The notes beneath the pieces are model-generated. The model was not told the DNA's origin. It did not search any database and was given only the letters and a program-made list of their open reading frames with translations. A program made the translations under genes and the position numbers. This document shows, in pieces, positions 1 to 64,000 of a DNA stretch of 64,000 nt. The stretch lies in contig PAVO01000017.1 in assembly GCA_002713215.1 (NCBI GenBank), positions 62,001-126,000 on the forward strand, given 5' to 3'. Source of the stretch: Crocinitomicaceae bacterium (GTDB taxonomy: Bacteria; Bacteroidota; Bacteroidia; Flavobacteriales_G; Salibacteraceae). The first letter of the stretch is position 1, and each line of letters begins with the position of its first letter.

Positions 1-49
1 CAACTAAGTTTTGTAAGCCACTCACCAATCCGTAATAGTTCTTAGTCAT
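1..49 (-). CDS. DUF2764 family protein, N-terminal fragment (V-type ATPase operon)
   Basis: Only the first 16 codons are in the window; the rest lies beyond the left edge. The start reads MTKNYYGLVSGLQNLV, which resembles the conserved N-terminus of DUF2764 proteins. In Bacteroidota these are usually encoded directly after V-type ATPase subunit E, and here the ATG follows the subunit E stop after a few bases on the same strand. The function of DUF2764 within the V-ATPase cluster is not established. The call rests on the short motif plus synteny. Confidence 0.6.
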   Translation of the reverse strand, partial: MTKNYYGLVSGLQNLV

Positions 50-54
50 TAAGT

Positions 55-660
55 TTATCCGTGAATGATTTCATGTGTTTCTTTTCTCAAGAACTGTCCA
101 AACAGATTATTGAAATCTTCGTCTGTAAAACTGATTAAGTAGTTACCGTTTTCGGGTCCAATTTTAAATCCTTGTTTGATTGTTTTATCCTGGGTGATTA
201 GAACACCTGAGTTAAATTGTTTGCGGATATCGTTTTTAATTGACTCACCAATTTTTTCATTGTCTTTGTCGCTCAATGCAATTCGTACATTTCCATCTTC
301 TGTAATTTTAACCGATTCGATGGACTTGCTTATCAGTTTCTTCAGTGTCTCAGGATCAGAAAAAGTATTGGAGATCGGAGATTCAATAATTTTTCCATGA
401 AGCATTTCCCGAATATCCTGTCTGAGTTTTTCGGCTAGCTGCCGTGCACTTAGTTGTACCTCAGAGGTAATATTCTTTTTGAAACTATTGGCTTCTTCTT
501 CCGCATTGATAAGAATAGATTCGCGCTTTTTTTCCGCTTCACTTATTATCTTTTTAGCCTCAGCCTTGGCATTAGCTAATATAGTTTCCGATTCTTGCTG
601 TGCTTTCTCAATCCCCTCACGATAAATCTTGTCTGCGAGCTCCTGTAGTTTAGTGTTCAT
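55..660 (-). CDS. atpE: V-type ATP synthase subunit E
   Basis: Likely peripheral-stalk subunit E of a V/A-type rotary ATPase, which links the catalytic A3B3 head to the membrane sector at the cytoplasmic face. The 201-residue length is normal for the family. Residues about 5-95 are a long, charged, Ala/Glu/Lys-rich helix typical of the stalk coiled coil. The C-terminal half is a mixed alpha/beta domain ending in a short charged tail. The ATG at 660 is the only good start. The next gene on the same strand begins like DUF2764, which in Bacteroidota follows subunit E ahead of subunits A, B, D, I and K; those would lie left of the window. Whether the complex pumps H+ or Na+ cannot be judged from this subunit. 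Confidence 0.85.
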   Translation of the reverse strand: MNTKLQELADKIYREGIEKAQQESETILANAKAEAKKIISEAEKKRESILINAEEEANSFKKNITSEVQLSARQLAEKLRQDIREMLHGKIIESPISNTFSDPETLKKLISKSIESVKITEDGNVRIALSDKDNEKIGESIKNDIRKQFNSGVLITQDKTIKQGFKIGPENGNYLISFTDEDFNNLFGQFLRKETHEIIHG

Positions 661-837
661 AGGCTGAAAAATATGTGTTGCAATTTAGTCGTTAATGGTC
701 AAATAACCAATGATATTGATAGGAAAAATGGAGTGAAAATTAACAATGGGTAAGATCATTTTATAAACACCAATAATTAGAACACGAAATGGCATTTTAT
801 TCTTTAGATCTTTAAAGAATTAACCATGAAACCCCGA

Positions 838-1704
838 TCAATTTTTTTGGAAAGGGTATTTCAATTGACCAATGAAAGAAACGGGAACCTTTTCATCTTT
901 TATTCCCACTTCTTGCACTTCTTTGTTATTGGGCAAATAGTATGTACCGAAAATAAGATCCCAGACAATAAGTACCTTACCAAAGTTTTTATTCGATTCA
1001 TCAAGAACCTCGGAATGATGCCAACGATGGTGCTCAGCGGTATTAAAAAGGTAGTTTAAAATCCCAGTCCGAAAGTCGATATTGGTATGTTCCATAAAGC
1101 CGGTAATGGCCAAAATGCTAATAACCACAATACTTACTTCCATGGGTACGCCTAAAATGAAAATGGGAAGCATGTATGCAAAAGCTCCTAAAAGTGCATC
1201 CAAAAAATGAAAACGGCCTGAGTTGGCCCAATACACTCTTGGAGCTCCGTGGTGTACCGAATGTAATTTCCATAGAGTAGGTATGGTATGGCTTAAGCGA
1301 TGAACCCAGTAGTAAAAAAACTCGCATACGATCAGTACCATTGCTGCATTGAGAAGCAGATCGTTTGCAGCAAAAAAAGATTCAGAATTAAAAACCCTGG
1401 TATACTCAGTCGAAAAATATAGAATCAATACAGGGATGGATACTTCGGTTAATCGGTAAGCTAAGGGAAGGGTTACGAAGGTTTGAAGAATGTCCGCAAG
1501 GAAATCACCTTGTGTTTCTTTCCAAACCAGTCTGTATGGCATGCTATGTTCACAGAAAATGAATAGTAGCGAAAATGCTATAGATAGTATTCCTGGAATA
1601 AAGGTTAAATAAATCCGATCAACCGAGTGAATGGCTAGTACAGTTAATCCTACGGCTGTGAGAACAATAAATGGATAAAATGTATACTGAACTATCTTAT
1701 ACAT
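838..1704 (-). CDS. Sterol desaturase / fatty acid hydroxylase family membrane protein
   Basis: A 288-residue integral membrane protein of the fatty acid hydroxylase superfamily (PF04116), whose members use a non-haem di-iron centre to hydroxylate or desaturate lipids. The histidine clusters are all visible: H135 and H139 (HRLSH), H148, H151 and H152 (HSVHH), H206, and H225, H226, H229 and H230 (EHHRWHH). Hydrophobic segments lie near residues 10-55, 70-100, 115-133 and 170-205. The substrate cannot be told from sequence; carotenoids, sterol-like lipids and ether lipids are all known for relatives. It sits alone between the V-ATPase start and a DUF2059 gene, all on the minus strand, with gaps large enough for separate promoters. 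The ATG at 1704 is well placed before the first hydrophobic stretch. Confidence 0.88.
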   Translation of the reverse strand: MYKIVQYTFYPFIVLTAVGLTVLAIHSVDRIYLTFIPGILSIAFSLLFIFCEHSMPYRLVWKETQGDFLADILQTFVTLPLAYRLTEVSIPVLILYFSTEYTRVFNSESFFAANDLLLNAAMVLIVCEFFYYWVHRLSHTIPTLWKLHSVHHGAPRVYWANSGRFHFLDALLGAFAYMLPIFILGVPMEVSIVVISILAITGFMEHTNIDFRTGILNYLFNTAEHHRWHHSEVLDESNKNFGKVLIVWDLIFGTYYLPNNKEVQEVGIKDEKVPVSFIGQLKYPFQKN

Positions 1705-1763
1705 AGCATATTAGTCACTACCACTATGGTTAGTTAAAAGAAAGCAACAGAACAACGAATGTC

Positions 1764-2201
1764 CTAATCAAAGTAACCTTCTTTCCTCATTTTTTCTGCA
1801 ACCCGTCTTCCAATTTTCTCACCCCATGCTCTTCCGGCTTCCATGGAATCACTGCTGATCTTTGGATTCATTCTTACCATCTTTCTTCCCAATGAAGATT
1901 TGTAAAACTCAATTAATCCATCTACATCTTCTTCGGTATAATACTTTTCATAGATTGGAATTACCAGATCAATCAATTCATCGGCATCGATTTCAGCCAA
2001 AAAATCATCCCAAAACTTCTCAGGTACGTCAGGGTAAGCTTTTTGGAAAGAGCTGGCCATTTGAGTGGCTACCTGAATACCCAATTCAGCAGAACCGGAT
2101 AATTCCAGCATTTGCCTGATCTTTTTTTGCATGGGTGTGTCTTGTGCCTGAACCAGATGGAAGGAAGATAGTAGGATTACGATTGCTAATAAATGTTTCA
2201 T
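1764..2201 (-). CDS. DUF2059 domain-containing secreted protein
   Basis: A 145-residue protein with an N-terminal Sec signal peptide (MKHLLAIVILLSSFHLVQAQ, cleavage likely after residue 19 or 20), so periplasmic or exported. The remainder is helical. The region from about residue 70 has the DUF2059 pattern: a YxxYYTEEDVDGLIEFYKS-like stretch followed by a GRK motif. The function of DUF2059 is unknown. A TAnnTTTG box about 70 bases upstream suggests its own promoter, separate from the sulfatase gene upstream on the same strand. Confidence 0.8.
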   Translation of the reverse strand: MKHLLAIVILLSSFHLVQAQDTPMQKKIRQMLELSGSAELGIQVATQMASSFQKAYPDVPEKFWDDFLAEIDADELIDLVIPIYEKYYTEEDVDGLIEFYKSSLGRKMVRMNPKISSDSMEAGRAWGEKIGRRVAEKMRKEGYFD

Positions 2202-2270
2202 TGTTATTTGGTATTAAGTTTATGGAATAAAAAAATTAATGTTTGCTCATCCAATTGAGCGTACGCCATT

Positions 2271-2278
2271 CAAATTTA
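2271..2278 (-). promoter_or_regulatory. Putative -7 box for the DUF2059 gene
   Basis: Read on the minus strand this is TAAATTTG, a full match to the Bacteroidota -7 element TAnnTTTG. It lies about 70 bases upstream of the ATG at 2201. A TTG that could serve as a -33 element lies 16 bases further upstream (2295-2297). No start site was measured; the assignment is by pattern and position only. Confidence 0.4.
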
Positions 2279-2304
2279 GACTTTAAATTAGAACTCAATT
2301 GCAT

Positions 2305-3903
2305 TTAGATTTCGGCTTGCGCATACTTCCAGCCAAGGCTCAATTGCCTGGCCAGGTCCGAAATTATTGCGTTATTTTCTCCTATTTCTACTACATTCTC
2401 ATTTTCCTGTGGATCATTTACCATATCGTAAAGTTCAGTAGCAGCGAGTTCACCACGAATTCCCTGTTTATGGTCCCAGGTATACCATTCAATGTAATGA
2501 TGGGTTTTGGTACGAATGGAGTAGCCCATGTAACGTTTTCCGTCAGGGGTAACCTTGGGTCGGCGATGAAATTGACTAAAAGCCGCCTTTTTCCAGAGCC
2601 TTTTTGGTTCACTCATTAAGGGGACAAAACTTTTTCCCTGCATGTATGATGGTGCATCAATTTCAGCCATTTCGCATAGCGAAGGAAAGATGTCAACCAA
2701 TTCGGTAATCTCAAAAGTTTGTTCTCCGGCGTTTGGTTGCTCGGGAACATGTACCATCAGTGGCACGTGAATATCAATATCGTAATTGGTTTGTTTGCAC
2801 CAGCTGTTATGTTCACCGAGTTTCCATCCATGATCTCCCCAAACCACGATAATGGTATTGTCATATATTTTCAGGTCTTTTAGATGTTGAATCACCTGTC
2901 CAAACAGTTCGTCGACATAACTTACACTGGCATAGTAGCCCTGGTTCAGAATTTTAGCTGTGTCTTCGCTAATCGAACATTGACTCGGGTGTTTTAAGTG
3001 GGAAAAACCATCGTAACCACGAAGTTCGTAGGTAAGGTTCATGGCCATTACTGGTGAGTTCTTGGGTAGAAATCGATTTTGAGCCAGCGGCAAGCTGTCT
3101 TTGTCATACATACCCCAGTACTTTTTGGGAACCGCAAAGGGGAGATGGGGCCTAAAATAACCCAAGGCCAGAAAGAAGGGCTCTTTTTGATCGGCTAGCC
3201 GAGTGAGGGTCCGTTTTGCCAATTCAGTTTGTGCTCCATCGAAATACAGGGTATCATGTACGTCTTCCATTTCCCAGGCAGGGCCATTGTTCCAGCCATC
3301 TGCATAATAATTGGGGCGTTCAGCAATCTTTTTGTCCCTTTTTATCTTTTGGAGCCGTTGGGTTTCCTCGTTTACATAAAAAGTCTCTCCATCTCTTTTT
3401 AACCATTCGGGTCGCAGGTATTGAGCAGGCCTTAAATCAGGTTCATCCCACGAAATGGAATCGGGCATGTAGTTGTGAAATATTTTTCCAATACAAACGG
3501 TATGGTAGCCATTTTTATGAAACTGCTGGGGAATGGTTGTCACGTTGGGTTTTAATTCCCTGAATTTGTCTCCCAAATGCCATACCCGAGTGGAGTCCGG
3601 ACGTAACCCGGTCATTAAACTAGCACGGGAAGGAGCGCAAACCGCTGCCTGACAATAAGTGTTTCTAAACGTAAAACCGGATGCAGCAAAAGCATCTAAG
3701 TTTGGAGATTTGACATGTTGGTTGTCATAAGCTCCTAACATGGGTCTCAGGTCATCAATGGAGATAAAAAGTACGTTGTATTTTTTTTGCTCAACGGGTG
3801 TTGATTCTTCCTTTGGTGAATCACAGGAGATCATTGAAGATAAAACGAACAGGATAAAGGTTGGAATTACAATTTGACTGTTAACAAATCTACTTTTTAC
3901 CAT
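2305..3903 (-). CDS. Lipoprotein sulfatase (iduronate-2-sulfatase-like)
   Basis: A 532-residue type I sulfatase, expected to hydrolyse sulfate esters on carbohydrates. The metal-binding aspartates are at about residues 50-51 (SIDDLRP). The formylglycine signature is CAPSR with C89 as the modified cysteine, followed by SLMTGL. The overall order resembles iduronate-2-sulfatase-type enzymes, including WGDHGWKLGEHNSW late in the domain. The N-terminus is a lipoprotein signal with lipobox cysteine C27, so it is membrane-anchored, probably facing the periplasm or the surface. Activity would need an anaerobic or aerobic formylglycine maturase encoded elsewhere. No other polysaccharide-utilisation genes flank it, so the substrate is open. 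The ATG at 3903 fits the signal peptide. Confidence 0.9.
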   Translation of the reverse strand: MVKSRFVNSQIVIPTFILFVLSSMISCDSPKEESTPVEQKKYNVLFISIDDLRPMLGAYDNQHVKSPNLDAFAASGFTFRNTYCQAAVCAPSRASLMTGLRPDSTRVWHLGDKFRELKPNVTTIPQQFHKNGYHTVCIGKIFHNYMPDSISWDEPDLRPAQYLRPEWLKRDGETFYVNEETQRLQKIKRDKKIAERPNYYADGWNNGPAWEMEDVHDTLYFDGAQTELAKRTLTRLADQKEPFFLALGYFRPHLPFAVPKKYWGMYDKDSLPLAQNRFLPKNSPVMAMNLTYELRGYDGFSHLKHPSQCSISEDTAKILNQGYYASVSYVDELFGQVIQHLKDLKIYDNTIIVVWGDHGWKLGEHNSWCKQTNYDIDIHVPLMVHVPEQPNAGEQTFEITELVDIFPSLCEMAEIDAPSYMQGKSFVPLMSEPKRLWKKAAFSQFHRRPKVTPDGKRYMGYSIRTKTHHYIEWYTWDHKQGIRGELAATELYDMVNDPQENENVVEIGENNAIISDLARQLSLGWKYAQAEI

Positions 3904-4029
3904 ATGCTATTAAACTCTTAACTCCGATTTATAATTTAAGGAGTTGAATTTTTATCCCAATTCTCCAGAAATGATAGATAAAACTATACTTTTATTTTGG
4001 AATTGCCTTTTATCCCAATTGCTATCCCA

Positions 4030-5238
4030 GTGAAAAAGATGCTTTACATAACGACGCAGTTGCCGTGTCCACCGGTTAGTGGAGGTGTTATTAAAAGCTG
4101 GCGAATGTTGAGTCATTTTTCGGGCATTTTTGAATTGAGCCTGTTTTGTTTTTTCAAAGGAAAGGACATTAAATGGAAGGATCAGTTTGAGCGTAGAATA
4201 GAATTAAAAGAGTTCAAATACCAGGAATTTGAGATCAGGCGTTCGTACAAGGCATTAATTAATTCCTATTTCAGAAACAAGTCTTTAAACCTCTACCGCA
4301 ACTACTCGTCGGAAGCAAAAAAAACGATTAAGGAAATGTTGGTTGGAAAAGACATTTTGTTTGTCGACCACTACGAAATGTTTCAGTACGTTCCTAAAGA
4401 TTTTAAGGGTAGAGTAGTGCTGCATCAACACAATGCAGAGTTTGTTCTTTGGAACCGGTTTGCCAGTGTGGAAAAATCCATAATTAAGCGGAAGTTCCTC
4501 TTCCTGGAAAGCAAGCGAATTGAATTGGCTGAGAAAGAATATTGTAAACGGGCCGATATGGTGCTGGCTGCACCAAACGACATTGAGCAACTTATGTCAC
4601 TCGGAATTATCGATTCTAAATTTCGCGAAACCTATCATTTGGGAGAAGACGAGCTGATCCATAAAGAGATTATTCCATTTGAAAAAACTGAGAAAATAAT
4701 TTTGTTTTTGGGAACATTGAGTTGGGAGGCCAACGTTGATGGACTGGTCCACTTTATTGATGAAGTATTTCCTGAAATATTGAAGAAAGAACCGGAAACC
4801 AAACTCTATATTATTGGTAAAGATGCTGATCAGCGTATTAAATCACGCGCAGAAAATACAGATAGTATTTTATTGACCGGATTTGTTGAAAATGTGGAAC
4901 CGTTTTACAAAAAATCCAGGGTTTTTATTCTTCCGTTGCGGTTTGGGAGTGGAATAAAAGTAAAGTTCTTAAATGCCTTGTATCGTGGAATCCCAACTGT
5001 TTCTACTGCAATAGGAGCTGAAGGTATTGAGGTGGAAAACAATAAACACTACCTGGCAGCCAATACCGATAACGAATTTGCAAGTCAGGTGGTAGAACTG
5101 CTTTCGAACCAAGCCCAGTGGGAGCAGATACAAAAAAACGGTAGAGAGCTAGCCCAAGAACGCTACTTGTGGGAAAACCATCTCAAAGAAATTGAAGGAT
5201 ATTTAGGAGAGTTGCAATTAATTGCAAGTTCCCAATAG
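4030..5238 (+). CDS. Glycosyltransferase family 4 (GT-B) protein
   Basis: A cytoplasmic GT-B-fold glycosyltransferase, about 402 residues. The N-terminal half begins LYITTQLPCPPVSGG, the usual GT4 glycine-rich opening. The C-terminal half has ILFLGTLSWEANVDG followed by LRFGSGIKVKFLNALYRGIP, the nucleotide-sugar-binding Glycos_transf_1 segment with its conserved Gly-rich loop and Glu-rich tail. Donor and acceptor sugars cannot be inferred. The start is either GTG at 4030 or ATG at 4039; the TTG further upstream at 3997 lies inside a near-match to the TAnnTTTG promoter box (3993-3999, one base short) and is unlikely to be used. The gene stands alone, divergent from the sulfatase and convergent with the LamG adhesin. 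Confidence 0.85.
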   Translation: MKKMLYITTQLPCPPVSGGVIKSWRMLSHFSGIFELSLFCFFKGKDIKWKDQFERRIELKEFKYQEFEIRRSYKALINSYFRNKSLNLYRNYSSEAKKTIKEMLVGKDILFVDHYEMFQYVPKDFKGRVVLHQHNAEFVLWNRFASVEKSIIKRKFLFLESKRIELAEKEYCKRADMVLAAPNDIEQLMSLGIIDSKFRETYHLGEDELIHKEIIPFEKTEKIILFLGTLSWEANVDGLVHFIDEVFPEILKKEPETKLYIIGKDADQRIKSRAENTDSILLTGFVENVEPFYKKSRVFILPLRFGSGIKVKFLNALYRGIPTVSTAIGAEGIEVENNKHYLAANTDNEFASQVVELLSNQAQWEQIQKNGRELAQERYLWENHLKEIEGYLGELQLIASSQ

Positions 5239-5247
5239 CCTTTTTTA

Positions 5248-7740
5248 CTAGTGCTGAACTACGATTCTTTTTCTTTCCGTAACGTTATCAAGTTTAATTT
5301 CAACGATATAAACTCCGGCATCGAAACTTGAGACCGGTATTTCATCGTGATCCACAATCGTCCTTGATTCCATTAATTTACCATTTAGATCATAAATGGA
5401 TAGTGTGATTTCCTTGTCGGTTTCTACCTTTATAAAATCGCTCGCAGGATTTGGAAATAATTGAACCTGGCTATTATAACCATATAGTTTTACCCCTGTC
5501 AATTCAAAGGAGATGGTGTCGGAATTATTGGAAAGGCATCCGTTTTCTTTAACCACAACATAAAATTGTCCATTTGCACTTGGTTTAAACGATTGGGTAG
5601 AAGCAGTCTGACGATTTCCCTTGTTGTCGTACCACAAATAAGTACTTGCCGAGGTCGATTTTAAAGAATCTCCAACCTGGGTTACAACTGGACGTGTAGG
5701 GCGCGCAATAACTGTAAATGTATCAACTGCGGTGTTGGAACAGCCTGTATTTCTGTCTTCGTAGGTATAGGTTATTGGGTGTTTTCCAGGGCCTGCCGTT
5801 TTAGGGTCAAAATCAAACCCACTTACTCCATTTCCAGTGTATAGACCGCCACTTGGATTCGATCCATCCAATGATTTTTTTGCATCGTATTCACATGCCG
5901 TCTTGTTAATAAGGTTTAGTACTACATTGGGTAAACCAACTACAGTTACTTCAATGGAGTCTGAATTTTTACATCCGTTTCCATCCGTTATCTGGTACTT
6001 GATAGCATGTTTTCCGGCGCCCACTTTACTAGCGTCAAAGTTGGTTTCCATTCCACCATTTACGTAGTAAGTACCACCACTTGGGGTTCCATTGGTCAAG
6101 GCAAATGAAGCTGAGTCGGCACACATTTTTGGAATAGCACTAATTCCTACCTGAGGCCAGGGATGTACTACTTTAATTTGAGAAGCAGTATCACTACAAC
6201 CAAATTGATCGGTGAATTCGTAGGTAATGACATGACTTCCCGGGCCCGCTGTTTTTATCACAAATAGATTACCCGATATATAGGTGTTAAGGTATTTACC
6301 CCCGGCTGGCATTCCACCCTGAATGGTATCAAACTGCTGGTCAGGACAGGATGTTCCAATAGGAGATAAACTTACATTTGGTTTAGCCTGAGTACTTAAC
6401 TTAAAGGTAAAGCTGGTATCGGTGCAACTGCCTAAGCCAGCTGTTAACCAATAGGTACCGCTGGTTTTTGCTTGCAGAACATTACTTGTAGCTCCTGAAA
6501 TCAATGCGTTGTTTTTATACCATTTGTAGGTCATCCCTGTAGTACTGTGTTCCAGTTTTATGGAATCACCATCACAGATGGTTTTTCCCGTATCCTTATG
6601 AATCACTTTGTTGCTTCTGTAGATAAGATTAAATTCACTTCTGGTAGTAGAGGTTTTGCTAAGTGAACTGCTGCTTTGGGAAGCATTTACCAAAGTCCAT
6701 GAAGTCCCACTATTATCATTTCTTCTTGCCAGATCAATCATACAACTTCCCGTGCTCTTATAATGGTTGTTGTTTGCGTAGTGATAAGCAATGTTTCCAC
6801 GTGGATTGGTGCCTTCAGCGTAAAAAACTCCCCAGTACCTCGTGGTGTCGTATACAGTTACACCACTTGGAAAGGTGGTTGAGTTTGGTTTTTTATCTAC
6901 GCGATAGAGGTGAACCGATCCGGGGCCACCGATAACAGAACCCACAACCATTGAATCACCATCGGCATGAGATAGGTTTAAGTTATAAGGTACCGTATAG
7001 TCAGCAATGCTTGTGTCACCAATAGCTGCACTGGATGTTTGCCAGGCTGGTGAATTTTGGAGTGTTCCGGTATGTGATTTTGTTGAATGATCTGTTACCG
7101 AGGTGCCAGTTCCTTTATCAAACTTCCAGTAAGCTTCTAAATTGCTGTAGTTGGGATGGCTTGATTTAATGGATTGACACATCCAGCTACGAATAGTTGC
7201 CTGACTTAAGGCAGCTTTAAAAACACTCACTTCATCGATTTGTCCATCTATGGTTCTTTGTGCTGCATAATTCTGTCCAATTTGAAAGGTTGAACGAGAA
7301 CTAATGGGGCCAGACACTGAACGGGTAACGTCCTGAATACCGTTGACATATATTGTCATGGCACTGCCGTTGTATACACCTGCAATGTGATACCATACAC
7401 CTTTTTGCAATTGTTTCGATCCATCTAATTTGGTAATTCTTCCATTTACGTAAAGGACAAATTGAACTTTGTCAGCTGCTAAAGAAGCATCTCCTAGCCT
7501 CATAAACGCTTGATTGCTTCCCGTTTCAGTTCCCCACAAGGAAGTGATGTAAGGAAATGAAGTTTTAAAATTATCCACTTTTACCCATCCCTGCATGGTA
7601 AGGGCTTGCCCGCTCAAGTCTATGGTTCCACAAGAAACATAGGAAGATGTTCCATTATAATCCAACAATTTGCCCGAACCTTGCGCAGCAAGCAAGTGAC
7701 TGAAAACAATAATAATAAACGAGGTAAATAGTTTTTTCAT
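5248..7740 (-). CDS. LamG and Ig-like repeat adhesin with T9SS type A sorting domain
   Basis: An 830-residue protein secreted by the type IX system. It has a signal peptide (residues 1-19), then a LamG/concanavalin-like domain at about 22-210 that is likely to bind carbohydrate. This is followed by a linker domain, an Ig-like segment near 395-440, and three related repeats of about 75-80 residues (GG-Y...G.G.H.I.Y...D..GC) near 455-690. The C-terminal roughly 75 residues are a type A sorting domain with LFPNPASDFIKVE near its start and a KRIVV end, which directs export and surface attachment. It is probably a surface adhesin; no catalytic motif is visible. A full TAnnTTTG box lies just upstream of the ATG at 7740. 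Confidence 0.88.
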   Translation of the reverse strand: MKKLFTSFIIIVFSHLLAAQGSGKLLDYNGTSSYVSCGTIDLSGQALTMQGWVKVDNFKTSFPYITSLWGTETGSNQAFMRLGDASLAADKVQFVLYVNGRITKLDGSKQLQKGVWYHIAGVYNGSAMTIYVNGIQDVTRSVSGPISSRSTFQIGQNYAAQRTIDGQIDEVSVFKAALSQATIRSWMCQSIKSSHPNYSNLEAYWKFDKGTGTSVTDHSTKSHTGTLQNSPAWQTSSAAIGDTSIADYTVPYNLNLSHADGDSMVVGSVIGGPGSVHLYRVDKKPNSTTFPSGVTVYDTTRYWGVFYAEGTNPRGNIAYHYANNNHYKSTGSCMIDLARRNDNSGTSWTLVNASQSSSSLSKTSTTRSEFNLIYRSNKVIHKDTGKTICDGDSIKLEHSTTGMTYKWYKNNALISGATSNVLQAKTSGTYWLTAGLGSCTDTSFTFKLSTQAKPNVSLSPIGTSCPDQQFDTIQGGMPAGGKYLNTYISGNLFVIKTAGPGSHVITYEFTDQFGCSDTASQIKVVHPWPQVGISAIPKMCADSASFALTNGTPSGGTYYVNGGMETNFDASKVGAGKHAIKYQITDGNGCKNSDSIEVTVVGLPNVVLNLINKTACEYDAKKSLDGSNPSGGLYTGNGVSGFDFDPKTAGPGKHPITYTYEDRNTGCSNTAVDTFTVIARPTRPVVTQVGDSLKSTSASTYLWYDNKGNRQTASTQSFKPSANGQFYVVVKENGCLSNNSDTISFELTGVKLYGYNSQVQLFPNPASDFIKVETDKEITLSIYDLNGKLMESRTIVDHDEIPVSSFDAGVYIVEIKLDNVTERKRIVVQH

Positions 7741-7759
7741 AGGAGTAACTTTAAGGTAT

Positions 7760-7767
7760 CAAATCTA
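7760..7767 (-). promoter_or_regulatory. Putative -7 box for the LamG adhesin gene
   Basis: On the minus strand this reads TAGATTTG, a full match to TAnnTTTG, 20 bases upstream of the ATG at 7740. No convincing -33 TTTG at the usual 19-base spacing was seen. Confidence 0.45.
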
Positions 7768-7882
7768 CTTATTTATTCTATTAATTATTGATCCGTCCCG
7801 CAATGGGTAATCTTTTGCAACGGATTTTCGAGTTTTATGCGATTACAATGTTTTTTAACGGAATGGGCTTGAAAATCTATTT

Positions 7883-7890
7883 TAGTTTTG
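7883..7890 (+). promoter_or_regulatory. Putative -7 box for the Cys-pair protein gene
   Basis: Reads TAGTTTTG, a full TAnnTTTG match. The upstream TTG candidate start at 7888 lies inside this box, so the downstream TTG at 7909 is the more likely start codon. No -33 TTTG was found at 19 bases. Confidence 0.45.
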
Positions 7891-7908
7891 GCTTCACAAA
7901 AAACTAAA

Positions 7909-8505
7909 TTGGACGATAAAATAAAATTCTTTCACTGGCCACAGGAAGTAGAAATTCCAAAAGAATTTCATTCCATTGATGAAATGGGTGAGTTCACAAC
8001 CTGTTGTATGTGTGAAAAAAAAGTCAAGGAGTCAGGGGAACCCTATTTAATTGAAAGATCTTTTAAGCGAGTAAATGAATCTTACGAGAACGTTTTGTTT
8101 GAATACGCCATTTGCTTCGACTGTGCCCGAAAAATGAATGAAGCCATGAGCAAGGAATCTATGGCTAAGTTAGAAACCTACTTTAGTCAGTATTTAACCG
8201 GCGAACGGCAACGAATGAAGTTAGAAGAGTCACAAAATGATTCAATGGCCTGGTTTAATCACTGCATGGTAAAGGGAACAGCGCGGGAGGACATCTTTGA
8301 ATACAATATTTGTGGATTGTTCCGAGGAGATAAGATGCTGCTGGGTGAATTTCCTTACCTGCTTTCGCTGGAAGCTATGGAGGAAATTACAGAATTGCTT
8401 TCTGCCGAAACGAAAGATGAACTCGATGACTTTAGAAGGAATCATTTGGGCGGACCTCCAGAATTTGAAGAATTGCTAAAAGGAAGACCCGTTTTTATCT
8501 TCTAA
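7909..8505 (+). CDS. Conserved-looking protein with two CxxC zinc-binding pairs, function unknown
   Basis: About 198 residues, soluble, no signal peptide. I do not recognise the family. Two cysteine pairs, C32-x2-C35 and C69-x2-C72 (with an extra C33), are spaced like a treble-clef or zinc-ribbon knuckle and probably bind zinc. The rest is acidic and helical, with a Met-rich amphipathic stretch near 85-110 and a proline/glycine-rich C-terminus ending GRPVFIF. The start is uncertain: there is no ATG before residue 26, and the two upstream candidates are TTG codons at 7888 and 7909. The first overlaps a promoter-like TAGTTTTG box, so 7909 is preferred. The gene is followed 17 bases later by the PqqB-like hydrolase and may be co-transcribed with it. 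Confidence 0.7.
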   Translation: MDDKIKFFHWPQEVEIPKEFHSIDEMGEFTTCCMCEKKVKESGEPYLIERSFKRVNESYENVLFEYAICFDCARKMNEAMSKESMAKLETYFSQYLTGERQRMKLEESQNDSMAWFNHCMVKGTAREDIFEYNICGLFRGDKMLLGEFPYLLSLEAMEEITELLSAETKDELDDFRRNHLGGPPEFEELLKGRPVFIF

Positions 8506-8522
8506 TATAATTTGACTGGATT

Positions 8523-9422
8523 ATGATGCGGTTGTTGATATTGGTTTTAGTAATAATCTCATCGCTTTGTAATGCACAACAAGTCCAACTGGTAGTGCTC
8601 GGTGTAGCACAGGATGCCGGATTTCCGCAAGCAGGGTGTAGTAAAACATGTTGCACTGGTGGATCAGAATCGGAACTGGTAAGTTGTCTTGCCGTTGTAA
8701 AAGATTCGAACTTTGTCATTCTCGATGCCACTCCTGATTTTAAAGCTCAACTTAAGAACATCAATGAATTTGTTGGGAATAAAAAGCAAAAACTTCCAGA
8801 GAGTATTTTATTAACCCATGCTCATATTGGGCATTATACTGGGTTAATGCAATTGGGCAGAGAAGTTATGGGAACCCAAAAACAGGTCGTGTATGCTATG
8901 CCGAGGATGCAGTCATTTCTGGAGATGAATGGTCCCTGGAGTCAATTGGTTAAACTGCAAAACATTGAATTAAAACCTCTGATGAATAATAAAGGGATTG
9001 ACGTTTTAAATGGGGTGGAGGTTGTTCCAATTCAGGTTCCACACCGGGACGAATTTTCAGAAACAGTTGGTTTTATAATTAATTCTGGAAAAAAGAAAGC
9101 CGTTTTTATTCCAGATATCGATAAGTGGGAAAAATGGGAAGTAAACATCGATTCTTTGATTAAGGTTGTTGATTATGCTTTTATTGATGGTACTTTTTTT
9201 TCCAACGGCGAGCTACCAGGTAGAGACATGAGCGAAATTCCACACCCTTTTATAGAAGAAAGTATGAGTCGCTTTCAAGGTATGAACACCTACGAAAAGA
9301 AGAAAATATATTTTATCCATTTTAACCATACTAACCCCGTTATGTGGGACAAAAAGAGCCAAAAACAGGTGCAAAATGCTGGTTTTAATGTGGCCGAACA
9401 AGGAATGGTGATCGATTTATAA
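8523..9422 (+). CDS. PqqB-like MBL-fold metallo-hydrolase, secreted
   Basis: A 299-residue metallo-beta-lactamase-fold protein with an N-terminal signal peptide (about residues 1-18), so periplasmic or exported. The start of the mature protein, VVLGVAQDAGFPQAGC, is characteristic of PqqB-like hydrolases. The metal motif is THAHIGHYTG with H99, H101 and H104; the Asp of the usual HxHxDH motif is Gly here. Later motifs include VPHRDE, FIPDID and IHFNHTNP. No other PQQ synthesis genes are in the window, so a role in cofactor synthesis is not supported; phosphodiesterase-like activity is possible. Two ATG codons stand in tandem at 8523 and 8526. Its stop overlaps the fdhD stop by six bases in convergent orientation. 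Confidence 0.8.
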   Translation: MMRLLILVLVIISSLCNAQQVQLVVLGVAQDAGFPQAGCSKTCCTGGSESELVSCLAVVKDSNFVILDATPDFKAQLKNINEFVGNKKQKLPESILLTHAHIGHYTGLMQLGREVMGTQKQVVYAMPRMQSFLEMNGPWSQLVKLQNIELKPLMNNKGIDVLNGVEVVPIQVPHRDEFSETVGFIINSGKKKAVFIPDIDKWEKWEVNIDSLIKVVDYAFIDGTFFSNGELPGRDMSEIPHPFIEESMSRFQGMNTYEKKKIYFIHFNHTNPVMWDKKSQKQVQNAGFNVAEQGMVIDL

Positions 9423-10265
9423 AGGGCTGATTCTTTCTTCTCCACAGTATATATTGAACCCCTCTTTTTTTATAAAGCCAACTAGGGTCATGTTGTTTTC
9501 TTTTGCCAGATCATAAGCCAAACTACTTGGTGCTCCTACAGCACACAATACCGGAATACCAAGCATTAGTGTTTTCTGAACCAATTCAAAACTAGCTCTG
9601 CCACTAACCAGGAGTATGTTTTGAGAAAGAGGCAACCGATGACTAAAAAGTGCGGCACCGGCAATTTTGTCCAGTGCGTTGTGTCGGCCAACATCTTCGC
9701 GCATCAGTTTCAATTCACCGTTTGCACCAAATAAGGCCGAAGCGTGAATTCCGCCAGTGTGTTTAAATATGGTTTGATCATCTTCCAGTAACAAGGGTAA
9801 TTTGGATATTATATTGCGTTTAATCTTGAATGATGAATCTGGTAGAACAGAACAATTCTGACTTACACTTTCAATGGAAGATTTACCACAAACGCCGCAA
9901 CTGGAAGAAGTGTAAAAATGTCTTTCAAGTTTGCTTATATCCAATTCGAGTCCTGTTCTTAGATTTACCTTAACTACATTGCCGTATTCTTCTTCTTTTT
10001 CAACGGTTTCGCAATGCCAGACTTTGTCAACGTCTGCTTCGGAAAAAATGATTCCCTCAGTGAATAAAAAACCCATAGCAAGTTCCAGGTCATTACCAGG
10101 AGTTCTCATCGTTACCGATATGTTCTTCTCCTGTGGTTCACCATTCTTAGTAAAACAAATTCGTATTTCCAGGGGTTCTTCAACTGCAAGAACATCGGGA
10201 AATTCTTTTATGTCATTGGAATTGACTTTTTTAATGTTAACCGGTTTAACGTTCGGCTTTTTCAT
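9417..10265 (-). CDS. fdhD: Formate dehydrogenase accessory sulfurtransferase FdhD
   Basis: About 282 residues. FdhD transfers sulfur from a cysteine desulfurase (IscS-type) to the molybdenum cofactor of formate dehydrogenase. The hallmark CGVCG motif is present (C123 and C126), preceded by a Ser-rich loop (YTSSSCGVCG). Other family blocks seen are TPGNDLELAMGFLFTEGI, GGIHASALF, EDVGRHNALDK and SGRASFELVQK. The ATG at 10265 is preferred to an upstream TTG at 10274 because it begins MKKPNVK as expected. No formate dehydrogenase or Mo-cofactor gene is in the window, so its client lies elsewhere. It is divergent from the 5'-nucleotidase and convergent with the MBL hydrolase. Confidence 0.95.
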   Translation of the reverse strand: MKKPNVKPVNIKKVNSNDIKEFPDVLAVEEPLEIRICFTKNGEPQEKNISVTMRTPGNDLELAMGFLFTEGIIFSEADVDKVWHCETVEKEEEYGNVVKVNLRTGLELDISKLERHFYTSSSCGVCGKSSIESVSQNCSVLPDSSFKIKRNIISKLPLLLEDDQTIFKHTGGIHASALFGANGELKLMREDVGRHNALDKIAGAALFSHRLPLSQNILLVSGRASFELVQKTLMLGIPVLCAVGAPSSLAYDLAKENNMTLVGFIKKEGFNIYCGEERISPL

Positions 10266-10312
10266 GATGAACAATCAAATAGGGGTATTTTAGTTTCGTA
10301 ACTTCTGTCTAT

Positions 10313-10320
10313 TAATTTTG
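10313..10320 (+). promoter_or_regulatory. Putative -7 box for the 5'-nucleotidase gene
   Basis: Reads TAATTTTG, a full TAnnTTTG match. It overlaps an upstream in-frame TTG (10318), which argues that translation starts at the ATG at 10345, about 25 bases downstream of the box. Confidence 0.5.
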
Positions 10321-10344
10321 GCCAAATTTCGTTTTTATTTTACT

Positions 10345-11832
10345 ATGAAACCACTCTTGAACTCGCTATTCTTGACTTTGTTGATTATCAACATTTCATG
10401 TGATTCCATTCCGTCAAAGAAATCCATGGATATTGTAATCCTACACATAAACGATGTGTATGAAATCGCTGCGGTAAACGGAGGAAAAGAAGGGGGCTAT
10501 GCCCGTTTGGCTTACCTGATCGACTCATTAAGAGAAGAAAATCCCAATCTCTTGGTTGTACATGCCGGTGATTTTTTGAGCCCCAGCCTAATAGGAAATT
10601 TAAAGGATGACAGCGGAAATAAAATAAAAGGCAGGCACATGATTGAGGCAATGAATGCCTCGGGTGTCGATGTTGTAACCTTTGGAAATCACGAATTCGA
10701 TATTAAAGAAGAAGAACTTCAAAACCGGATTGATGAATCCACTTTTAAATGGATATCAGCCAATGTATACCACAATCAACAAGGAAAAAAAGAACCATTT
10801 ATGCAAAAAAATAAATGCATACCCCCAACCATGACAGCGTATTTCGTTGACGGGAATGATACGTTTAGCCTGGGACTGGTGGGAGTTACTCTACCATTTA
10901 ATAAAAAGGATTTTGTACACTACGGAAATGTTGAGTTGACCTTGAAGAAGGTGTTGGACACTATTTCGGCTGATCAAACACTTTTGTTGACTCATTTAGA
11001 AAGGAATCAGGATCGCGAAGTGGCTAGTCGCTTTCCTTCTGTGCCTTTAATAATGGGTGGGCACGATCACTACCATTTTATGGATACCGTTGGGAGCGTG
11101 TTGGTAGCCAAGGCAGATGCTAATTTGCGTACGGTTTGGAAGCACAATTTGAGGTATGATTTCGAAAGTAAAGGACTCAAAGTCAATAGTGAATTGATTA
11201 AACTAAATTCGTCCATTCCTGAAAGTAAATCGGTGCTTGAAGTCGTGAACCGCTGGTTAGAATTCGCAAAAGAAAGAGCCGGTTCTTCAGGTTTTCAGTT
11301 GGATAAGGTGGTTTGGCAAGGAGACTCAGTCTGGGAATGCCGAGAGACCGTAATTCGTGCTCAGCAAACCAATTTTGGTCATGCCGTGGCAAATGCTATG
11401 AAGGAGTTTACTGAAGCTGAAGTTGCCTTGTTAAACTCGGGAAGCCTACGATACGATGATCAATTGACCGGTATTATAACGGAGGGAGATATTTTAAAAG
11501 CATTGCCTTTTGGAGGATCAGTTTCTTATACAAAAATAAAAGGTGATGACCTGTCTAATATTGTGTGGATAGGGTTGGATACCAATAAAGGGACTGGTGG
11601 ATATTTACAAATTCCTGGCGCTACCATTGAAAACGGCAGGGTACTCCTTAACGGCGAACCAATTGATACCGGCAAGATGTATTCGGTGTGTACTTCCCGG
11701 TTTATGGCTTCAGGAAAAGAGTCAAACCTTGAAGTGTTGAAGAATTTTAGCTGGGAAATACCAAATCGGGAACAAGGTTCATCCAATGATATTAGGCATA
11801 TGACAATTAAATACTTAGAGAACGTTAATTAA
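10345..11832 (+). CDS. 5'-nucleotidase / UDP-sugar hydrolase family lipoprotein (UshA-like)
   Basis: About 495 residues with the two-domain layout of UshA-type 5'-nucleotidases, which dephosphorylate extracellular nucleotides or split nucleotide sugars. The N-terminal metallophosphatase domain shows HINDVYE, HAGDFLSPS, FGNHEFD, LLTHLERNQD and GGHDHYH metal-binding blocks. The C-terminal substrate-binding domain shows NSGSLRYD and ITEGDILKALPFGG. The N-terminus is a hydrophobic signal ending at a cysteine (NISC), consistent with a lipoprotein, though Asn at -3 is unusual. The ATG at 10345 is chosen because the upstream TTG lies inside a promoter box. HINDVYE replaces the more common HINDTHG-type motif, so the exact substrate is open. 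Confidence 0.88.
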   Translation: MKPLLNSLFLTLLIINISCDSIPSKKSMDIVILHINDVYEIAAVNGGKEGGYARLAYLIDSLREENPNLLVVHAGDFLSPSLIGNLKDDSGNKIKGRHMIEAMNASGVDVVTFGNHEFDIKEEELQNRIDESTFKWISANVYHNQQGKKEPFMQKNKCIPPTMTAYFVDGNDTFSLGLVGVTLPFNKKDFVHYGNVELTLKKVLDTISADQTLLLTHLERNQDREVASRFPSVPLIMGGHDHYHFMDTVGSVLVAKADANLRTVWKHNLRYDFESKGLKVNSELIKLNSSIPESKSVLEVVNRWLEFAKERAGSSGFQLDKVVWQGDSVWECRETVIRAQQTNFGHAVANAMKEFTEAEVALLNSGSLRYDDQLTGIITEGDILKALPFGGSVSYTKIKGDDLSNIVWIGLDTNKGTGGYLQIPGATIENGRVLLNGEPIDTGKMYSVCTSRFMASGKESNLEVLKNFSWEIPNREQGSSNDIRHMTIKYLENVN

Positions 11833-11961
11833 TTACATCGAAGCGTTTTAATAGTCTCACAATTTTTTAACTTTACACAGACTATTGGAATAGGGTATTG
11901 AATTCGAGGAGGAAATAGTCTGACGATTCGTTTGTTATATAAATAATTAACTCTATATATT

Positions 11962-12258
11962 ATGTCTACCGCTTTTGCTCATGTCGCTTATACCGAGAAG
12001 GAAAAGGTCCCCAGTTTGGTCTTTCCTTTAGGTGAGGTTTTGGATTCTGCCGAAGAAATTAAAAAGAGGTCCAACGATATTAATCAGGCTATGGACGCCG
12101 GTAATATTGCACAGTTTAAGGTTTTGATATTTTTTGAGGATGACAAAGAAATTCGCGAGGTTGAAACAACAATTTGGGATCGCGATAAAAACTACGTCTA
12201 CTTAAAGAATTCGATTGCCATTCCGGTTAATAGAATTCACAAAATAAAATTCAATTAA
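11962..12258 (+). CDS. Small conserved-looking protein, function unknown
   Basis: A 98-residue soluble protein without signal peptide. It starts MSTAFAHVAYTEKEK, has a helical charged middle (SAEEIKKRSNDINQAMDAG) and ends in beta strands with VETTIWDRDKNYVYLKNSI and PVNRIHKIKF. The pattern resembles short uncharacterised proteins I associate with Bacteroidota, but I cannot assign a domain. It is preceded by a 129-base intergenic region holding a weak promoter-like TAACTTTA. Its stop codon is one base from that of the convergent gene at 12260. The ATG at 11962 is the only reasonable start. Confidence 0.75.
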   Translation: MSTAFAHVAYTEKEKVPSLVFPLGEVLDSAEEIKKRSNDINQAMDAGNIAQFKVLIFFEDDKEIREVETTIWDRDKNYVYLKNSIAIPVNRIHKIKFN

Positions 12259-12259
12259 A

Positions 12260-12910
12260 CTACTTTTTCTTGTCCTTTTTATTTGGGTCTTTGAGGCTTC
12301 CATCTTTTAGTGCCTTAAAAAAAGATGCCCAGGCAAAAGGGTCGAATATGGAAAGCGGAGGCGCCTGTCCTGCGTAATAAAGCTTTTCCGTATAGGCCTG
12401 ATTTACCAACTGATAATTAATGCTTCCCCAAGAACCAATTTCCTCATATTGTGCTTTACGTTCCATCAGTTCCAAATTTTTCTTTGCCCTTTCCATGTCG
12501 TCATCGGGAATGTGTAGAGTTAAAAATGCTTCTCTAAACTGTTCCTTACTAGGCCAGGGAAATATGACCGCTTCAGGAAGGTTTATCGTGTCCTTACTAA
12601 ACAATTGAACGAGTGTGTAGCGTTTCGTTTTTAGAGAGTCGGGAATAACACATTGAAATGGTTTGTAGCCTACACAAGTAAATCGTACCGTATCTCCCGC
12701 ATGAGCTACAAAGGAAAAGGTTCCGTTAAAGTCAGTAGTTGTTCCCTGGTTTCGGTTAACCACCACTATGTTTACCCAGGGGACAGGGGTTAGGCTATCG
12801 GCATCCAGAAAAACCCCGCTAAATTGCAACAGGCTACTGTCCTTCTTAATTTGGGAAAAGCTGGCTAATCCAAGTACCAAAAAAACGAGTAGAGTGCAGG
12901 CCTTCTTCAC
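12260..12910 (-). CDS. Carboxypeptidase-like regulatory domain protein, secreted
   Basis: About 217 residues. A signal peptide begins MKKACTLLVFLVLGLASFSQ if translation starts at GTG 12910; an upstream TTG at 12940 would add ten residues and spoil the signal. The mature protein carries one CarboxypepD_reg-like beta-sandwich at about residues 30-115 (GVFLDADSLTPVPWVNIVV...TTDFNGTFSFVAHAGDTVRF..GY). This is the domain often found at the N-terminus of TonB receptors, but no receptor follows. The C-terminus is helical and Lys-rich. Its exact role is unknown; it is likely periplasmic or outer-membrane-associated. A TACCTTTG box sits directly upstream of the GTG. Confidence 0.8.
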   Translation of the reverse strand: MKKACTLLVFLVLGLASFSQIKKDSSLLQFSGVFLDADSLTPVPWVNIVVVNRNQGTTTDFNGTFSFVAHAGDTVRFTCVGYKPFQCVIPDSLKTKRYTLVQLFSKDTINLPEAVIFPWPSKEQFREAFLTLHIPDDDMERAKKNLELMERKAQYEEIGSWGSINYQLVNQAYTEKLYYAGQAPPLSIFDPFAWASFFKALKDGSLKDPNKKDKKK

Positions 12911-12915
12911 AAATA

Positions 12916-12923
12916 CAAAGGTA
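12916..12923 (-). promoter_or_regulatory. Putative -7 box for the regulatory-domain protein gene
   Basis: On the minus strand this reads TACCTTTG, a full TAnnTTTG match, with TTTA (one mismatch to TTTG) at exactly 19 bases upstream (12943-12946). The GTG start at 12910 lies only five bases downstream, so the transcript would be leaderless or nearly so. Confidence 0.45.
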
Positions 12924-12983
12924 CTTATGCTTTTTAACAATCTAAATCACTGAGGTTAATATTCCCAAAAAAAGGTCAGATAC

Positions 12984-14723
12984 CTAGTAAAAGAAGTAGT
13001 AGCGTTCAATGGTTTTGTTGCCAACCTTGTCGGTAAACTCGACCCTTAAATCATGTTTGGAACCTGTTTTTTGAACCCGATCAAGTTTCAAAAAGGCTTT
13101 GCTCTTATTTTTTTGATATTCGATTAAATGCCATTCTTCATCTACGAAAGCCTCATACCTGCCCAATCCGGAAATGTCATCTTTGACCGAGAAGGTGATT
13201 TTTTGATTTTCGTTAAAGCTTTGTCCATTAATGGCTATTGTATTTTTTACACGAGGTGGAATGGTGTCCTTCATTACTGTATAAGGTCCAAAACTTCTGG
13301 TTTTAACTGAAATCCAATTAGAATCAACACCACCTCCTTCTGCTGCCAGTATTCCTGATTTAGCATTAAGCGATACAATAACCAGTTTGGATCGTTGATT
13401 TTCCGGAATAGAGTTTACATTTATCGATAAGTCGATATAATCCTGGAGCGGATCTGAAAGGCGGTTAACATGATACCTGGGAGTAACGCAACGTCCAATG
13501 GCTTTTTCTTCTTTTAGGTACAATGGCGTATCTTCATACAGGCAGCTAGCCGGAATGTTAATTCTTAGGTTGTCATTTTCAAAATAGTTGGGCTCTCCGT
13601 ATTTTAGAGTTTGTACCGACTCCTTCTTAACCATGACATGGTGTTCCAGTTGATTGGACTTAACCTTAAACTTTAAAGTAGAAGTGTTTCCGTAGAAATC
13701 CATAACCCGGTATTCCAGGTTATGCGTTGAGCTATCTACAAAAAATAACTGTCCGTTGTTTACCAGGTCCTTGTATATATCAAGTTTATTGCCTTCCAGG
13801 AGGTAGCTCCGTTGAACTTTCTTCCTGTTTTTTACCTTTTGGTGATAATCCATGTGTGCATTGATGTACCTCGTTTTGTCAAATCCAATGGAATCCATTA
13901 CATGGTAATATACTCGCTGATTGTCTTTTAATAATTCAATACTGTAAACCCCATTGGAGAAGGGGCTGTTATTTACCTTGTCCATAGCTTCAATGCCAAA
14001 TCCAATTTTCCCTTTTACAATTGGAACTATGCCACCATTTAGGTAATAGGTGTTTCCCGACTTGCTCAGTTTATAGGTTTTTTGCAAATCATTGTGATCT
14101 ATGGAGCTATTCTCATTGAGTGGATATATGGTCAGGTGTTTTAGTGTAGGAGCAATGTTATCGGTTACTTTAAAATTGAAGTGAAGTGGATTAATGGGTT
14201 TTTCGGACAGTGTATTTCGTATTTCAAAGTGTAAGTGTGGTCCGCCGGAACCTCCGGTATTTCCGCTCCAACCAACACGATCTCCCTGATTCAATTTAAA
14301 CTGACCAGCTTCAGGGTAAAGTTCCACTTCAAAGTTTTTGGATCGATATTGCTCATTTTTTATGAAGTTCTCCAGTTCATCATTAAATCGACTTAGATGT
14401 GCATATACACTGGTATAACCGTTTGGATGAGTTACGTATACCACCTTACCATAACCATACAATGAAACTGCAATTCGTGAAACATATCCTTTATAAATCG
14501 AACGAATTTTTAATCCCTCTCTTCCTTGGGTCCGAATGTCTAATCCGGCATGAAAATGGCCGGGACGAAGTTCACCAAAATTACCCGCAAGAGAAATGGG
14601 GATTTCCACCGGAGAAATAAATTCAATTTTGCCTGGAATGGTGTCGCTGGTGCTTGATGCAATGGTTTTTGTTGTGTGAAGTAAGAATAAGAAAATCAGT
14701 AGATTAGGAAGTAGTTTGTGCAT
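12984..14723 (-). CDS. M23 family metallopeptidase (LytM-like), secreted
   Basis: A 579-residue exported protein with a signal peptide (about residues 1-22). The M23 peptidase domain is N-terminal, at about residues 45-175. H58 and D62 form the HxxxD pair (GHFHAGLD), and H163 and H165 form the HxH pair (GPHLHFE), so all zinc ligands are present and cleavage of peptidoglycan cross-links is plausible. The next 400 residues are beta-rich with Ig-like character near 480-579 (DDISGLGRYEAFVDEEWHLIEY), as in many Bacteroidota M23 proteins. A full TAnnTTTG box lies 19 bases upstream of the ATG. It is divergent from the coiled-coil/zapA operon, which hints at a cell-division link but does not prove one. 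Confidence 0.9.
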   Translation of the reverse strand: MHKLLPNLLIFLFLLHTTKTIASSTSDTIPGKIEFISPVEIPISLAGNFGELRPGHFHAGLDIRTQGREGLKIRSIYKGYVSRIAVSLYGYGKVVYVTHPNGYTSVYAHLSRFNDELENFIKNEQYRSKNFEVELYPEAGQFKLNQGDRVGWSGNTGGSGGPHLHFEIRNTLSEKPINPLHFNFKVTDNIAPTLKHLTIYPLNENSSIDHNDLQKTYKLSKSGNTYYLNGGIVPIVKGKIGFGIEAMDKVNNSPFSNGVYSIELLKDNQRVYYHVMDSIGFDKTRYINAHMDYHQKVKNRKKVQRSYLLEGNKLDIYKDLVNNGQLFFVDSSTHNLEYRVMDFYGNTSTLKFKVKSNQLEHHVMVKKESVQTLKYGEPNYFENDNLRINIPASCLYEDTPLYLKEEKAIGRCVTPRYHVNRLSDPLQDYIDLSINVNSIPENQRSKLVIVSLNAKSGILAAEGGGVDSNWISVKTRSFGPYTVMKDTIPPRVKNTIAINGQSFNENQKITFSVKDDISGLGRYEAFVDEEWHLIEYQKNKSKAFLKLDRVQKTGSKHDLRVEFTDKVGNKTIERYYFFY

Positions 14724-14741
14724 TTATGTATGTTCAGGCAT

Positions 14742-14749
14742 CAAAAGTA
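14742..14749 (-). promoter_or_regulatory. Putative -7 box for the M23 peptidase gene
   Basis: On the minus strand this reads TACTTTTG, a full TAnnTTTG match, 19 bases upstream of the ATG at 14723. Confidence 0.5.
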
Positions 14750-14835
14750 GGATTCGTAAGTGCCTATTTTTGAGAGTCCTTAATCAGATGTACACAAAAA
14801 CGACTTAAAAACTTGTAATAACCAATCCTTGCAGA

Positions 14836-14843
14836 TACATTTG
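14836..14843 (+). promoter_or_regulatory. Putative promoter of the coiled-coil / zapA operon
   Basis: TACATTTG at 14836-14843 is a full -7 match, and a TTG at 14813-14815 lies about 20 bases upstream as a -33 element, which makes this one of the better promoter candidates in the window. The last base of the box is also the first base of an in-frame GTG (14843), so the ATG at 14867 is preferred as the gene start. Confidence 0.55.
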
Positions 14844-14866
14844 TGGGTCGTTTGAAAACGGGCAAA

Positions 14867-15112
14867 ATGAGTGCTTCAGGAATAAAGCATATTAAAGATA
14901 AAGTTGAGAAGTTAATTACTGCATATAACTTGAAGTCTTCACAGTTAGAGGAACTTAAGCTTGAAAATGAATCGTTGTTAACCAAAATTTCTTCCCTGGA
15001 AGGGAAGCTAAACGGGGATTCAGAATCATCAAGAAAAAATGAGTTACTTAGGAAAAAAGTGGAGTCTTTAGTGAAAGAGCTTGACGATTGTATTGAATTA
15101 GCAAGTGAATAA
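14867..15112 (+). CDS. Small coiled-coil protein upstream of ZapA
   Basis: About 81 residues, almost entirely heptad-patterned helix (IKHIKDKVEKLITAYNLKSSQLEELKLENESLL...), with no signal peptide. It overlaps zapA by one base (TAATG), so the two are translationally coupled. I do not assign a family. Position and shape suggest a division-associated coiled coil, perhaps playing the ZapB-like role beside ZapA, but that is inference. The ATG at 14867 is chosen over GTG 14843 because the GTG overlaps a promoter box. Confidence 0.75.
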   Translation: MSASGIKHIKDKVEKLITAYNLKSSQLEELKLENESLLTKISSLEGKLNGDSESSRKNELLRKKVESLVKELDDCIELASE

Positions 15113-15402
15113 TGGCTGAGATTAATATAAAAGTTCAAATAGCAAACAGAACCTATCCACTGGAAATTGATTCCAGCGAAGAGGAAAAGGTTATGGGGGC
15201 CGCAAAAATGATTAACGATAATATAAATAAGCTAAAAGGTAACTATGTGGTTACCGACTATGTAGATTTATTAGCCATGTCGGCTTTAGAAATGGCATTG
15301 GATTCAGAACCCAAGGTGGTGAAAGTATCCAATGATAAGGATCTGGGTAAAGAGTTGGAGGAAATCGGTTCAATGATTGACTCTTGTTTAGAAGCCGGAT
15401 AA
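15112..15402 (+). CDS. zapA: Cell division protein ZapA
   Basis: A 96-residue ZapA-family protein, which binds FtsZ and promotes Z-ring bundling in the cytoplasm. The family pattern is clear: an N-terminal beta segment (IKVQIANRTYPLEIDSSEEEKVMGAAKMINDNI) followed by a C-terminal helix (DYVDLLAMSALEMALD) that mediates dimerisation. The length is normal. It overlaps the upstream coiled-coil gene by one base and is followed by the 6S RNA and rny; linkage of zapA to a 6S RNA gene is known in several bacterial groups. Confidence 0.9.
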   Translation: MAEINIKVQIANRTYPLEIDSSEEEKVMGAAKMINDNINKLKGNYVVTDYVDLLAMSALEMALDSEPKVVKVSNDKDLGKELEEIGSMIDSCLEAG

Positions 15403-15440
15403 CGTTCTTATGGATTTAGGCTTAACAGCCGAATTGTACT

Positions 15441-15636
15441 GCCCGTACGATTACGTTTTGTAAACTCAACATTTTTTTCGTTGGGATAAAACTTGTTATT
15501 GTCAAAAGGAGGCCTGCTTATCATACTCCGGTATTGAGATTTTCGAAAGAAGACACTGGAACCTTGCGACATTGACAGCCGTCCCAATACTTCACTTATT
15601 GGAGTTTACTAAAACGTTTCGTATGGGCTTTTTTTA
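15441..15636 (+). ncRNA. ssrS: 6S RNA (6S/Flavo-1-like)
   Basis: The region folds as 6S RNA does. A closing stem pairs 15441-15450 with 15619-15628 (10 bp), 15453-15459 with 15611-15617 (7 bp) and 15460-15467 with 15602-15609 (8 bp). A large central bubble follows (15468-15480 against 15588-15601), then 15481-15486 pairs with 15582-15587, and 15500-15504 with 15573-15577 above it. The 3' end runs into a U-rich tract (15629-15640) that can terminate transcription. 6S RNA mimics an open promoter and sequesters RNA polymerase holoenzyme. Its place between zapA and rny matches what I know of Flavobacteria. The exact 5' end is not set, and no TAnnTTTG box was seen, so it may be processed from the zapA transcript. 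Confidence 0.85.
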
Positions 15637-15648
15637 TTTTAACGCATA

Positions 15649-15674
15649 GGATTGCCAGATTGAATGGCAAATCC
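15649..15674 (+). promoter_or_regulatory. Hairpin in the leader of rny
   Basis: GGATT and GCCA (15649-15657) pair with TGGC and AATCC (15665-15674) around a seven-base loop, with one bulged A. It lies between the 6S RNA U-tract and the rny start, 15 bases before the ATG. It has no T-run after it, so it is not a terminator. It could affect translation or processing of rny mRNA. Confidence 0.4.
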
Positions 15675-15688
15675 TTAAACAGAGAAAA

Positions 15689-17227
15689 ATGGATATGATG
15701 ATGATAATTGTGGGAATAGCAGGATTGGTCCTGGGAGGAGGACTGGCCTATCTATTTCTGCAGAAGGGAGCCAGCAGTAAAGCGGCCCAATTATTAGAAG
15801 ATGCTCAGAATGAGGCGGAGGTGATCAAGAAGGACAAAATACTTCAGGCCAAAGAAAAATTCTTACAGCTTAAATCGGAGCACGAGAAACAGATTAATGA
15901 GAAGAACAACAAGGTAGCCAACGCTCAAAACCGGTTGAACCAAAAAGAGAATTCGCTTAATCAGAAATTGAAAAACGTAAATCGACAGGAAAGCGAACTG
16001 GAACGTGAACAGAAAAAACTAAGTGAAAAGTTTGAGGCCGTAAAGCGCAAGGAGGCTGATCTTTCAAAGCAATACCAGGAGCATGTTACCAAACTTTCTG
16101 AACTGGGTAATCTAAGCCCTGAAGAAGCAAAGTCCGAGTTAAAAGAAGTGCTTAAAAACGAGGCCAGAACGGAGGCAATGTCCATTACCCAGGTAATGAT
16201 TGAAGAAGCTAAAATTAATGCCAGTAAAGAGGCTAAGAAAGTAGTTATTCAAACCATTCAACGGGTAGCTCATGAGCATACGATTGAAAACTCAGTATCT
16301 GTATTCAATATTGAAAACGACGATGTAAAAGGTCGGATTATTGGTAGAGAGGGTAGAAATATCAGGGCGATTGAAGCCGCTACGGGAGTTGAGATAATAG
16401 TGGATGATACTCCTGAAGCTATTATTCTAAGCTGCTTCGATCCTATCAGAAGGGAGATAGCGAGATTGTCTTTGCACCGATTGGTTACTGACGGAAGAAT
16501 ACACCCGGCCAGGATTGAAGAGGTGGTTTCCAAGACGAAAAAGCGCCTGGAAGACGAAATTGTGGAAACCGGTAAACGAACCTGTATTGACCTCGGAATT
16601 CATGGGCTGCATCCCGAATTGATTAGAATGGTTGGGCGGATGAAGTATCGCTCATCTTATGGTCAAAACTTGTTGCAACACTCCAGGGAAGTATCAAACC
16701 TATGTGCTATAATGGCATCCGAACTGGGGTTAAATACCAAGGTGGCAAAACGTGCGGGCCTTCTACATGACATTGGGAAAGTCCCTGATGATGAGCCAGA
16801 ATTGCCACACGCAATTTTAGGGATGAAAATTGCTGAAAAGCATGGTGAGTCGGCTACGGTTTGTAATGCAATAGGAGCTCATCACGATGAAATTGAAATG
16901 ACTTCCATGATTTCTCCTATCGTTCAAATTTGCGATTCTATTTCAGGTGCACGTCCGGGAGCAAGGAGAGAGGCTGTCGAATCGTACATTCAACGATTAA
17001 AAGAATTGGAGAGTGTTGCCATGAGTCACGATGGAGTTCAAAAGGCATACGCCATTCAGGCGGGTCGTGAACTTCGTGTTATGGTAGATTGCGATAAGGT
17101 AGATGACCAAAAAGCCAATGAACTTTCACTGGCAATTTCGCAGAAAATTCAGGAAGATATGACCTATCCGGGCCAGGTAAAAGTGACACTAATTAGAGAA
17201 ACCAGAGCCGTTTCATACGCTAAATAA
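15689..17227 (+). CDS. rny: Ribonuclease Y
   Basis: A 512-residue membrane-anchored endoribonuclease that starts mRNA decay. A transmembrane helix at about residues 4-24 is followed by a long charged coiled coil (30-160). Next come a KH RNA-binding domain near 205-270 with the [15 protein letters not shown] loop, and an HD domain near 325-430 with the metal-binding LLHDIGK. Length and order match RNase Y. The start MDMMM has an upstream AGAGAAAA purine run as ribosome site. Its TAA overlaps the ATG of the epimerase gene by one base, so the two are translationally coupled. Confidence 0.96.
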
Positions 17228-18210
17228 TGAGTAAAACCAAAAACAAAGTTGTACTCGTTACCGGTGGGGCCGGATTTATAGGTTCAAACCTTTGCATGGA
17301 CCTCATTGACAACAACGAGGTAATATGCCTCGATAACTTAATGACGGGTAAATTGGATAACCTGGAGGACGTGATACATCATTCCAACTTCCGGTTTGTT
17401 GAAGGTGATATAAGGAATGCCAATACGGTTAGGGAAGTGATGTATGGAGTTGATGTTGTATTGCATCAGGCCGCATTAGGTTCTGTACCCAGAAGTATTA
17501 ATAACCCGTTATTGACAAACGCTGTAAACATTGAGGGCTTTTTAACCGTTTTAAATGAAGCAGTAAAGGCCAATGTAAATCGCTTTGTATATGCGGCTAG
17601 CTCATCAACTTACGGTGATCATCCCGGACTTCCCAAGGTGGAAGATAAAATTGGAAAACCATTAAGCCCTTATGCAGTTACCAAACTGGTTAACGAATTA
17701 TACGCTGATGTATTCAGTAAACTTCATGGAATTGAAACCATAGGACTGCGTTATTTTAATGTTTTTGGTAGACACCAGGATCCCAATGGAGCCTATGCTG
17801 CAGCCATACCTAAATTTATTAAGGCGTTTATCGATCATCATGCGCCTACAATTAATGGCGACGGTAGCCAGACCCGAGATTTTACGTATGTAGATAATGT
17901 AGTTCAGGCTAATAATTTGGCTGCAACCACAGAAAATAAGGAAGCACTGAACCAAGTTTATAATGTAGCTTTTGGTGCAACCATTTCACTCAATGAACTT
18001 ATAATTAAGCTAAAAGATTTGCTTTCTGAATATGATTCGGAAATAGCAACCATTAATCCTGAATACGGACCTGAAAGAAAAGGAGATGTGAAACATTCAT
18101 TCGCATCAATCCACAAAGCAGAAAAGTATTTAAATTACCAACCGGAATATAGTCTTGAAAAAGGCCTTGAGCAAGCGATAAAGTGGTATTGGAATTATTT
18201 TAAAGCATAA
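17227..18210 (+). CDS. UDP-N-acetylglucosamine 4-epimerase-like SDR (WbpP/TviC type)
   Basis: A 327-residue extended short-chain dehydrogenase. The NAD-binding motif TGGAGFIGSN is at about residues 12-21, and the catalytic SSS...SPYAVTK (YxxxK) is near 127-155. The sequence LHQAALGSVPRSINNP is typical of the WbpP/TviC group that epimerises UDP-GlcNAc or UDP-GlcNAcA at C4, rather than of GalE proper. It is translationally coupled to rny and followed five bases later by a Gfo/Idh/MocA dehydrogenase, a pairing seen in surface polysaccharide synthesis. The exact substrate is inferred from family. Confidence 0.85.
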   Translation: MSKTKNKVVLVTGGAGFIGSNLCMDLIDNNEVICLDNLMTGKLDNLEDVIHHSNFRFVEGDIRNANTVREVMYGVDVVLHQAALGSVPRSINNPLLTNAVNIEGFLTVLNEAVKANVNRFVYAASSSTYGDHPGLPKVEDKIGKPLSPYAVTKLVNELYADVFSKLHGIETIGLRYFNVFGRHQDPNGAYAAAIPKFIKAFIDHHAPTINGDGSQTRDFTYVDNVVQANNLAATTENKEALNQVYNVAFGATISLNELIIKLKDLLSEYDSEIATINPEYGPERKGDVKHSFASIHKAEKYLNYQPEYSLEKGLEQAIKWYWNYFKA

Positions 18211-18215
18211 CGATT

Positions 18216-19235
18216 ATGGCTAAGGGAAAAGTGAAATTTGCAATTGTCGGATATGGACACATCGGCAAGCGACATGCCGCTATGGTTGTTGGCAATGAAC
18301 TAGGTTCGGTTGTAGCTGTTGTAGAACCCTTAGACGATCGTAGAGCGGATGCCGCTCAAACTCATAACTGTCCTGTTTTTGAATCTCTGGAAGACTTAAT
18401 TGCCGCTGATGTGGGCATGGATGTGGTAAATATTTGTACACCAAATGGATTGCACAGTGATCAGGCTCTTGAAGCATTAAGTGCTCGTTGCCATGTAGTT
18501 ATTGAAAAACCAATGGGATTAAATAAGGCCAAATGCGAGGAGGTTATCCACAAAGCCTTACAGGTTTCCAAACACGTTTTTTTGGTTAAACAAAACAGAT
18601 ATAGCCCAACATCGGAGTGGTTAAAAACACTCATGTTGGATAACCAACTGGGTGAAATTTATATGGTTCAGTTAAACTGCTACTGGAACCGAGATAACCG
18701 CTACTATAAGCCAGGAGGTTGGAAGGGGACACTGGATATGGATGGTGGAATTTTGTTCACCCAGTTTAGTCACTTCATCGATGTTATGTATTGGCTCTTT
18801 GGTGATATAAAAAATATTTCGGGAAGAAGCATCAACTTCAATCATCCGGCCACCGAATTTGAAGATACAGGTGTTGTCAATTTCGACTTTGTAAGTGGTG
18901 GAATGGGTTCTATGAATTTTTCTACTTCCGTATGGGGGCAAAATTTAGAGAGCAGCATTATTGTAATCGGTGAAAAAGGAAGTGTAAAGGTAGCCGGACA
19001 ATACATGGACAAAGTAGAATATTGTCACGTAGAAGATTATGAGATGCCTGAATTGCCACCTGCCAATCCTCCAAACGATTATGGAGAATACAAAGGAAGT
19101 GCTGCAAACCATCACTACGTAATTCAAAACGTAATTGACGTTATTACCGGGCAGGACGAGATATCTACCAATGCTCTTGAAGGCATGAAGGTGGTAGAGA
19201 TGATCGAAAGGATGTACAAGAAGGTGAGGGAATAG
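18216..19235 (+). CDS. Gfo/Idh/MocA family sugar dehydrogenase (WbpB-like)
   Basis: A 339-residue NAD(P)-dependent oxidoreductase. It has an N-terminal Rossmann fold with AIVGYGHIGKRHA, the hallmark EKPMGLN at about residues 96-102, and an alpha/beta C-terminal domain. KQNRYSP after the EKP motif resembles WbpB-type UDP-GlcNAcA 3-dehydrogenases. It is the third gene of the rny run and may act on the product of the epimerase. It ends three bases from the stop of the convergent ABC transporter gene. The substrate assignment is inference from context. Confidence 0.82.
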   Translation: MAKGKVKFAIVGYGHIGKRHAAMVVGNELGSVVAVVEPLDDRRADAAQTHNCPVFESLEDLIAADVGMDVVNICTPNGLHSDQALEALSARCHVVIEKPMGLNKAKCEEVIHKALQVSKHVFLVKQNRYSPTSEWLKTLMLDNQLGEIYMVQLNCYWNRDNRYYKPGGWKGTLDMDGGILFTQFSHFIDVMYWLFGDIKNISGRSINFNHPATEFEDTGVVNFDFVSGGMGSMNFSTSVWGQNLESSIIVIGEKGSVKVAGQYMDKVEYCHVEDYEMPELPPANPPNDYGEYKGSAANHHYVIQNVIDVITGQDEISTNALEGMKVVEMIERMYKKVRE

Positions 19236-19238
19236 TGT

Positions 19239-20990
19239 TTATTCCTCAACAAACTGAATGTCGTATAGATTTTTATAAGACCCATTTAAAGCCAGCAGTT
19301 CCTGGTGATGTCCGTGTTCAATAATCTCTCCTTTATCCAACACATAAATTCGATCTGCATTTTGAATAGTGGCCAATCGGTGAGCAATGATTATTGAAGT
19401 ACGATTTTCGGTCAACTTTTCAGTTGCTTGCTGAATGAGGACTTCGCTCTCCGAATCAATGCTCGAAGTAGCTTCGTCGAGGATAAGAATATCAGGGTCG
19501 TAGAGGTATGCTCGGATAAAAGCCAATAATTGCCTTTGGCCAACCGACAGAACACTACCTCTTTCGCCAGCGTTAAAATAATAGTTATTGGGAAGGCGCA
19601 TTATAAAGTCATGCGCGCCAACTTTCTTGGCTGCTTCCTGAACTTCCTTAAGGTCTACATTGGGATTGTTTAAGGTGATATTATTGAAAATGGTGTCGGA
19701 GAATAGAAAAACATCCTGAAGAACGACTCCAATGCGCCTTCGAATGAAACTTTGCTCATAGTCCTTAATCGAATTCCCATCAATTAGAATATCTCCCTTT
19801 TGGTACTCATACATTCGATTGATGAGGTTAATTATAGAAGATTTACCTGCGCCTGTAGCACCCACAAATGCAATGGTTTCCCCTTTATTTACCTGGAAAT
19901 TTACGTTCTTTAAAATCCAATCGTCCGGATTGTAGGCAAACCAGAGGTTCTTAAATTCTATTTCACCTTTTAGTTCTACTGGTGCCAGTTTACCTTTATC
20001 TTCAATGTGGGCATCTGTATCCAGAACTGCAAATACCCTCGAAGAACTTACCATTCCCATTTGAAGTGTATTGAAACGATCGGCAAGTTGCCTGATAGGC
20101 CTAAAAAGCATGTGAATGTAGAGGATAAACGCTACCAGGTTTCCGAATGTAACTTGCTCAGTCAACAGACCACGCGAGCCAATCCAAACAACGAGTGCTA
20201 AAGCTATGGCGCTTAACAATTCTACTACGGGAAAGAAGATTGCATTGGCCCACACCGTATTGATGTGTGCATTTCTGTGGTCTTTGTTGATTTGCTTAAA
20301 GTTTTGATATTCTGCTTTTTCCCGGTTAAATATCTGAACGATGTTCATTCCGGTAATGTGTTCCTGGACATAAGAATTGAGTCGGGCCACGTTGGTTCTT
20401 ACCGATTGAAAAGACTTCTTAATGCTTGAATTAAAAATTCGGGTTGCCAGAATTAAAATTGGAATGGTCGACAGGCTGATCAGGGCCAATCGCCAATCGG
20501 TATAAAACATAACCGCTATAACGACGATTAATTTTAAAATATCTCCAACTATTATTAGAAGGCCGTTTGAAAAAACATCGGCAATGGTTTCAATATCAGA
20601 AACAACCCTGGTAACCAGGGTTCCAATGGCATTGTTGTCGAAATACTTGAGCCGAAACGAGGAGATTTTATTGTATACCTCCATTCGCATATCCTTGATT
20701 ACGGTTTGCCCAACCCAATTGGCCAAGTAGGTTTGATAGAATTGAATTACGGTTTCAACCACCAAAACAAAAATCATGAGCAGGGTTAATTGCAACAACA
20801 AGTCTGCGTTGGGTATAAGAATGGAGTTGTCCAGGGTATATTGAATGATGATTGGCCGGATGGGTCCCAGAAGACCGAGTACCAGGGTAAGAAACCCGGT
20901 AAAAATAAAGGTTCTTTTATACGGCTTTACATAGCGAATAATTCGCCCTAATAGGACTGCGTCAAAAACTTTCCCTCCCGTATCGCTCAT
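19239..20990 (-). CDS. ABC exporter, fused permease and ATPase (MsbA/LmrA-like)
   Basis: A 583-residue half-transporter. Six transmembrane helices lie in residues 1-320, with the usual pair near 25-50 and 65-85. The ATPase is at about 340-583 with Walker A GATGAGKSS, signature LSVGQRQ, Walker B ILILDEATSS and H-loop AHRLAT. It would work as a dimer in the inner membrane and probably exports a lipid, drug or peptide; the substrate is not indicated. Its ATG at 20990 overlaps the truA stop by four bases, so it is translationally coupled to truA. Confidence 0.9.
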   Translation of the reverse strand: MSDTGGKVFDAVLLGRIIRYVKPYKRTFIFTGFLTLVLGLLGPIRPIIIQYTLDNSILIPNADLLLQLTLLMIFVLVVETVIQFYQTYLANWVGQTVIKDMRMEVYNKISSFRLKYFDNNAIGTLVTRVVSDIETIADVFSNGLLIIVGDILKLIVVIAVMFYTDWRLALISLSTIPILILATRIFNSSIKKSFQSVRTNVARLNSYVQEHITGMNIVQIFNREKAEYQNFKQINKDHRNAHINTVWANAIFFPVVELLSAIALALVVWIGSRGLLTEQVTFGNLVAFILYIHMLFRPIRQLADRFNTLQMGMVSSSRVFAVLDTDAHIEDKGKLAPVELKGEIEFKNLWFAYNPDDWILKNVNFQVNKGETIAFVGATGAGKSSIINLINRMYEYQKGDILIDGNSIKDYEQSFIRRRIGVVLQDVFLFSDTIFNNITLNNPNVDLKEVQEAAKKVGAHDFIMRLPNNYYFNAGERGSVLSVGQRQLLAFIRAYLYDPDILILDEATSSIDSESEVLIQQATEKLTENRTSIIIAHRLATIQNADRIYVLDKGEIIEHGHHQELLALNGSYKNLYDIQFVEE

Positions 20991-21736
20991 AGTCTAACAG
21001 TCAGTGGATAAGCCAATTCCCAAAGAAATAACCCCTTTGCAGGAACCGATACACCAGCCTTGCTGCGATTTTTTTCTTCAATTATTTCTTCGAATTCGCT
21101 TTGATTTATATTGCCTTTACCAACTTCGATTAAGGTGCCAACTATGGCCCGAACCATATTTCTAAGAAAGCGGTCCGCTCGAATTTCAAAGTAAATTCCC
21201 TTATCGTGGTCGAACCATTCCGCGAAGTGCACCTTACAAATACTGGTTTTGTTGTCGCTCCCTACTTTTTCGAACGAAGAAAAGTCATTAACACGGGTAA
21301 GGTAATCAGCTGCTTCATTCATTTTGCCTAAATCCAATTTCGTATTGTACAGGTAATGGCTCGAATCGGTTGAAAAAGGATCTTTTAAGTAATTGATGTA
21401 ATAACGGTAGGTTCTGGAAATGGCATCAAACCGGGCATGTGCTTCACCGGTTACGGGAAATACCTGCTGAATGGCCATATCGTTTGGAAGAATTCCATTG
21501 AGCCTGAATTCAAAGGTGCTCAACGAAAAATCCAGTTCTCCCTCAAAATGGGCATAATATTCATGGGCATGAACCCCTGTATCGGTTCTTCCACATCCAA
21601 CCACTTCTGTTTTTTTTCCAAGTAGCAAGCCAATCGCTTTTTCCAATTCTTCCTGCACTGTATTGCAGCTGGGTTGTTTTTGCCAACCACAATAAGATGT
21701 GCCTTTGTAGGAAAGTTTAAGAAAATATCTAGCCAC
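20987..21736 (-). CDS. truA: tRNA pseudouridine synthase A
   Basis: About 249 residues. TruA makes pseudouridine at tRNA positions 38-40. The catalytic Asp is in GCGRTDTGVHAHEY (D52). Further blocks are DAISRTYRYYI, FSSFEK and DRFLRNMVRAIVG. GTG at 21736 gives the usual start MARYFLKLSYKGTSYCGWQ; a TTG at 21748 would add four residues. The upstream gene ends in a terminator at 21812-21842, so truA and the overlapping ABC exporter gene form a unit of their own. Confidence 0.94.
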   Translation of the reverse strand: MARYFLKLSYKGTSYCGWQKQPSCNTVQEELEKAIGLLLGKKTEVVGCGRTDTGVHAHEYYAHFEGELDFSLSTFEFRLNGILPNDMAIQQVFPVTGEAHARFDAISRTYRYYINYLKDPFSTDSSHYLYNTKLDLGKMNEAADYLTRVNDFSSFEKVGSDNKTSICKVHFAEWFDHDKGIYFEIRADRFLRNMVRAIVGTLIEVGKGNINQSEFEEIIEEKNRSKAGVSVPAKGLFLWELAYPLTVRL

Positions 21737-21811
21737 CGTTTTGTTCAAGCTGCAAAACTAATCAAGAGAAATTGCGAAGGGTAAACCGCATAATGATTAA
21801 TGGTTAAAAAT

Positions 21812-21842
21812 AAAAAAGGCCATGCATTGTTGCACAGCCTTT
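21812..21842 (-). terminator. Intrinsic terminator of the T9SS cargo gene at 21863
   Basis: On the minus strand a nine-base-pair stem (21831-21839 with 21818-21826, four-base loop) extended by three A-T pairs is followed by a T-rich run (21804-21817). It starts about 20 bases after the stop codon of the gene ending at 21863 and isolates it from truA. Confidence 0.85.
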
Positions 21843-21862
21843 CGTTCAAATTGTGTCAACAA

Positions 21863-23617
21863 TTATTCGATTAGAATTTTCTTGCGAACTTCAATTCCTT
21901 CATCCAGTTCAATGGACAATATGTAAGTACCCATACTAATATGACTGACGTTGATAACATTGGTTCCGGATTCGGATAATACTACATGAGAAACCAGCCT
22001 TCCGTTTAAGTCAACAATGGCAGCTCTTGACAATCTATTACCGTGTAATTCTTCAATAATCAGGTATTCCCTTGCAGGGTTAGGATAAAACTTAATGCTT
22101 TCCTGCATAAAGTTAACCGGAACAAAAATAGTAGTGTCTTTGGTGGTATCACCAACGGTGTCGCAATCTATGGAAGTAACCATAATGGTATCGTAACCAA
22201 CACATTTATTGGCATCTTCTACCCGAACATAAAAGGTTCCTGAAGTGTCTACCAGGAAGTTGTTCAGTTTTGAGCCATCATGCCACAAGTAGTTGCCAAT
22301 AGGAGGACCGGCGATCAGACGAATCGTATGATTGTAGCAAATCGAAGTATCATTTCCGAGATTGGGGTTTGGAAGGTCATGAAATTTAGCATTTCCAAAT
22401 CCAGTGGTTCTACATCCTTTGCTGCTGATTGCCGTTGCGCTGTATGAACCTGTGGAGTATACCGTAATGGTGTCGGTCATTTTTCCGTTAGACCAGTTTA
22501 AATTGGTGTGCCCCGGGGTCACGTATAGTTTAATGCTTTTTCCATCACAAGCACTGTCCGATCCGAAAACGGGAAGAACCGTATCGGCACTGGTAACATT
22601 TATTGCATCAGTAAATTTACAACCCAATGAATTGGTAACCTCGGCAATATAGGTTCCTGCTGAATCTACCGATTTTGTTCTGCTCGTGTCCACGCCGTTG
22701 TAGTTCCAACGAACCGAGTTCCAAACTGAACCAACCCCAATGTTAACACTACTTCCTTTACAGAAAAAAGTATCTGGTCCAAGGGAGAGCAACGGACCTA
22801 CGTGGTTAATTTTTACAGAGTCAACTTTTTCACATCCACTGTGCGCTGTTACAGTTAGGGTGTAAGTACCCGTGGCTCTGGAGGTGACTAGCGTTCCGGT
22901 TCCACCTGTTGACCATTTATATTTATGCCAACCGGCCGGAGCCGTTATAAACACAAAGTCATTCAAACAGATACTAGTATCATTTATTAGTGTCGGATTT
23001 GGCATTATTTTAAAAGAAGTAAAAGAAGTGTCGGAACATGTAGTTGTATCCGTTACCAGTTTTATTGTATCATTTCCTGCCTTCGATACCACATAATTGA
23101 AGGTTGTTGAACTGTCCCTCAATGCCCCGTTAACAAACCAGCGATCTTTAGTCGAGTTTTTACTTGTACTTTTTAATTTAACCGTATCACCAATGCAATA
23201 ACTTGAAGTGTCACCAGCAATTTCAGCAGTTACGGCACAACAACTTCCCACCGTAAGCTTACCCGACAAGGTAATGGAAGGGTGCATCGTTCCTGAAACG
23301 TTTCCATCTATTTTTACCGTATAGGTTCCAACAGGAACATTCACCAACCTTGCAGTATCGGATTTTTTTCCAATAATACCTGCACAAATTCTTCCACCGG
23401 TGTAATTAATGTGCATGGTTAAGGTTGTACCAGAGATGCTATAGGTAATGTTATTGTACACATGATTGGTGCAGAAATAATCCCACTCAACAAAATACTT
23501 AATTGTATCGCAATTTCTTGGATTGGAACTTAATAGTGTACCTGAAGTGGCGGTTTGAGAGTATCCCGATATTCCTACAAATAAGGACAGTAAGAAGATG
23601 ATCGATTTAATTTTCAT
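21863..23617 (-). CDS. Repeat protein with T9SS type A sorting domain
   Basis: A 584-residue exported protein. A signal peptide (residues 1-20) is followed by a Cys-containing N-terminal domain. Several Ig-like or PKD-like repeats of about 75-80 residues (LGPDTFFCKGSSVNI, LGNDTSICYNHTIRL) come next, with paired cysteines. The C-terminal sorting domain is at about 505-584 (SIKFYPNPAREYLIIEE ... GTYILSIE ... KKILIE). No enzymatic motif is seen; a surface adhesin or matrix protein is likely. It is divergent from the BNR-repeat T9SS gene at 23875 across a 257-base region that carries an 18-base inverted repeat. It ends at a strong terminator. Confidence 0.85.
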   Translation of the reverse strand: MKIKSIIFLLSLFVGISGYSQTATSGTLLSSNPRNCDTIKYFVEWDYFCTNHVYNNITYSISGTTLTMHINYTGGRICAGIIGKKSDTARLVNVPVGTYTVKIDGNVSGTMHPSITLSGKLTVGSCCAVTAEIAGDTSSYCIGDTVKLKSTSKNSTKDRWFVNGALRDSSTTFNYVVSKAGNDTIKLVTDTTTCSDTSFTSFKIMPNPTLINDTSICLNDFVFITAPAGWHKYKWSTGGTGTLVTSRATGTYTLTVTAHSGCEKVDSVKINHVGPLLSLGPDTFFCKGSSVNIGVGSVWNSVRWNYNGVDTSRTKSVDSAGTYIAEVTNSLGCKFTDAINVTSADTVLPVFGSDSACDGKSIKLYVTPGHTNLNWSNGKMTDTITVYSTGSYSATAISSKGCRTTGFGNAKFHDLPNPNLGNDTSICYNHTIRLIAGPPIGNYLWHDGSKLNNFLVDTSGTFYVRVEDANKCVGYDTIMVTSIDCDTVGDTTKDTTIFVPVNFMQESIKFYPNPAREYLIIEELHGNRLSRAAIVDLNGRLVSHVVLSESGTNVINVSHISMGTYILSIELDEGIEVRKKILIE

Positions 23618-23663
23618 TATAACTGTTTTTATTACCTAGTTTTTAAATTAATTCTAGCTTGGT

Positions 23664-23681
23664 CGCTAGCTGAAGCTAGCG
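23664..23681. repeat. Perfect inverted repeat between two T9SS cargo genes
   Basis: CGCTAGCT and AGCTAGCG, two bases apart, form a perfect 8+8 palindrome. It lies near the expected 5' end of the minus-strand transcript, because a near-match -7 box (TACCTTTA on the minus strand) covers 23686-23693. It could be an operator or an mRNA 5' hairpin. Confidence 0.5.
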
Positions 23682-23846
23682 CTTGTAAAGGTAATTGAAT
23701 TTGTCCTCGTATAGCCTACGTTTGTTAAGGAAGTGAAGTTTGAATCTTTAACAAAATGGAAATTCAGATGGGACTTCGCAATTGTCGTAAAAATCGCAAA
23801 CTGGGTTTAGTACCAACTTTCTAAAAAAAATCGCGGCTTAATTCCC

Positions 23847-23854
23847 TACATTTG
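23847..23854 (+). promoter_or_regulatory. Putative -7 box for the BNR-repeat T9SS gene
   Basis: Reads TACATTTG, a full TAnnTTTG match, 20 bases upstream of the ATG at 23875. No -33 TTTG was seen at the usual spacing. Confidence 0.5.
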
Positions 23855-23874
23855 ACGTCTTATTAATAAACTCT

Positions 23875-26800
23875 ATGCGAATAGTTATTTCTCTAATTAC
23901 AGGGCTCTTATGGACGTCCTTATTGATGTCTCAAAGCCAGGATTGGAGGCAAATGATGTCCGATCCTAATGTCAATTATTTTAAGCTTTGCAACGCTTAT
24001 AACGACTACTGGAAGGACAAAGAAAAAACCGGTGGCTCGGGGCACAAGCAGTTTGAACGATGGAGAACATACATTGAACCTTATGTAAATATAGATGGAA
24101 GTATTGGCTCCTATGCAAAGGTTTGGGAAAAAGCAGTAGCCTATCGAAACAGCTTATCGGCCCGATCACTTCAGGGAAATTGGATGGAAGTTGGGCCATT
24201 TGAAGAGGACAACTATTCAAGAGGTGTCGGAAGGTTAACAGTGATTGCATTTCATCCGACTGATGCAAATACTTTTTATGTAGGAAGTCCTTCCGGTGGA
24301 TTATGGATCACCGAGGACAATGGCAAAACCTGGTATACACCCAATCAAGATATTATGACTTTTGGGGTTTCAGCTATAGCCATTGACCCAAGAAACCCTA
24401 AGGTGATATATATAGGTACTGGCGATGCCGATACGCGCGGTACTGCAGGTACCGGAGTTTATAAGAGTTTGGATGGTGGTAAAACCTGGACCAGAAAAAG
24501 CCTGGGTATGAATGATAAGACGGTCACCAAAATTCTCATGGACCCCGATACTTCTGATATTTTGATTGCTACAACAAAAGACGGATTGTATAAATCGAAA
24601 GATGGTGCTGCCACTTGGCAGAGAAGAATAAATTCGGGAGATTTCAGGGATTTGGAGTTTAAACCCGGTAATTCAAATGTGATTTATGCATCTCAATGGA
24701 GTTATCCTGGAATTTCAAGTTATATCTACATATCAAAAGATAAAGGGGAGAACTGGAGAAGAGGATTTATTCCCGATGGACTTTACCCGGACATGCGTCA
24801 GGAGATTGAAGTTACCCCAAGTAATCCTGATGTTTTATACGGTGTGGGAGAAATACGATTAGTAATGACCCCGGATGAGGGAGATACGTTTATTACAGTG
24901 ATTGATAGTGGCAAGTTTTTGTTAGATCGGGACGAACAGGGTTGGTATAATGCCAGTTTTAAAATAGATCCGGAGAACGAAAAAATTATGTATTGTGGAA
25001 ACCGACAATTGTACAAAACCTACGACGGAGGCTATAACTGGATTCGATTGAACCATACTCATGCAGACAATCATTATATTGATTTTCACCCCATCACCAA
25101 GGAGCTTTATGTACTCGACGATGGAGGGGTTCATAGAAGTAAGGATGGGGGAGAAACTTTTGAGGATTTGACTAACCTGGGGGTTGCTGCCATTTATTCC
25201 TTGTCACAAAGTCCGTTTAATTCCGAACATGTGCTTAACGGTTACCAGGATTGTGGATCGAAGTATTACAACGGCTATAAATGGGTCTCTACCTATGGTG
25301 CTGATGGGATGCAGCCGCTATTCGACCCAACAGATTCTATGATTTTTTATACTGCATACCAATACGGAGGAATAATCAGGTACCTCAATCATATTGGATC
25401 GGCTCAAAATATGGAGCGCCCCAAAGATGAGGGGCCTTGGGAAACACCATATATTTTAGATTATCACGATAATGGAACTATGTATGTTGGGCGTCAGACC
25501 GTTTGGAAATCCACCAACATCCACATAAAAGATCGCAAAAAGGTAACTTGGGAAAGTATTGGTAGCGGAGTTGCCGCTAATGTTGGACGCTATGTTCAAA
25601 TTAAGCTGCACAAAACCAATCCAAGTAGAATGTATGCCACCATTCAGAATACAAACAGAAGCAGGTCTCAGCTAATTGTTTGTGACGACATTTATGCTGC
25701 CGCTCCGGTATGGAAAGACTTAAGTTTAAAACTGCCTACCGCTAATATTATGGCCGATGTTGAAACGAACCCTTTTGATAGCCTGGCTATCTACGTTTCT
25801 ACCGGAAGTCGGGTTTATGAATCAATTGATGGCGGACAAAATTTTAAAAATGTTTCGGGAAACATGCCTGATGTACCAATTCATGTATTAGAAATTGATA
25901 CGGTAAACGGTAACCTTTATTTGGGCAGTGATGCCGGTGTATTCTGCCGCATAAAAGGAGATACTAACTGGACTCCGTTTAGCAACGGTTTATCGGCAAG
26001 TGCACAGGCCAGGGACCTGGATATTTATTACTACCCGGGAGACCACTCAAAGAGTAAGATTAAGGTGGCTACTTATGGTAGAGGAATGTGGGAAAGCGAT
26101 CTAATTAATTCGGGAAATACAGCTGCACCGATTTCCAGCGCCTACATACGCACTGAACTAAGCAATCATACCTTTAATAAGGATTTTGATATTACGGTTT
26201 CATTTAGAAAACACGTTAACATTGATTCAGTTACGGGTTTTACAGCAAGCGATTTAAAGGTAAGGAATGGAGTAGTTAATTCGATTACTCCGGTTGGTAA
26301 AGAGTATCGGGTTAATATTACTGCAAGTAGTGAAGGATTTGTGTATGTAGACATTCCCCAGGGAGCTGCAACAAGTGCTTTGTACGGTACGGCCACCGAT
26401 TCTTCTTTGACCTATCGGATTGATTATTTACCAGCACCTTTACAACTAGGTCCTTTCGGACCTGGCGGAGTAGGTGATTCAGCATCGCTTATCCTCTGGT
26501 TGAAAGGTGATAATGTAATGACTGATCAAAACGGTGATACACTTTCCAAAGACGGTGATAAAATTGAAAACTGGTACGATGTTGCCGGCAGGGGGTTTTA
26601 TGGAAGCCAAATGGTTGATTCCAGTAAACCGTACTTAAGACTTGATTCGAATGGAATATCGGGCTGGCCTGCTGTGGAATACAATCCACCAAATCGATAC
26701 TTAATGGTTAGGGATTTTGGCCCTGTTGGTAAGGATATTACTGTATTTGCTGTTGCGAAGTCCAATTCGGATAACTGGACGGGAACTTCCTGGATAGCAA

Positions 26801-27924
26801 ATTCAAGGGAAGCAAATGGTTTCTTTATTCATCCCAACAACAATGCAAAATCAACAACCGGTTATGTGGCAGATAATAATAAGAAGAATCTGGGAACGCC
26901 TTCGGTGGATATGCCTTCGGTAGTGGAGCCTCACATTTACACGGTTGCTTACAATGAAAGAATGTGGAAAAATCATTTTCATGTAGATGACAGAACCGGA
27001 GTTGACTTTTTGACCTTAGATCATTTTAGAAACGGAGATGATACCATCGCCATTCGATTGGGCAAGGATAAAGACAAGAGATATGGTGATGGACTTTTGG
27101 GTGAGATGATCTATTACAAGGAAGATTTAGGTGAAACCAAACGATTGTTGGTTACCAATTACCTGGCAGCCAAATACGGAGTTAATATTCGGCGAAACAA
27201 TCGCTATAATTCAGCTATGAATTTTAAGTACGATGTGGCAGGAATAGGAAGGGTTTCCATGATTGATTATCATGCCGATGCCGTAAGTGGTATTATTCGA
27301 ATTAACAATCCTCAGTCGTTAGATGATAATGACTTTTTGATGTGGGGACACAACAACGATACCCTGGATTGGATTACTAAAGATACTACACATGATGTTG
27401 CACGTTATGGTAGAACGTGGCATGTAACCGAAACAGGAAACACGGAAAGTGTTACCCTTGAAGTAGATAGTGCTGATTTTGGGGCAATTAGTAAAGAAGT
27501 CGGAATTAAGATTGGGACCCTGAGTGACTTGTCTTCAGTAACTGCGGGTAAGGTGATGACCATGACGTTATCAAACGGCAAATATTCCGTGGTAGTTGAT
27601 TTTAACGATGATGAGTATTTTACCTTTATAACTGGTGAAGACTTGTATAAAGGTGTAGAGGAATTACATGCTTTCAATAATGCCCGATTGGTTCCAAATC
27701 CATCACAAAGTGGATTAACTCGATTGGATTTTACTCTGGATTCTCAGGCCCAAATAGCTATTTCGGTTCTGGATTATTCAGGAAGAACAATTTTATCCAA
27801 AGAGCTTGAAGCTGGCGAAGGTTCAAATTCAATTGATCTTGATATCTCTGATCAGGCTTCAGGAGTGTACTTTGTATTGATAAGAAGTGCTGAAGGAGAA
27901 CGAGCGTTGAAGTTTGTGAAATAA
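23875..27924 (+). CDS. BNR/sortilin-like beta-propeller, Ig-like and LamG-like T9SS cargo protein
   Basis: A 1349-residue exported protein and the largest gene here. After a short signal peptide and a helical region, residues about 100-740 hold many Asp-box/BNR blades (TEDNGKTW, SLDGGKTW, SKDKGENW, SKDGGETF, SIDGGQNF), as in VPS10/sortilin-type propellers. Then come an Ig-like domain (about 755-850, with VTGFTASDLKV) and a concanavalin-like region (about 860-1270, with LWLKGDNV, WYDVAG and YLAAKYG) of the kind often placed before T9SS tails. The C-terminal 75 residues are a type A sorting domain (LVPNPSQSG ... SGVYFVLIRS). No glycosidase catalytic residues were recognised, so I call it a surface-displayed binding protein. 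Confidence 0.87.
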   Translation: MRIVISLITGLLWTSLLMSQSQDWRQMMSDPNVNYFKLCNAYNDYWKDKEKTGGSGHKQFERWRTYIEPYVNIDGSIGSYAKVWEKAVAYRNSLSARSLQGNWMEVGPFEEDNYSRGVGRLTVIAFHPTDANTFYVGSPSGGLWITEDNGKTWYTPNQDIMTFGVSAIAIDPRNPKVIYIGTGDADTRGTAGTGVYKSLDGGKTWTRKSLGMNDKTVTKILMDPDTSDILIATTKDGLYKSKDGAATWQRRINSGDFRDLEFKPGNSNVIYASQWSYPGISSYIYISKDKGENWRRGFIPDGLYPDMRQEIEVTPSNPDVLYGVGEIRLVMTPDEGDTFITVIDSGKFLLDRDEQGWYNASFKIDPENEKIMYCGNRQLYKTYDGGYNWIRLNHTHADNHYIDFHPITKELYVLDDGGVHRSKDGGETFEDLTNLGVAAIYSLSQSPFNSEHVLNGYQDCGSKYYNGYKWVSTYGADGMQPLFDPTDSMIFYTAYQYGGIIRYLNHIGSAQNMERPKDEGPWETPYILDYHDNGTMYVGRQTVWKSTNIHIKDRKKVTWESIGSGVAANVGRYVQIKLHKTNPSRMYATIQNTNRSRSQLIVCDDIYAAAPVWKDLSLKLPTANIMADVETNPFDSLAIYVSTGSRVYESIDGGQNFKNVSGNMPDVPIHVLEIDTVNGNLYLGSDAGVFCRIKGDTNWTPFSNGLSASAQARDLDIYYYPGDHSKSKIKVATYGRGMWESDLINSGNTAAPISSAYIRTELSNHTFNKDFDITVSFRKHVNIDSVTGFTASDLKVRNGVVNSITPVGKEYRVNITASSEGFVYVDIPQGAATSALYGTATDSSLTYRIDYLPAPLQLGPFGPGGVGDSASLILWLKGDNVMTDQNGDTLSKDGDKIENWYDVAGRGFYGSQMVDSSKPYLRLDSNGISGWPAVEYNPPNRYLMVRDFGPVGKDITVFAVAKSNSDNWTGTSWIANSREANGFFIHPNNNAKSTTGYVADNNKKNLGTPSVDMPSVVEPHIYTVAYNERMWKNHFHVDDRTGVDFLTLDHFRNGDDTIAIRLGKDKDKRYGDGLLGEMIYYKEDLGETKRLLVTNYLAAKYGVNIRRNNRYNSAMNFKYDVAGIGRVSMIDYHADAVSGIIRINNPQSLDDNDFLMWGHNNDTLDWITKDTTHDVARYGRTWHVTETGNTESVTLEVDSADFGAISKEVGIKIGTLSDLSSVTAGKVMTMTLSNGKYSVVVDFNDDEYFTFITGEDLYKGVEELHAFNNARLVPNPSQSGLTRLDFTLDSQAQIAISVLDYSGRTILSKELEAGEGSNSIDLDISDQASGVYFVLIRSAEGERALKFVK

Positions 27925-27977
27925 GGACAGTTAAGAACTAGAAAGGGCTAGACTAACAGAATTGGTCTGGTTAGCCA

Positions 27978-27993
27978 CCTTCCCACGGGAAGG
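27978..27993. repeat. Perfect hairpin in intergenic DNA
   Basis: CCTTCCC and GGGAAGG separated by two bases give a perfect seven-base-pair hairpin between the T9SS gene and the U32 gene. No T-run follows, so it is not a standard terminator. It may be a small extragenic palindrome. Confidence 0.4.
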
Positions 27994-28077
27994 AGTCAAG
28001 CAGTGCTTAAAAGGGTAGTTCTAAACTCAGCTAAAAATATCCCTTATTTATAATCATTCTAATTAAAACCTTCATAC

Positions 28078-28085
28078 TACTTTTG
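28078..28085 (+). promoter_or_regulatory. Putative -7 box for the U32 gene
   Basis: Reads TACTTTTG, a full TAnnTTTG match, followed by CAGCC and then the ATG at 28091. The leader would be almost absent. Confidence 0.5.
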
Positions 28086-28090
28086 CAGCC

Positions 28091-29347
28091 ATGAACACAA
28101 ACAAGGTATCCACCGAAGAGAAAGTTGAACTAATGGCCCCGGCCGGGTCGTTCGCTGCCATGCAAGCAGCCATAGACAATGGTGCTGACTCTATTTATTT
28201 TGGAGTTGATCAACTGAATATGCGCGCACGCGCTACTATGAATTTCACTTTGGGAGACCTGGAGGAAATTTCTCAGCGATGTTCTGAGAAGGGGGTAAGA
28301 ACCTACCTTACTTTAAATACCATTATATACGATCATGACTTATCCATTGTAAAACGGGTAATCGATGCGGTTAAGAAGCACAAGATTACTGCGGTTATTG
28401 CGTCTGACCAGGCGGTTATCGGATATGCTTCATCTCAGGGAGTTGAAGTACATATTTCCACCCAGTTAAACGTAACCAATGCAGAAACCGTAAAATTCTA
28501 TTCCCACTTTGCCGATACAATGGTGCTGTCTCGCGAATTGTCGTTGAGTCAAATGAAGGCCATTGTTGATGGTGTAAAGAAGCAAAACATTACCGGACCT
28601 TCCGGAAAGTTGGTTGAAATTGAGGTATTTGCTCATGGAGCACTTTGTATGGCTGTTTCCGGGAAATGTTATTTGAGTTTACACACTCAAAATTCGAGTG
28701 CTAATAGGGGGGCTTGTATTCAGAACTGCAGGCGTACCTACAAGGTGGTTGATTTGGAAGATGGGCACGAACTTGAGATAGACAACGAATACATTATGTC
28801 TCCCAAGGATTTATGTACCGTAGATTTTATGGATCGCCTTCTCGATACCGGTGTTCAGGTATTAAAAATTGAGGGAAGGGGTCGAGCACCTGAGTATGTG
28901 GCAGAAGTAATTAAATGCTACCGCGAAGCCATTGATGCTTATTACGATGGAAGCTATACCCAGGAAAAGATAGACCATTGGATGGATCGTTTAGGAAAGG
29001 TATACAATCGAGGATTTTGGGGCGGTTACTACCTGGGTCAAAAAATGGGAGAGTGGACCAATAAAAGTGGTTCGTCAGCTACTACCAAAAAGGTGTACTT
29101 GGGCAAAGGAACGCACTACTATCCAAAACTGAGTGTAGCTGCTTTCCGAATTGATGCGCAGGAGCTTAAGGTTGGAGACAATATTCTTATTCAGGGCCCC
29201 ACCACTGGAAGCATTGAATCAAAAATTACGGAATTAATGGTGGACGAAAAGTTTGTGGACTCTGCCAAAAAAGGGGAGGAGTGTTCTTTTAAGCTGGACA
29301 CGGTTATTCGGGGAACTGATAAGTTGTATAAGGTTTTACCGGCCTAG
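28091..29347 (+). CDS. U32 family protein (TrhP/RlhA-like RNA hydroxylation enzyme)
   Basis: A 418-residue U32 protein. Long listed as peptidases, U32 members such as E. coli TrhP and RlhA are now known to act in hydroxylation of tRNA U34 or 23S rRNA. The N-terminus LMAPAGSFAAMQAAIDNGADSIYFG is typical. The four conserved cysteines expected to hold an Fe-S cluster are C186, C193, C209 and C213 (GALCMAVSGKCY, NRGACIQNC). The length fits the TrhP type better than the longer RlhA. A ferredoxin gene follows 22 bases downstream, consistent with an Fe-S redox enzyme. Which RNA it modifies cannot be told here. Confidence 0.85.
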   Translation: MNTNKVSTEEKVELMAPAGSFAAMQAAIDNGADSIYFGVDQLNMRARATMNFTLGDLEEISQRCSEKGVRTYLTLNTIIYDHDLSIVKRVIDAVKKHKITAVIASDQAVIGYASSQGVEVHISTQLNVTNAETVKFYSHFADTMVLSRELSLSQMKAIVDGVKKQNITGPSGKLVEIEVFAHGALCMAVSGKCYLSLHTQNSSANRGACIQNCRRTYKVVDLEDGHELEIDNEYIMSPKDLCTVDFMDRLLDTGVQVLKIEGRGRAPEYVAEVIKCYREAIDAYYDGSYTQEKIDHWMDRLGKVYNRGFWGGYYLGQKMGEWTNKSGSSATTKKVYLGKGTHYYPKLSVAAFRIDAQELKVGDNILIQGPTTGSIESKITELMVDEKFVDSAKKGEECSFKLDTVIRGTDKLYKVLPA

Positions 29348-29369
29348 CATTAAAATTTAGTCGTTAGTC

Positions 29370-29597
29370 GTGGTTATTATTACCCATCAAAGGGAAAAAT
29401 GTATTGGTTGCAACTACTGTGTAGAGTTTGCTTTCGATCAGTGGCGAATGAGCAAAAAAGATGGTAAAGCCACTTTAATTGGAGCGGTGAATAAAAAGGG
29501 CTTCCATACAGCTCGCGTTCAGGACGAAAATTTGGAGGCCAACGAAAAAGCAGCACAGGCCTGTCCGGTTAAGATTATTCAGGTAAAGCAGGTTTAG
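29370..29597 (+). CDS. Small 4Fe-4S ferredoxin
   Basis: A 75-residue cytoplasmic ferredoxin with one cluster motif, C11-x2-C14-x2-C17, and C65-Pro near the end, the layout for a single [4Fe-4S] cluster. The middle is lengthened as in monocluster ferredoxins. GTG at 29370 is the only start that includes the first cysteine with a sensible N-terminus. The position directly after the U32 gene suggests it donates electrons to that enzyme; this is inference. Confidence 0.85.
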   Translation: MVIITHQREKCIGCNYCVEFAFDQWRMSKKDGKATLIGAVNKKGFHTARVQDENLEANEKAAQACPVKIIQVKQV

Positions 29598-29745
29598 TCC
29601 AAGATCAAACATCAAACATCGAATATCGTGTTTCGAACATCCTATATCCAGCTATAGTACTTCGAAATTTTTTACCGTTTATCCATCATTAACGTCAGGG
29701 CAATTCATTTTATTCTTAATTTTATAGCTTCTAAACTTACACGTT

Positions 29746-30066
29746 ATGAGATACTTGAATATACTTGCAGTTGCCGTCCTAAGTCTTTCATTGTTTGCCT
29801 GCGAACCGCTGGGAGAGCATTGCCCGGATGAAAATGAATTTTCTCAATGCCAGGTAAAACCGGATAAAGGTCCATGTGAAGCAAGCATTACCAAGTATTA
29901 CTACGACGAAGCTTCGGGTTCATGTAAGGAATTTGAGTGGGGCGGTTGCCAGGGATCGGTTCCTTTTCACTCCTTATCGGAATGCCAGGAATGTGCTGGT
30001 TCTGGATCGAGTACACCAGTCGATAACCCGAACACAGGAGTTGTTGGAAACGGCTTATTTAACTAG
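29746..30066 (+). CDS. Lipoprotein with a BPTI/Kunitz-type protease inhibitor domain
   Basis: A 106-residue lipoprotein: signal peptide with lipobox LFAC (C19), then a Kunitz domain at about residues 35-83. Cysteines 35, 44, 60, 68, 80 and 83 have spacings 8-15-7-11-2 against the classical 8-15-7-12-3, and the signatures GPC, YYYD and WGGCQG match the fold. Kunitz domains block serine proteases through the P1 residue after the second cysteine. Here P1 is Glu (E45), which does not suit trypsin and would suit a Glu-preferring protease. C26 is an extra cysteine. A Gly/Ser-rich tail follows. The gene has a terminator immediately downstream and no close partner. Bacterial Kunitz proteins are uncommon. 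Confidence 0.85.
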   Translation: MRYLNILAVAVLSLSLFACEPLGEHCPDENEFSQCQVKPDKGPCEASITKYYYDEASGSCKEFEWGGCQGSVPFHSLSECQECAGSGSSTPVDNPNTGVVGNGLFN

Positions 30067-30090
30067 AAAAACATAAGATATTTATATTGG

Positions 30091-30123
30091 AAGCCCTTCT
30101 GATTTTCGGAGGGGCTTTTTTTG
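30091..30123 (+). terminator. Intrinsic terminator after the Kunitz lipoprotein gene
   Basis: An 11-base-pair stem including two wobble pairs (30091-30101 with 30107-30117, five-base loop) is followed by seven T's. It lies 25 bases after the stop at 30066. Confidence 0.85.
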
Positions 30124-30137
30124 TTTAGAGGTTTGTC

Positions 30138-30326
30138 TCAGCTTAGGTTGTCTGACTTGGTTTCATTGGGATTCGAAACCGACGTTTCAACGCTATTGAT
30201 CGTTCGAATATGATACTCGCTCCAGGTTCCTTCCTTAATCTTTTTTACGAATTCCTCCATACTCATAATATGCCCCGTTTTCAGGTCATGGTATTGGGGT
30301 GGGTCTCCTGGTAAACGTTTAACCAT
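30138..30326 (-). CDS. Small uncharacterised protein, start uncertain
   Basis: 62 codons from the only ATG, reading MVKRLPGDPPQYHDLKTGHI and then a short helix (MSMEEFVKKIKEGTW). I do not recognise the family. The frame stays open for another 21 codons upstream (about 30389 down to 30327) with coding-like residues and a strong AAGGAG ribosome site right after the stop of the preceding gene, but without any ATG, GTG or TTG there. Either the start is further in than the coding signal suggests or the 5' end has been damaged. It follows the frameshifted gene on the same strand and may be its operon partner. Confidence 0.4.
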   Translation of the reverse strand: MVKRLPGDPPQYHDLKTGHIMSMEEFVKKIKEGTWSEYHIRTINSVETSVSNPNETKSDNLS

Positions 30327-30389
30327 ACCTACACTATCATCAAACTCTTGGGTTTCTTCATCTTCGATGTTATGACGATAGACTTCTCC

Positions 30390-31249
30390 TTAATAAAGGC
30401 AGTAAACATATCCTTTAGCTGCAACTTCAATACTTTCTGCTAATCGGCTTCCAGCAGGAATCCATTCATTAGTGCTTTCTTTGAAAAAGGCTATTTTGCT
30501 AGGCTGAAGATCTGATTCATCAAATATGCCGTACAAGCCAGTGCTTTCATCATACCCGATTTGAGAAAATTTAATGTCGTGACCGATTTTGTTCCAATCG
30601 TCGGTCCAGTTAGAATGACCCATATAAATATGAACTGTTTTATCTGTAGACAATTTGTATAGTTTATCTGGTCCACCTGCAATTTGAGAAGTTGAATTGC
30701 CTATTAGTTTCCAGCTTCCAGAAATCATATCCAGCACCCTTATGCTTCCATCTGTTTGTAGGTAAACATTATCTATGTAAGCATTAACAACTTGGTCTAC
30801 ATTCGATTGCATTGGAATCCAATCTGAAGCTGAATCCCATAACATTGCCTCGTTTGTGGTCTCAGCGATATAGAATAACTCAACCGTACCAATAATGCTT
30901 TTTGCATTGTTTACATGATCAAACGGCTCCCAGTTTTCTGAGAAAAATCGAAGCCCCAAATACTTTTATCTGCCTTGATCATAAAAGCCCTTCGCTGAGC
31001 AGCAAATAGTTTTATGCAACCTTGGCCGCACTCATTCCATTCTTTGATGGAATCATCCCACCAATACACGGTCCCTTCCAGGTCGTTTTCAAGTCGAAAT
31101 ACATAAGGCGTTATTACAAGGTGTGTCTTACCAGGTGGCGGAGCAGTAACAGTAGTGTAGGCAGCAATTGACTTTGTATTACCATCCCAACCTAATTGAT
31201 TCCAGGAGTGAGAAGGGTTCTCTGAAGTATTCATTTTTCCTGGAAACAT
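30390..31249 (-). pseudogene. Tectonin-like repeat protein, interrupted by one frameshift
   Basis: Two overlapping reading frames on the minus strand join into one protein of about 285 residues. The first runs from an ATG at 31249 to about residue 98 (KADKSIWG); the second continues LRFFSENWEPFDH and ends at 30390. The switch falls at a run of four G's near 30955-30958, where one extra G would restore the frame. The protein has repeated W-rich blocks (VYWWDDSIKEWNE, MLWDSASDWIPM, ISGSWKLIGNSTSQIAGG, DDWNKIGHDIKF, FKESTNEWIPAG) like tectonin or similar beta-propeller repeats. There is no signal peptide. It could be a true pseudogene or a homopolymer sequencing error. Confidence 0.65.
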
Positions 31250-31443
31250 TATTTTCAACCCACTGGAAATTTCGATTTATCTTTTTTATCTCCGGTTTAT
31301 GTTGATTAATTTTCTATCGTTTCATATTTGCACTTTCACAAGCAGCCGCCCAATGGCTGTTGTTAGCACTACTACTTGAAATTCCCCTTATTTCTTTTTA
31401 TGGTTTGAGTATTGAAGCCATAGGTGTCGGTTCGGTTTTGGGA

Positions 31444-32508
31444 TTAGAACTTATGGTTCTTTCGTTGTTTTTTGATGTTTTTAATCAACTTCCCTAAGTC
31501 CTTGTCCTTCTTTTTTCGTTCTTGTTCATTGGATTCAAAATGCATTTTTTCTTTTTCCATTTTCATGAAATTTTCATACGAATCAGCATCCAATTCTTCG
31601 TTTTCAAGGGCAGCCAACACGGCACATTCTTTTTCATTGGTATGAGTACAATCACTGAATTTACAGTTCCGGGCAAGTTTCGAGATCTCGTCAAATGTGA
31701 TTTCAAGGCCTTCTGAAACATTGGTTAAGCCAACCTCTCTCATTCCCGGATTATCGATCAGAATTCCATTCTCCAAAACAATTAATTCCCTATGGCTGGT
31801 TACATGCTTTCCCCGGTCAATGCTTTGGCTTATTTCTCCGGTGTGCATCAGTTGTGTTCCGGTTAAGGTATTAATGAGCGTTGATTTTCCAACACCGGAA
31901 GAACCCAACAAGCAGTAGGTTTTCCCTTTCATGAGCATAGATTTTATTTCATCTATTCCCAATTGGGTTTGATTGCTTATGGCAAATACAGGAACATTTT
32001 TGATTCGTTCATTGATTTGAATTAACAACTCTTCTAAATGTGGTTTCTCGATTAAATCCACCTTGCTTATAACCACAATGGGGTCGATGTTGGAAGCATT
32101 ACAAATGGTGAGGTAGCGTTCCAGTCGATTGATATTAAAATCCCTATTAACCGATTGAACTATTAACCCAAAATCAATGTTTGTGGCTATAATTTGAGTT
32201 TGTCCCAATTTGCCAACCGCTTTTCTTTCCAACACTGACTTTCTTGAAAACACGGCATGAATTAACCCTTTGTTTTCATCGTATTCCGAAATGGCAACCC
32301 AGTCTCCAACAGCCGGTAAATCATAACGGTTGGAAGCAGTAAACCTTAAATTTCCCAGGAGCTCTGAGTCGAATTCATCCGTATCGGTTTTTACCGTATA
32401 ACGGTCTTTGTGTTCGGAAATAACCCTTCCAACTTCAAAGGAATCCAGACCTTGTTCTTTTCTGTATTCCTCCAATTCTTTATTGTATCCTAAATCTTCA
32501 GGAGCCAT
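31444..32508 (-). CDS. rsgA: Ribosome small subunit-dependent GTPase A
   Basis: A 354-residue circularly permuted GTPase that helps mature the 30S subunit. An N-terminal OB domain (about 15-100) precedes the permuted G domain: G4 SKVDL near 155, G1 LGSSGVGKST near 205 and G3 DNPGMRE near 250. A C-terminal zinc knuckle (CKFSDCTHTNEKEC) and a Lys-rich helix close the protein. All motifs are intact. It is transcribed on the minus strand between the deiminase gene upstream and the frameshifted repeat gene downstream. Confidence 0.95.
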   Translation of the reverse strand: MAPEDLGYNKELEEYRKEQGLDSFEVGRVISEHKDRYTVKTDTDEFDSELLGNLRFTASNRYDLPAVGDWVAISEYDENKGLIHAVFSRKSVLERKAVGKLGQTQIIATNIDFGLIVQSVNRDFNINRLERYLTICNASNIDPIVVISKVDLIEKPHLEELLIQINERIKNVPVFAISNQTQLGIDEIKSMLMKGKTYCLLGSSGVGKSTLINTLTGTQLMHTGEISQSIDRGKHVTSHRELIVLENGILIDNPGMREVGLTNVSEGLEITFDEISKLARNCKFSDCTHTNEKECAVLAALENEELDADSYENFMKMEKEKMHFESNEQERKKKDKDLGKLIKNIKKQRKNHKF

Positions 32509-32555
32509 CTCTACTCTTCCTTATTTTCTTCTAGTGATTACAAAATTGATGGTTT

Positions 32556-33677
32556 TTATTCCTTCGGCTGTTGCTGGGTTACACAATGGGTCATGCCACC
32601 GTTGGCATAAACGTTTCTGGAATCAATACCAACTACTGTTCGGTTTGGGTAAAGCGCTTGTAACAATTTCAAAGCCACTGCATCATTCGGGTCATTATAA
32701 ATAGGAACCAGAACCTTGGTATTGGCGATGTAATAATTGCAATACGAGCCTTTGAATCCCAGGTTCTTTCCATAAGTAGTGACCACATTATTGCTGCTTA
32801 ATGGAAGTTTTAGGAAGGTATAGGCTTGCCCATCTTTATTTTTAGCTGCGAGCAACTTATCAATGTCCGATTGCAAGACGTCATAGTCAAGTAAATCATT
32901 GTTTTCCATGGTTACAATGGTTGTTGAATTTCCAAATCGCGCAAAGCCATCAATGTGCTGGTCGGTGATTTCAAGCCCTGCCTGTCCATCAAGCCAAACG
33001 AAATTGGTTACGCCTAAATATTTCTTGAAGATATTCTCGGCCTGCTGCTGAGTCATTCCCGGATTTCTGTTGTTGTTTAATATAGAACTCTTGCAGGCCA
33101 TAAGTGTTCCGTGTCCATCCATTTCAACGCTACCGCCCTCATTGATCATGGTATTGTTTAAATCAATAACCGTTCGATTTTGGGCTTGTCCAATTTTTTG
33201 TGGAATGACATTGCAATTATTGAAAGCAGCTTTGTCTCCCCAACCGTTGAACCCCCAATCCTGAACAACCAAATTCCCTGCTTTATCGCGTACGTAGATT
33301 GGCCCGTTATCCCGAATCCAGAAGTCATCATTGGGAAATGTTTTAAAATCTACATTGGTCAAATCAATGGATTGAGCATTAAGAAGATCTATAATTCGGT
33401 TTTTTTCCGTTTCGTTGTAGGCTACTATATGAACCTTTTCACTCGTGATCAATTCTTTGGTCATAGCCACCCAGGTAGGGTCCAGGTAATCCCTGAATTT
33501 TTTTCCATATTGATAATGGTGGGGCCATTGTAACCAGGTTCCTTCGTGTGCTTCGCTTTCTTCTGGAAAAGTGTAGAGTATTTCGGTTGTTGAGTTTGAA
33601 TCATCAACAACCTCTTTTTTGCATGAGGTAATTGCCGTTAGGAAAACAGCCAGGATATATAGAATCATTATTCTCAT
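32556..33677 (-). CDS. Agmatine deiminase / peptidylarginine deiminase family lipoprotein
   Basis: A 373-residue guanidino-group hydrolase of the PAD_porph/AguA family, which converts agmatine or C-terminal peptidylarginine to the citrulline or carbamoyl product plus ammonia. Catalytic blocks: DFWIRDNGPI (about 119-128), EGGSVEMDG, DQHIDGFARF with the catalytic His, and GGMTHCVTQQQP with the catalytic Cys near residue 365. Unlike cytoplasmic AguA, it has a lipoprotein signal (ITSC, C19), so it acts outside the cytoplasm. That fits a secreted peptidylarginine-type or scavenging role more than polyamine synthesis. Substrate unproven. Confidence 0.88.
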   Translation of the reverse strand: MRIMILYILAVFLTAITSCKKEVVDDSNSTTEILYTFPEESEAHEGTWLQWPHHYQYGKKFRDYLDPTWVAMTKELITSEKVHIVAYNETEKNRIIDLLNAQSIDLTNVDFKTFPNDDFWIRDNGPIYVRDKAGNLVVQDWGFNGWGDKAAFNNCNVIPQKIGQAQNRTVIDLNNTMINEGGSVEMDGHGTLMACKSSILNNNRNPGMTQQQAENIFKKYLGVTNFVWLDGQAGLEITDQHIDGFARFGNSTTIVTMENNDLLDYDVLQSDIDKLLAAKNKDGQAYTFLKLPLSSNNVVTTYGKNLGFKGSYCNYYIANTKVLVPIYNDPNDAVALKLLQALYPNRTVVGIDSRNVYANGGMTHCVTQQQPKE

Positions 33678-33821
33678 TTTTTATTCTTTTTAATGGTAAC
33701 CTACAATAAGTAGCTAAAACCACCAACACAACTCAACTTGTGACCAGTGACTTTCAAAGCTAACGTTAATTATTGATTTAATAAATCTTGAAGTGGTACA
33801 GGTCTTAATTAAAACTGTTTT

Positions 33822-34022
33822 TTAAGTTGAAGGGGCACCCTTGCCTGAATCATCGCTCTTGTCTTTTTTATTTCCTCCTTGAATTAAGGTAGTTCCAATA
33901 CCGGCACCAACGGCCACTCCAACGCCTATCCATAATCCAACATTGTCTGTTGTAACTCTTACGGCTGTTCCTATGCCTGCGCCCAAAGCTATTCTTATAC
34001 CTAAACGGTTTTCTTTTTTTAT
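33822..34022 (-). pseudogene. Glycine-zipper small protein gene with ATA in place of a start codon
   Basis: A 66-codon frame on the minus strand encodes KKENRLGIRIALGAGIG and then a second Gly-rich stretch (LWIGVGVAVGAGIGTTL) and a Lys/Asp-rich tail. This is the usual shape of small two-helix glycine-zipper membrane proteins in Bacteroidota, which normally begin MKK. At the expected start the codon is ATA, with a stop three codons upstream and no ATG, GTG or TTG near. So the start has been lost by one base change, or a rare ATA start is used. The rest of the frame is intact, which suggests recent loss, unusual initiation or a base-call error. Confidence 0.55.
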
Positions 34023-34023
34023 G

Positions 34024-34182
34024 TTAAATTATTGTACAGTTGGTTTTTACCAGTTGATCTATTTCCGCTGGATATTCTGAGATTTCCTTTACCGGTTCTT
34101 CCTTTTTGGATCCAAATAGTAGCAGGACAGCAAAAAGGATTGCGTAGAAGTATGAGTTAAATGAAGGTGATCCAATGACCAT
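34024..34182 (-). CDS. Possible small membrane protein, doubtful
   Basis: A 52-codon frame from ATG 34182 with one hydrophobic stretch (YFYAILFAVLLLFG) followed by a charged KKEEPVKEI tail. It overlaps the end of the decayed lipoprotein gene and lies just before the glycine-zipper frame on the same strand. I do not recognise it. It may be a real small membrane protein or a leftover of the decay in this stretch. Confidence 0.25.
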   Translation of the reverse strand: MVIGSPSFNSYFYAILFAVLLLFGSKKEEPVKEISEYPAEIDQLVKTNCTII

Positions 34183-34549
34183 GAGAACTGCCGTTTTCTG
34201 TAACTGAAATATCAATGTTTAACTCGTCTTTACGTTTGCTGATGCTGACCAGAATTCCACCTACTACTTTTTCAGAAATTCCCGCATCGAAACCAACACC
34301 ATAGAGGTGGTAATCGCCTTTTAATTGCTCCGTTATTTCGTAGTTTCCGCTAGCATCAGCATTTACGTGATCGTCGTATTTGCTCAGCCCTCCCTGGAAA
34401 TTCACTGGCATCGTACTTTATGTACACCACAGCTCCGGGGATGGTCGTGTCGTGATGTTTACGGTTCCCTTTATGGAAGCCTTACCACCGGTTCCATTTT
34501 TTACAAGAGGATGTAATGGCTTTTGGCCATTACGATCAGCAATAGGGCT
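34157..34549 (-). pseudogene. Decayed lipoprotein with carboxypeptidase-regulatory-like domain
   Basis: Three minus-strand frames in succession read as one domain: PLVKNGTGGKASIKGTV, then HHDTTIPGAVVYIKYDASEF, then GGLSKYDDHVNADASGNYEI, DYHLYGVGFDAGISEKVVGG and so on to a stop at 34157. This is a transthyretin-like regulatory domain of the kind found in small Bacteroidota lipoproteins. The first switch needs one extra A after GTAAA, the second one fewer G in GGGAGGG. No start codon or lipoprotein signal remains; the frame runs directly on from the stop of the GEVED gene upstream. The two single-base indels compensate, so sequencing error is possible, but the missing 5' end argues for real decay. 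Confidence 0.6.
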
Positions 34550-35392
34550 CTAATGGGCAATTAAAATTTGATAGACCTTAGAATTGTAGTCGGCATCTAC
34601 TTTAACAAAGTAAACGCCGTCAATCAATTCTTCTACATTAACCAACCAATTACTCTCACTGGAAATTCGTTCGTTTTCGGTAACAACAAGTACTTCTTCA
34701 CCCAATGAATTAATAATTGAAATGGAAACGTCCTGATTGGCTATAGCGTCCATATTTATTTGGAGTACCGAAGAAACCGGGTTAGGATAGACCGACAGGT
34801 TAGCAGTTTCTATTACATTATTCACCGATGAGGGGCCAGTTACGGTAATGGAATAATCTTCAGATTCGCCGTGCTGACCAATACCCGAGCTATATCCACA
34901 AGGATTAGGCGGCTCATGTCCATCACCTACCAGCATGTCTTCATATACACGCATTCGGGTTTTTCCCAGTTTAGCATCCGCAGGTACTGTAATATTCCCA
35001 GAATAAGTTGCCGTATTGTATTGTCCGCTGCCTATCGATACATCGACTTCGGTTTTTACAACCTCTTCTCCAGCATCATTGAAATCCATATCCTGGTTCC
35101 AATCAATCCAGATTCGGAGATCTACCTTGTCGGAGAAAGATCCGTTCAACAATGTATGCTCAACTTTAACTGAAATGGGCATACTTTTTCCAAGTTCAGC
35201 ACTTCCATTTTCACTGGCCGAGTAATCAGTGTAACCGTCAGAACCGGAAGTGGTTTTGTTTACCGTACCAAACGAGACATTAAGAATCCCGGTAAATGGC
35301 CCTGTTGAAAAATCAGGTGGTGTGCAATATTGAGCCTTGGCTCCAAGTGAAAAGACGAGTGCGAAAGCACAAAGAGTAGATAATTTTTTCAT
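34550..35392 (-). CDS. GEVED-domain protein with T9SS type A sorting domain
   Basis: A 280-residue exported protein: signal peptide (1-20), then a GEVED domain at about residues 35-190 (RIWIDWNQDMDFNDAGEEVV, followed by RMRVYED and GESEDYSI). The C-terminal sorting domain is at about 203-280 (LSVYPNPVSSVLQIN ... DGVYFVKVDA). GEVED is a beta-rich module common in Bacteroidota surface proteins, of unknown ligand. The length is short for this class, with only one domain plus tail. It is followed on the same strand by the decayed lipoprotein. Confidence 0.87.
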   Translation of the reverse strand: MKKLSTLCAFALVFSLGAKAQYCTPPDFSTGPFTGILNVSFGTVNKTTSGSDGYTDYSASENGSAELGKSMPISVKVEHTLLNGSFSDKVDLRIWIDWNQDMDFNDAGEEVVKTEVDVSIGSGQYNTATYSGNITVPADAKLGKTRMRVYEDMLVGDGHEPPNPCGYSSGIGQHGESEDYSITVTGPSSVNNVIETANLSVYPNPVSSVLQINMDAIANQDVSISIINSLGEEVLVVTENERISSESNWLVNVEELIDGVYFVKVDADYNSKVYQILIAH

Positions 35393-35990
35393 AGTAATTC
35401 GATTTTGAGTATTGCATATTTACTATGCTGACGTAAATTAATTTCAACCGTTTATACCAACTTATCCGAGTGGTAGCACCAGTTTATTAATAGGCTTATA
35501 AATTTTGTAAATGGTCGGTCATCAGTTAGTTACCTTAATTTTTCCTTAATTATAGAAAATCGCCTTGTTTAAGGATAATCTGGGAATAGTCGTCATTCTA
35601 TGTTTGGCAAGGAACCGACGAAGGAGCTCAGTGAAACTAATCTAGTGTTATTTCTAGATTCCTGCTCCCGATAGTTATCGGGACGCAGGAATGGCGTTTC
35701 TTTTTAATGAGGTAATATTTCTAACCCGCATTACTCTTTAATAGTACCTAGAAAATCATCGAGTTTTAACGCAATACGACATATTGTAGGAACTGTCAGT
35801 TTTGTTGTCTGTTTCTCGATACAACCTCCCTATCGATCGGCCACTCGAAATGACAGCAAAGAAATTAAAACTCTGCATTATTTATCGATACCGTGAATTT
35901 TAGCTACTTCTGGTTCTCATTTTCCTTTGGTCATATATACTAGTTAGAGAATGGGTTTATTTATAGTTTAGCGGCTTAAATAATTCAGCT
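35393..35990. other. 598-base intergenic stretch without a gene
   Basis: No reading frame with coding character was found on either strand, and no RNA gene was recognised. It contains the REP-like palindrome at 35658-35692 and, near 35811-35860, sequence with the flavour of degenerate repeats (CTCGATAC..., CCACTCGAAATGACAG). The end of the stretch must hold the promoter of the S46 peptidase gene, but no full TAnnTTTG box was seen there. Confidence 0.5.
35658..35692. repeat. REP-like extragenic palindrome
   Basis: A 16-base arm (ATTCCTGC then TCCCGATA) pairs with its reverse complement around a two-base loop, with one bulged C at 35684. The CCTGC...GCAGGAATG pattern resembles the short extragenic palindromes scattered in many bacterial genomes. 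Only one full copy is seen in this window. Confidence 0.6.
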
Positions 35991-38153
35991 ATGAAAAAGG
36001 TATTTATTGTAATTCAACTATTCATTTTTTCCATTTCTCTTTCGGCAAAAGAAGGAATGTGGATTCCTTCATTGATCAAGAACCTGGTGGAATCGGATAT
36101 GCAGAATATGGGAATGAAATTAACCGCCGAGGATATCTATTCATTCAACAAATCAAGCCTAAAAGATGCCATTGTTCATTTTGGCGGTGGCTGTACTGCA
36201 GAAATGATTTCCGATCAGGGATTGTTGCTAACCAATCACCATTGCGGTTATTCACGCATTCAAGCGCATAGCTCGGTTGAAAACGATTATTTAACGGATG
36301 GGTTTTGGGCCATGAACCGATCAGAAGAAAAAAAGAACCCTGGCCTCACTGCAACTTTCATCATTAAAATAGAAGATGTAACCGAACAGATTTTAGAAGG
36401 AGTAGAAGATGGAATGCCGGAAGCTGACCGTCAAAAGATAATTGCAGAGAACATCAAAAAGGTAGGGGAGAAGGCAATTGCAGAAACCCATTACAAGTAC
36501 ATCATTCGTCCTTTCTACTATGGAAACGAATATTTTATGTTTCTTACCGAGACCTTTAAGGATGTCAGGTTGGTTGGCGCTCCTCCATCGTCAGTGGGAA
36601 AGTTTGGATTTGATACGGACAACTGGATCTGGCCTCGTCATACGGGAGACTTTTCCATTTTTCGAATTTATGCTTCCAAAGACAATAAACCTGCAGACGT
36701 ATCGGACGATAACGTACCGTTTAAACCACGCCATTCTTTACCTGTTTCCATGAGTGGTGTTCAACAGGATGATTTTACAATGGTTTACGGGTTTCCCGGG
36801 CGAACCAGCGAATACCTTACTTCACACTCGGTACGATATACCATGGAAAAATTGAATCCCAACAGAATTAAAATGCGGGATATTGCTTTGGAGATTCTGG
36901 CCGAATCAATGGCATCAAGTGATAAGATTAGAATTCAGTACGCAGCCAAACAGTCCCGAGTAAGCAATGCCTGGAAAAAATGGATAGGACAGAATAAGGG
37001 ACTGTATCGAAACAATGCAATTGAGAAAAAACTGGATGTGGAGAAACGTTTTATGGCCCGTGCAGAGGAAACTACCGCAGAGCATGGATTAAAATATAAG
37101 CGACTATTAAAGGAATACGAAAGGGTGTATAAGGAAATTGAGCCTTATGACTTTGGACGAGCCATGTTTATTGAGTTGTATTACAACGGTCCCGAAATAG
37201 TACGCTTTGCATTGGCTTTTGAGCAACTAAACCCGGAAAAACTTAAAGAGGATGCGGATATTGAACAGATTAAGAACAAGCTTCGTAAATCGGCAAAAGG
37301 TTTTTTCAAAAACTACGACTTACCTACCGATCAAAAACTTATGGTCGCTATGCTCGATGCCTATTTCCAGCGTATTGATTCATCACTTAGGCAGGACATT
37401 TATTCAACCATAGAAACCAAGTATAAAATGAACTATGAAGAATATGCTTCTTATGTATTTGGTAAAACTACTTTCTCTACCGAAGATGACGTAAATGCAT
37501 TTTTGGATAAGTATAAAGATGATAAATCTTTTGCAAAAATTCAGAAGGACCCTGCCTATATTCTGGCTACTAGTTTAATGAAAGGTTATCGCGAGAAGGT
37601 ATCCCCTGAGCAGAAAAGATTAAGCGATGAGTTAGCTATTCTCAATCGAACCTACATGGAGGGCTTAATGGTGTTGTTGCCCAATGAGCAAAAATACTAT
37701 CCGGATGCAAATTCCACACTTAGGGTATCCTATGGTAAGGTAGAAGGCTATGATGCAGCCGATGCAGTAACCTACAAATCGTTTACAACAACCAAAGGAA
37801 TTCTTGAAAAGAGAGATACTACCATGGAGTTTACGGTTCCCGATAAATTGGTTCAACTCATTGAAACAAATGATTATGGTCCCTATGTAGATAAAGATGG
37901 TAGCATGCATGTTTGTTTTGTGGCAAGCAACCATACCACAGGTGGTAATTCAGGAAGTCCCGCGTTGAATGGTAAGGGTGAGCTGGTCGGACTTAACTTC
38001 GATCGTACCTGGGAAAGCACCATGAGTGATATTATGTTTGATCCTACGATATGCCGAAACATTATGGTCGACATTCGATATGTACTGTTTATTGTAGATA
38101 AATACGCTGGGGCAGGTCATCTGATCGAGGAAATGAATCTGGTAAATAACTAA
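35991..38153 (+). CDS. S46 family dipeptidyl-peptidase, DPP11-type
   Basis: A 720-residue exported serine exopeptidase that removes dipeptides from peptide N-termini in the periplasm. Signal peptide at 1-19. The triad is visible: H84 in TNHHCGY, Asp in TGDFSIFR near residue 224, and S654 in GGNSGSPAL. The residue 18 after the serine is Arg (R672 in LNFDRTW). In DPP11 enzymes of P. gingivalis the equivalent Arg673 selects Asp/Glu at P1, while DPP7 has Gly there, so this is predicted to be acidic-specific. Length and order match S46. It stands alone on the plus strand. Confidence 0.93.
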   Translation: MKKVFIVIQLFIFSISLSAKEGMWIPSLIKNLVESDMQNMGMKLTAEDIYSFNKSSLKDAIVHFGGGCTAEMISDQGLLLTNHHCGYSRIQAHSSVENDYLTDGFWAMNRSEEKKNPGLTATFIIKIEDVTEQILEGVEDGMPEADRQKIIAENIKKVGEKAIAETHYKYIIRPFYYGNEYFMFLTETFKDVRLVGAPPSSVGKFGFDTDNWIWPRHTGDFSIFRIYASKDNKPADVSDDNVPFKPRHSLPVSMSGVQQDDFTMVYGFPGRTSEYLTSHSVRYTMEKLNPNRIKMRDIALEILAESMASSDKIRIQYAAKQSRVSNAWKKWIGQNKGLYRNNAIEKKLDVEKRFMARAEETTAEHGLKYKRLLKEYERVYKEIEPYDFGRAMFIELYYNGPEIVRFALAFEQLNPEKLKEDADIEQIKNKLRKSAKGFFKNYDLPTDQKLMVAMLDAYFQRIDSSLRQDIYSTIETKYKMNYEEYASYVFGKTTFSTEDDVNAFLDKYKDDKSFAKIQKDPAYILATSLMKGYREKVSPEQKRLSDELAILNRTYMEGLMVLLPNEQKYYPDANSTLRVSYGKVEGYDAADAVTYKSFTTTKGILEKRDTTMEFTVPDKLVQLIETNDYGPYVDKDGSMHVCFVASNHTTGGNSGSPALNGKGELVGLNFDRTWESTMSDIMFDPTICRNIMVDIRYVLFIVDKYAGAGHLIEEMNLVNN

Positions 38154-38238
38154 TTTACTTTCAACGCACCTGTTTTCAGGAGTATATAGCTGCCTGGTAC
38201 CGTCTAATAAATTGGTGGTAAAAGGAGCACTTTCATTT

Positions 38239-38246
38239 TAATTTTG
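38239..38246 (+). promoter_or_regulatory. Putative -7 box for the lipoprotein gene at 38256
   Basis: Reads TAATTTTG, a full TAnnTTTG match. It overlaps the upstream TTG candidate at 38244, so the ATG at 38256, preceded by GGAG, is the likely start. Confidence 0.45.
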
Positions 38247-38255
38247 AATGGAGTT

Positions 38256-38924
38256 ATGTTAAGTTTAAGATCACCGCTGGTTCGGCTTACGTTTTTTACG
38301 TACCTGGCGCTTTCGTTTTCCTCTTGCACGTCTTCGTGTGAATGCGATGTAGATTCACTTCCCTGTTCTGCTCCCAATGCTGAGTATGTTGAATTAATCA
38401 GGGGGTTTGAAAAAGACACACTTCGATTTGTTGATCAGAACAATTCCATGGTAATGGTGGTGTGCAATGAGTTGGACAGTATTGTTGAGGATGAGGTATT
38501 GTGTTCCACTAAAGGCATGGGGCAGTGCATTTGCGGGGATTGTAATTCGAGTTACAACATCGGTGTATCACATATTGATTCGGGAGTAACTAAGAGTGGA
38601 AACATTCGATATTCCATTAGGCAATACCAGGCAGATCCATCAGAAGAATTGAGTGATGCATCGCATAATTTGTATTTCAACTTGGGAGTAATAAACCAGT
38701 CGATGGCTTTGCCCTTAAGGGACAGTTCGTTTCAGAGGCAGGAGTATATTGAAGAATTCAACGTTCGAGGGAATCTGTATAAAAAGGTTTATAGGTTTTA
38801 TTCCTTAAGAAATATAGAGGGAAATGTTCAGGAGGTACCTGGGGCTATATTTTATTCGAAATCGGAAGGAATTATAGGATACGAAGATCCAATAAGTGGG
38901 GTTTTGTATATGAAGGCCAAGTAG
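38256..38924 (+). CDS. Uncharacterised Cys-rich lipoprotein
   Basis: About 222 residues. The N-terminus is a signal with lipobox SFSSC. The first half is Cys-rich: CTSSCECDVDSLPC, then CNE, CST and GQCICGDCNSSY. This suggests disulfides or a small metal site. The second half is beta-rich (FNVRGNLYKKVYRFYSL, ending GVLYMKAK). I do not recognise a family. It follows the S46 peptidase by about 100 bases with a promoter-like box of its own, so no operon is implied. Confidence 0.75.
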   Translation: MLSLRSPLVRLTFFTYLALSFSSCTSSCECDVDSLPCSAPNAEYVELIRGFEKDTLRFVDQNNSMVMVVCNELDSIVEDEVLCSTKGMGQCICGDCNSSYNIGVSHIDSGVTKSGNIRYSIRQYQADPSEELSDASHNLYFNLGVINQSMALPLRDSSFQRQEYIEEFNVRGNLYKKVYRFYSLRNIEGNVQEVPGAIFYSKSEGIIGYEDPISGVLYMKAK

Positions 38925-39353
38925 TTTTATACTCTATTCAATTTTTTTCTTAGTCATGCCCTAAAGTGGTCAAAGGTTTGACATAGTTATTCAAGTATTT
39001 CTTTAGAGCTATTTTAATATTAGATCTTCATTTTCTTTTTGGGCAACAAAAAGAGGGCAGTTAGCCAGTGGCTACATGAGCCGGAAGTGGGTAGAGCAAA
39101 AGAAAAATTGCCCGGCTCAACGCTTCTGGATTGAAATCGACACGTTTAATCAAATTCGCAACCAAACTTGAATAGTCTTTTAATAAAAGTCTATTCATCG
39201 AACAAGGTTGCTCTGTTCGACCTCACGTTTGATTTCTAGCTCCATAAGCCTCAGGCCGTGAATATTACAAAATTCAAAAATTGATTAATCAGTATTGGGG
39301 AGAGTATGCAGGAATACAGCCCAACAATAAAGAAAGGTTTCCAATTTTAAGTT
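38925..39353. other. 429-base intergenic stretch, no gene recognised
   Basis: No start-codon-led frame with coding character on either strand. On the plus strand a codon-like stretch without start is open from about 39040 to 39134 (FLGNKKRAVSQWLHEPEVG in part), perhaps a gene remnant. A small hairpin (CGAACA ... TGTTCG, about 39198-39220) lies further on. I could not fit tRNA, tmRNA or RNase P RNA to it. Confidence 0.4.
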
Positions 39354-39794
39354 TTATCGCCCTCCTAAATCGGTTTTCTTTATCACAGCAATGGTCAGCC
39401 TTGCCTTACAGACCAATTTGTCTCTGTCACTGGTAATTTCAATGTCCCACACGTGGTTTTTTCTGCCTAAATGAATGGGAGTTGCTTTTCCGTATACAAA
39501 TCCCGACCGAACCGGGCGAAGGTGGTTGGCGTTAATGTCTAAACCAACGGTTACGTATTTTTCACTATCAATTACAAAGTGACTTCCAATGCTACCGAGC
39601 GATTCTGCTAAAACCACCGAAGCTCCACCGTGCAATATACCATAGGGCTGAACGGTACGCTGGTCGACGGGCATTTTACCGCGGATAAAGTCATTACCAA
39701 CTTCAATAATCTCAATTCCCAGGGCATCATGAATAGTATTCTTAGCCATTCTTTGACTATCGTCTCTATTAGGTGCACCGTGCCAAATACTCAT
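39354..39794 (-). CDS. PaaI-type hotdog-fold thioesterase
   Basis: A 146-residue cytoplasmic acyl-CoA or aryl-CoA thioesterase of the PaaI/EntH group. The family signature is GILHGGASVVLAESLGS near residues 52-68, with the helix-forming His-Gly-Gly loop and catalytic acidic residue, and the strand VGLDINANHLRPVRSG follows. A helical N-terminal tail precedes the fold. Its ATG overlaps the stop of the DUF6438 lipoprotein gene by one base, so it is translationally coupled and downstream in the yidC run. The substrate is not indicated. Confidence 0.9.
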   Translation of the reverse strand: MSIWHGAPNRDDSQRMAKNTIHDALGIEIIEVGNDFIRGKMPVDQRTVQPYGILHGGASVVLAESLGSIGSHFVIDSEKYVTVGLDINANHLRPVRSGFVYGKATPIHLGRKNHVWDIEITSDRDKLVCKARLTIAVIKKTDLGGR

Positions 39795-40255
39795 TACTTC
39801 GATATTTTAGTCCACGTTCTTTTGAGGTACAAATCAAAAATCAGAGATTCTAATTCTTTCAGTTCTTCAGGTCCATCCATCACGTTTATGACCTGCTTGG
39901 GTTCTTTTCTTTGGTAAAAGGTGGTTATGGTACTGGGCAGGTCCGTAACCCCCGGATCGTATTTATCTTCCATGTCCCAGAAATTAATTCTATCCGAAGT
40001 CTCAATTACCTTGGCCAACATTTCCTGATCACAATCCTGGCATTCAAAAGAACCGATAAACTCAATGTTGTCTTTTCCCTCAAGTATGGCTCTGCCGGTC
40101 ATATACACGCTGATCTTATATTCCGGACAAGTCCCGAAACAAGCAGTTCGTTCAAACGTAAAAGCCAGTTGATCTTTTTCTTTTTGCTTAGGTATTTTTT
40201 CTGAAGAGCTACAACCAAATACCAACAAGAACAATATGCATGAGAAATACTTCAT
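39794..40255 (-). CDS. DUF6438 domain lipoprotein
   Basis: A 153-residue lipoprotein with lipobox FGC (C15). The mature part begins with the DUF6438 hallmark FERTACFGTCPEYKISVYMTG (RTxCFGxCPxY), where two cysteines probably pair. A second pair, CQDC, lies near residue 75. The function is unknown. It lies one base after the yidC stop and overlaps the thioesterase start, in a yidC-lipoprotein-thioesterase run. Confidence 0.8.
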   Translation of the reverse strand: MKYFSCILFLLVFGCSSSEKIPKQKEKDQLAFTFERTACFGTCPEYKISVYMTGRAILEGKDNIEFIGSFECQDCDQEMLAKVIETSDRINFWDMEDKYDPGVTDLPSTITTFYQRKEPKQVINVMDGPEELKELESLIFDLYLKRTWTKISK

Positions 40256-40256
40256 A

Positions 40257-42188
40257 TTATTTTTTAGGAACGTCCATGCCCCTTTGCTTGGCCATTTCCT
40301 CTAACCGCTTTTGAAATTTGCTTTTTTTCTTGGCTGGTTTCTTTTTATTCTCCTGAACCTTGGCATGAATCTCATCATCGTTAACCAGGTATTTTCTAAA
40401 GAACCAATTTTGACCAATTGATGTAAGGTTGGCGCACAGGTAGTAGTAGCTCAAACCAGCAGGGTAGGAGTTGAAAAAGAACAACATCATAACCGGCATG
40501 AAGTAGAGCATAATTTTCATTTGCTGAGCTTGCATTTCACCGCCACCTCCCATGGTGCCGCTGGCCATATTACTTTTTGTATAGAAGAACATGGAGAATG
40601 CCATTAGAAGAGTAAATAAACTCACGTGCGATCCATAGAATGGAATTGAAAAAGGAAGATCGAATATGGAATCGTAAGCTGCTAAATCCGAAGCCCATAA
40701 AAATGATTCTCCCCTCAATTCAATGGACGAAGGGAAGAACATAAACATGGCGTACAGAATAGGCATTTGCAGCAACATAGGAATACAACCCGCCATGGGG
40801 TTAACACCTGCTTTTTTATACAGAGCCATGGTATCTTGCTGCTTCTTCATGGCATCAGCGTTCTTGTTCTTTTTGTTTAATTCCTCAATTTCAGGTTTAA
40901 GTACGCGCATCTTGGCGCCTGATAAATAACTTTTGTAGGTAAGAGGGGAGAGGATAAGTTTAATAAGCAGTGTAAGCAACAAAATGATGATACCATAGGA
41001 AATATCCAACATGCTTAATCCAAAGAAAATTGGAATAATGAACCATTTACTTACCCAGCCAAATATTCCCCATCCTAGGTCGAGGATGCTTTCCAGGTCA
41101 TAATCTTTAAGTGTATAAAACTGGTTTGGTCCCAGGAAGATTTTAAAAGACGAGGATTTACTTCCGGGATCTACTGGCAGTTTTACGTTTACAATCATGT
41201 CTTTGATGTAGTTGCTCCCCTGCTCCGGCATTTGAACGGTTTCTAGGTAACCACCATTTCTTACAAAGGGTTGTTCGGTTTTCATGGCAACGGTAAAGAA
41301 CTGCTGTTTAAAAGCAATCCACTCGAGATTGCTCTCGAGTTCGTCATCCAATTCCAGCCTTTCAGCACTTCTTTCTGATATGTAATCACGATCATCTCCA
41401 ACCGGTTTATAGAATATGGAGGTCCTCATGTTCTCAGTCTGAAATCCCTTTTCGTGTGCCGGAGTTTTTATTTGCCAGTTTAAAGCCATTTTGTTGGCAT
41501 TGTCCATTAGGATGTCATCAATTCCAACGTAGTTTATCTTGAAATCAAGATCATAGCTATTTCCTTTAATGCTGTACACATATTCGATGTACTTATTGGA
41601 GCTTCCTGCATACAGCCTCATTGACAAACTTCCCTGGTCCGAATCACCGGTAACTGATACGTCAGTGCCAGTTGCCTTAAAAAAGAAATTGGACGTGTTC
41701 AGTACCCGGTTTTGACTTTTAAAGGAAAGCGAAAACTCACTGGAATCTTCATCGAAGAGATAAAGCGGTGTTTCATCAAACTTTTTGTACTCCTTAAGTT
41801 CTGCAGAAACCGGTCGTCCTCCTTTGGTAGAAATTTTGACCCTTATCTTTTCATTCTCAATGGTATAGTATTGAATGGCTCCACTGGTAGCGTCCGAAAA
41901 TCGACCGTATTGTTCATAGGTCTCTAATTTTCGCAGCGAATCCTGTTGGTTTCTCATCGAGTCATTAAGCAATATTTCTGTTTGATTTTTTGTGCTGGCC
42001 ATTTCAACTGAATCTCGTTCAATCTTGGCAGCAACTTCTTGCTTCTCTACTTGCGCAATGCTATCCATTTTACGCTCATGAGCAGCTATTTCTGCTTCGT
42101 TGGGCGCCATCCAATAGGTATATCCTATAAGTATTGCTCCAATTAAAACAAACCCTACCAGGCTGTTTCTATCCATTTGCTTAGCCAT
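40257..42188 (-). CDS. yidC: Membrane protein insertase YidC
   Basis: A 643-residue inner-membrane insertase. TM1 (about residues 8-24), a large periplasmic beta domain (about 30-350), and the Oxa1-like core of five helices from about 370 to 590 (GIIILLLTLLIKLILSPLTY; GCIPMLLQMPILYAMFMFF; SYYYLCANL) are all present. A Lys-rich C-terminal tail (KKPAKKKSK) is typical for ribosome contact. It inserts proteins alone or with SecYEG. The ATG at 42188 has an AAGGA ribosome site; a second Met at residue 5 is the alternative. It lies 12 bases downstream of pyrG. Confidence 0.96.
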   Translation of the reverse strand: MAKQMDRNSLVGFVLIGAILIGYTYWMAPNEAEIAAHERKMDSIAQVEKQEVAAKIERDSVEMASTKNQTEILLNDSMRNQQDSLRKLETYEQYGRFSDATSGAIQYYTIENEKIRVKISTKGGRPVSAELKEYKKFDETPLYLFDEDSSEFSLSFKSQNRVLNTSNFFFKATGTDVSVTGDSDQGSLSMRLYAGSSNKYIEYVYSIKGNSYDLDFKINYVGIDDILMDNANKMALNWQIKTPAHEKGFQTENMRTSIFYKPVGDDRDYISERSAERLELDDELESNLEWIAFKQQFFTVAMKTEQPFVRNGGYLETVQMPEQGSNYIKDMIVNVKLPVDPGSKSSSFKIFLGPNQFYTLKDYDLESILDLGWGIFGWVSKWFIIPIFFGLSMLDISYGIIILLLTLLIKLILSPLTYKSYLSGAKMRVLKPEIEELNKKNKNADAMKKQQDTMALYKKAGVNPMAGCIPMLLQMPILYAMFMFFPSSIELRGESFLWASDLAAYDSIFDLPFSIPFYGSHVSLFTLLMAFSMFFYTKSNMASGTMGGGGEMQAQQMKIMLYFMPVMMLFFFNSYPAGLSYYYLCANLTSIGQNWFFRKYLVNDDEIHAKVQENKKKPAKKKSKFQKRLEEMAKQRGMDVPKK

Positions 42189-42200
42189 AAACTACTGTCC

Positions 42201-43814
42201 TTACGAATTGTGCCTTTTTAATGCGGCTGCTATAAAGTTTACAAAAAGTGGATGTGGTTTGTCCACTGTACTTTTATATTCCGGGTGAAACTGAGTCCCA
42301 ACAAACCAGGGATGCTCCGGTATTTCAATAATTTCAACCAAATTGGTTTTTGGGTTAATTCCACTGGCCACCATACCTGCTTTTTCATATTGCTCCAAAT
42401 AGGAGTTATTAAACTCGTATCGGTGACGGTGTCTTTCTTCAATTTCCGGTTCACCATATACACTGCTTACGATAGTATCGGGTTTAACCTTACACGTGTA
42501 CGCTCCCAACCTCATGGTGCCTCCCTTTTCGGTTACCTTCTTCTGGTTATCCATTAAGCAGATAACTGCATTTTCCGTTTTTTCGTCAATTTCCGAAGTA
42601 TGAGCGTCAGAAATTCCCAAAACTGACCTACCAAACTCAATTACGGCACATTGCATTCCCAGGCAAATTCCAAAGAATGGAATGTTGTTTTCTCGGGCAT
42701 ATTTTACGGTTTGAATCTTACCTTCAATTCCCCGCTCGCCAAATCCTGGTGCTACCAGAATACCGTCCAGGTGTTTTAGGTTTTCATCGACCGAGTAAGA
42801 GCTAATATTTTCGGAATGAATCAATTCAACCTTAACCTTACATTCGTTTTGAGCACCGGCATGTATAAAGGCTTCGAGTATGGATTTATAGGAATCTTTG
42901 AGTTCAACGTATTTCCCAATTAATCCAACGGTAACTCGTGATTTTGGGTATTTGATCTTGTTTAAAAACTTAATCCAGTTATCTAGCTCCGGTTCTTTAG
43001 CATCCTTGTTGCTAAATTTTCCAAGAACGACCTCGTCCAGCGATTCTTCTTTCATCAAAAGAGGAACCTCATAGATGGTGGAAGCATCGATCGATTGAAT
43101 TACAGCATTCTTAGATACGTTACAAAAGAGTGCAATTTTCTTTTTAATGTCGGCGCTAAGTTCATGTGAAGTTCTTGCGACAATAACATCGGGCTGAACT
43201 CCTAAACTTTGTAGCATCTTTACCGAGTGCTGGGTAGGTTTTGTTTTAAGTTCTCCTGCTGCTTCGAGGTAGGGGATTAGGGTAAGATGAATTACCATGG
43301 AAAGCCCTTCCTTTTCAAGCTTAAGCTGTCGTACGGCCTCTACGTATGGTAAACTTTCAATATCACCAACGGTACCTCCAATTTCTGTGATCACAAAATC
43401 GAATTCGTTGGTATTGCCCAATTTGGTAATCGAATTCTTTATTTCATCGGTGATATGAGGAATAACCTGAACGGTCTTGCCTAAATAATCACCCTTTCTT
43501 TCGCGGTCAATTACTCGTTGGTATATACGACCAGTTGTAACATTGTTGCTTTGCGATGTGGCTACATTTAGAAATCGCTCGTAATGACCTAAGTCCAAAT
43601 CGGTTTCAGCCCCGTCATCAGTTACAAAACACTCGCCATGTTCGTATGGATTCAAAGTTCCTGGATCAATATTGATATAAGGATCTAATTTTTGAATGGT
43701 TACTGAGTAACCTCTTGCCTGAAGAAGTTTAGCTAATGAAGCAGAAATTATTCCTTTGCCAAGAGAGGAAGTAACGCCACCCGTAACGAAAATGTATTTG
43801 CAATTTTGGGCCAT
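42201..43814 (-). CDS. pyrG: CTP synthase
   Basis: A 537-residue enzyme that aminates UTP to CTP using glutamine and ATP. The amidoligase half (1-270) starts KYIFVTGGVTSSLGKGIISA with its P-loop and contains KLDPYINIDPGTLNP. The glutaminase half (about 300-535) has the GICLGMQC nucleophile near residue 382 and the GTQFHPEYKS His/Glu pair. Length and motifs are standard. A full TAnnTTTG box with a TTG at -33 lies upstream, so pyrG is probably the first gene of a pyrG-yidC-lipoprotein-thioesterase unit. Confidence 0.97.
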   Translation of the reverse strand: MAQNCKYIFVTGGVTSSLGKGIISASLAKLLQARGYSVTIQKLDPYINIDPGTLNPYEHGECFVTDDGAETDLDLGHYERFLNVATSQSNNVTTGRIYQRVIDRERKGDYLGKTVQVIPHITDEIKNSITKLGNTNEFDFVITEIGGTVGDIESLPYVEAVRQLKLEKEGLSMVIHLTLIPYLEAAGELKTKPTQHSVKMLQSLGVQPDVIVARTSHELSADIKKKIALFCNVSKNAVIQSIDASTIYEVPLLMKEESLDEVVLGKFSNKDAKEPELDNWIKFLNKIKYPKSRVTVGLIGKYVELKDSYKSILEAFIHAGAQNECKVKVELIHSENISSYSVDENLKHLDGILVAPGFGERGIEGKIQTVKYARENNIPFFGICLGMQCAVIEFGRSVLGISDAHTSEIDEKTENAVICLMDNQKKVTEKGGTMRLGAYTCKVKPDTIVSSVYGEPEIEERHRHRYEFNNSYLEQYEKAGMVASGINPKTNLVEIIEIPEHPWFVGTQFHPEYKSTVDKPHPLFVNFIAAALKRHNS

Positions 43815-43839
43815 GAATGAATTGTATTCGTACGGGGCG

Positions 43840-43847
43840 CAAAAGTA
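43840..43847 (-). promoter_or_regulatory. Putative promoter of the pyrG-yidC unit
   Basis: On the minus strand this reads TACTTTTG, a full TAnnTTTG match 25 bases upstream of the pyrG ATG, with TTG at 43865-43867 about 17 bases further upstream as a -33 element. Confidence 0.55.
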
Positions 43848-43965
43848 ATAATTATCGACGGTGACAACCTGTTAATTCCACACTTCTTTACAGCCTTAAC
43901 AAACATTTTGATAAGACCGATTAGGACCTAAATTAAAGCCACAAATACTAATACTGTCAGGCTGT

Positions 43966-46287
43966 TTACCAGGTTAAACTTAGACTGGCATTAGGCATAA
44001 ATGGAAGCTGGTTTACCTGGGTATAAGTAAGACGATCGAAGAAGAAAATGTTTTCCTGATTTAACATGTTTGTTACTCCCACATTTGCTTCTAACTTAAC
44101 GTTACTCGAAATGGTAAAAGTCTTCTTTATGTTAGCATCAAGCCTGGAATAATAGGGAAGACGCCCCTGGTTAATATCACCGTACAAGGTATTAACTGTG
44201 CCATTTTGTACTGTTGGGTCAGCTGTATTATCAGCTAAATTCAGCTGCTCGTAAAACCCTGCAGTTTGGGTGAAAGGAAACCCACTACCGTAATTGTAAC
44301 GTAGGTTAAACTCCCAATCCAGGTTTTTACCCAATGTTACCGCACCAACCAGGTTTACGTTGTGTACACGATTGAAAACCGGGTTATACTCGCGAATTCC
44401 ATCCCAGCGGGTAATATTTCCCAATGAATAGACCGCCCATATGTAGTATCTTTTGTAATCGTACTTCAGGGAAATGTCAACGCCATAGGCATCCCCTTTT
44501 TCAACGATGTATGTTTTCTTGTATATGTCGGGTCGATCTTCATTTTCAGGAGTGTCATCAAAGATCTTGTTTCGGTTTACGTTTACAAGTTGGGTAAATT
44601 GTTTGTAATAACCCTCCACATTCAATGTTATGTTTCTAAGAACATCCCATTCTGCTCCTAGAATGTAGTGGTTGGCTTTTTGTAATTCATTTTTAACCGA
44701 TGTTTTTTTCCCGTTTTGATCCGTAAAATCACTTTGTAAGTTTTCCGGCGAGGCAATAAATCCGTAGAACAGATTAACCACATCGCGATCTGAGTTTGCT
44801 GCAATTAGGTTTTGAGAGTACATTCCAGCGGCCCCTTTAATTCGAATATTATCGGTAAGGTTGTATTTAATTCCAATTCGAGGTTCGGGTGAGAATACAT
44901 TAAGGGTAGCATAGAATTGTAACCTTACACTGGGATCAATGATAAGTTTATCACCTATTCGCCATTTGTATTTACCGTATAAGCCAAGTTCTGTACTCTT
45001 ACTTTCTTCAATAATTTGTCTGTTACTGGATGTGTTGAAACTGAAATTGGTTGTAAATGCAACAATGTCAACGCCAAATTTAAATTCATTACTTCCAAAA
45101 AAATAGGTGCTGTTAAGTCCCATATTGAACCCCTTAATTCCACTTTCACGATTCAGTCCGGTGGGTTCATTCATGGCAATGGTATATTTGGAATAAGCGA
45201 AATTACCATCCAGTATGGCACTGGAACTCTTTGGAAGAATGATGAATTTTCCACCACCACCAAAATTTTTCCAATTGAGTGAGGTGCCATTGGTATACCT
45301 AGCATTGTCGGTAAATCCAAAACCAAATATATCGGCCTTGCTTCCGCCTCCTGAACCAAATGAAATTTTGCCGTAAAAATCATTAAAAGTATAGGGTAGT
45401 CCATTGGTGTCTACATAAGAGTAGATTGACTTTGATGTTTGATCCAGGTAAGAAGTTTTCGCAGAGATCATATAACTTATTGACCCATCGTCCAAAGACT
45501 TGGGCTTTTTCAGGGGGCCTTCTAATAATGCTTTTGCACCGAAAGTGCTTATTGCTATTTTACCACCGAAGTGTTTTTTATTTCCTTCCCGGGTGGTAAT
45601 GTCCATTATGGAAGAAATACGTCCTCCGTATTCCGCGCCAAATCCACCGGTGTATACATCAGCACTCCTCATAATGTCAGCATCAAATACCGAGAATAAA
45701 CCAATGGAGTGGAACGCATTGTAGATAATCATTCCATCCATCAAGATTTTATTCTGAACCGGAGATCCACCCCGAATGTACAGCTGTCCGCCCTGATCAC
45801 CGGTAAAAATTACCCCGGGAATTACCTGAAGGTATTGCGCAAAATCCGCCTCACCTCCTACGGTGGGCAGTTTCTTAATTTCGGTTGGCGTTATTTTGGT
45901 CACTGACATTCTAACTTCCGTTTGTCGCTCCTGTTTCTCTGCAGAAATATCAATAATATCCAACTCAACACTTGATTCGGAGATAAACAGGTTCTGACTT
46001 ACGATTCCACCCCTGGTAATGGTTATTTCAACTTTGGCCGTATCAAAACCGAGGTACGAAACCATGAGGGTGTAGGTGCCATCCGGTACTTTAGAAATAC
46101 TATAAAAACCATTTACATCTGTAGCAGCTCCGTATCCGGTACCTTGTAAGTATGCATTGGTAAAAATGATAGGTTCCCTGGTCTCTTTGTTGTATACAAA
46201 GCCTTTAACACCACCTTTTTGGGCAACGGAGGTTAAAGAAATGGCCAGGAGGGCAATGGATAGAAGTACAAAGTTAATCGGACGCAT
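43966..46287 (-). CDS. TonB-dependent receptor with carboxypeptidase-regulatory domain
   Basis: About 773 residues. Signal peptide (MRPINFVLLSIALLAISLTS), then a CarboxypepD_reg domain (about 25-105: GVKGFVYNKETREPIIFTNA). A plug domain follows (about 120-220: LPTVGGEADFAQYLQVIPGV, GQLYIRGGSPVQNKILMDGM), then a 22-strand-type barrel ending in an aromatic residue (SLSLTW). It imports a ligand across the outer membrane using TonB. No SusD partner is adjacent, so it is a stand-alone receptor and not a SusC. The ATG at 46287 is chosen because the upstream GTG (46353) adds 22 residues that include a promoter-like box. Confidence 0.92.
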   Translation of the reverse strand: MRPINFVLLSIALLAISLTSVAQKGGVKGFVYNKETREPIIFTNAYLQGTGYGAATDVNGFYSISKVPDGTYTLMVSYLGFDTAKVEITITRGGIVSQNLFISESSVELDIIDISAEKQERQTEVRMSVTKITPTEIKKLPTVGGEADFAQYLQVIPGVIFTGDQGGQLYIRGGSPVQNKILMDGMIIYNAFHSIGLFSVFDADIMRSADVYTGGFGAEYGGRISSIMDITTREGNKKHFGGKIAISTFGAKALLEGPLKKPKSLDDGSISYMISAKTSYLDQTSKSIYSYVDTNGLPYTFNDFYGKISFGSGGGSKADIFGFGFTDNARYTNGTSLNWKNFGGGGKFIILPKSSSAILDGNFAYSKYTIAMNEPTGLNRESGIKGFNMGLNSTYFFGSNEFKFGVDIVAFTTNFSFNTSSNRQIIEESKSTELGLYGKYKWRIGDKLIIDPSVRLQFYATLNVFSPEPRIGIKYNLTDNIRIKGAAGMYSQNLIAANSDRDVVNLFYGFIASPENLQSDFTDQNGKKTSVKNELQKANHYILGAEWDVLRNITLNVEGYYKQFTQLVNVNRNKIFDDTPENEDRPDIYKKTYIVEKGDAYGVDISLKYDYKRYYIWAVYSLGNITRWDGIREYNPVFNRVHNVNLVGAVTLGKNLDWEFNLRYNYGSGFPFTQTAGFYEQLNLADNTADPTVQNGTVNTLYGDINQGRLPYYSRLDANIKKTFTISSNVKLEANVGVTNMLNQENIFFFDRLTYTQVNQLPFMPNASLSLTW

Positions 46288-46305
46288 ATTGACTTTTAAA
46301 GGCGG

Positions 46306-46313
46306 CAAATTTA
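46306..46313 (-). promoter_or_regulatory. Putative -7 box for the TonB-dependent receptor gene
   Basis: On the minus strand this reads TAAATTTG, a full TAnnTTTG match, 19 bases upstream of the ATG at 46287. Confidence 0.45.
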
Positions 46314-46405
46314 ATATAATAGGCAAAGGATAGTACTTATTATAATGACTCACTTTGTTAATGTTTAAATGGTAAATAGATTTGATAAACGGGCCAATCC
46401 TGGAC

Positions 46406-48172
46406 TTAGCTTATTGGAAGGGTAAACACCGCTTTTGTACCTTGTTTTTGAAGCTCAAACTGCAAGGTGCCATTGTTTTGTCGAGCAAACTCGGATGAAA
46501 GATAAAGCCCCATTCCTGCCCCTTTTTCTCCCTTAGTTCCATGCGAACTGCTGTAATCTAAACTGTTTTTTTCAAGGGCTTTTATTATCTCTGCGGGTAT
46601 TCCTTCTCCGTTGTCAGTAATCTCAGTTCTTATCATTCCGTCTTTTTCCAGCACAGTAATGAGCACCTCAGAATTTTCCGGAGAAAACTTAATGGCATTA
46701 CTTAATAAATTCCGGATTACGATTTCAAACAATACCCGGTCTGCATTTATAGTAAGTTGAAGCGGGCAATTGATTTTAACTTTTACACTTTTGTGTTTTG
46801 CCAGGTACTCTGCTTCTATAACACTGTCTTTTAGTGATTCAGCAATGTGAAACTCTCGTTTGACCGGTTTTTGCCCATCTCGGTTGCTATTGGCCCAATG
46901 CAATAAATTGTCAAGCATCTGAAGTCCGTTTTTGGAACTTATAAGCATATCCCGGTAAATAATTTTCATATCGTTTTCACTTAATTCACCATCGTCGGCG
47001 AACGACAAAAAAGTGATCAGTTGGGAAAAAGGTGAGCGCAAATCGTGGCTAATAATTGAAAATATTTTGTCTTTCGAGTTATTCAACTCGGTCATTTTGT
47101 TGGAATACTCCTTTACGTTTTTATTTAGTTCCTCCATTTGCAAGAGGTCCTTTTTTCGTTGACTATTTTTTCTCCAGATTATAAAAGAGAATATAGTTAG
47201 CAAAATAACCGCCAGAATAGAAAAAACAAGGATTAAGTTTTTTCGGGCATCCAGTTTTTTGTTCAGTTCTATTCGCGCCAATAGATCGTTTCGTTCTTGG
47301 GCCTCTTTTTCTTCTTCAAGTTTTTCCATTAGCTGATTAATCCTCACCGCATTTTTGGTCGAAATAATCTCCAATTCAAGACTATCCCTTTTGGCCATAA
47401 TTTCTAGTGCCAGCTTATAGTTCTTTAAGTCAATGTGGGTACTGACTAAATTGTTAAGGGCCAAAATCTGGTAGGTTGGAATACCATGTTTTCGGGAGAT
47501 TTCCAGCGATTTAATTGAATACTTCAAGGAGCTATCATATTGTTGAATCGTATTAAAGGTATTGGCTAAATTGTAGTATGCCAGTGCTACATTAACCGTA
47601 TCTTCGATGCCGTTCCAGGTTGATATGGCATTTTGCAAAAACCAAATGGCACTGTCGGTATTGATTGTCCTATAAACAGCACCTAATACATTGTAGGAAC
47701 CTGCAATTAGTTTTTGATCATTGATTGATTTTGAGATGGATAAAGCGGTTTTGGAATTCCAAATGGCGTCATCGAGAAGGTTCATCTCGAAATAGGTAGC
47801 TCCTTTTAAATCGTATACCTCGGCCCTTAGTTTTTTGTTGTTCCAGGGAACTTCGTCGAGTAGGATATTTAGAATTTGAATTGTATAGTCGAAGTTTTGG
47901 GCAGCACGGTTAACATCGGCCAGTCTCAATTGAAGCTCATATATTTTGGTTAGGTTATTCTCCTTTTCATAGTGAATGGTTAGTGTATTAATTATACGAA
48001 CATATTCCTGGTATTTTCCCCTGTTATAGAGACTATTTGCCGATTCATACAAGGAGTCGATGGTCGGCAGACTTAGCGTAACTACTTCTTCTTGTTGTTT
48101 TACCTGACACTTGACGGGCAGGGAAAGCAGTACAAAAAACAAAATTTCGGAAATTATTTTATAGTTGCGCAT
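46406..48172 (-). CDS. TPR sensor histidine kinase
   Basis: A 588-residue membrane kinase. After a signal peptide, residues about 30-290 are tetratricopeptide repeats facing the periplasm. A transmembrane helix (about 310-332, LILVFSILAVILLTIFSFII) leads into a coiled coil. HisKA comes next with the phosphorylated His in ISHDLRSPF near 374, then HATPase with RNLLSNAIKFS (N box), TDNGEGIP (G1) and GAGMGLYLSS (G2). No receiver domain or response regulator is adjacent, so it is an orphan kinase. It lies at the 3' end of a four-gene minus-strand run, 45 bases after the flippase gene. Confidence 0.92.
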   Translation of the reverse strand: MRNYKIISEILFFVLLSLPVKCQVKQQEEVVTLSLPTIDSLYESANSLYNRGKYQEYVRIINTLTIHYEKENNLTKIYELQLRLADVNRAAQNFDYTIQILNILLDEVPWNNKKLRAEVYDLKGATYFEMNLLDDAIWNSKTALSISKSINDQKLIAGSYNVLGAVYRTINTDSAIWFLQNAISTWNGIEDTVNVALAYYNLANTFNTIQQYDSSLKYSIKSLEISRKHGIPTYQILALNNLVSTHIDLKNYKLALEIMAKRDSLELEIISTKNAVRINQLMEKLEEEKEAQERNDLLARIELNKKLDARKNLILVFSILAVILLTIFSFIIWRKNSQRKKDLLQMEELNKNVKEYSNKMTELNNSKDKIFSIISHDLRSPFSQLITFLSFADDGELSENDMKIIYRDMLISSKNGLQMLDNLLHWANSNRDGQKPVKREFHIAESLKDSVIEAEYLAKHKSVKVKINCPLQLTINADRVLFEIVIRNLLSNAIKFSPENSEVLITVLEKDGMIRTEITDNGEGIPAEIIKALEKNSLDYSSSHGTKGEKGAGMGLYLSSEFARQNNGTLQFELQKQGTKAVFTLPIS

Positions 48173-48217
48173 GCAGATTAAACTTGACTAACAAGCTGAA
48201 ATACGAAGATACTTTAG

Positions 48218-49663
48218 TTATTTGGATGAGTTGATCTTTCCAAGTAGTTTAAATTCATTAAAACTATTGAGAATAAACCGCGTCGCAACAATCAGGGTAG
48301 AAATGATCAGAATTCCCAGTATACTAACAGCTGAAAGGTATTGGTCAATAAAAAAGAGAATTCCAAGAGTTACCACAAGTGGCAGTAATACTTCGACCAG
48401 GGTTGACATTGGAACGAAAGTTTGGAACTTCTTTCCGGCAAGGAAGTAACAACTAAATGCCATGGTTAACTGAGCAACAAAACTGGCTAGAGCAGCACCA
48501 ACGATACCCAATGTGGGAATTAGAATCAGATTTAAAATCAGGTTTAACATAAAGGAGATTCCACTCCATAGCATCATGATCTTTAATTTACCTCCTGCGG
48601 TAATTACGGTTCCATAAATAGAAGAAATTACCATTGGAACAAAGGTGATAAGCAGAATAGTAAGCACCGTAGATGATTCAGTTGAAATATCCCGGTAACT
48701 TAAATCTATTATTTCCCCAGGAAGAAAAATTGCCAAACCAACAATACCAATAAATGATAAACTAAGAATTCTACTCACCAGAGTAACCAGCTTTTCCACT
48801 GGCTTTCCCAAAGCCATTTCCTTACTTAACATAGGAAAAAGAATAGCAGTAAATAAATAGACAAAATTGTTGAGTACATCGAAGAAACGATATCCCTGGG
48901 CATAAATTCCAGTCTGATATTCCCCATCGGTAATCAGGCGTTCGATCATAACGGCATCAGCCTTAAAATACATGGTCATAAAAAAAACAATAACCGCAAA
49001 TGGAAGACTCTTTTTTAAAGTAGAACGAATGAATTGAGTATCCGGAATCGAAAAAAATGAACGCGCTTTTAATATGACAATACTCAGGCACATCAGCAAG
49101 GTGAAGGAATAAGCTGCACTTTGGGCATAGGCCAACCATTCTATTTGAAATTCCTGATTCACCACCTTCCCCCAAATTAGTACTGAACAAATGCTAATTA
49201 ATAATACGCGATCAAGTACCGAGATAATGCTGTCCAACCAAAATATTTGAAGGCCAGAAATGCTGGATCGAAGGAAGAGGACAAAAGACAGAAGAAATTG
49301 ATTAATGGCCAGTACGTATAAGAGATGGGTTGCTTGCTCGGTATATCCCATGGTTAGGGATAGGAGGATGGTGACCATTAAGTACAGCAACGCAAGCCCT
49401 AGTTTTAACCCTCCCAGTTTGGAGAAATGTTGTTTTAGAAAATCGTGATTTTGTGCAATGCTTTGATTATTGAGGTTGGTTATGCCCAGATCTAGAAGAA
49501 TTTGAAACAAAAAGGTGAAATTGAACATGGCGTAATAAATACCATAAGCTTCATTTCCAACAATATTCTGAACTTCCCGATCGATTCCTAAAATCCAAAA
49601 CGGTTTAATGAGAATGTTTAACCCAATTAAAAATGCAATATTGATTAGGAATTTCTTTCGCAC
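48218..49663 (-). CDS. Polysaccharide flippase (Wzx/MATE-like)
   Basis: A 481-residue inner-membrane protein with about 14 hydrophobic segments, matching the oligosaccharide flippase fold (Polysacc_synt family). N-terminal helices begin FLINIAFLIGLNILIKPFWI, and the repeated 7-helix halves include a GAALASFVAQL-type segment. It would flip lipid-linked oligosaccharide across the inner membrane. GTG at 49663 is the start, 17 bases after the outer-membrane barrel gene. Glycosyltransferase genes lie at 53971-63144, but it is not contiguous with them. Confidence 0.85.
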   Translation of the reverse strand: MRKKFLINIAFLIGLNILIKPFWILGIDREVQNIVGNEAYGIYYAMFNFTFLFQILLDLGITNLNNQSIAQNHDFLKQHFSKLGGLKLGLALLYLMVTILLSLTMGYTEQATHLLYVLAINQFLLSFVLFLRSSISGLQIFWLDSIISVLDRVLLISICSVLIWGKVVNQEFQIEWLAYAQSAAYSFTLLMCLSIVILKARSFFSIPDTQFIRSTLKKSLPFAVIVFFMTMYFKADAVMIERLITDGEYQTGIYAQGYRFFDVLNNFVYLFTAILFPMLSKEMALGKPVEKLVTLVSRILSLSFIGIVGLAIFLPGEIIDLSYRDISTESSTVLTILLITFVPMVISSIYGTVITAGGKLKIMMLWSGISFMLNLILNLILIPTLGIVGAALASFVAQLTMAFSCYFLAGKKFQTFVPMSTLVEVLLPLVVTLGILFFIDQYLSAVSILGILIISTLIVATRFILNSFNEFKLLGKINSSK

Positions 49664-49680
49664 CTAAGAAATAATCTGCT

Positions 49681-50970
49681 TTATTTAAAATTCCACTTGA
49701 ATCCTAGGTAAACGTTAAAGCCGCTTAAAATCTCCGGTACAGCCATAGCCATTAAGTTTCTGGTTCCCAGAACCGCTCCGAATTTATTATGCTCCACCTG
49801 TATTCCCATACCTAAACCTAAATAACCATACCCCCCTAAGCTCTCATGAACGTTTAAAAACCATTTGTAGTCTTTTGCAGTTTTGGTTAATCTGAATATT
49901 TGGGTGCAACCAATGTAGGGTAGGTAGTTGGCATTGAAACGATAGTCTAACATATTTCTTAATTCAATGTTATCGTTCAGTTTTTCGGTATAATAAATTG
50001 CAATTCTTGGAGAAAGAGCAGAGGTAAATGATTTTCTTTCACTAGACGATACAAACTCATCCTGAACGTTAGAAGGTACTTGCTCTTTATATATCGAATC
50101 GCCTACGTCAAAAATTGAAGGGGCCTTAATACCCGCCCAGTCCACATATCCATCAATATTGTACCGAACCGACCTGCTATTCCAGGAAATGAAGCCCAAT
50201 TCGTTAAGTTCGATTTTTATGCTCCCTTGTCCATCGTGATTTTTTATTAGGTCTACAGGAATAGAAACAAAAGCATCAACCGAAGCACCATAACCGGAAA
50301 TGTCATAAATGTCCGTTGCGCTGGTGTCGCTTTGAAGCAGATAGCCATTGGCATAAGCAAAAACGCTGTCACCAATTTCACTGGTGTAGAGGTGAGAATT
50401 GTTCAGGAAGTACTGGCCATATCTATTTCCCATTATAAACGCAAGTCCTGCTCCATAGGATATTTCCCCCTTTTTTTGATTCATAAACCCATATTGGATT
50501 TGGGTAAACTGCATCAAATTGAGCATTAAATTATCAACCCGGGCTTGCTCACCTGCAAATCGCTTGTTCCCGAACCCGGCCAGCAAAAAGGCATCCTTAC
50601 CAAATCGTGTATTGACCGATCTTCTGGTGGAAACGTTTACGGTATGTATCAACTTAGAACTGTCATTGCTGGAACCGGATAACCAGGAGTAGTATAGCCT
50701 TTCTGTTTCCTGTGTGCCTGCAATGTTTTTATTCCCAACCCTGGACTCCATATTGGACATGGATTTACGAGTGACGCCAGTTTGAAAAACGGAATTATAA
50801 TATACGCTATTGTTCAGTACGTTACTATTGAAGTTGGTTTCGAACCAGATGCCTATGTGCGACCGACTAGAATCACCTATTTTGCCGTAGTCCTCAAACG
50901 AAAAATCGGTTTGCGCAATTAATAAATTGCATAGCACCAAGAACAGTATGGCTGAAATTAGCTTCTTCAA
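49681..50970 (-). CDS. Outer-membrane beta-barrel protein (DUF5723-like)
   Basis: A 429-residue exported protein with a signal peptide (MKKLISAILFLVLCNLLIAQ), then amphipathic strands with aromatic girdle residues throughout and a final strand NVYLGFKWNFK ending in an aromatic/basic pattern. This is typical of an outer-membrane barrel; the general look fits DUF5723-type proteins, though I hold that loosely. A TTG codon directly follows the TAA of the lipoprotein gene, so it is translationally coupled with it. The pair may form an outer-membrane complex. Confidence 0.65.
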   Translation of the reverse strand: MKKLISAILFLVLCNLLIAQTDFSFEDYGKIGDSSRSHIGIWFETNFNSNVLNNSVYYNSVFQTGVTRKSMSNMESRVGNKNIAGTQETERLYYSWLSGSSNDSSKLIHTVNVSTRRSVNTRFGKDAFLLAGFGNKRFAGEQARVDNLMLNLMQFTQIQYGFMNQKKGEISYGAGLAFIMGNRYGQYFLNNSHLYTSEIGDSVFAYANGYLLQSDTSATDIYDISGYGASVDAFVSIPVDLIKNHDGQGSIKIELNELGFISWNSRSVRYNIDGYVDWAGIKAPSIFDVGDSIYKEQVPSNVQDEFVSSSERKSFTSALSPRIAIYYTEKLNDNIELRNMLDYRFNANYLPYIGCTQIFRLTKTAKDYKWFLNVHESLGGYGYLGLGMGIQVEHNKFGAVLGTRNLMAMAVPEILSGFNVYLGFKWNFK

Positions 50971-52554
50971 TTATTTAATTTCTAAATTGTATTGCAGGTC
51001 CGCAATAACCTTAAGGTTACAATAATAAGAGGCGTATACCTTCTTGTGTTCTTCTCCTTCGGTGTTAAAGGTGAGGTAGACAATGGCTTTTTCTGCCCGA
51101 TAAAATTGGTCCATACGCTGTTGATTTGCAGGTGCCGAAATTTTGGTTCGGGTAGGCGCGGTTACAACACCGTTTTCGTCTACGATTCCGGCCTTAATAT
51201 TTGATTCAGGTAGAAAAAGATCAATAAGTTCACCGTTGTCTTTGTCTAATAGTTTTAGCTGAATCTCAGCGTCAAATGGATACCAGTTATCACAATAAAC
51301 ATGTAGGTAACCACCTATTACATCCTTAAGCCCCTCATCGCCCTCTCCAGGGTCAAAGTCAGTGGTGTCGAAGAGTTTTAAGTTATTGGCGATGAGACTC
51401 AGTGGCATTTCAATATTGAGCAAGCCCTCTATACCATAATCGGTATAAATAAAATCATTTCCTCCACTTACGTTACCATCGGGATTAACGACAAAGTCTA
51501 CGTGGTAAGCAAATTGATCCGGGAAGTTTTCTATTAGTTTATCAATGTTAGAGTTTTTTTCATCAAGTCCAATGGTATAATAACTGGCGCGAATTGGAGG
51601 GTAACTTCCATTATTCAGTAGCAAAGCACGATTTATATTAATGGATTTTCCAATGTAGTCGCTTTTTAAATCAACACGATTGCCGGTTTCCGAGTTAATG
51701 GAAGCGAGTTTGTGAATGACTCCCTGAAAGTCGGCACCAATGTAATTTTTAAAACTCAGGTCCAGTTTTACCTGTTCCAAATCGATGGAGCCGCTTAAAA
51801 CATTCTTAAACAGACCCGATGTTTCATCACTTATTGAATCCTCTGAAAGCGTTTGCGTATGAAATACACCGTGCCCGTCTTCCGGAATTACCTTAACAAA
51901 TGAATTCTCTATGTTCATATAATCGGTACTCCCATATTGATAGATGGAATCGGGGTTTAGTTTATCCACGAATTCCGCTGTGAAATAGTAGATCATGGTA
52001 TTGTAACCCCTTCTGTTCTTGCCTCTTAAATCAACTGTATACCCACTTAAATCAATGGTTTCTGTTCGTATGGTTGGATTGCTTAAAGAAGGTGATCCCG
52101 GCAAAACTCGTGTAATTGACAGAGGAACACCACCTTTAGTAGCACCAGGCATTATGTAGGTAATTTCAATGTCTTCACGAATGCTTGAAGTTATTTTAAC
52201 CTCCATTTTACCACTTTTGATGGTGGTTCTTACCAGATCAACATTGGGAACGTCGAAACTATTGTCACTGGTATCGGATATTAAGGGAACCCTTTTTGGC
52301 CAGTTGAGCGTAACACCAGGTCCGGGGTGATTTTGCAATACAGTGGTATCCGGAATCTTAAAATCGTCCATACTAAAATCAATAATCTTACCCTCGTATA
52401 CCAACATTAACTGATTGTCGGAATTGGTATGAACCAGCGAGTCGGTCATGATATCTACCAGGTCTAACCTGGAATCTACCATTGGAAATAAAGTGTCTAC
52501 GGACCAACCACTGCCTAAATCCCGGCATCCTATAAGAGAAAGCCCTAGCAGCAA
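50971..52554 (-). CDS. Large uncharacterised lipoprotein, probably paired with the barrel
   Basis: About 527 residues from TTG 52554, but ten further codons are open upstream and give IKTLKYITAFLLLGLSLIGC, a complete lipoprotein signal, beginning at an ATT at 52584. The TTG version lacks the positive N-terminus. So the true start is probably the ATT codon, or an ATG lost by mutation. The mature part is beta-rich (WSVDTLFPMVDSRLDL, TETIDLSGYTVDL) without a recognised domain. The stop touches the start of the barrel gene. A near-match -7 box (TACTTTTA) lies at 52602-52609. Confidence 0.75.
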   Translation of the reverse strand: MLLGLSLIGCRDLGSGWSVDTLFPMVDSRLDLVDIMTDSLVHTNSDNQLMLVYEGKIIDFSMDDFKIPDTTVLQNHPGPGVTLNWPKRVPLISDTSDNSFDVPNVDLVRTTIKSGKMEVKITSSIREDIEITYIMPGATKGGVPLSITRVLPGSPSLSNPTIRTETIDLSGYTVDLRGKNRRGYNTMIYYFTAEFVDKLNPDSIYQYGSTDYMNIENSFVKVIPEDGHGVFHTQTLSEDSISDETSGLFKNVLSGSIDLEQVKLDLSFKNYIGADFQGVIHKLASINSETGNRVDLKSDYIGKSININRALLLNNGSYPPIRASYYTIGLDEKNSNIDKLIENFPDQFAYHVDFVVNPDGNVSGGNDFIYTDYGIEGLLNIEMPLSLIANNLKLFDTTDFDPGEGDEGLKDVIGGYLHVYCDNWYPFDAEIQLKLLDKDNGELIDLFLPESNIKAGIVDENGVVTAPTRTKISAPANQQRMDQFYRAEKAIVYLTFNTEGEEHKKVYASYYCNLKVIADLQYNLEIK

Positions 52555-52634
52555 AAAGGCAGTTATGTACTTTAAGGTTTTAATAACTATTTGAATTTTG
52601 GTAAAAGTAACATTATGAAGTCAATGTCATTATA

Positions 52635-52642
52635 TATTTTTG
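52635..52642 (+). promoter_or_regulatory. Putative -7 box for the membrane protein at 52674
   Basis: Reads TATTTTTG, a full TAnnTTTG match, 31 bases upstream of the ATG at 52674. It is close to the opposite-facing TACTTTTA box for the lipoprotein gene, so the two promoters are back to back. Confidence 0.4.
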
Positions 52643-52673
52643 CATTTCAACTACTAAGTGTCATTTATCTTAA

Positions 52674-53111
52674 ATGAAAGACAAACCTAAATTGAATCGA
52701 GGTTTCTTTATCTCCTGGATAATTACATTCGTATTTCTGTACGGAGTATCCTACCTGTGGCATGGTGTATTGTTGAACGATTTAAGCCGAGTTAATTATT
52801 CGATTAATCTGTTTCTGGTTTTTGTAGCAGTAATTTATTTTGTGATTGCCTTTGTTTTGACATTTCTTACACACTTTCTGATACAGTTTAATAAGAATAA
52901 AATAAAAAGAGGATTATTTATTGGAATTCCGATTGGTGTTTTTATCTACCTCGTTGCTTTTGTTTTTGGAATCTCTTTCTATTCAGATCCAACCATTGAT
53001 CATATAATACTTGACCTGACCTGGCAAGTCGTTGAACAGGCACTGGGTGGAATAGTTGCCGGTGTATTACTTACCATAAGCGACATGTCGGCTTCCCGTC
53101 AATCAATTTAA
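52674..53111 (+). CDS. Four-helix membrane protein, function unknown
   Basis: A 145-residue inner-membrane protein with four hydrophobic segments (about 12-32, 42-68, 78-100 and 118-137) and short polar ends. SYLWHGVLLNDLSRVNY after TM1 contains a His/Asp patch that may matter. I recognise no named family. It is followed 60 bases later by queE, but a separate -7 box lies before queE. Confidence 0.75.
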   Translation: MKDKPKLNRGFFISWIITFVFLYGVSYLWHGVLLNDLSRVNYSINLFLVFVAVIYFVIAFVLTFLTHFLIQFNKNKIKRGLFIGIPIGVFIYLVAFVFGISFYSDPTIDHIILDLTWQVVEQALGGIVAGVLLTISDMSASRQSI

Positions 53112-53146
53112 TTATTAGGGTATATCTTACACTAAAGCTTCGCACT

Positions 53147-53154
53147 ATCTTTGC
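53147..53154 (+). promoter_or_regulatory. Putative -7 box for queE
   Basis: Reads TATCTTTG, a full TAnnTTTG match, 17 bases upstream of the ATG at 53172. Confidence 0.45.
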
Positions 53155-53171
53155 CGCCGTTTTAGTGATTT

Positions 53172-53795
53172 ATGTCTAATTCTTTTTCCTGGTTCACCGA
53201 TAAATTTCCTGTTGTGGAACACTTCTACACCATTCAAGGTGAGGGTGAGAATACGGGCAAGCCGGCATACTTTATTCGATTGGGTGGATGTGATGTTGGC
53301 TGTCCCTGGTGCGACGTAAAAGAAAGCTGGTCTCAGGAAGAACATGAAATACTTTCTATTGAATCAATTGCAGAATTTGTAATAGAATCGGGAGCGCAGA
53401 ATGTGGTGGTAACTGGTGGGGAGCCCTGCATGTATGACCTTACATTGCTAACCGAAGCTTTAAAAAATAAGGGACTAAAAACCTGGTTGGAAACCAGCGG
53501 TGCGTACCCAATAACAGGTGAGTGGGACTGGATAGTGGTTTCTCCTAAACGAAGAATGGAGGTACTTGAAGAAAACCTGGCGAAAGCAAATGAACTTAAG
53601 GTGGTTGTGGTTCGAAATCCCGACATTGCCTGGGCCAATTTGTTTGTACCCAGAGTTGGTTCTTCAACCCGGTTATTTCTACAGCCGGAATGGAGTAGAG
53701 AAGACGAGATTCTTCCGGTAGTAATCAATCATGTAAAAAAGAGTGGGAAGTGGAGAATTTCTTTGCAAACTCATAAATACATGAGTATTCCTTAA
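53172..53795 (+). CDS. queE: 7-carboxy-7-deazaguanine synthase
   Basis: A 207-residue radical SAM enzyme of the queuosine/7-deazaguanine pathway; it converts carboxytetrahydropterin to CDG. The cluster motif is C40-x3-C44-x2-C47 (CDVGCPWC), preceded by FYTIQGEG and followed by VVVTGGEP, the SAM-binding GGE motif, and WLETSGAYP. Length is normal for the compact QueE type. Other queuosine genes are not in the window. Confidence 0.94.
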   Translation: MSNSFSWFTDKFPVVEHFYTIQGEGENTGKPAYFIRLGGCDVGCPWCDVKESWSQEEHEILSIESIAEFVIESGAQNVVVTGGEPCMYDLTLLTEALKNKGLKTWLETSGAYPITGEWDWIVVSPKRRMEVLEENLAKANELKVVVVRNPDIAWANLFVPRVGSSTRLFLQPEWSREDEILPVVINHVKKSGKWRISLQTHKYMSIP

Positions 53796-53877
53796 AGCGG
53801 ACCTAACCAATGATTTAAGAGATTCCGTATAACTATCTCACACAAACCCCTTCGCGGCTTGGTTCGATTACGTTTAC

Positions 53878-53898
53878 GGAATGACGGAATGACGGAAT
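53878..53898 (+). repeat. Short tandem repeat
   Basis: GGAATGAC is repeated about two and a half times just upstream of the membrane protein gene at 53971. It resembles fragments of scattered extragenic repeats rather than a regulatory site. Confidence 0.5.
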
Positions 53899-53970
53899 AC
53901 CAGATTAATTCATGTACTTCTAACATTATGCTATAACATGGCCAATTAAAACCCCATTTTTGTACCGACT

Positions 53971-56076
53971 ATGAAATGGATTCGACACCATTGGGGAGAA
54001 TTAGCTACCATTCTTTTGTGTAGTTTAATGGTATTGGTCCATTTCCATCCTATTGTCCTACATCCAACCCAGTTTGTGTTTAATGCCGAAGGGGATAGTA
54101 TAAAAAACATTTACGTCTTTATCTGGCACATTTTATATGATACCGATGCGTGGCAAACCACTTCCATGAACTATCCATTTGGAGAATCCATTTTTTATGT
54201 AGGAGCCCAGCCTGCCATATCTACATTTCTTCAACAGATCAATAAAATTATCCCGCTATCCGGTAATTTTTGGCTCACGACCTTCAATTACATGGTCGTT
54301 TTTTCAATACCCATAAGTGCATTAATTCTGTACAGAACCCTTCGAATGTTGGATGTAAACAAGTTAGTTTCCATACTTTTTTCTGTGGGGATTATCCTGT
54401 GTAGTCCTCAAGTATACAGGCTTTCGGGGCATTTCGGTTTGTCTAATATGTGGGTTATTGTTGGATCGATCTACCTATTTATCCGATACCTCCATAGCAA
54501 TTCAACAAAGGCATTAATAGGGTTGCTGTTTGTTATTCTTATTGGTTTCTTTATTCACCCCTATTTGGGAATAATTCCTTTGTTATTGGTTACCTCCACC
54601 TTGGTAATAAACAGAATGTTAGATTGGAAAAACCAATCATGGGTAAAGTGGTTGCCCGCAGCGTTTAGTTTCATTCCACTGATCCTTTTTTTATTCTTCA
54701 GCACTCTAACCGATTCTCATGAAGGACGGGTTAAAAACCCCTACGGGTTTTACGAGTATACCTCTACGTTAAAAGGGTTGTTGCTTCCCGTTGGAAGTGA
54801 AATTTCCAGAAACTGGCTACCTGATTCAAACTCGTTGGGTGAAGACTTTAATTATTTGGGAATTGCAGGAATTGCCATGGCATTGGTTTCTATTTTGGCG
54901 GTATTCAAAGGTAACTTAGGTTCAATTTTTAAGTCATTGTTTATTGCAAGTTCATTGCTACTGCTATTTTCATTTGGTTTCCCTTTTCAATTTGGCCTGG
55001 AAGCTATTGTTGAGCAATTTCCCATTTTAAAAGTATTTAGGTCCCTGGGAAGGTTTGCCTGGCCTTTCTATTATGTAGTTTTTATTATTGGATTGGTTCA
55101 GTTACCCAATTTGTTTATGAAGCTAAGGCCCAATATTCACTTCTTAATTTATGGGATTTTGGGATTGGTTTTGCTAATAGAAGGCAATCGATCTATGCAC
55201 CAAATGGGATCGAAGCTAACACCATTTCAACTTTTTGAAAATCAATCAGAAAGATATGACTCCGAAGACTATGCGGCCATATTGCCGCTTCCGTTTTATA
55301 ACATTGGGAGCGATAATTACTCTTGCGGTGGTACTGCTGCAAGCGTTACGAAAAGTATGAAGTTAAGTATAAACACCGGAATCCCTTTACTGGCCCATCA
55401 TGGTGCGAGGCAATCGATAAGTGAAGCGAAAGACCTCATGGGATTGATTGGTCGTTTCGGATATCCGAAATCAGTTGATTCGACAAAAATTGTTGGCCAA
55501 AAATTCTTGTTGTGCTCTACCGGTGAAAACTTAACCGGCCAGGAGTTCAGGATATCGATGCTGGGCCAGGAATTAAAAGGTTCTTCTCTTTCGTATGTTG
55601 AAGGCAGCGATTTGTATAATGGCCAGGTTACAGTGATAATAGACCGTATGCCCAGTTATATTCAAAACTTTGATGATCGGGAATCACCAATAACCTATAA
55701 AGGCAAGGGAAGTCTGACTTTGGATAAAAATGGATTTGCCAACGTATGTGATTTACCACAACTGTTTAAAGGCGACCATGTGTTGCGATTTTGGGTTTAT
55801 ACAGGTGGAGAAAATTATGGAGAAGGGAGAGCAAATAATTGTTTTATCGTAATTGAAGAGAAGGACGGAAGTGGAAACGTGAATTGGTTAACACATGCAC
55901 CCATCAATGACTCATTTATTTATGATGGAGATTGGTGTTTGAAAGAAATTCCTTTTACTATTAAATCGGATAATAAAAACGTGTCGGTTTTACTTTCGGG
56001 TAGCGATAGGTCCGGAATTCAGGTTATCATTGATGAATTAGAGGTAAATGAGTTGGACAAAGACCTCTTGAATTAA
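53971..56076 (+). CDS. Large multi-helix membrane protein, GT-C-like
   Basis: A 701-residue inner-membrane protein. Residues 1-420 hold about ten or eleven hydrophobic helices with a periplasmic first loop containing NAEGDSIKNIYVFIWH, an acidic loop like those of GT-C glycosyltransferases. The last 280 residues are a soluble periplasmic region with beta-sandwich character. This layout is seen in lipid-linked-sugar-dependent membrane glycosyltransferases. I cannot assign donor or acceptor. It is the first of a plus-strand group with the OmpA-family gene and the paralogous membrane proteins. Confidence 0.75.
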   Translation: MKWIRHHWGELATILLCSLMVLVHFHPIVLHPTQFVFNAEGDSIKNIYVFIWHILYDTDAWQTTSMNYPFGESIFYVGAQPAISTFLQQINKIIPLSGNFWLTTFNYMVVFSIPISALILYRTLRMLDVNKLVSILFSVGIILCSPQVYRLSGHFGLSNMWVIVGSIYLFIRYLHSNSTKALIGLLFVILIGFFIHPYLGIIPLLLVTSTLVINRMLDWKNQSWVKWLPAAFSFIPLILFLFFSTLTDSHEGRVKNPYGFYEYTSTLKGLLLPVGSEISRNWLPDSNSLGEDFNYLGIAGIAMALVSILAVFKGNLGSIFKSLFIASSLLLLFSFGFPFQFGLEAIVEQFPILKVFRSLGRFAWPFYYVVFIIGLVQLPNLFMKLRPNIHFLIYGILGLVLLIEGNRSMHQMGSKLTPFQLFENQSERYDSEDYAAILPLPFYNIGSDNYSCGGTAASVTKSMKLSINTGIPLLAHHGARQSISEAKDLMGLIGRFGYPKSVDSTKIVGQKFLLCSTGENLTGQEFRISMLGQELKGSSLSYVEGSDLYNGQVTVIIDRMPSYIQNFDDRESPITYKGKGSLTLDKNGFANVCDLPQLFKGDHVLRFWVYTGGENYGEGRANNCFIVIEEKDGSGNVNWLTHAPINDSFIYDGDWCLKEIPFTIKSDNKNVSVLLSGSDRSGIQVIIDELEVNELDKDLLN

Positions 56077-56162
56077 GTAATAACAGGCCAAACTTATCAA
56101 CTTTACTCCATTCCGTTTAAATCCATTTCTTTGCGAGGCACTTAATTTGTAATGTATCCATT

Positions 56163-58079
56163 ATGCGGAAGTTCTTCTTAATGATTCTTTTGTTTTCCTT
56201 TTTCTCAGGGATCGCGCAATACACCACTAAAAAGAAATCGGCAATTGCTAAATATGAAGAAGGAAGAAAGGCTTATGCCATGATGAATTTTGAGCTGTCT
56301 ATTCAGTTAATGAATGAGGCTCTGGAAAAGGATCCCAATTTTTTACAACCCTATCATTTACTTGCCGAATTGTACCTGGAAATTCAACAATACGATAAGT
56401 CACTTGAAAATTACCGCAAGGTATTGGAAATAAACCCACAGTACAATCCAGTATTGTATTACACAATTGCCAATATTGAATTACACACGGCAAAGTATGA
56501 GGAGGCCATAGTTCATTTTGAAAAGTTTAAAGAACTTACAGGTGTTCCGGAACCCTTTCAAAAAGAGTTTAACTTACTGATAGCCAATGCAAATTTTGGA
56601 GCAGAAGCGGTGAAGAATCCGGTTCCGTTTGATCCCAGGAACATGGGACAGAACATAAATACCAACATGGATGAATATCATCCATCTATTACAGTCGATA
56701 GTAAAACATTTGTTTTCACGGCTAAAGACAATGTTGGGAAATCGAACACCGGAAAACCGTTGATAAGAGAAGATCTATACTATTCGAAAAAGAGTTCAAC
56801 CAACGATTGGGGAAGGTCAGTAAATTATCGTGGGCCAATTAATACCAGATATAACAACGAGGGGTCAAGTTGTATTTCACACGATGGAAAGTACATGTTT
56901 TTTACAGCATGTGAGCTTAAAACCGGATATGGTTCATGCGATTTATACATGAGCGAAATGGTGGGAGGGAAGTGGAAACAACCTGTAAATGTTGGCAATA
57001 AAATTAATTCCGGTGCCTGGGAATCACACCCTTCTTTATCTCCCGATGGTAAATCGCTGTATTTTACCAGTAACCGAGGTGGTGGCAAAGGCAGTTTCGA
57101 TATATGGAGATCGGATAAAGATGAAGAAGGAAACTGGTTACCTGCGGTTAACTTGGAAATTAATACTTCGGAAGGAGATCAAACCCCTTATATACATGCT
57201 GATGGCACTACTTTGTACTTTTCAAGTAAGGGAAGACCTGGTATGGGAGAATATGATTTGTTTGTAACCCGGATTAGAGACGATGGTTCATTTACAGAAC
57301 CGCAAAACTTAGGATATCCTATAAATAGTGAAAAGCATGAGTTGGGTGTTATCGCGGATCCTGAAGGACGCTTGGCTTATTATGCTTCGGACAAAGAAGG
57401 TGGATATGGAGGATTGGATTTGTACGAGTTTGAACTACCGGAGAAGGTGCGTCCAATTATGACTACCTATATCGAAGGAAATGTATTTGATAGAGATTCT
57501 AAAGCTAAGTTGGATGCAGAAGTAGAGCTTATTGATTTGACAACAGAAAAGGTAATTACAAAAACAACTTCAGATAAAGTAAATGGTCAATTTCTCGTTT
57601 CCCTTCCTTCCAATCGTGATTATGCATTGAACGTTTCCCGATCGGGTTATTTATTTTATTCAGATAATTTTAGCTTAAAAGGGAAGAAGGTGAGCTCCAG
57701 GAAATTGGAAGTACCTATGGTTCAAATTAAGGCAGGGGAGGCAGTTGTACTTAAAAATGTGTTTTTTGAGACATCGAAATTTGATTTAAAGCCAGAGAGT
57801 AAAACTGAATTGAATATTCTGGTTCAAATGCTTAAAATGAATACGACATTGAAGATTGAAATTGGGGGACATACCGATAATCAGGGTAATCCAACATCAA
57901 ATCAGAAACTCTCTGAACAACGTGCACAGTCTGTTATGGATTACCTGGTGTCTCAGGGAATAGAGTCAACCCGGCTGAGTTCTAAGGGTTTTGGGGATAC
58001 TACCCCTATTACAAGTAACGATACGGAAGAGGGAAGAGCTCAGAACAGAAGAACGGAATTTAGGGTCGTGGAACAGTAA
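56163..58079 (+). CDS. porE: PorE-like OmpA family protein (type IX secretion)
   Basis: A 638-residue exported protein with the architecture of PorE, a periplasmic T9SS component of P. gingivalis. Signal peptide (1-18) and TPR repeats (about 25-150) come first. WD40-like PD40 blades follow (about 185-440: HPSLSPDGKSLYFTSN, DQTPYIHADGTTLYFSS), then a carboxypeptidase-regulatory domain (about 450-530) and an OmpA C-terminal domain (about 535-638: IGGHTDNQGNPTSNQKLSEQR ... GRAQNRRTEF) that binds peptidoglycan. Five T9SS cargo genes lie in this window, so a secretion role is plausible. Other OmpA/PD40/TPR proteins share the plan, so the name is provisional. Confidence 0.75.
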   Translation: MRKFFLMILLFSFFSGIAQYTTKKKSAIAKYEEGRKAYAMMNFELSIQLMNEALEKDPNFLQPYHLLAELYLEIQQYDKSLENYRKVLEINPQYNPVLYYTIANIELHTAKYEEAIVHFEKFKELTGVPEPFQKEFNLLIANANFGAEAVKNPVPFDPRNMGQNINTNMDEYHPSITVDSKTFVFTAKDNVGKSNTGKPLIREDLYYSKKSSTNDWGRSVNYRGPINTRYNNEGSSCISHDGKYMFFTACELKTGYGSCDLYMSEMVGGKWKQPVNVGNKINSGAWESHPSLSPDGKSLYFTSNRGGGKGSFDIWRSDKDEEGNWLPAVNLEINTSEGDQTPYIHADGTTLYFSSKGRPGMGEYDLFVTRIRDDGSFTEPQNLGYPINSEKHELGVIADPEGRLAYYASDKEGGYGGLDLYEFELPEKVRPIMTTYIEGNVFDRDSKAKLDAEVELIDLTTEKVITKTTSDKVNGQFLVSLPSNRDYALNVSRSGYLFYSDNFSLKGKKVSSRKLEVPMVQIKAGEAVVLKNVFFETSKFDLKPESKTELNILVQMLKMNTTLKIEIGGHTDNQGNPTSNQKLSEQRAQSVMDYLVSQGIESTRLSSKGFGDTTPITSNDTEEGRAQNRRTEFRVVEQ

Positions 58080-58126
58080 CTCCAGATTTAATAAACTGGA
58101 CTTCGATAATCACGAATTGGAAAAAA

Positions 58127-59422
58127 TTGAAGGAGATTAAGAATTCATACCTGCTTGTAACGATCGTAGCTTTCTTTCTCTTATGGCCTGCCTCCAATCT
58201 CAATTGGGGAGGCAATCACTGGGTCGATATTCTACAAGCAGATGCAAAAGGTTACTACGCATATTTACCCGCTGTCCTTATATATCAGGATCTAAACTTT
58301 GGGCATTTCGATGCTATAGAAAAGGAAAAATACTTCGATGAGAATCTATTTTACGACTATCGCTTTTATTACGAAGGAAATGTGGTAAACAAATACTTCG
58401 TTGGAACCGCCATTTTACAATTTCCATTTTTTTTGATGGCACATGCCTATGCTTCCATTTCAGATGATTGGGATGCAGATGGTTTTTCCAAACCTTATTT
58501 GGTTGCTATAAATATGGGAGCAATTGTGTATCTGATTCTTGGGCTGATGTTTCTTTTAAAAGCGCTGGAACCTCTGTATGGATCAATGGCACTAGTAAGC
58601 ACTGTATTTGTGTTGTTTGCAACTAACTTGTTTTACTATGTAGTTGTTGAACCTGGAATGTCCCATGTTTATAATTTTTTCCTGGTGTCGGCATTAGTAT
58701 TTTTTCTTTTTAAAAATGCCCATGCGAATCGGTTTCAATACCTCCTCCTAGCCGGACTTTGTTATGGTTTAATCATTTTGGTTAGGCCGGTTAACGCATT
58801 AATCTTATTAGCCATTCCCTTTCTATTGGGAGGGGATAAGTTTTCTCATCTAATGTCAAATGCACGGGCTTTTAATCGACTTATACCATTGGTTTTATTG
58901 GTTGTTGGTGTGGTTTCGATTCAAGCGCTGATCTACTACCTTCAAACCGGTTATTTATGGGTTTATTCGTATGGAAATGAGGGGTTTAATTGGAGTAAAC
59001 CTCAGATTTTTAATGCTTTGTTTTCCTTCAAAAAAGGAGCATTCATTTATACACCAATCCTGTTGTTGGGTTTTCCGGCATTGTTACATTATTGGAAGAA
59101 AGATCGTTTTAGGTTTTGGGGCTTTATTTTTTTCATTGTACCGACACTATACGTTTTATACAGCTGGTGGAATTGGTGGTATGGAGGAAGCTTTTCGCAA
59201 CGCGTTCTTATCGAGTATTATCCGGTTATACTGGCTCTAATCGTCCCCTGGCTACATCAACTGGATAATAAAGCAATCAAAAAGCTTGTCCTGACCTATT
59301 CAGTAATTTGCCTGATTTGGTGTCAATTTCAAACCTACCAGTATCGTTATTATATAATTCACTGGGAGGATATGACTGCGCAAACCTATTTCGATAATTT
59401 ATTTGTACTTCCAGGGAATTAA
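58127..59422 (+). CDS. Multi-helix membrane protein, putative GT-C glycosyltransferase, copy A
   Basis: A 431-residue inner-membrane protein with about ten to eleven helices. It is clearly related to the protein at 61777: shared features are ADAKGYYAYLPA against NDVISYYAYLPA near the N-terminus, RPVNALIL against RPTNLLVF, SFKKGAFIYTPIL against GFRKGWFVYTPLM, WWNWWYGG against WWAWWYGG, and QYRYYIIHWEDM against QYRWQIIHYDGM. The conserved Asp in the first loop (ADAKGY) is placed like the acidic residue of GT-C enzymes. TTG at 58127 is the likely start, with no ATG available. Its function is probably transfer of a lipid-linked sugar. Confidence 0.75.
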   Translation: MKEIKNSYLLVTIVAFFLLWPASNLNWGGNHWVDILQADAKGYYAYLPAVLIYQDLNFGHFDAIEKEKYFDENLFYDYRFYYEGNVVNKYFVGTAILQFPFFLMAHAYASISDDWDADGFSKPYLVAINMGAIVYLILGLMFLLKALEPLYGSMALVSTVFVLFATNLFYYVVVEPGMSHVYNFFLVSALVFFLFKNAHANRFQYLLLAGLCYGLIILVRPVNALILLAIPFLLGGDKFSHLMSNARAFNRLIPLVLLVVGVVSIQALIYYLQTGYLWVYSYGNEGFNWSKPQIFNALFSFKKGAFIYTPILLLGFPALLHYWKKDRFRFWGFIFFIVPTLYVLYSWWNWWYGGSFSQRVLIEYYPVILALIVPWLHQLDNKAIKKLVLTYSVICLIWCQFQTYQYRYYIIHWEDMTAQTYFDNLFVLPGN

Positions 59423-59443
59423 AGACCTGTTCAAATTATGAAT

Positions 59444-60913
59444 TCAGTTTTTTAAATTCCTTACCAGCACTGTATTAATGTCCTTGTAGTCCTTAATAAT
59501 CTCGTAATTCGAAGAACTGAATTGATCCAGATCCTTTTTATAGCAGTAGTAATAATTATCGGATGGGCTCAGGTCTTTCTGTTCAACCGGCAATAGCCAA
59601 TCAAGCTGTAGACGTTTTTGGTAGTAGTTGATGGAGGGCTCAAATATCCAGTTAATCCCTAACCTTATTTGCTTCTCATTTTGATAGTTGAACTCATGAT
59701 AGTCCGATAATTCCTGAATCATATTCTTGGTCTGCTTTTCGTAAACCCACTCGCCGAAAAAATGGATATCGTTTCGATTCCAAAAGTTTACTAAGGATAG
59801 AATACCCAAACTTAAAGCTACGGATAACACCAACTTAGGCTTCACGAGATCCAGTAAATAATTGATATAGAATCCAAGGTGAATCATAAACAGGGGATAC
59901 AAGAAAGCCGAAAACCGTCCAATGGGATAATCAACTCCGAGTATAAAATGCAAGCCAATAATTACACATGAAATAAGGAACAGGAGTAGAGCCGAAACAA
60001 CAAACTCAAGATGTTGGTCGATTCGGTTTAGCTTCTTTTTACCAAACCAATAAAAGGCAATTGCCAGGCTGGATATTACCAGACCTATGTAGATTAGTTT
60101 TAGTAGTTCGTGGGCCCAAACCCAGTAATCTATCCCCTGGAATGAGTTTAATACCAGTTGAGAAACCGTGTCATCAATAAATCCGGCTTTTCCACCAAAA
60201 TCAAGGTTGTTAAAGGTGAGTACCCGCCTCACTGGTTCGTAGAGAAAAACAAAGGCTATAAGCGTGGGTAGCAAGTGAACCTTAATCATATGAAGAAAAT
60301 TAAATTTCCGACTCTCATCAACATACGATCGAAGCAACTGTACGGCCAGCATCACTAAGAGAATTGCAGCATAATAAGTCATTAATGTGAAATTGCTCAA
60401 ACAGGCTAATAATGCAGATGAATGAAAAAGAACCAGGTTTCTCGTGGTATTTTGTTTTAAGTACTGAATGAAAAAGTAGAAACTCACTACCATAAAAGCA
60501 CTGGATAGTCCATATCCCCGAGCCATTCCAAATAAATCCATGAGTTGGTTGCCGGAGCAGAGTAACAGGAATATGGCAACCGACAGCATCCAATGCCTGC
60601 CCCTAAAAAACAGGTAGGCAAAAACCATGTAAAGCAGGAGCGCAAGCAAATTAGGTAGCCTAAGTGCGAGCTCAGAATTGCCAAATAGCAATTCCGAATA
60701 TTTCATGAGCAAGGTGTTTAAGATGTGGTTGTTCGAAAACCATTGATTGTACGAAATAATATCGATAAAACCCTCGCCACAAAAATTGAGGTAGGAATAA
60801 CTTTCATCATGGGTAAATGATACCGAATATGACTTATACGTGATATACCCAAACAGAATGCTACCGGCAAATAATATAAGCGCTATAGATTTATTAGGCT
60901 TTTCGAAACTCAT
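59444..60913 (-). CDS. GT39/ArnT-like membrane glycosyltransferase
   Basis: A 489-residue membrane protein with about eleven to twelve helices. The first periplasmic loop has SFTHDESYSYL, a DE motif of GT-C enzymes of the PMT/ArnT type, which take sugar from polyprenyl-phosphate donors. The C-terminus is a short soluble tail. It is inserted on the minus strand between the two paralogous membrane proteins. The DPM1-like gene next to it could supply the donor. The acceptor is unknown. Confidence 0.82.
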   Translation of the reverse strand: MSFEKPNKSIALILFAGSILFGYITYKSYSVSFTHDESYSYLNFCGEGFIDIISYNQWFSNNHILNTLLMKYSELLFGNSELALRLPNLLALLLYMVFAYLFFRGRHWMLSVAIFLLLCSGNQLMDLFGMARGYGLSSAFMVVSFYFFIQYLKQNTTRNLVLFHSSALLACLSNFTLMTYYAAILLVMLAVQLLRSYVDESRKFNFLHMIKVHLLPTLIAFVFLYEPVRRVLTFNNLDFGGKAGFIDDTVSQLVLNSFQGIDYWVWAHELLKLIYIGLVISSLAIAFYWFGKKKLNRIDQHLEFVVSALLLFLISCVIIGLHFILGVDYPIGRFSAFLYPLFMIHLGFYINYLLDLVKPKLVLSVALSLGILSLVNFWNRNDIHFFGEWVYEKQTKNMIQELSDYHEFNYQNEKQIRLGINWIFEPSINYYQKRLQLDWLLPVEQKDLSPSDNYYYCYKKDLDQFSSSNYEIIKDYKDINTVLVRNLKN

Positions 60914-61031
60914 GCACTATTCTAAATGGCGAGTCAGTAATAATAAATATAATCTTGGTTTCAACACATTGGCGTTATTGAATTTATTGAAACTAGGCAC
61001 CAACAATACAATAAAATCTATTTTTACGATC

Positions 61032-61039
61032 TACATTTG
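61032..61039 (+). promoter_or_regulatory. Putative -7 box for the DPM1-like gene
   Basis: Reads TACATTTG, a full TAnnTTTG match, overlapping an upstream in-frame TTG (61037). This supports ATG 61058 as the start. Confidence 0.5.
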
Positions 61040-61057
61040 GTAGCGAACAAGCAATTG

Positions 61058-61774
61058 ATGAAAGTCAGTATCATTATTCCGGTTTTTAATGAAGAGAGAG
61101 ACCTTAAGTCTACCTTAGACAAGGTGGTCAACCTTCAATTTAAAGAACCGGTGTCTTCTTTTGAAGTTATTGTAGTTGACGATGCATCAACCGATTCTTC
61201 GAGTGAGGTGCTTTCTAATGTGGCGCAGGAAAACCAAAACATTTTGTTCAAAAGAACCCATGAGATAAACTCGGGCAAAGGAGCAGCTCTTAAAACGGGA
61301 ATAGAAAGTTCTTCCGGTGATATTATTGCATTTCAGGATTCAGATTCAGAATTAGACCCCAACGATCTGCCGATTTTAGTTAATGAAATGCTGGTAAATA
61401 ACGTTGAGTTTGCAAACGGATCGCGTTATTTGCCGGGTATTGTCAGACCCACCTATGCCTATAAGCGCTACGTTTTTAATAAGTTGTTTTCAAATTTGGT
61501 TTCGTTGCTTTTGGATGTTCGGGTAACCGATATTGCCTGCGGTCATAAGGTATTTCAGCGCAAGCTTTTGAATCAGATTAAAATAAAAGAGAACCGTTTT
61601 GGCGTAGAGGCAGAAATAGTAATTAAGGCTTTACGGCTTAGAAAAAATGCCGTTGTTGAGGTTCCGGTTCACTACTATCCAAGGAACTACGGAGATGGAA
61701 AAAAGTTTAAAAATGTCGATGGCATTCGAGTGCTGTGGGCCATATTTAAATACGGCCTTTTTAGGCTTAAGTAG
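61058..61774 (+). CDS. DPM1-like family 2 glycosyltransferase
   Basis: About 238 residues, a GT-A glycosyltransferase of the dolichyl-phosphate mannosyl/glucosyl synthase group. It starts KVSIIIPVFNEERDL and has VVDDASTD. The metal-binding motif is SDSE (QDSDSELDP) rather than DXD-strict, but DPM1-type variation is known. HKVFQRKLL and EVPVHYYPR follow. No C-terminal membrane helices, so it is cytoplasmic-face. It likely makes polyprenyl-phosphate sugar used by the neighbouring GT-C proteins. It is followed two bases later by the copy B membrane protein. Confidence 0.85.
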   Translation: MKVSIIIPVFNEERDLKSTLDKVVNLQFKEPVSSFEVIVVDDASTDSSSEVLSNVAQENQNILFKRTHEINSGKGAALKTGIESSSGDIIAFQDSDSELDPNDLPILVNEMLVNNVEFANGSRYLPGIVRPTYAYKRYVFNKLFSNLVSLLLDVRVTDIACGHKVFQRKLLNQIKIKENRFGVEAEIVIKALRLRKNAVVEVPVHYYPRNYGDGKKFKNVDGIRVLWAIFKYGLFRLK

Positions 61775-61776
61775 TT

Positions 61777-63144
61777 ATGAAATTCCTTCTCCTGGTCAAG
61801 AAAAACCTTTCGTTTCTTTCTATCCTGTTTATTATCTATTTGGTAGGGGACAGGCATTTGCAATACGAGCAATGGAACAAGCCCGATAAGGTAATTAAGA
61901 ACGACGTAATTTCTTACTACGCATACCTGCCTGCACTGTTCATAGAGCAAGATATTAAATTGAGTTTTATTGACCCTGAAGTTAACCGATATGGCGATTT
62001 ATATTGGCCGGAGAAAGGACCAAACAATTCCAACGTGATTAAGACTTCAGCAGGTTTATCCCTGTTGTATTTGCCTTTTTTTCTGCTCGCCGATTTTTAC
62101 GTGGATACCTTTCTCGAATACCAACCTCGAGGAAATGAACCTCCCTATAAAGTAGCCCTATTGGTGTCTGGATTATTTTATTTGATATTGGGGCTTTTGT
62201 TAACCCGAAAATTGCTGCTGCTCTATTATAGAGAATTGGAAACGGCTGCGGTGTTGCTTGTTTTGGGGCTGGGTACCAATTTGTGGTATTATTCCATTGA
62301 AGAGTCAACTATGGCTCATACTTACAGTTTTGCCTTGATTGCAGGGTATGCTTATTTGGTTTTTAGTAGAAAATTAGAAACCAAAAACTTTTTACTTCAC
62401 GGACTCTTGATTGGTTTGATATCGCTTGTTCGCCCAACCAACCTGCTGGTGTTTATTCTATTTGCATTGTTTGATGTCAGTTCTATACAGTCGTTCAAAG
62501 AACGAATTCTAAGCCTTCTAAAACCAAAGTACATGCTGTGGTTCATTTTGGGCTTTTTATCGGTATGGTTGATCCAATTCGTTTATTGGAAAGAAGTAAC
62601 CGGTAGTTGGTTGTACTTTTCTTACACCGGTGAGCGGTTTTTCTTTTTAGAGCCTGAATTGTGGCGAGGTTTTTTTGGATTCCGAAAAGGTTGGTTTGTT
62701 TATACGCCACTTATGTTTCTGGTTGTTCCCGGATTTTATTGGTTATACAAGGAGAATCAGCAATTAAAATGGAACTTGCTGGTGTTTTTTGCATTGGCCT
62801 CTTACGTTATGTTTTCATGGTGGGCCTGGTGGTATGGAGGCGGATTTGGTATGCGTCCGATGGTGGATTATTATGCAATTTGGGCCATTCCAATAGCTGC
62901 TTTACTCACTAAAATAATTCAATCGCGAAAGTGGATACCCATTGCTGTTCTTGGTTTAGTGCTTTATGGTGGAATCTGGTTCAACCGGTATCAGACGCAG
63001 CAATACCGGTGGCAAATCATTCATTACGATGGAATGAACTACGAAGCCTATAAACATGCCTGGATGAGGAACGAATATGACGCGAAGTTGTTGGATATTA
63101 TTGAGCGTCCTGATTATGAATTGGCTAAACGCCAACGGGAGTAG
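61777..63144 (+). CDS. Multi-helix membrane protein, putative GT-C glycosyltransferase, copy B
   Basis: A 455-residue paralogue of the protein at 58127, with the same block order: NDVISYYAYLPA, RPTNLLVF, GFRKGWFVYTPLM, WWAWWYGG and QYRWQIIHYDGM. It has about eleven helices and a short charged C-terminus. It starts two bases after the DPM1-like gene, so the two are almost certainly co-transcribed. This supports a shared path in which the cytoplasmic enzyme charges a lipid carrier and this protein uses it outside. Acceptor unknown. Confidence 0.78.
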   Translation: MKFLLLVKKNLSFLSILFIIYLVGDRHLQYEQWNKPDKVIKNDVISYYAYLPALFIEQDIKLSFIDPEVNRYGDLYWPEKGPNNSNVIKTSAGLSLLYLPFFLLADFYVDTFLEYQPRGNEPPYKVALLVSGLFYLILGLLLTRKLLLLYYRELETAAVLLVLGLGTNLWYYSIEESTMAHTYSFALIAGYAYLVFSRKLETKNFLLHGLLIGLISLVRPTNLLVFILFALFDVSSIQSFKERILSLLKPKYMLWFILGFLSVWLIQFVYWKEVTGSWLYFSYTGERFFFLEPELWRGFFGFRKGWFVYTPLMFLVVPGFYWLYKENQQLKWNLLVFFALASYVMFSWWAWWYGGGFGMRPMVDYYAIWAIPIAALLTKIIQSRKWIPIAVLGLVLYGGIWFNRYQTQQYRWQIIHYDGMNYEAYKHAWMRNEYDAKLLDIIERPDYELAKRQRE

Positions 63145-63150
63145 GGATGG

Positions 63151-64000
63151 TTATTCAACAATTAGGAATTTTACTGAATATTGATCGTTCACAACTAATA
63201 CGTATAAACCAACTGGAATACTAGAGTCCAATTCAAATTGATTGTCTACATCGGAAAGCTTGAGGGACTGTATTAATTGTGAATTAGTATTAAATATTTT
63301 ACAATAAAAAGTTTCTTCACTACTATTCAGACCATCAATCGTAATTATACTTCCTGATTTGGTTGGATTAGGTATAATGGAGATAGACATGGACTCATTT
63401 AATGAAATGTTCTCAACGTTGCTTGGCTTTGGTAAAGAAGCATCTTGCAAATGAGTAAAGACCTTATACCCAGCGGGAGCTTCAGATATGATCAATTGAA
63501 AGTCAGAATAGTAATTTTCTTGGAGACTTGCGCCGGTGCCAAAAATAAGGAATAGTGAATCGTTAAGGAGAATCAAGTCCTGAGCGTCATCATCTTTTTC
63601 CCTGCCCCAAGTGGTTCCATTAAAGAATGTTAGACTTGGATAATTGCCAACGCCAAGATCAGCGTCTTTTCCTCCACTTCCTGCAGCACTGGTATGGCCA
63701 ACAAATACAACCTTGTTATCAGTTCTTTGCAAAATGGCATTACCACGGTCGTTGGATTTTCCAACACCACCCCACCATTGATTTTGGCTGAAATTACCTT
63801 TAAAATCGGTACTTAACATATAGGTGTCCCATATCGTATCTGATTTGTTAAGTGTTTTCCCGATCATAGCATATCCTGAATCTGCCAATTGAGTCAAGCC
63901 GTAAACAACATCATCTTTCAGCCCTCCATAGGTTTGATCCAAGATGATTTTTCCGGTTTCATCAAACTTAACCAACCAGGCATCAGCATTTGATGTGTCA
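63151..64000 (-). CDS. T9SS cargo protein, C-terminal part
   Basis: Only the last 283 codons are in the window; the 5' end lies beyond the right edge, and the frame is open to base 64000 (DTSNADAWLVKFDETGK). Residues in view have repeated delta-60-type blocks (DTYMLSTDFKGNF, QWWGGVGKSNDRGNAIL), like WD40/beta-propeller proteins of gliding bacteria. The final 75 residues form a type A sorting domain (SISIIPNPTKSGSIITIDG ... VGLYVLVVND). The TTG at 63975 is internal, not the start. Confidence 0.8.
   Translation of the reverse strand, partial: DTSNADAWLVKFDETGKIILDQTYGGLKDDVVYGLTQLADSGYAMIGKTLNKSDTIWDTYMLSTDFKGNFSQNQWWGGVGKSNDRGNAILQRTDNKVVFVGHTSAAGSGGKDADLGVGNYPSLTFFNGTTWGREKDDDAQDLILLNDSLFLIFGTGASLQENYYSDFQLIISEAPAGYKVFTHLQDASLPKPSNVENISLNESMSISIIPNPTKSGSIITIDGLNSSEETFYCKIFNTNSQLIQSLKLSDVDNQFELDSSIPVGLYVLVVNDQYSVKFLIVE

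Follow-up and report, generated by a model that had tools for sequence, protein, structure and literature searches.

A lipoprotein with one Kunitz domain and glutamate at P1 in a Crocinitomicaceae bacterium leads to an under-studied microbial Kunitz clade

The open reading frame at 29746-30066 (+) starts with ATG and encodes a lipoprotein of 106 aa with a single Kunitz/BPTI domain. It lies in a stretch of 64,000 nucleotides from a Crocinitomicaceae bacterium, which we call the window, and an earlier note on this DNA had singled it out. The Kunitz lipoprotein is real and was rightly described there; the most valuable lead is an under-studied clade with a variable, often acidic P1 residue, and not this single gene. 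We propose, with moderate confidence, that the protein is a lipid-anchored canonical Kunitz/BPTI inhibitor of a foreign S1-type protease, in which Glu45 would set the specificity.

The match of residues 35-82 to PF00014 (E 1.2e-12, 48.3 bits against a curated cut-off of 21) and the matches of Kunitz chains of the PDB, which reach down to E 1.8e-19, are too strong for the Kunitz assignment to be due to chance. The six framework cysteines C35, C44, C60, C68, C80 and C83 are all present and aligned, and would be able to form the 5-55, 14-38 and 30-51 pairs. The claim of a Kunitz lipoprotein with six framework cysteines is thus borne out by the agreement of lipobox, Pfam profile and PDB matches. 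The earlier note had also proposed a structure prediction as a check on the closing of the fold with its shortened loops. For AlphaFold, the mature protein was aligned with 76 microbial domains; the resulting model shows two long strands and a C-terminal helix, and its mean pLDDT is 88-91 across mature-chain residues 21-60. The Foldseek and VIA-align matches of this model are Kunitz domains, with an rmsd of 1.3-2.1 Å for most of them, and the closest folds are those of TFPI, APPI and BPTI. The predicted Kunitz fold closes despite the shortened loops, which a model guided by related sequences supports, short of proof. We regard the Kunitz fold as nearly certain.

The protein is laid out as MRYLNILAVAVLSLSLFAC-EPLGEHCPDENEFSQ-CQVKPDKGPCEASITKYYYDEASGSCKEFEWGGCQGSVPFHSLSECQEC-tail. 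The signal peptide (residues 1-18, 29746-29799) is a hydrophobic stretch leading to L-F-A-C; the lipobox LFAC, residues 16-19, was assigned by eye and agrees, with the signal peptide, with a Bacteroidota lipoprotein. The predicted lipidation site, Cys19 (29800-29802), is followed by the short acidic linker EPLGEHCPDENEFSQ (29803-29847), which carries an extra Cys26 (29821-29823). The Kunitz domain proper, from C35 to C83, is delimited at 29848-29994 by the Pfam and PDB matches, the model and its fold matches, and the tail (29995-30063), rich in Gly, Ser, Pro and Asn, is predicted to be disordered (pLDDT ~50). The gene is preceded by a gap of 148 bp, and a consensus scan placed a hairpin resembling an intrinsic terminator 3' of it (30089-30119, +); these two features suggest a single-gene transcript. 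Further along, three overlapping short open reading frames in different frames (30138-31258, -) resemble one frameshifted or decayed gene. The PF04371 family, to which the Porphyromonas-type peptidyl-arginine deiminase belongs, is known mostly as cytosolic agmatine deiminases. A match to it at 32556-33677 (-; E 1.7e-87) begins like a lipoprotein, MRIMILYILAVFLTAITSC, which is unusual for the family.

That Kunitz inhibitors are rare in bacteria, as had been stated, needs softening. Whole-genome Pfam scans of sampled genomes detected PF00014 in 10 of the 42 examined from the order, in 31 of 395 from the class and in 6 of 395 drawn across the phylum, and relatives occur in other phyla and in archaea. 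Among named genomes, a scan guided by a profile yielded 139 relatives that were confirmed, of which 80 were kept; they come from Bacteroidota, Marinimicrobia, Alcanivorax, Campylobacterota, Thermodesulfobacteriota and archaea (taxa of metagenome-assembled genomes, MAGs, being those of the bin assignment). No Kunitz relative was found among the viral contigs searched. The domains fall into two groups, A, with a second half of the [WY]GGCxGxVPF type and including the window protein, and B, with YSGC. The host genome carries one copy of each: its second Kunitz lipoprotein, at 8055-8306 of locus L140, is short and has one domain (PF00014 E 2.8e-6). The closest relative of the window protein, at locus L135, shares 59% identity with it and also has Glu at P1.

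Some relatives have composite architectures. In a record titled Nitrosopumilaceae archaeon MAG, a single reading frame (L048, 9725-11329) joins a Kunitz domain to a full-length serpin domain. Another, from a record titled Methanophagales archaeon (L049, 135-1466), has a single Kunitz domain with six Kazal matches after it, and a close copy of its Kunitz part is found in a second record of the same title (L040). A Saprospiraceae MAG encodes six tandem Kunitz domains (L056, 9419-10555), with K, E, K, E, K and R at P1.

The one-residue shortening of the last two loops, claimed for the window protein, is confirmed. From C68 to C80 there are 11 residues where BPTI has 12, the gap falling after GCxGxV relative to SmCI, TFPI and bikunin, and the last cysteine pair is C80-xx-C83 where the BPTI type has C-xxx-C; each loop is therefore one residue short of the lengths that are typical, though not definitional, of animal domains. 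It was wrong, nevertheless, to take the short loops as an oddity of this protein, since they are common in a large microbial clade. The spacing between the fourth and fifth framework cysteines is 11 residues in 90 of 91 group A domains and 10 in all 22 of group B, and the animal length of 12 residues between C38 and C51 was seen in 0 of the 113 microbial domains collected. The C-xx-C ending, that is the short C51-C55 loop, is present in 51 of 91 group A domains. The C38-C51 shortening is thus a mark of the microbial clade, and the C51-C55 shortening is common within it. Two peptide patterns, of which one contains the VPF motif, served to find the 80 named loci, and the domain expression and the division into groups A and B rely on the cysteine frame and the PF motif; because of this bias, the loop claim rests mainly on the Pfam-based scans, in which the motif had no role in detecting the genes.

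The canonical loop of the Gly-x-Cys-P1-Ala/Gly form is kept as G42-P-C44-E45-A46, within G42-P43-C44-E45-A46-S47-I48-T49. Alignment to TFPI, SmCI, bikunin and 76 microbial domains confirms the P1 that had been read from the sequence, Glu45 (GAA, 29878-29880), directly after C44 and before A46. The earlier note presented this glutamate as a peculiarity, which it is not; the family search that the note recommended finds it recurrent. Among 91 group A domains, P1 is K in 26, E in 21, R in 15, L in 7, N in 6, D and F in 5 each, M in 3, Q in 2 and Y in 1, so that Glu is the second commonest residue and an acidic P1 (Glu or Asp) occurs in 26. Within the order, the Pfam-based scan found Glu at P1 in 7 of 10 group A proteins, the remainder having R, Y or K; among lineages near the window protein, Glu is therefore normal.

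P4 Gly and P2 Cys do not vary across the 91 non-redundant group A domains (the Cys partly through the search pattern), 84 of which have Ala at P1', while P1 ranks sixth in variability among the core columns. Small or beta-branched residues are found at P1 in 0 of 90 domains, against 22-35 of 90 at comparably variable exposed columns of the same group, and the variation thus appears restricted to side chains able to fill an S1 pocket. Side-by-side duplicated Kunitz lipoprotein genes (L092, L061, L089, L060, L071) always differ at this position: all six adjacent tandem paralogue pairs do so, as K/Q, K/E, K/E, M/D, R/L and L/E. In one such pair there are 14 synonymous and 4 replacement codon differences, and P1 is among the 4. 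A weakly resolved tree of 44 columns requires at least 16 gains or losses of P1 Glu; P1 labels change 49 times against a shuffled mean of 55.6, and Glu alone 16 against 19.0. With changes only slightly below the shuffled values, this tree shows that P1 is labile and gives no direction. Since the variability of P1 is close to that of free surface positions, diversifying selection is suggested and no more; the pattern, which is not a formal selection test, fits what is expected of inhibitors whose target changes.

The window protein contains eight cysteines, and no obvious partner is seen for C26, which lies after the lipidated C19 and ahead of the domain and which the earlier note had passed over. 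Heuristic counts were made over 60 group A proteins whose lipobox is recognisable: of the 23 with an extra Cys between the lipid-bearing Cys and the domain, 19 have a further one immediately behind the last framework Cys, compared with 10 of the 37 that lack the upstream one. In group B, nearly every protein has the extra pair (19 of 21). From this co-occurrence we infer a fourth disulfide tying both ends of the protein together. L135 keeps both extra cysteines, whereas the window protein keeps C26 and lacks the C-terminal one, and C26 is for that reason probably unpaired. The missing partner could reflect a partial decay of the window protein.

The signal for surface export in Bacteroidota, C-X-K-(D/E)2 or similar, follows the lipid-bearing Cys (PMC5080379). 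No match to C-X-K-(D/E)2 was found in the window protein, which starts C-E-P-L-G-E-H. By a crude count, at least two acidic residues stand at positions +2 to +6 in 25 of 60 group A proteins. Lacking the acidic export signal seen in many relatives, the window protein may face the periplasm; it would be anchored in a membrane, probably the outer one.

It can be hypothesised that lipidation at Cys19 would hold the protein in the membrane, probably the outer one, where the rigid C44-E45-A46 loop would be offered to the active site of an endopeptidase of the S1 type, with a trypsin or chymotrypsin fold. The enzyme would bind the loop as it binds a substrate, with no efficient turnover, and Glu45 would set which enzymes are bound. 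The invariant P4 Gly and P2 Cys, the near-constant P1' Ala, the varying P1 and the fusions to serpin and Kazal domains fit canonical inhibitors with retuned specificity. The window protein is likely to be a canonical inhibitor. A foreign target is rather probable, and is favoured by the finding that chymotrypsin-type S1 matches over the cut-off in the host genome comprise only three HtrA-like proteins, together with the lack of shared neighbours described below. The most likely targets would be foreign proteases secreted by competitors, predators or hosts. The acidic P1 would point to enzymes that accept Glu, and a Glu-preferring protease as the target is possible, if somewhat doubtful; a V8-type glutamyl endopeptidase was not found in the host genome by the S1 family search.

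The genes around the Kunitz loci name no partner. No S1 or S8 protease gene adjoins the Kunitz gene in the window, and none is conserved beside it in relatives; the pairing with an adjacent target-protease gene seen for potempins is thus absent from the window locus. The earlier note had seen no matching protease nearby except a distant S46 enzyme, and this holds for the window. The 834 neighbour genes around the loci, clustered and scanned for motifs, include one subtilase, one S1-like protein and two S46 peptidases, and with no conserved protease among them a partner identified by neighbourhood was rejected. Recurrent neighbours are clade-specific, and the window copy has no neighbour genes in common with those relatives from its own family that were examined. 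In a Flavobacteriaceae clade, the Kunitz gene stands beside topA, about three genes before type IX secretion genes resembling gldKLMN (named by eye), and in Marinimicrobia it is near ABC-transport genes resembling gldFG (both contexts in L037, L039, L041, L042, L044, L045, L055, L058, L059, L066, L072, L093 and L113). These contexts may represent inherited gene order only.

The proximity to secretion genes in one Flavobacteriaceae group bears on another reading, in which the anchored inhibitor would protect its cell against the serine proteases that this cell exports, as they cross or leave the envelope, a self-protection that has been proposed for the lipoprotein potempins of Tannerella. The host genome, searched for the S1 and S8 families, has about 12 subtilase matches besides the three HtrA-like proteins, and the lack of a surface-export signal would agree with a position facing the periplasm. 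Kunitz domains, however, classically inhibit S1 and not S8 enzymes, no protease is conserved among the neighbour genes, and the charge of P1 flips among near relatives, a change that would be disfavoured if the target were one fixed protease of the cell's own; we consider self-protection unlikely. The S46 peptidase 6 kb away (35991-38153, +) keeps the Arg of the NFDR motif, which we take to be its S1 specificity residue. Its best matches are the solved Asp/Glu-specific dipeptidyl-peptidases (5jxf, E 1.9e-207), and it is very likely a DPP11. Regulation of this enzyme by the Kunitz protein would suit the chemistry of P1, but it is an exopeptidase that removes N-terminal dipeptides and its closed site should bar a Kunitz loop. 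In nine relatives, the S46 and Kunitz genes are on separate contigs (of fragmented assemblies, two of them with only 7 contigs), and the genome G003 has S46 with no Kunitz domain detected. With this mechanism and this lack of linkage, DPP11 was rejected as the partner, and the regulation of it is highly improbable.

A Kunitz fold may also serve a role other than inhibition, such as ligand binding or a structural surface domain, for which the C5 domain of collagen VI and the channel-blocking members are precedents. A glutamate at P1 should suit trypsin poorly, and the extra Cys and the acidic linker have no known role. Against such a use, which we hold to be quite unlikely here, stand the canonical G, C and A framework kept across relatives, the restriction of P1 to S1-filling side chains, the fusion to other inhibitor families, and the inhibition of proteases in vitro by a bacterial Kunitz protein whose specificity tracks P1 (PMC11511053).

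Returning to canonical inhibition of foreign proteases, the collected loci depict a widespread microbial clade that has a loop signature of its own and a P1 that changes freely among side chains able to fill an S1 pocket; its members are anchored as lipoproteins, occur in tandem arrays and are in some cases fused to serpin or Kazal domains. Kunitz inhibitors have been treated mainly as animal proteins. A literature search of partial coverage, mostly of titles and abstracts, found no description of the lipoprotein clade or of a natural P1-Glu member, and only one paper assaying a bacterial member (subscription journals being mostly outside its coverage). To our knowledge, inhibition of glutamyl/aspartyl-specific S1 endopeptidases by an acidic P1 is known only from engineered BPTI. 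It may tentatively be surmised, as a less probable extension of the proposal, that the anchored microbial set repeatedly evolved acidic P1 residues and supplies natural inhibitors of such endopeptidases, as a rapidly retuned bacterial defence. This raises a testable question: do free-living bacteria hold interchangeable anchored inhibitors against foreign proteases, with the acidic-P1 versions directed at glutamyl endopeptidases?

Compared with BPTI, TFPI, APPI and SmCI (PF00014, MEROPS I2), the window protein has the same six-cysteine framework, G-x-C-P1-A loop, GGC secondary loop and predicted fold; it differs in being one residue shorter both from C38 to C51 and between the last two cysteines, and in its P1 Glu, its bacterial lipoprotein anchor and its partnerless extra Cys. 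BPTI engineered to carry Glu at P1, for which crystal structures with trypsin (3bte) and with chymotrypsin (1t7c) exist, shares both P1 and scaffold with it, the glutamate being there by mutation, whereas in the window clade it is natural and recurrent. The L140 copy of the same genome is likewise a short lipoprotein with one Kunitz domain, but it belongs to group B, with a YSGC secondary loop, a loop shorter by one further residue and Ala at P1, where its relatives mostly have Gln. The F6W77 protein of A. baumannii (KABP1-5) also consists of bacterial Kunitz domains, and the G-L-C-R-G-Y-F-P loop of KABP1 resembles the microbial clade, in which P4' is Pro in 57 of 91 group A domains; the comparison is of this loop. 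It differs in having five domains with Arg or Leu at P1 and in being reported as secreted and not as a lipoprotein. Its KABP1 domain, with P1 Arg, inhibits factors Xa and XIa, and its P1 Leu domains inhibit elastase (PMC11511053), so that canonical inhibition set by P1 is the behaviour to be expected of the window protein.
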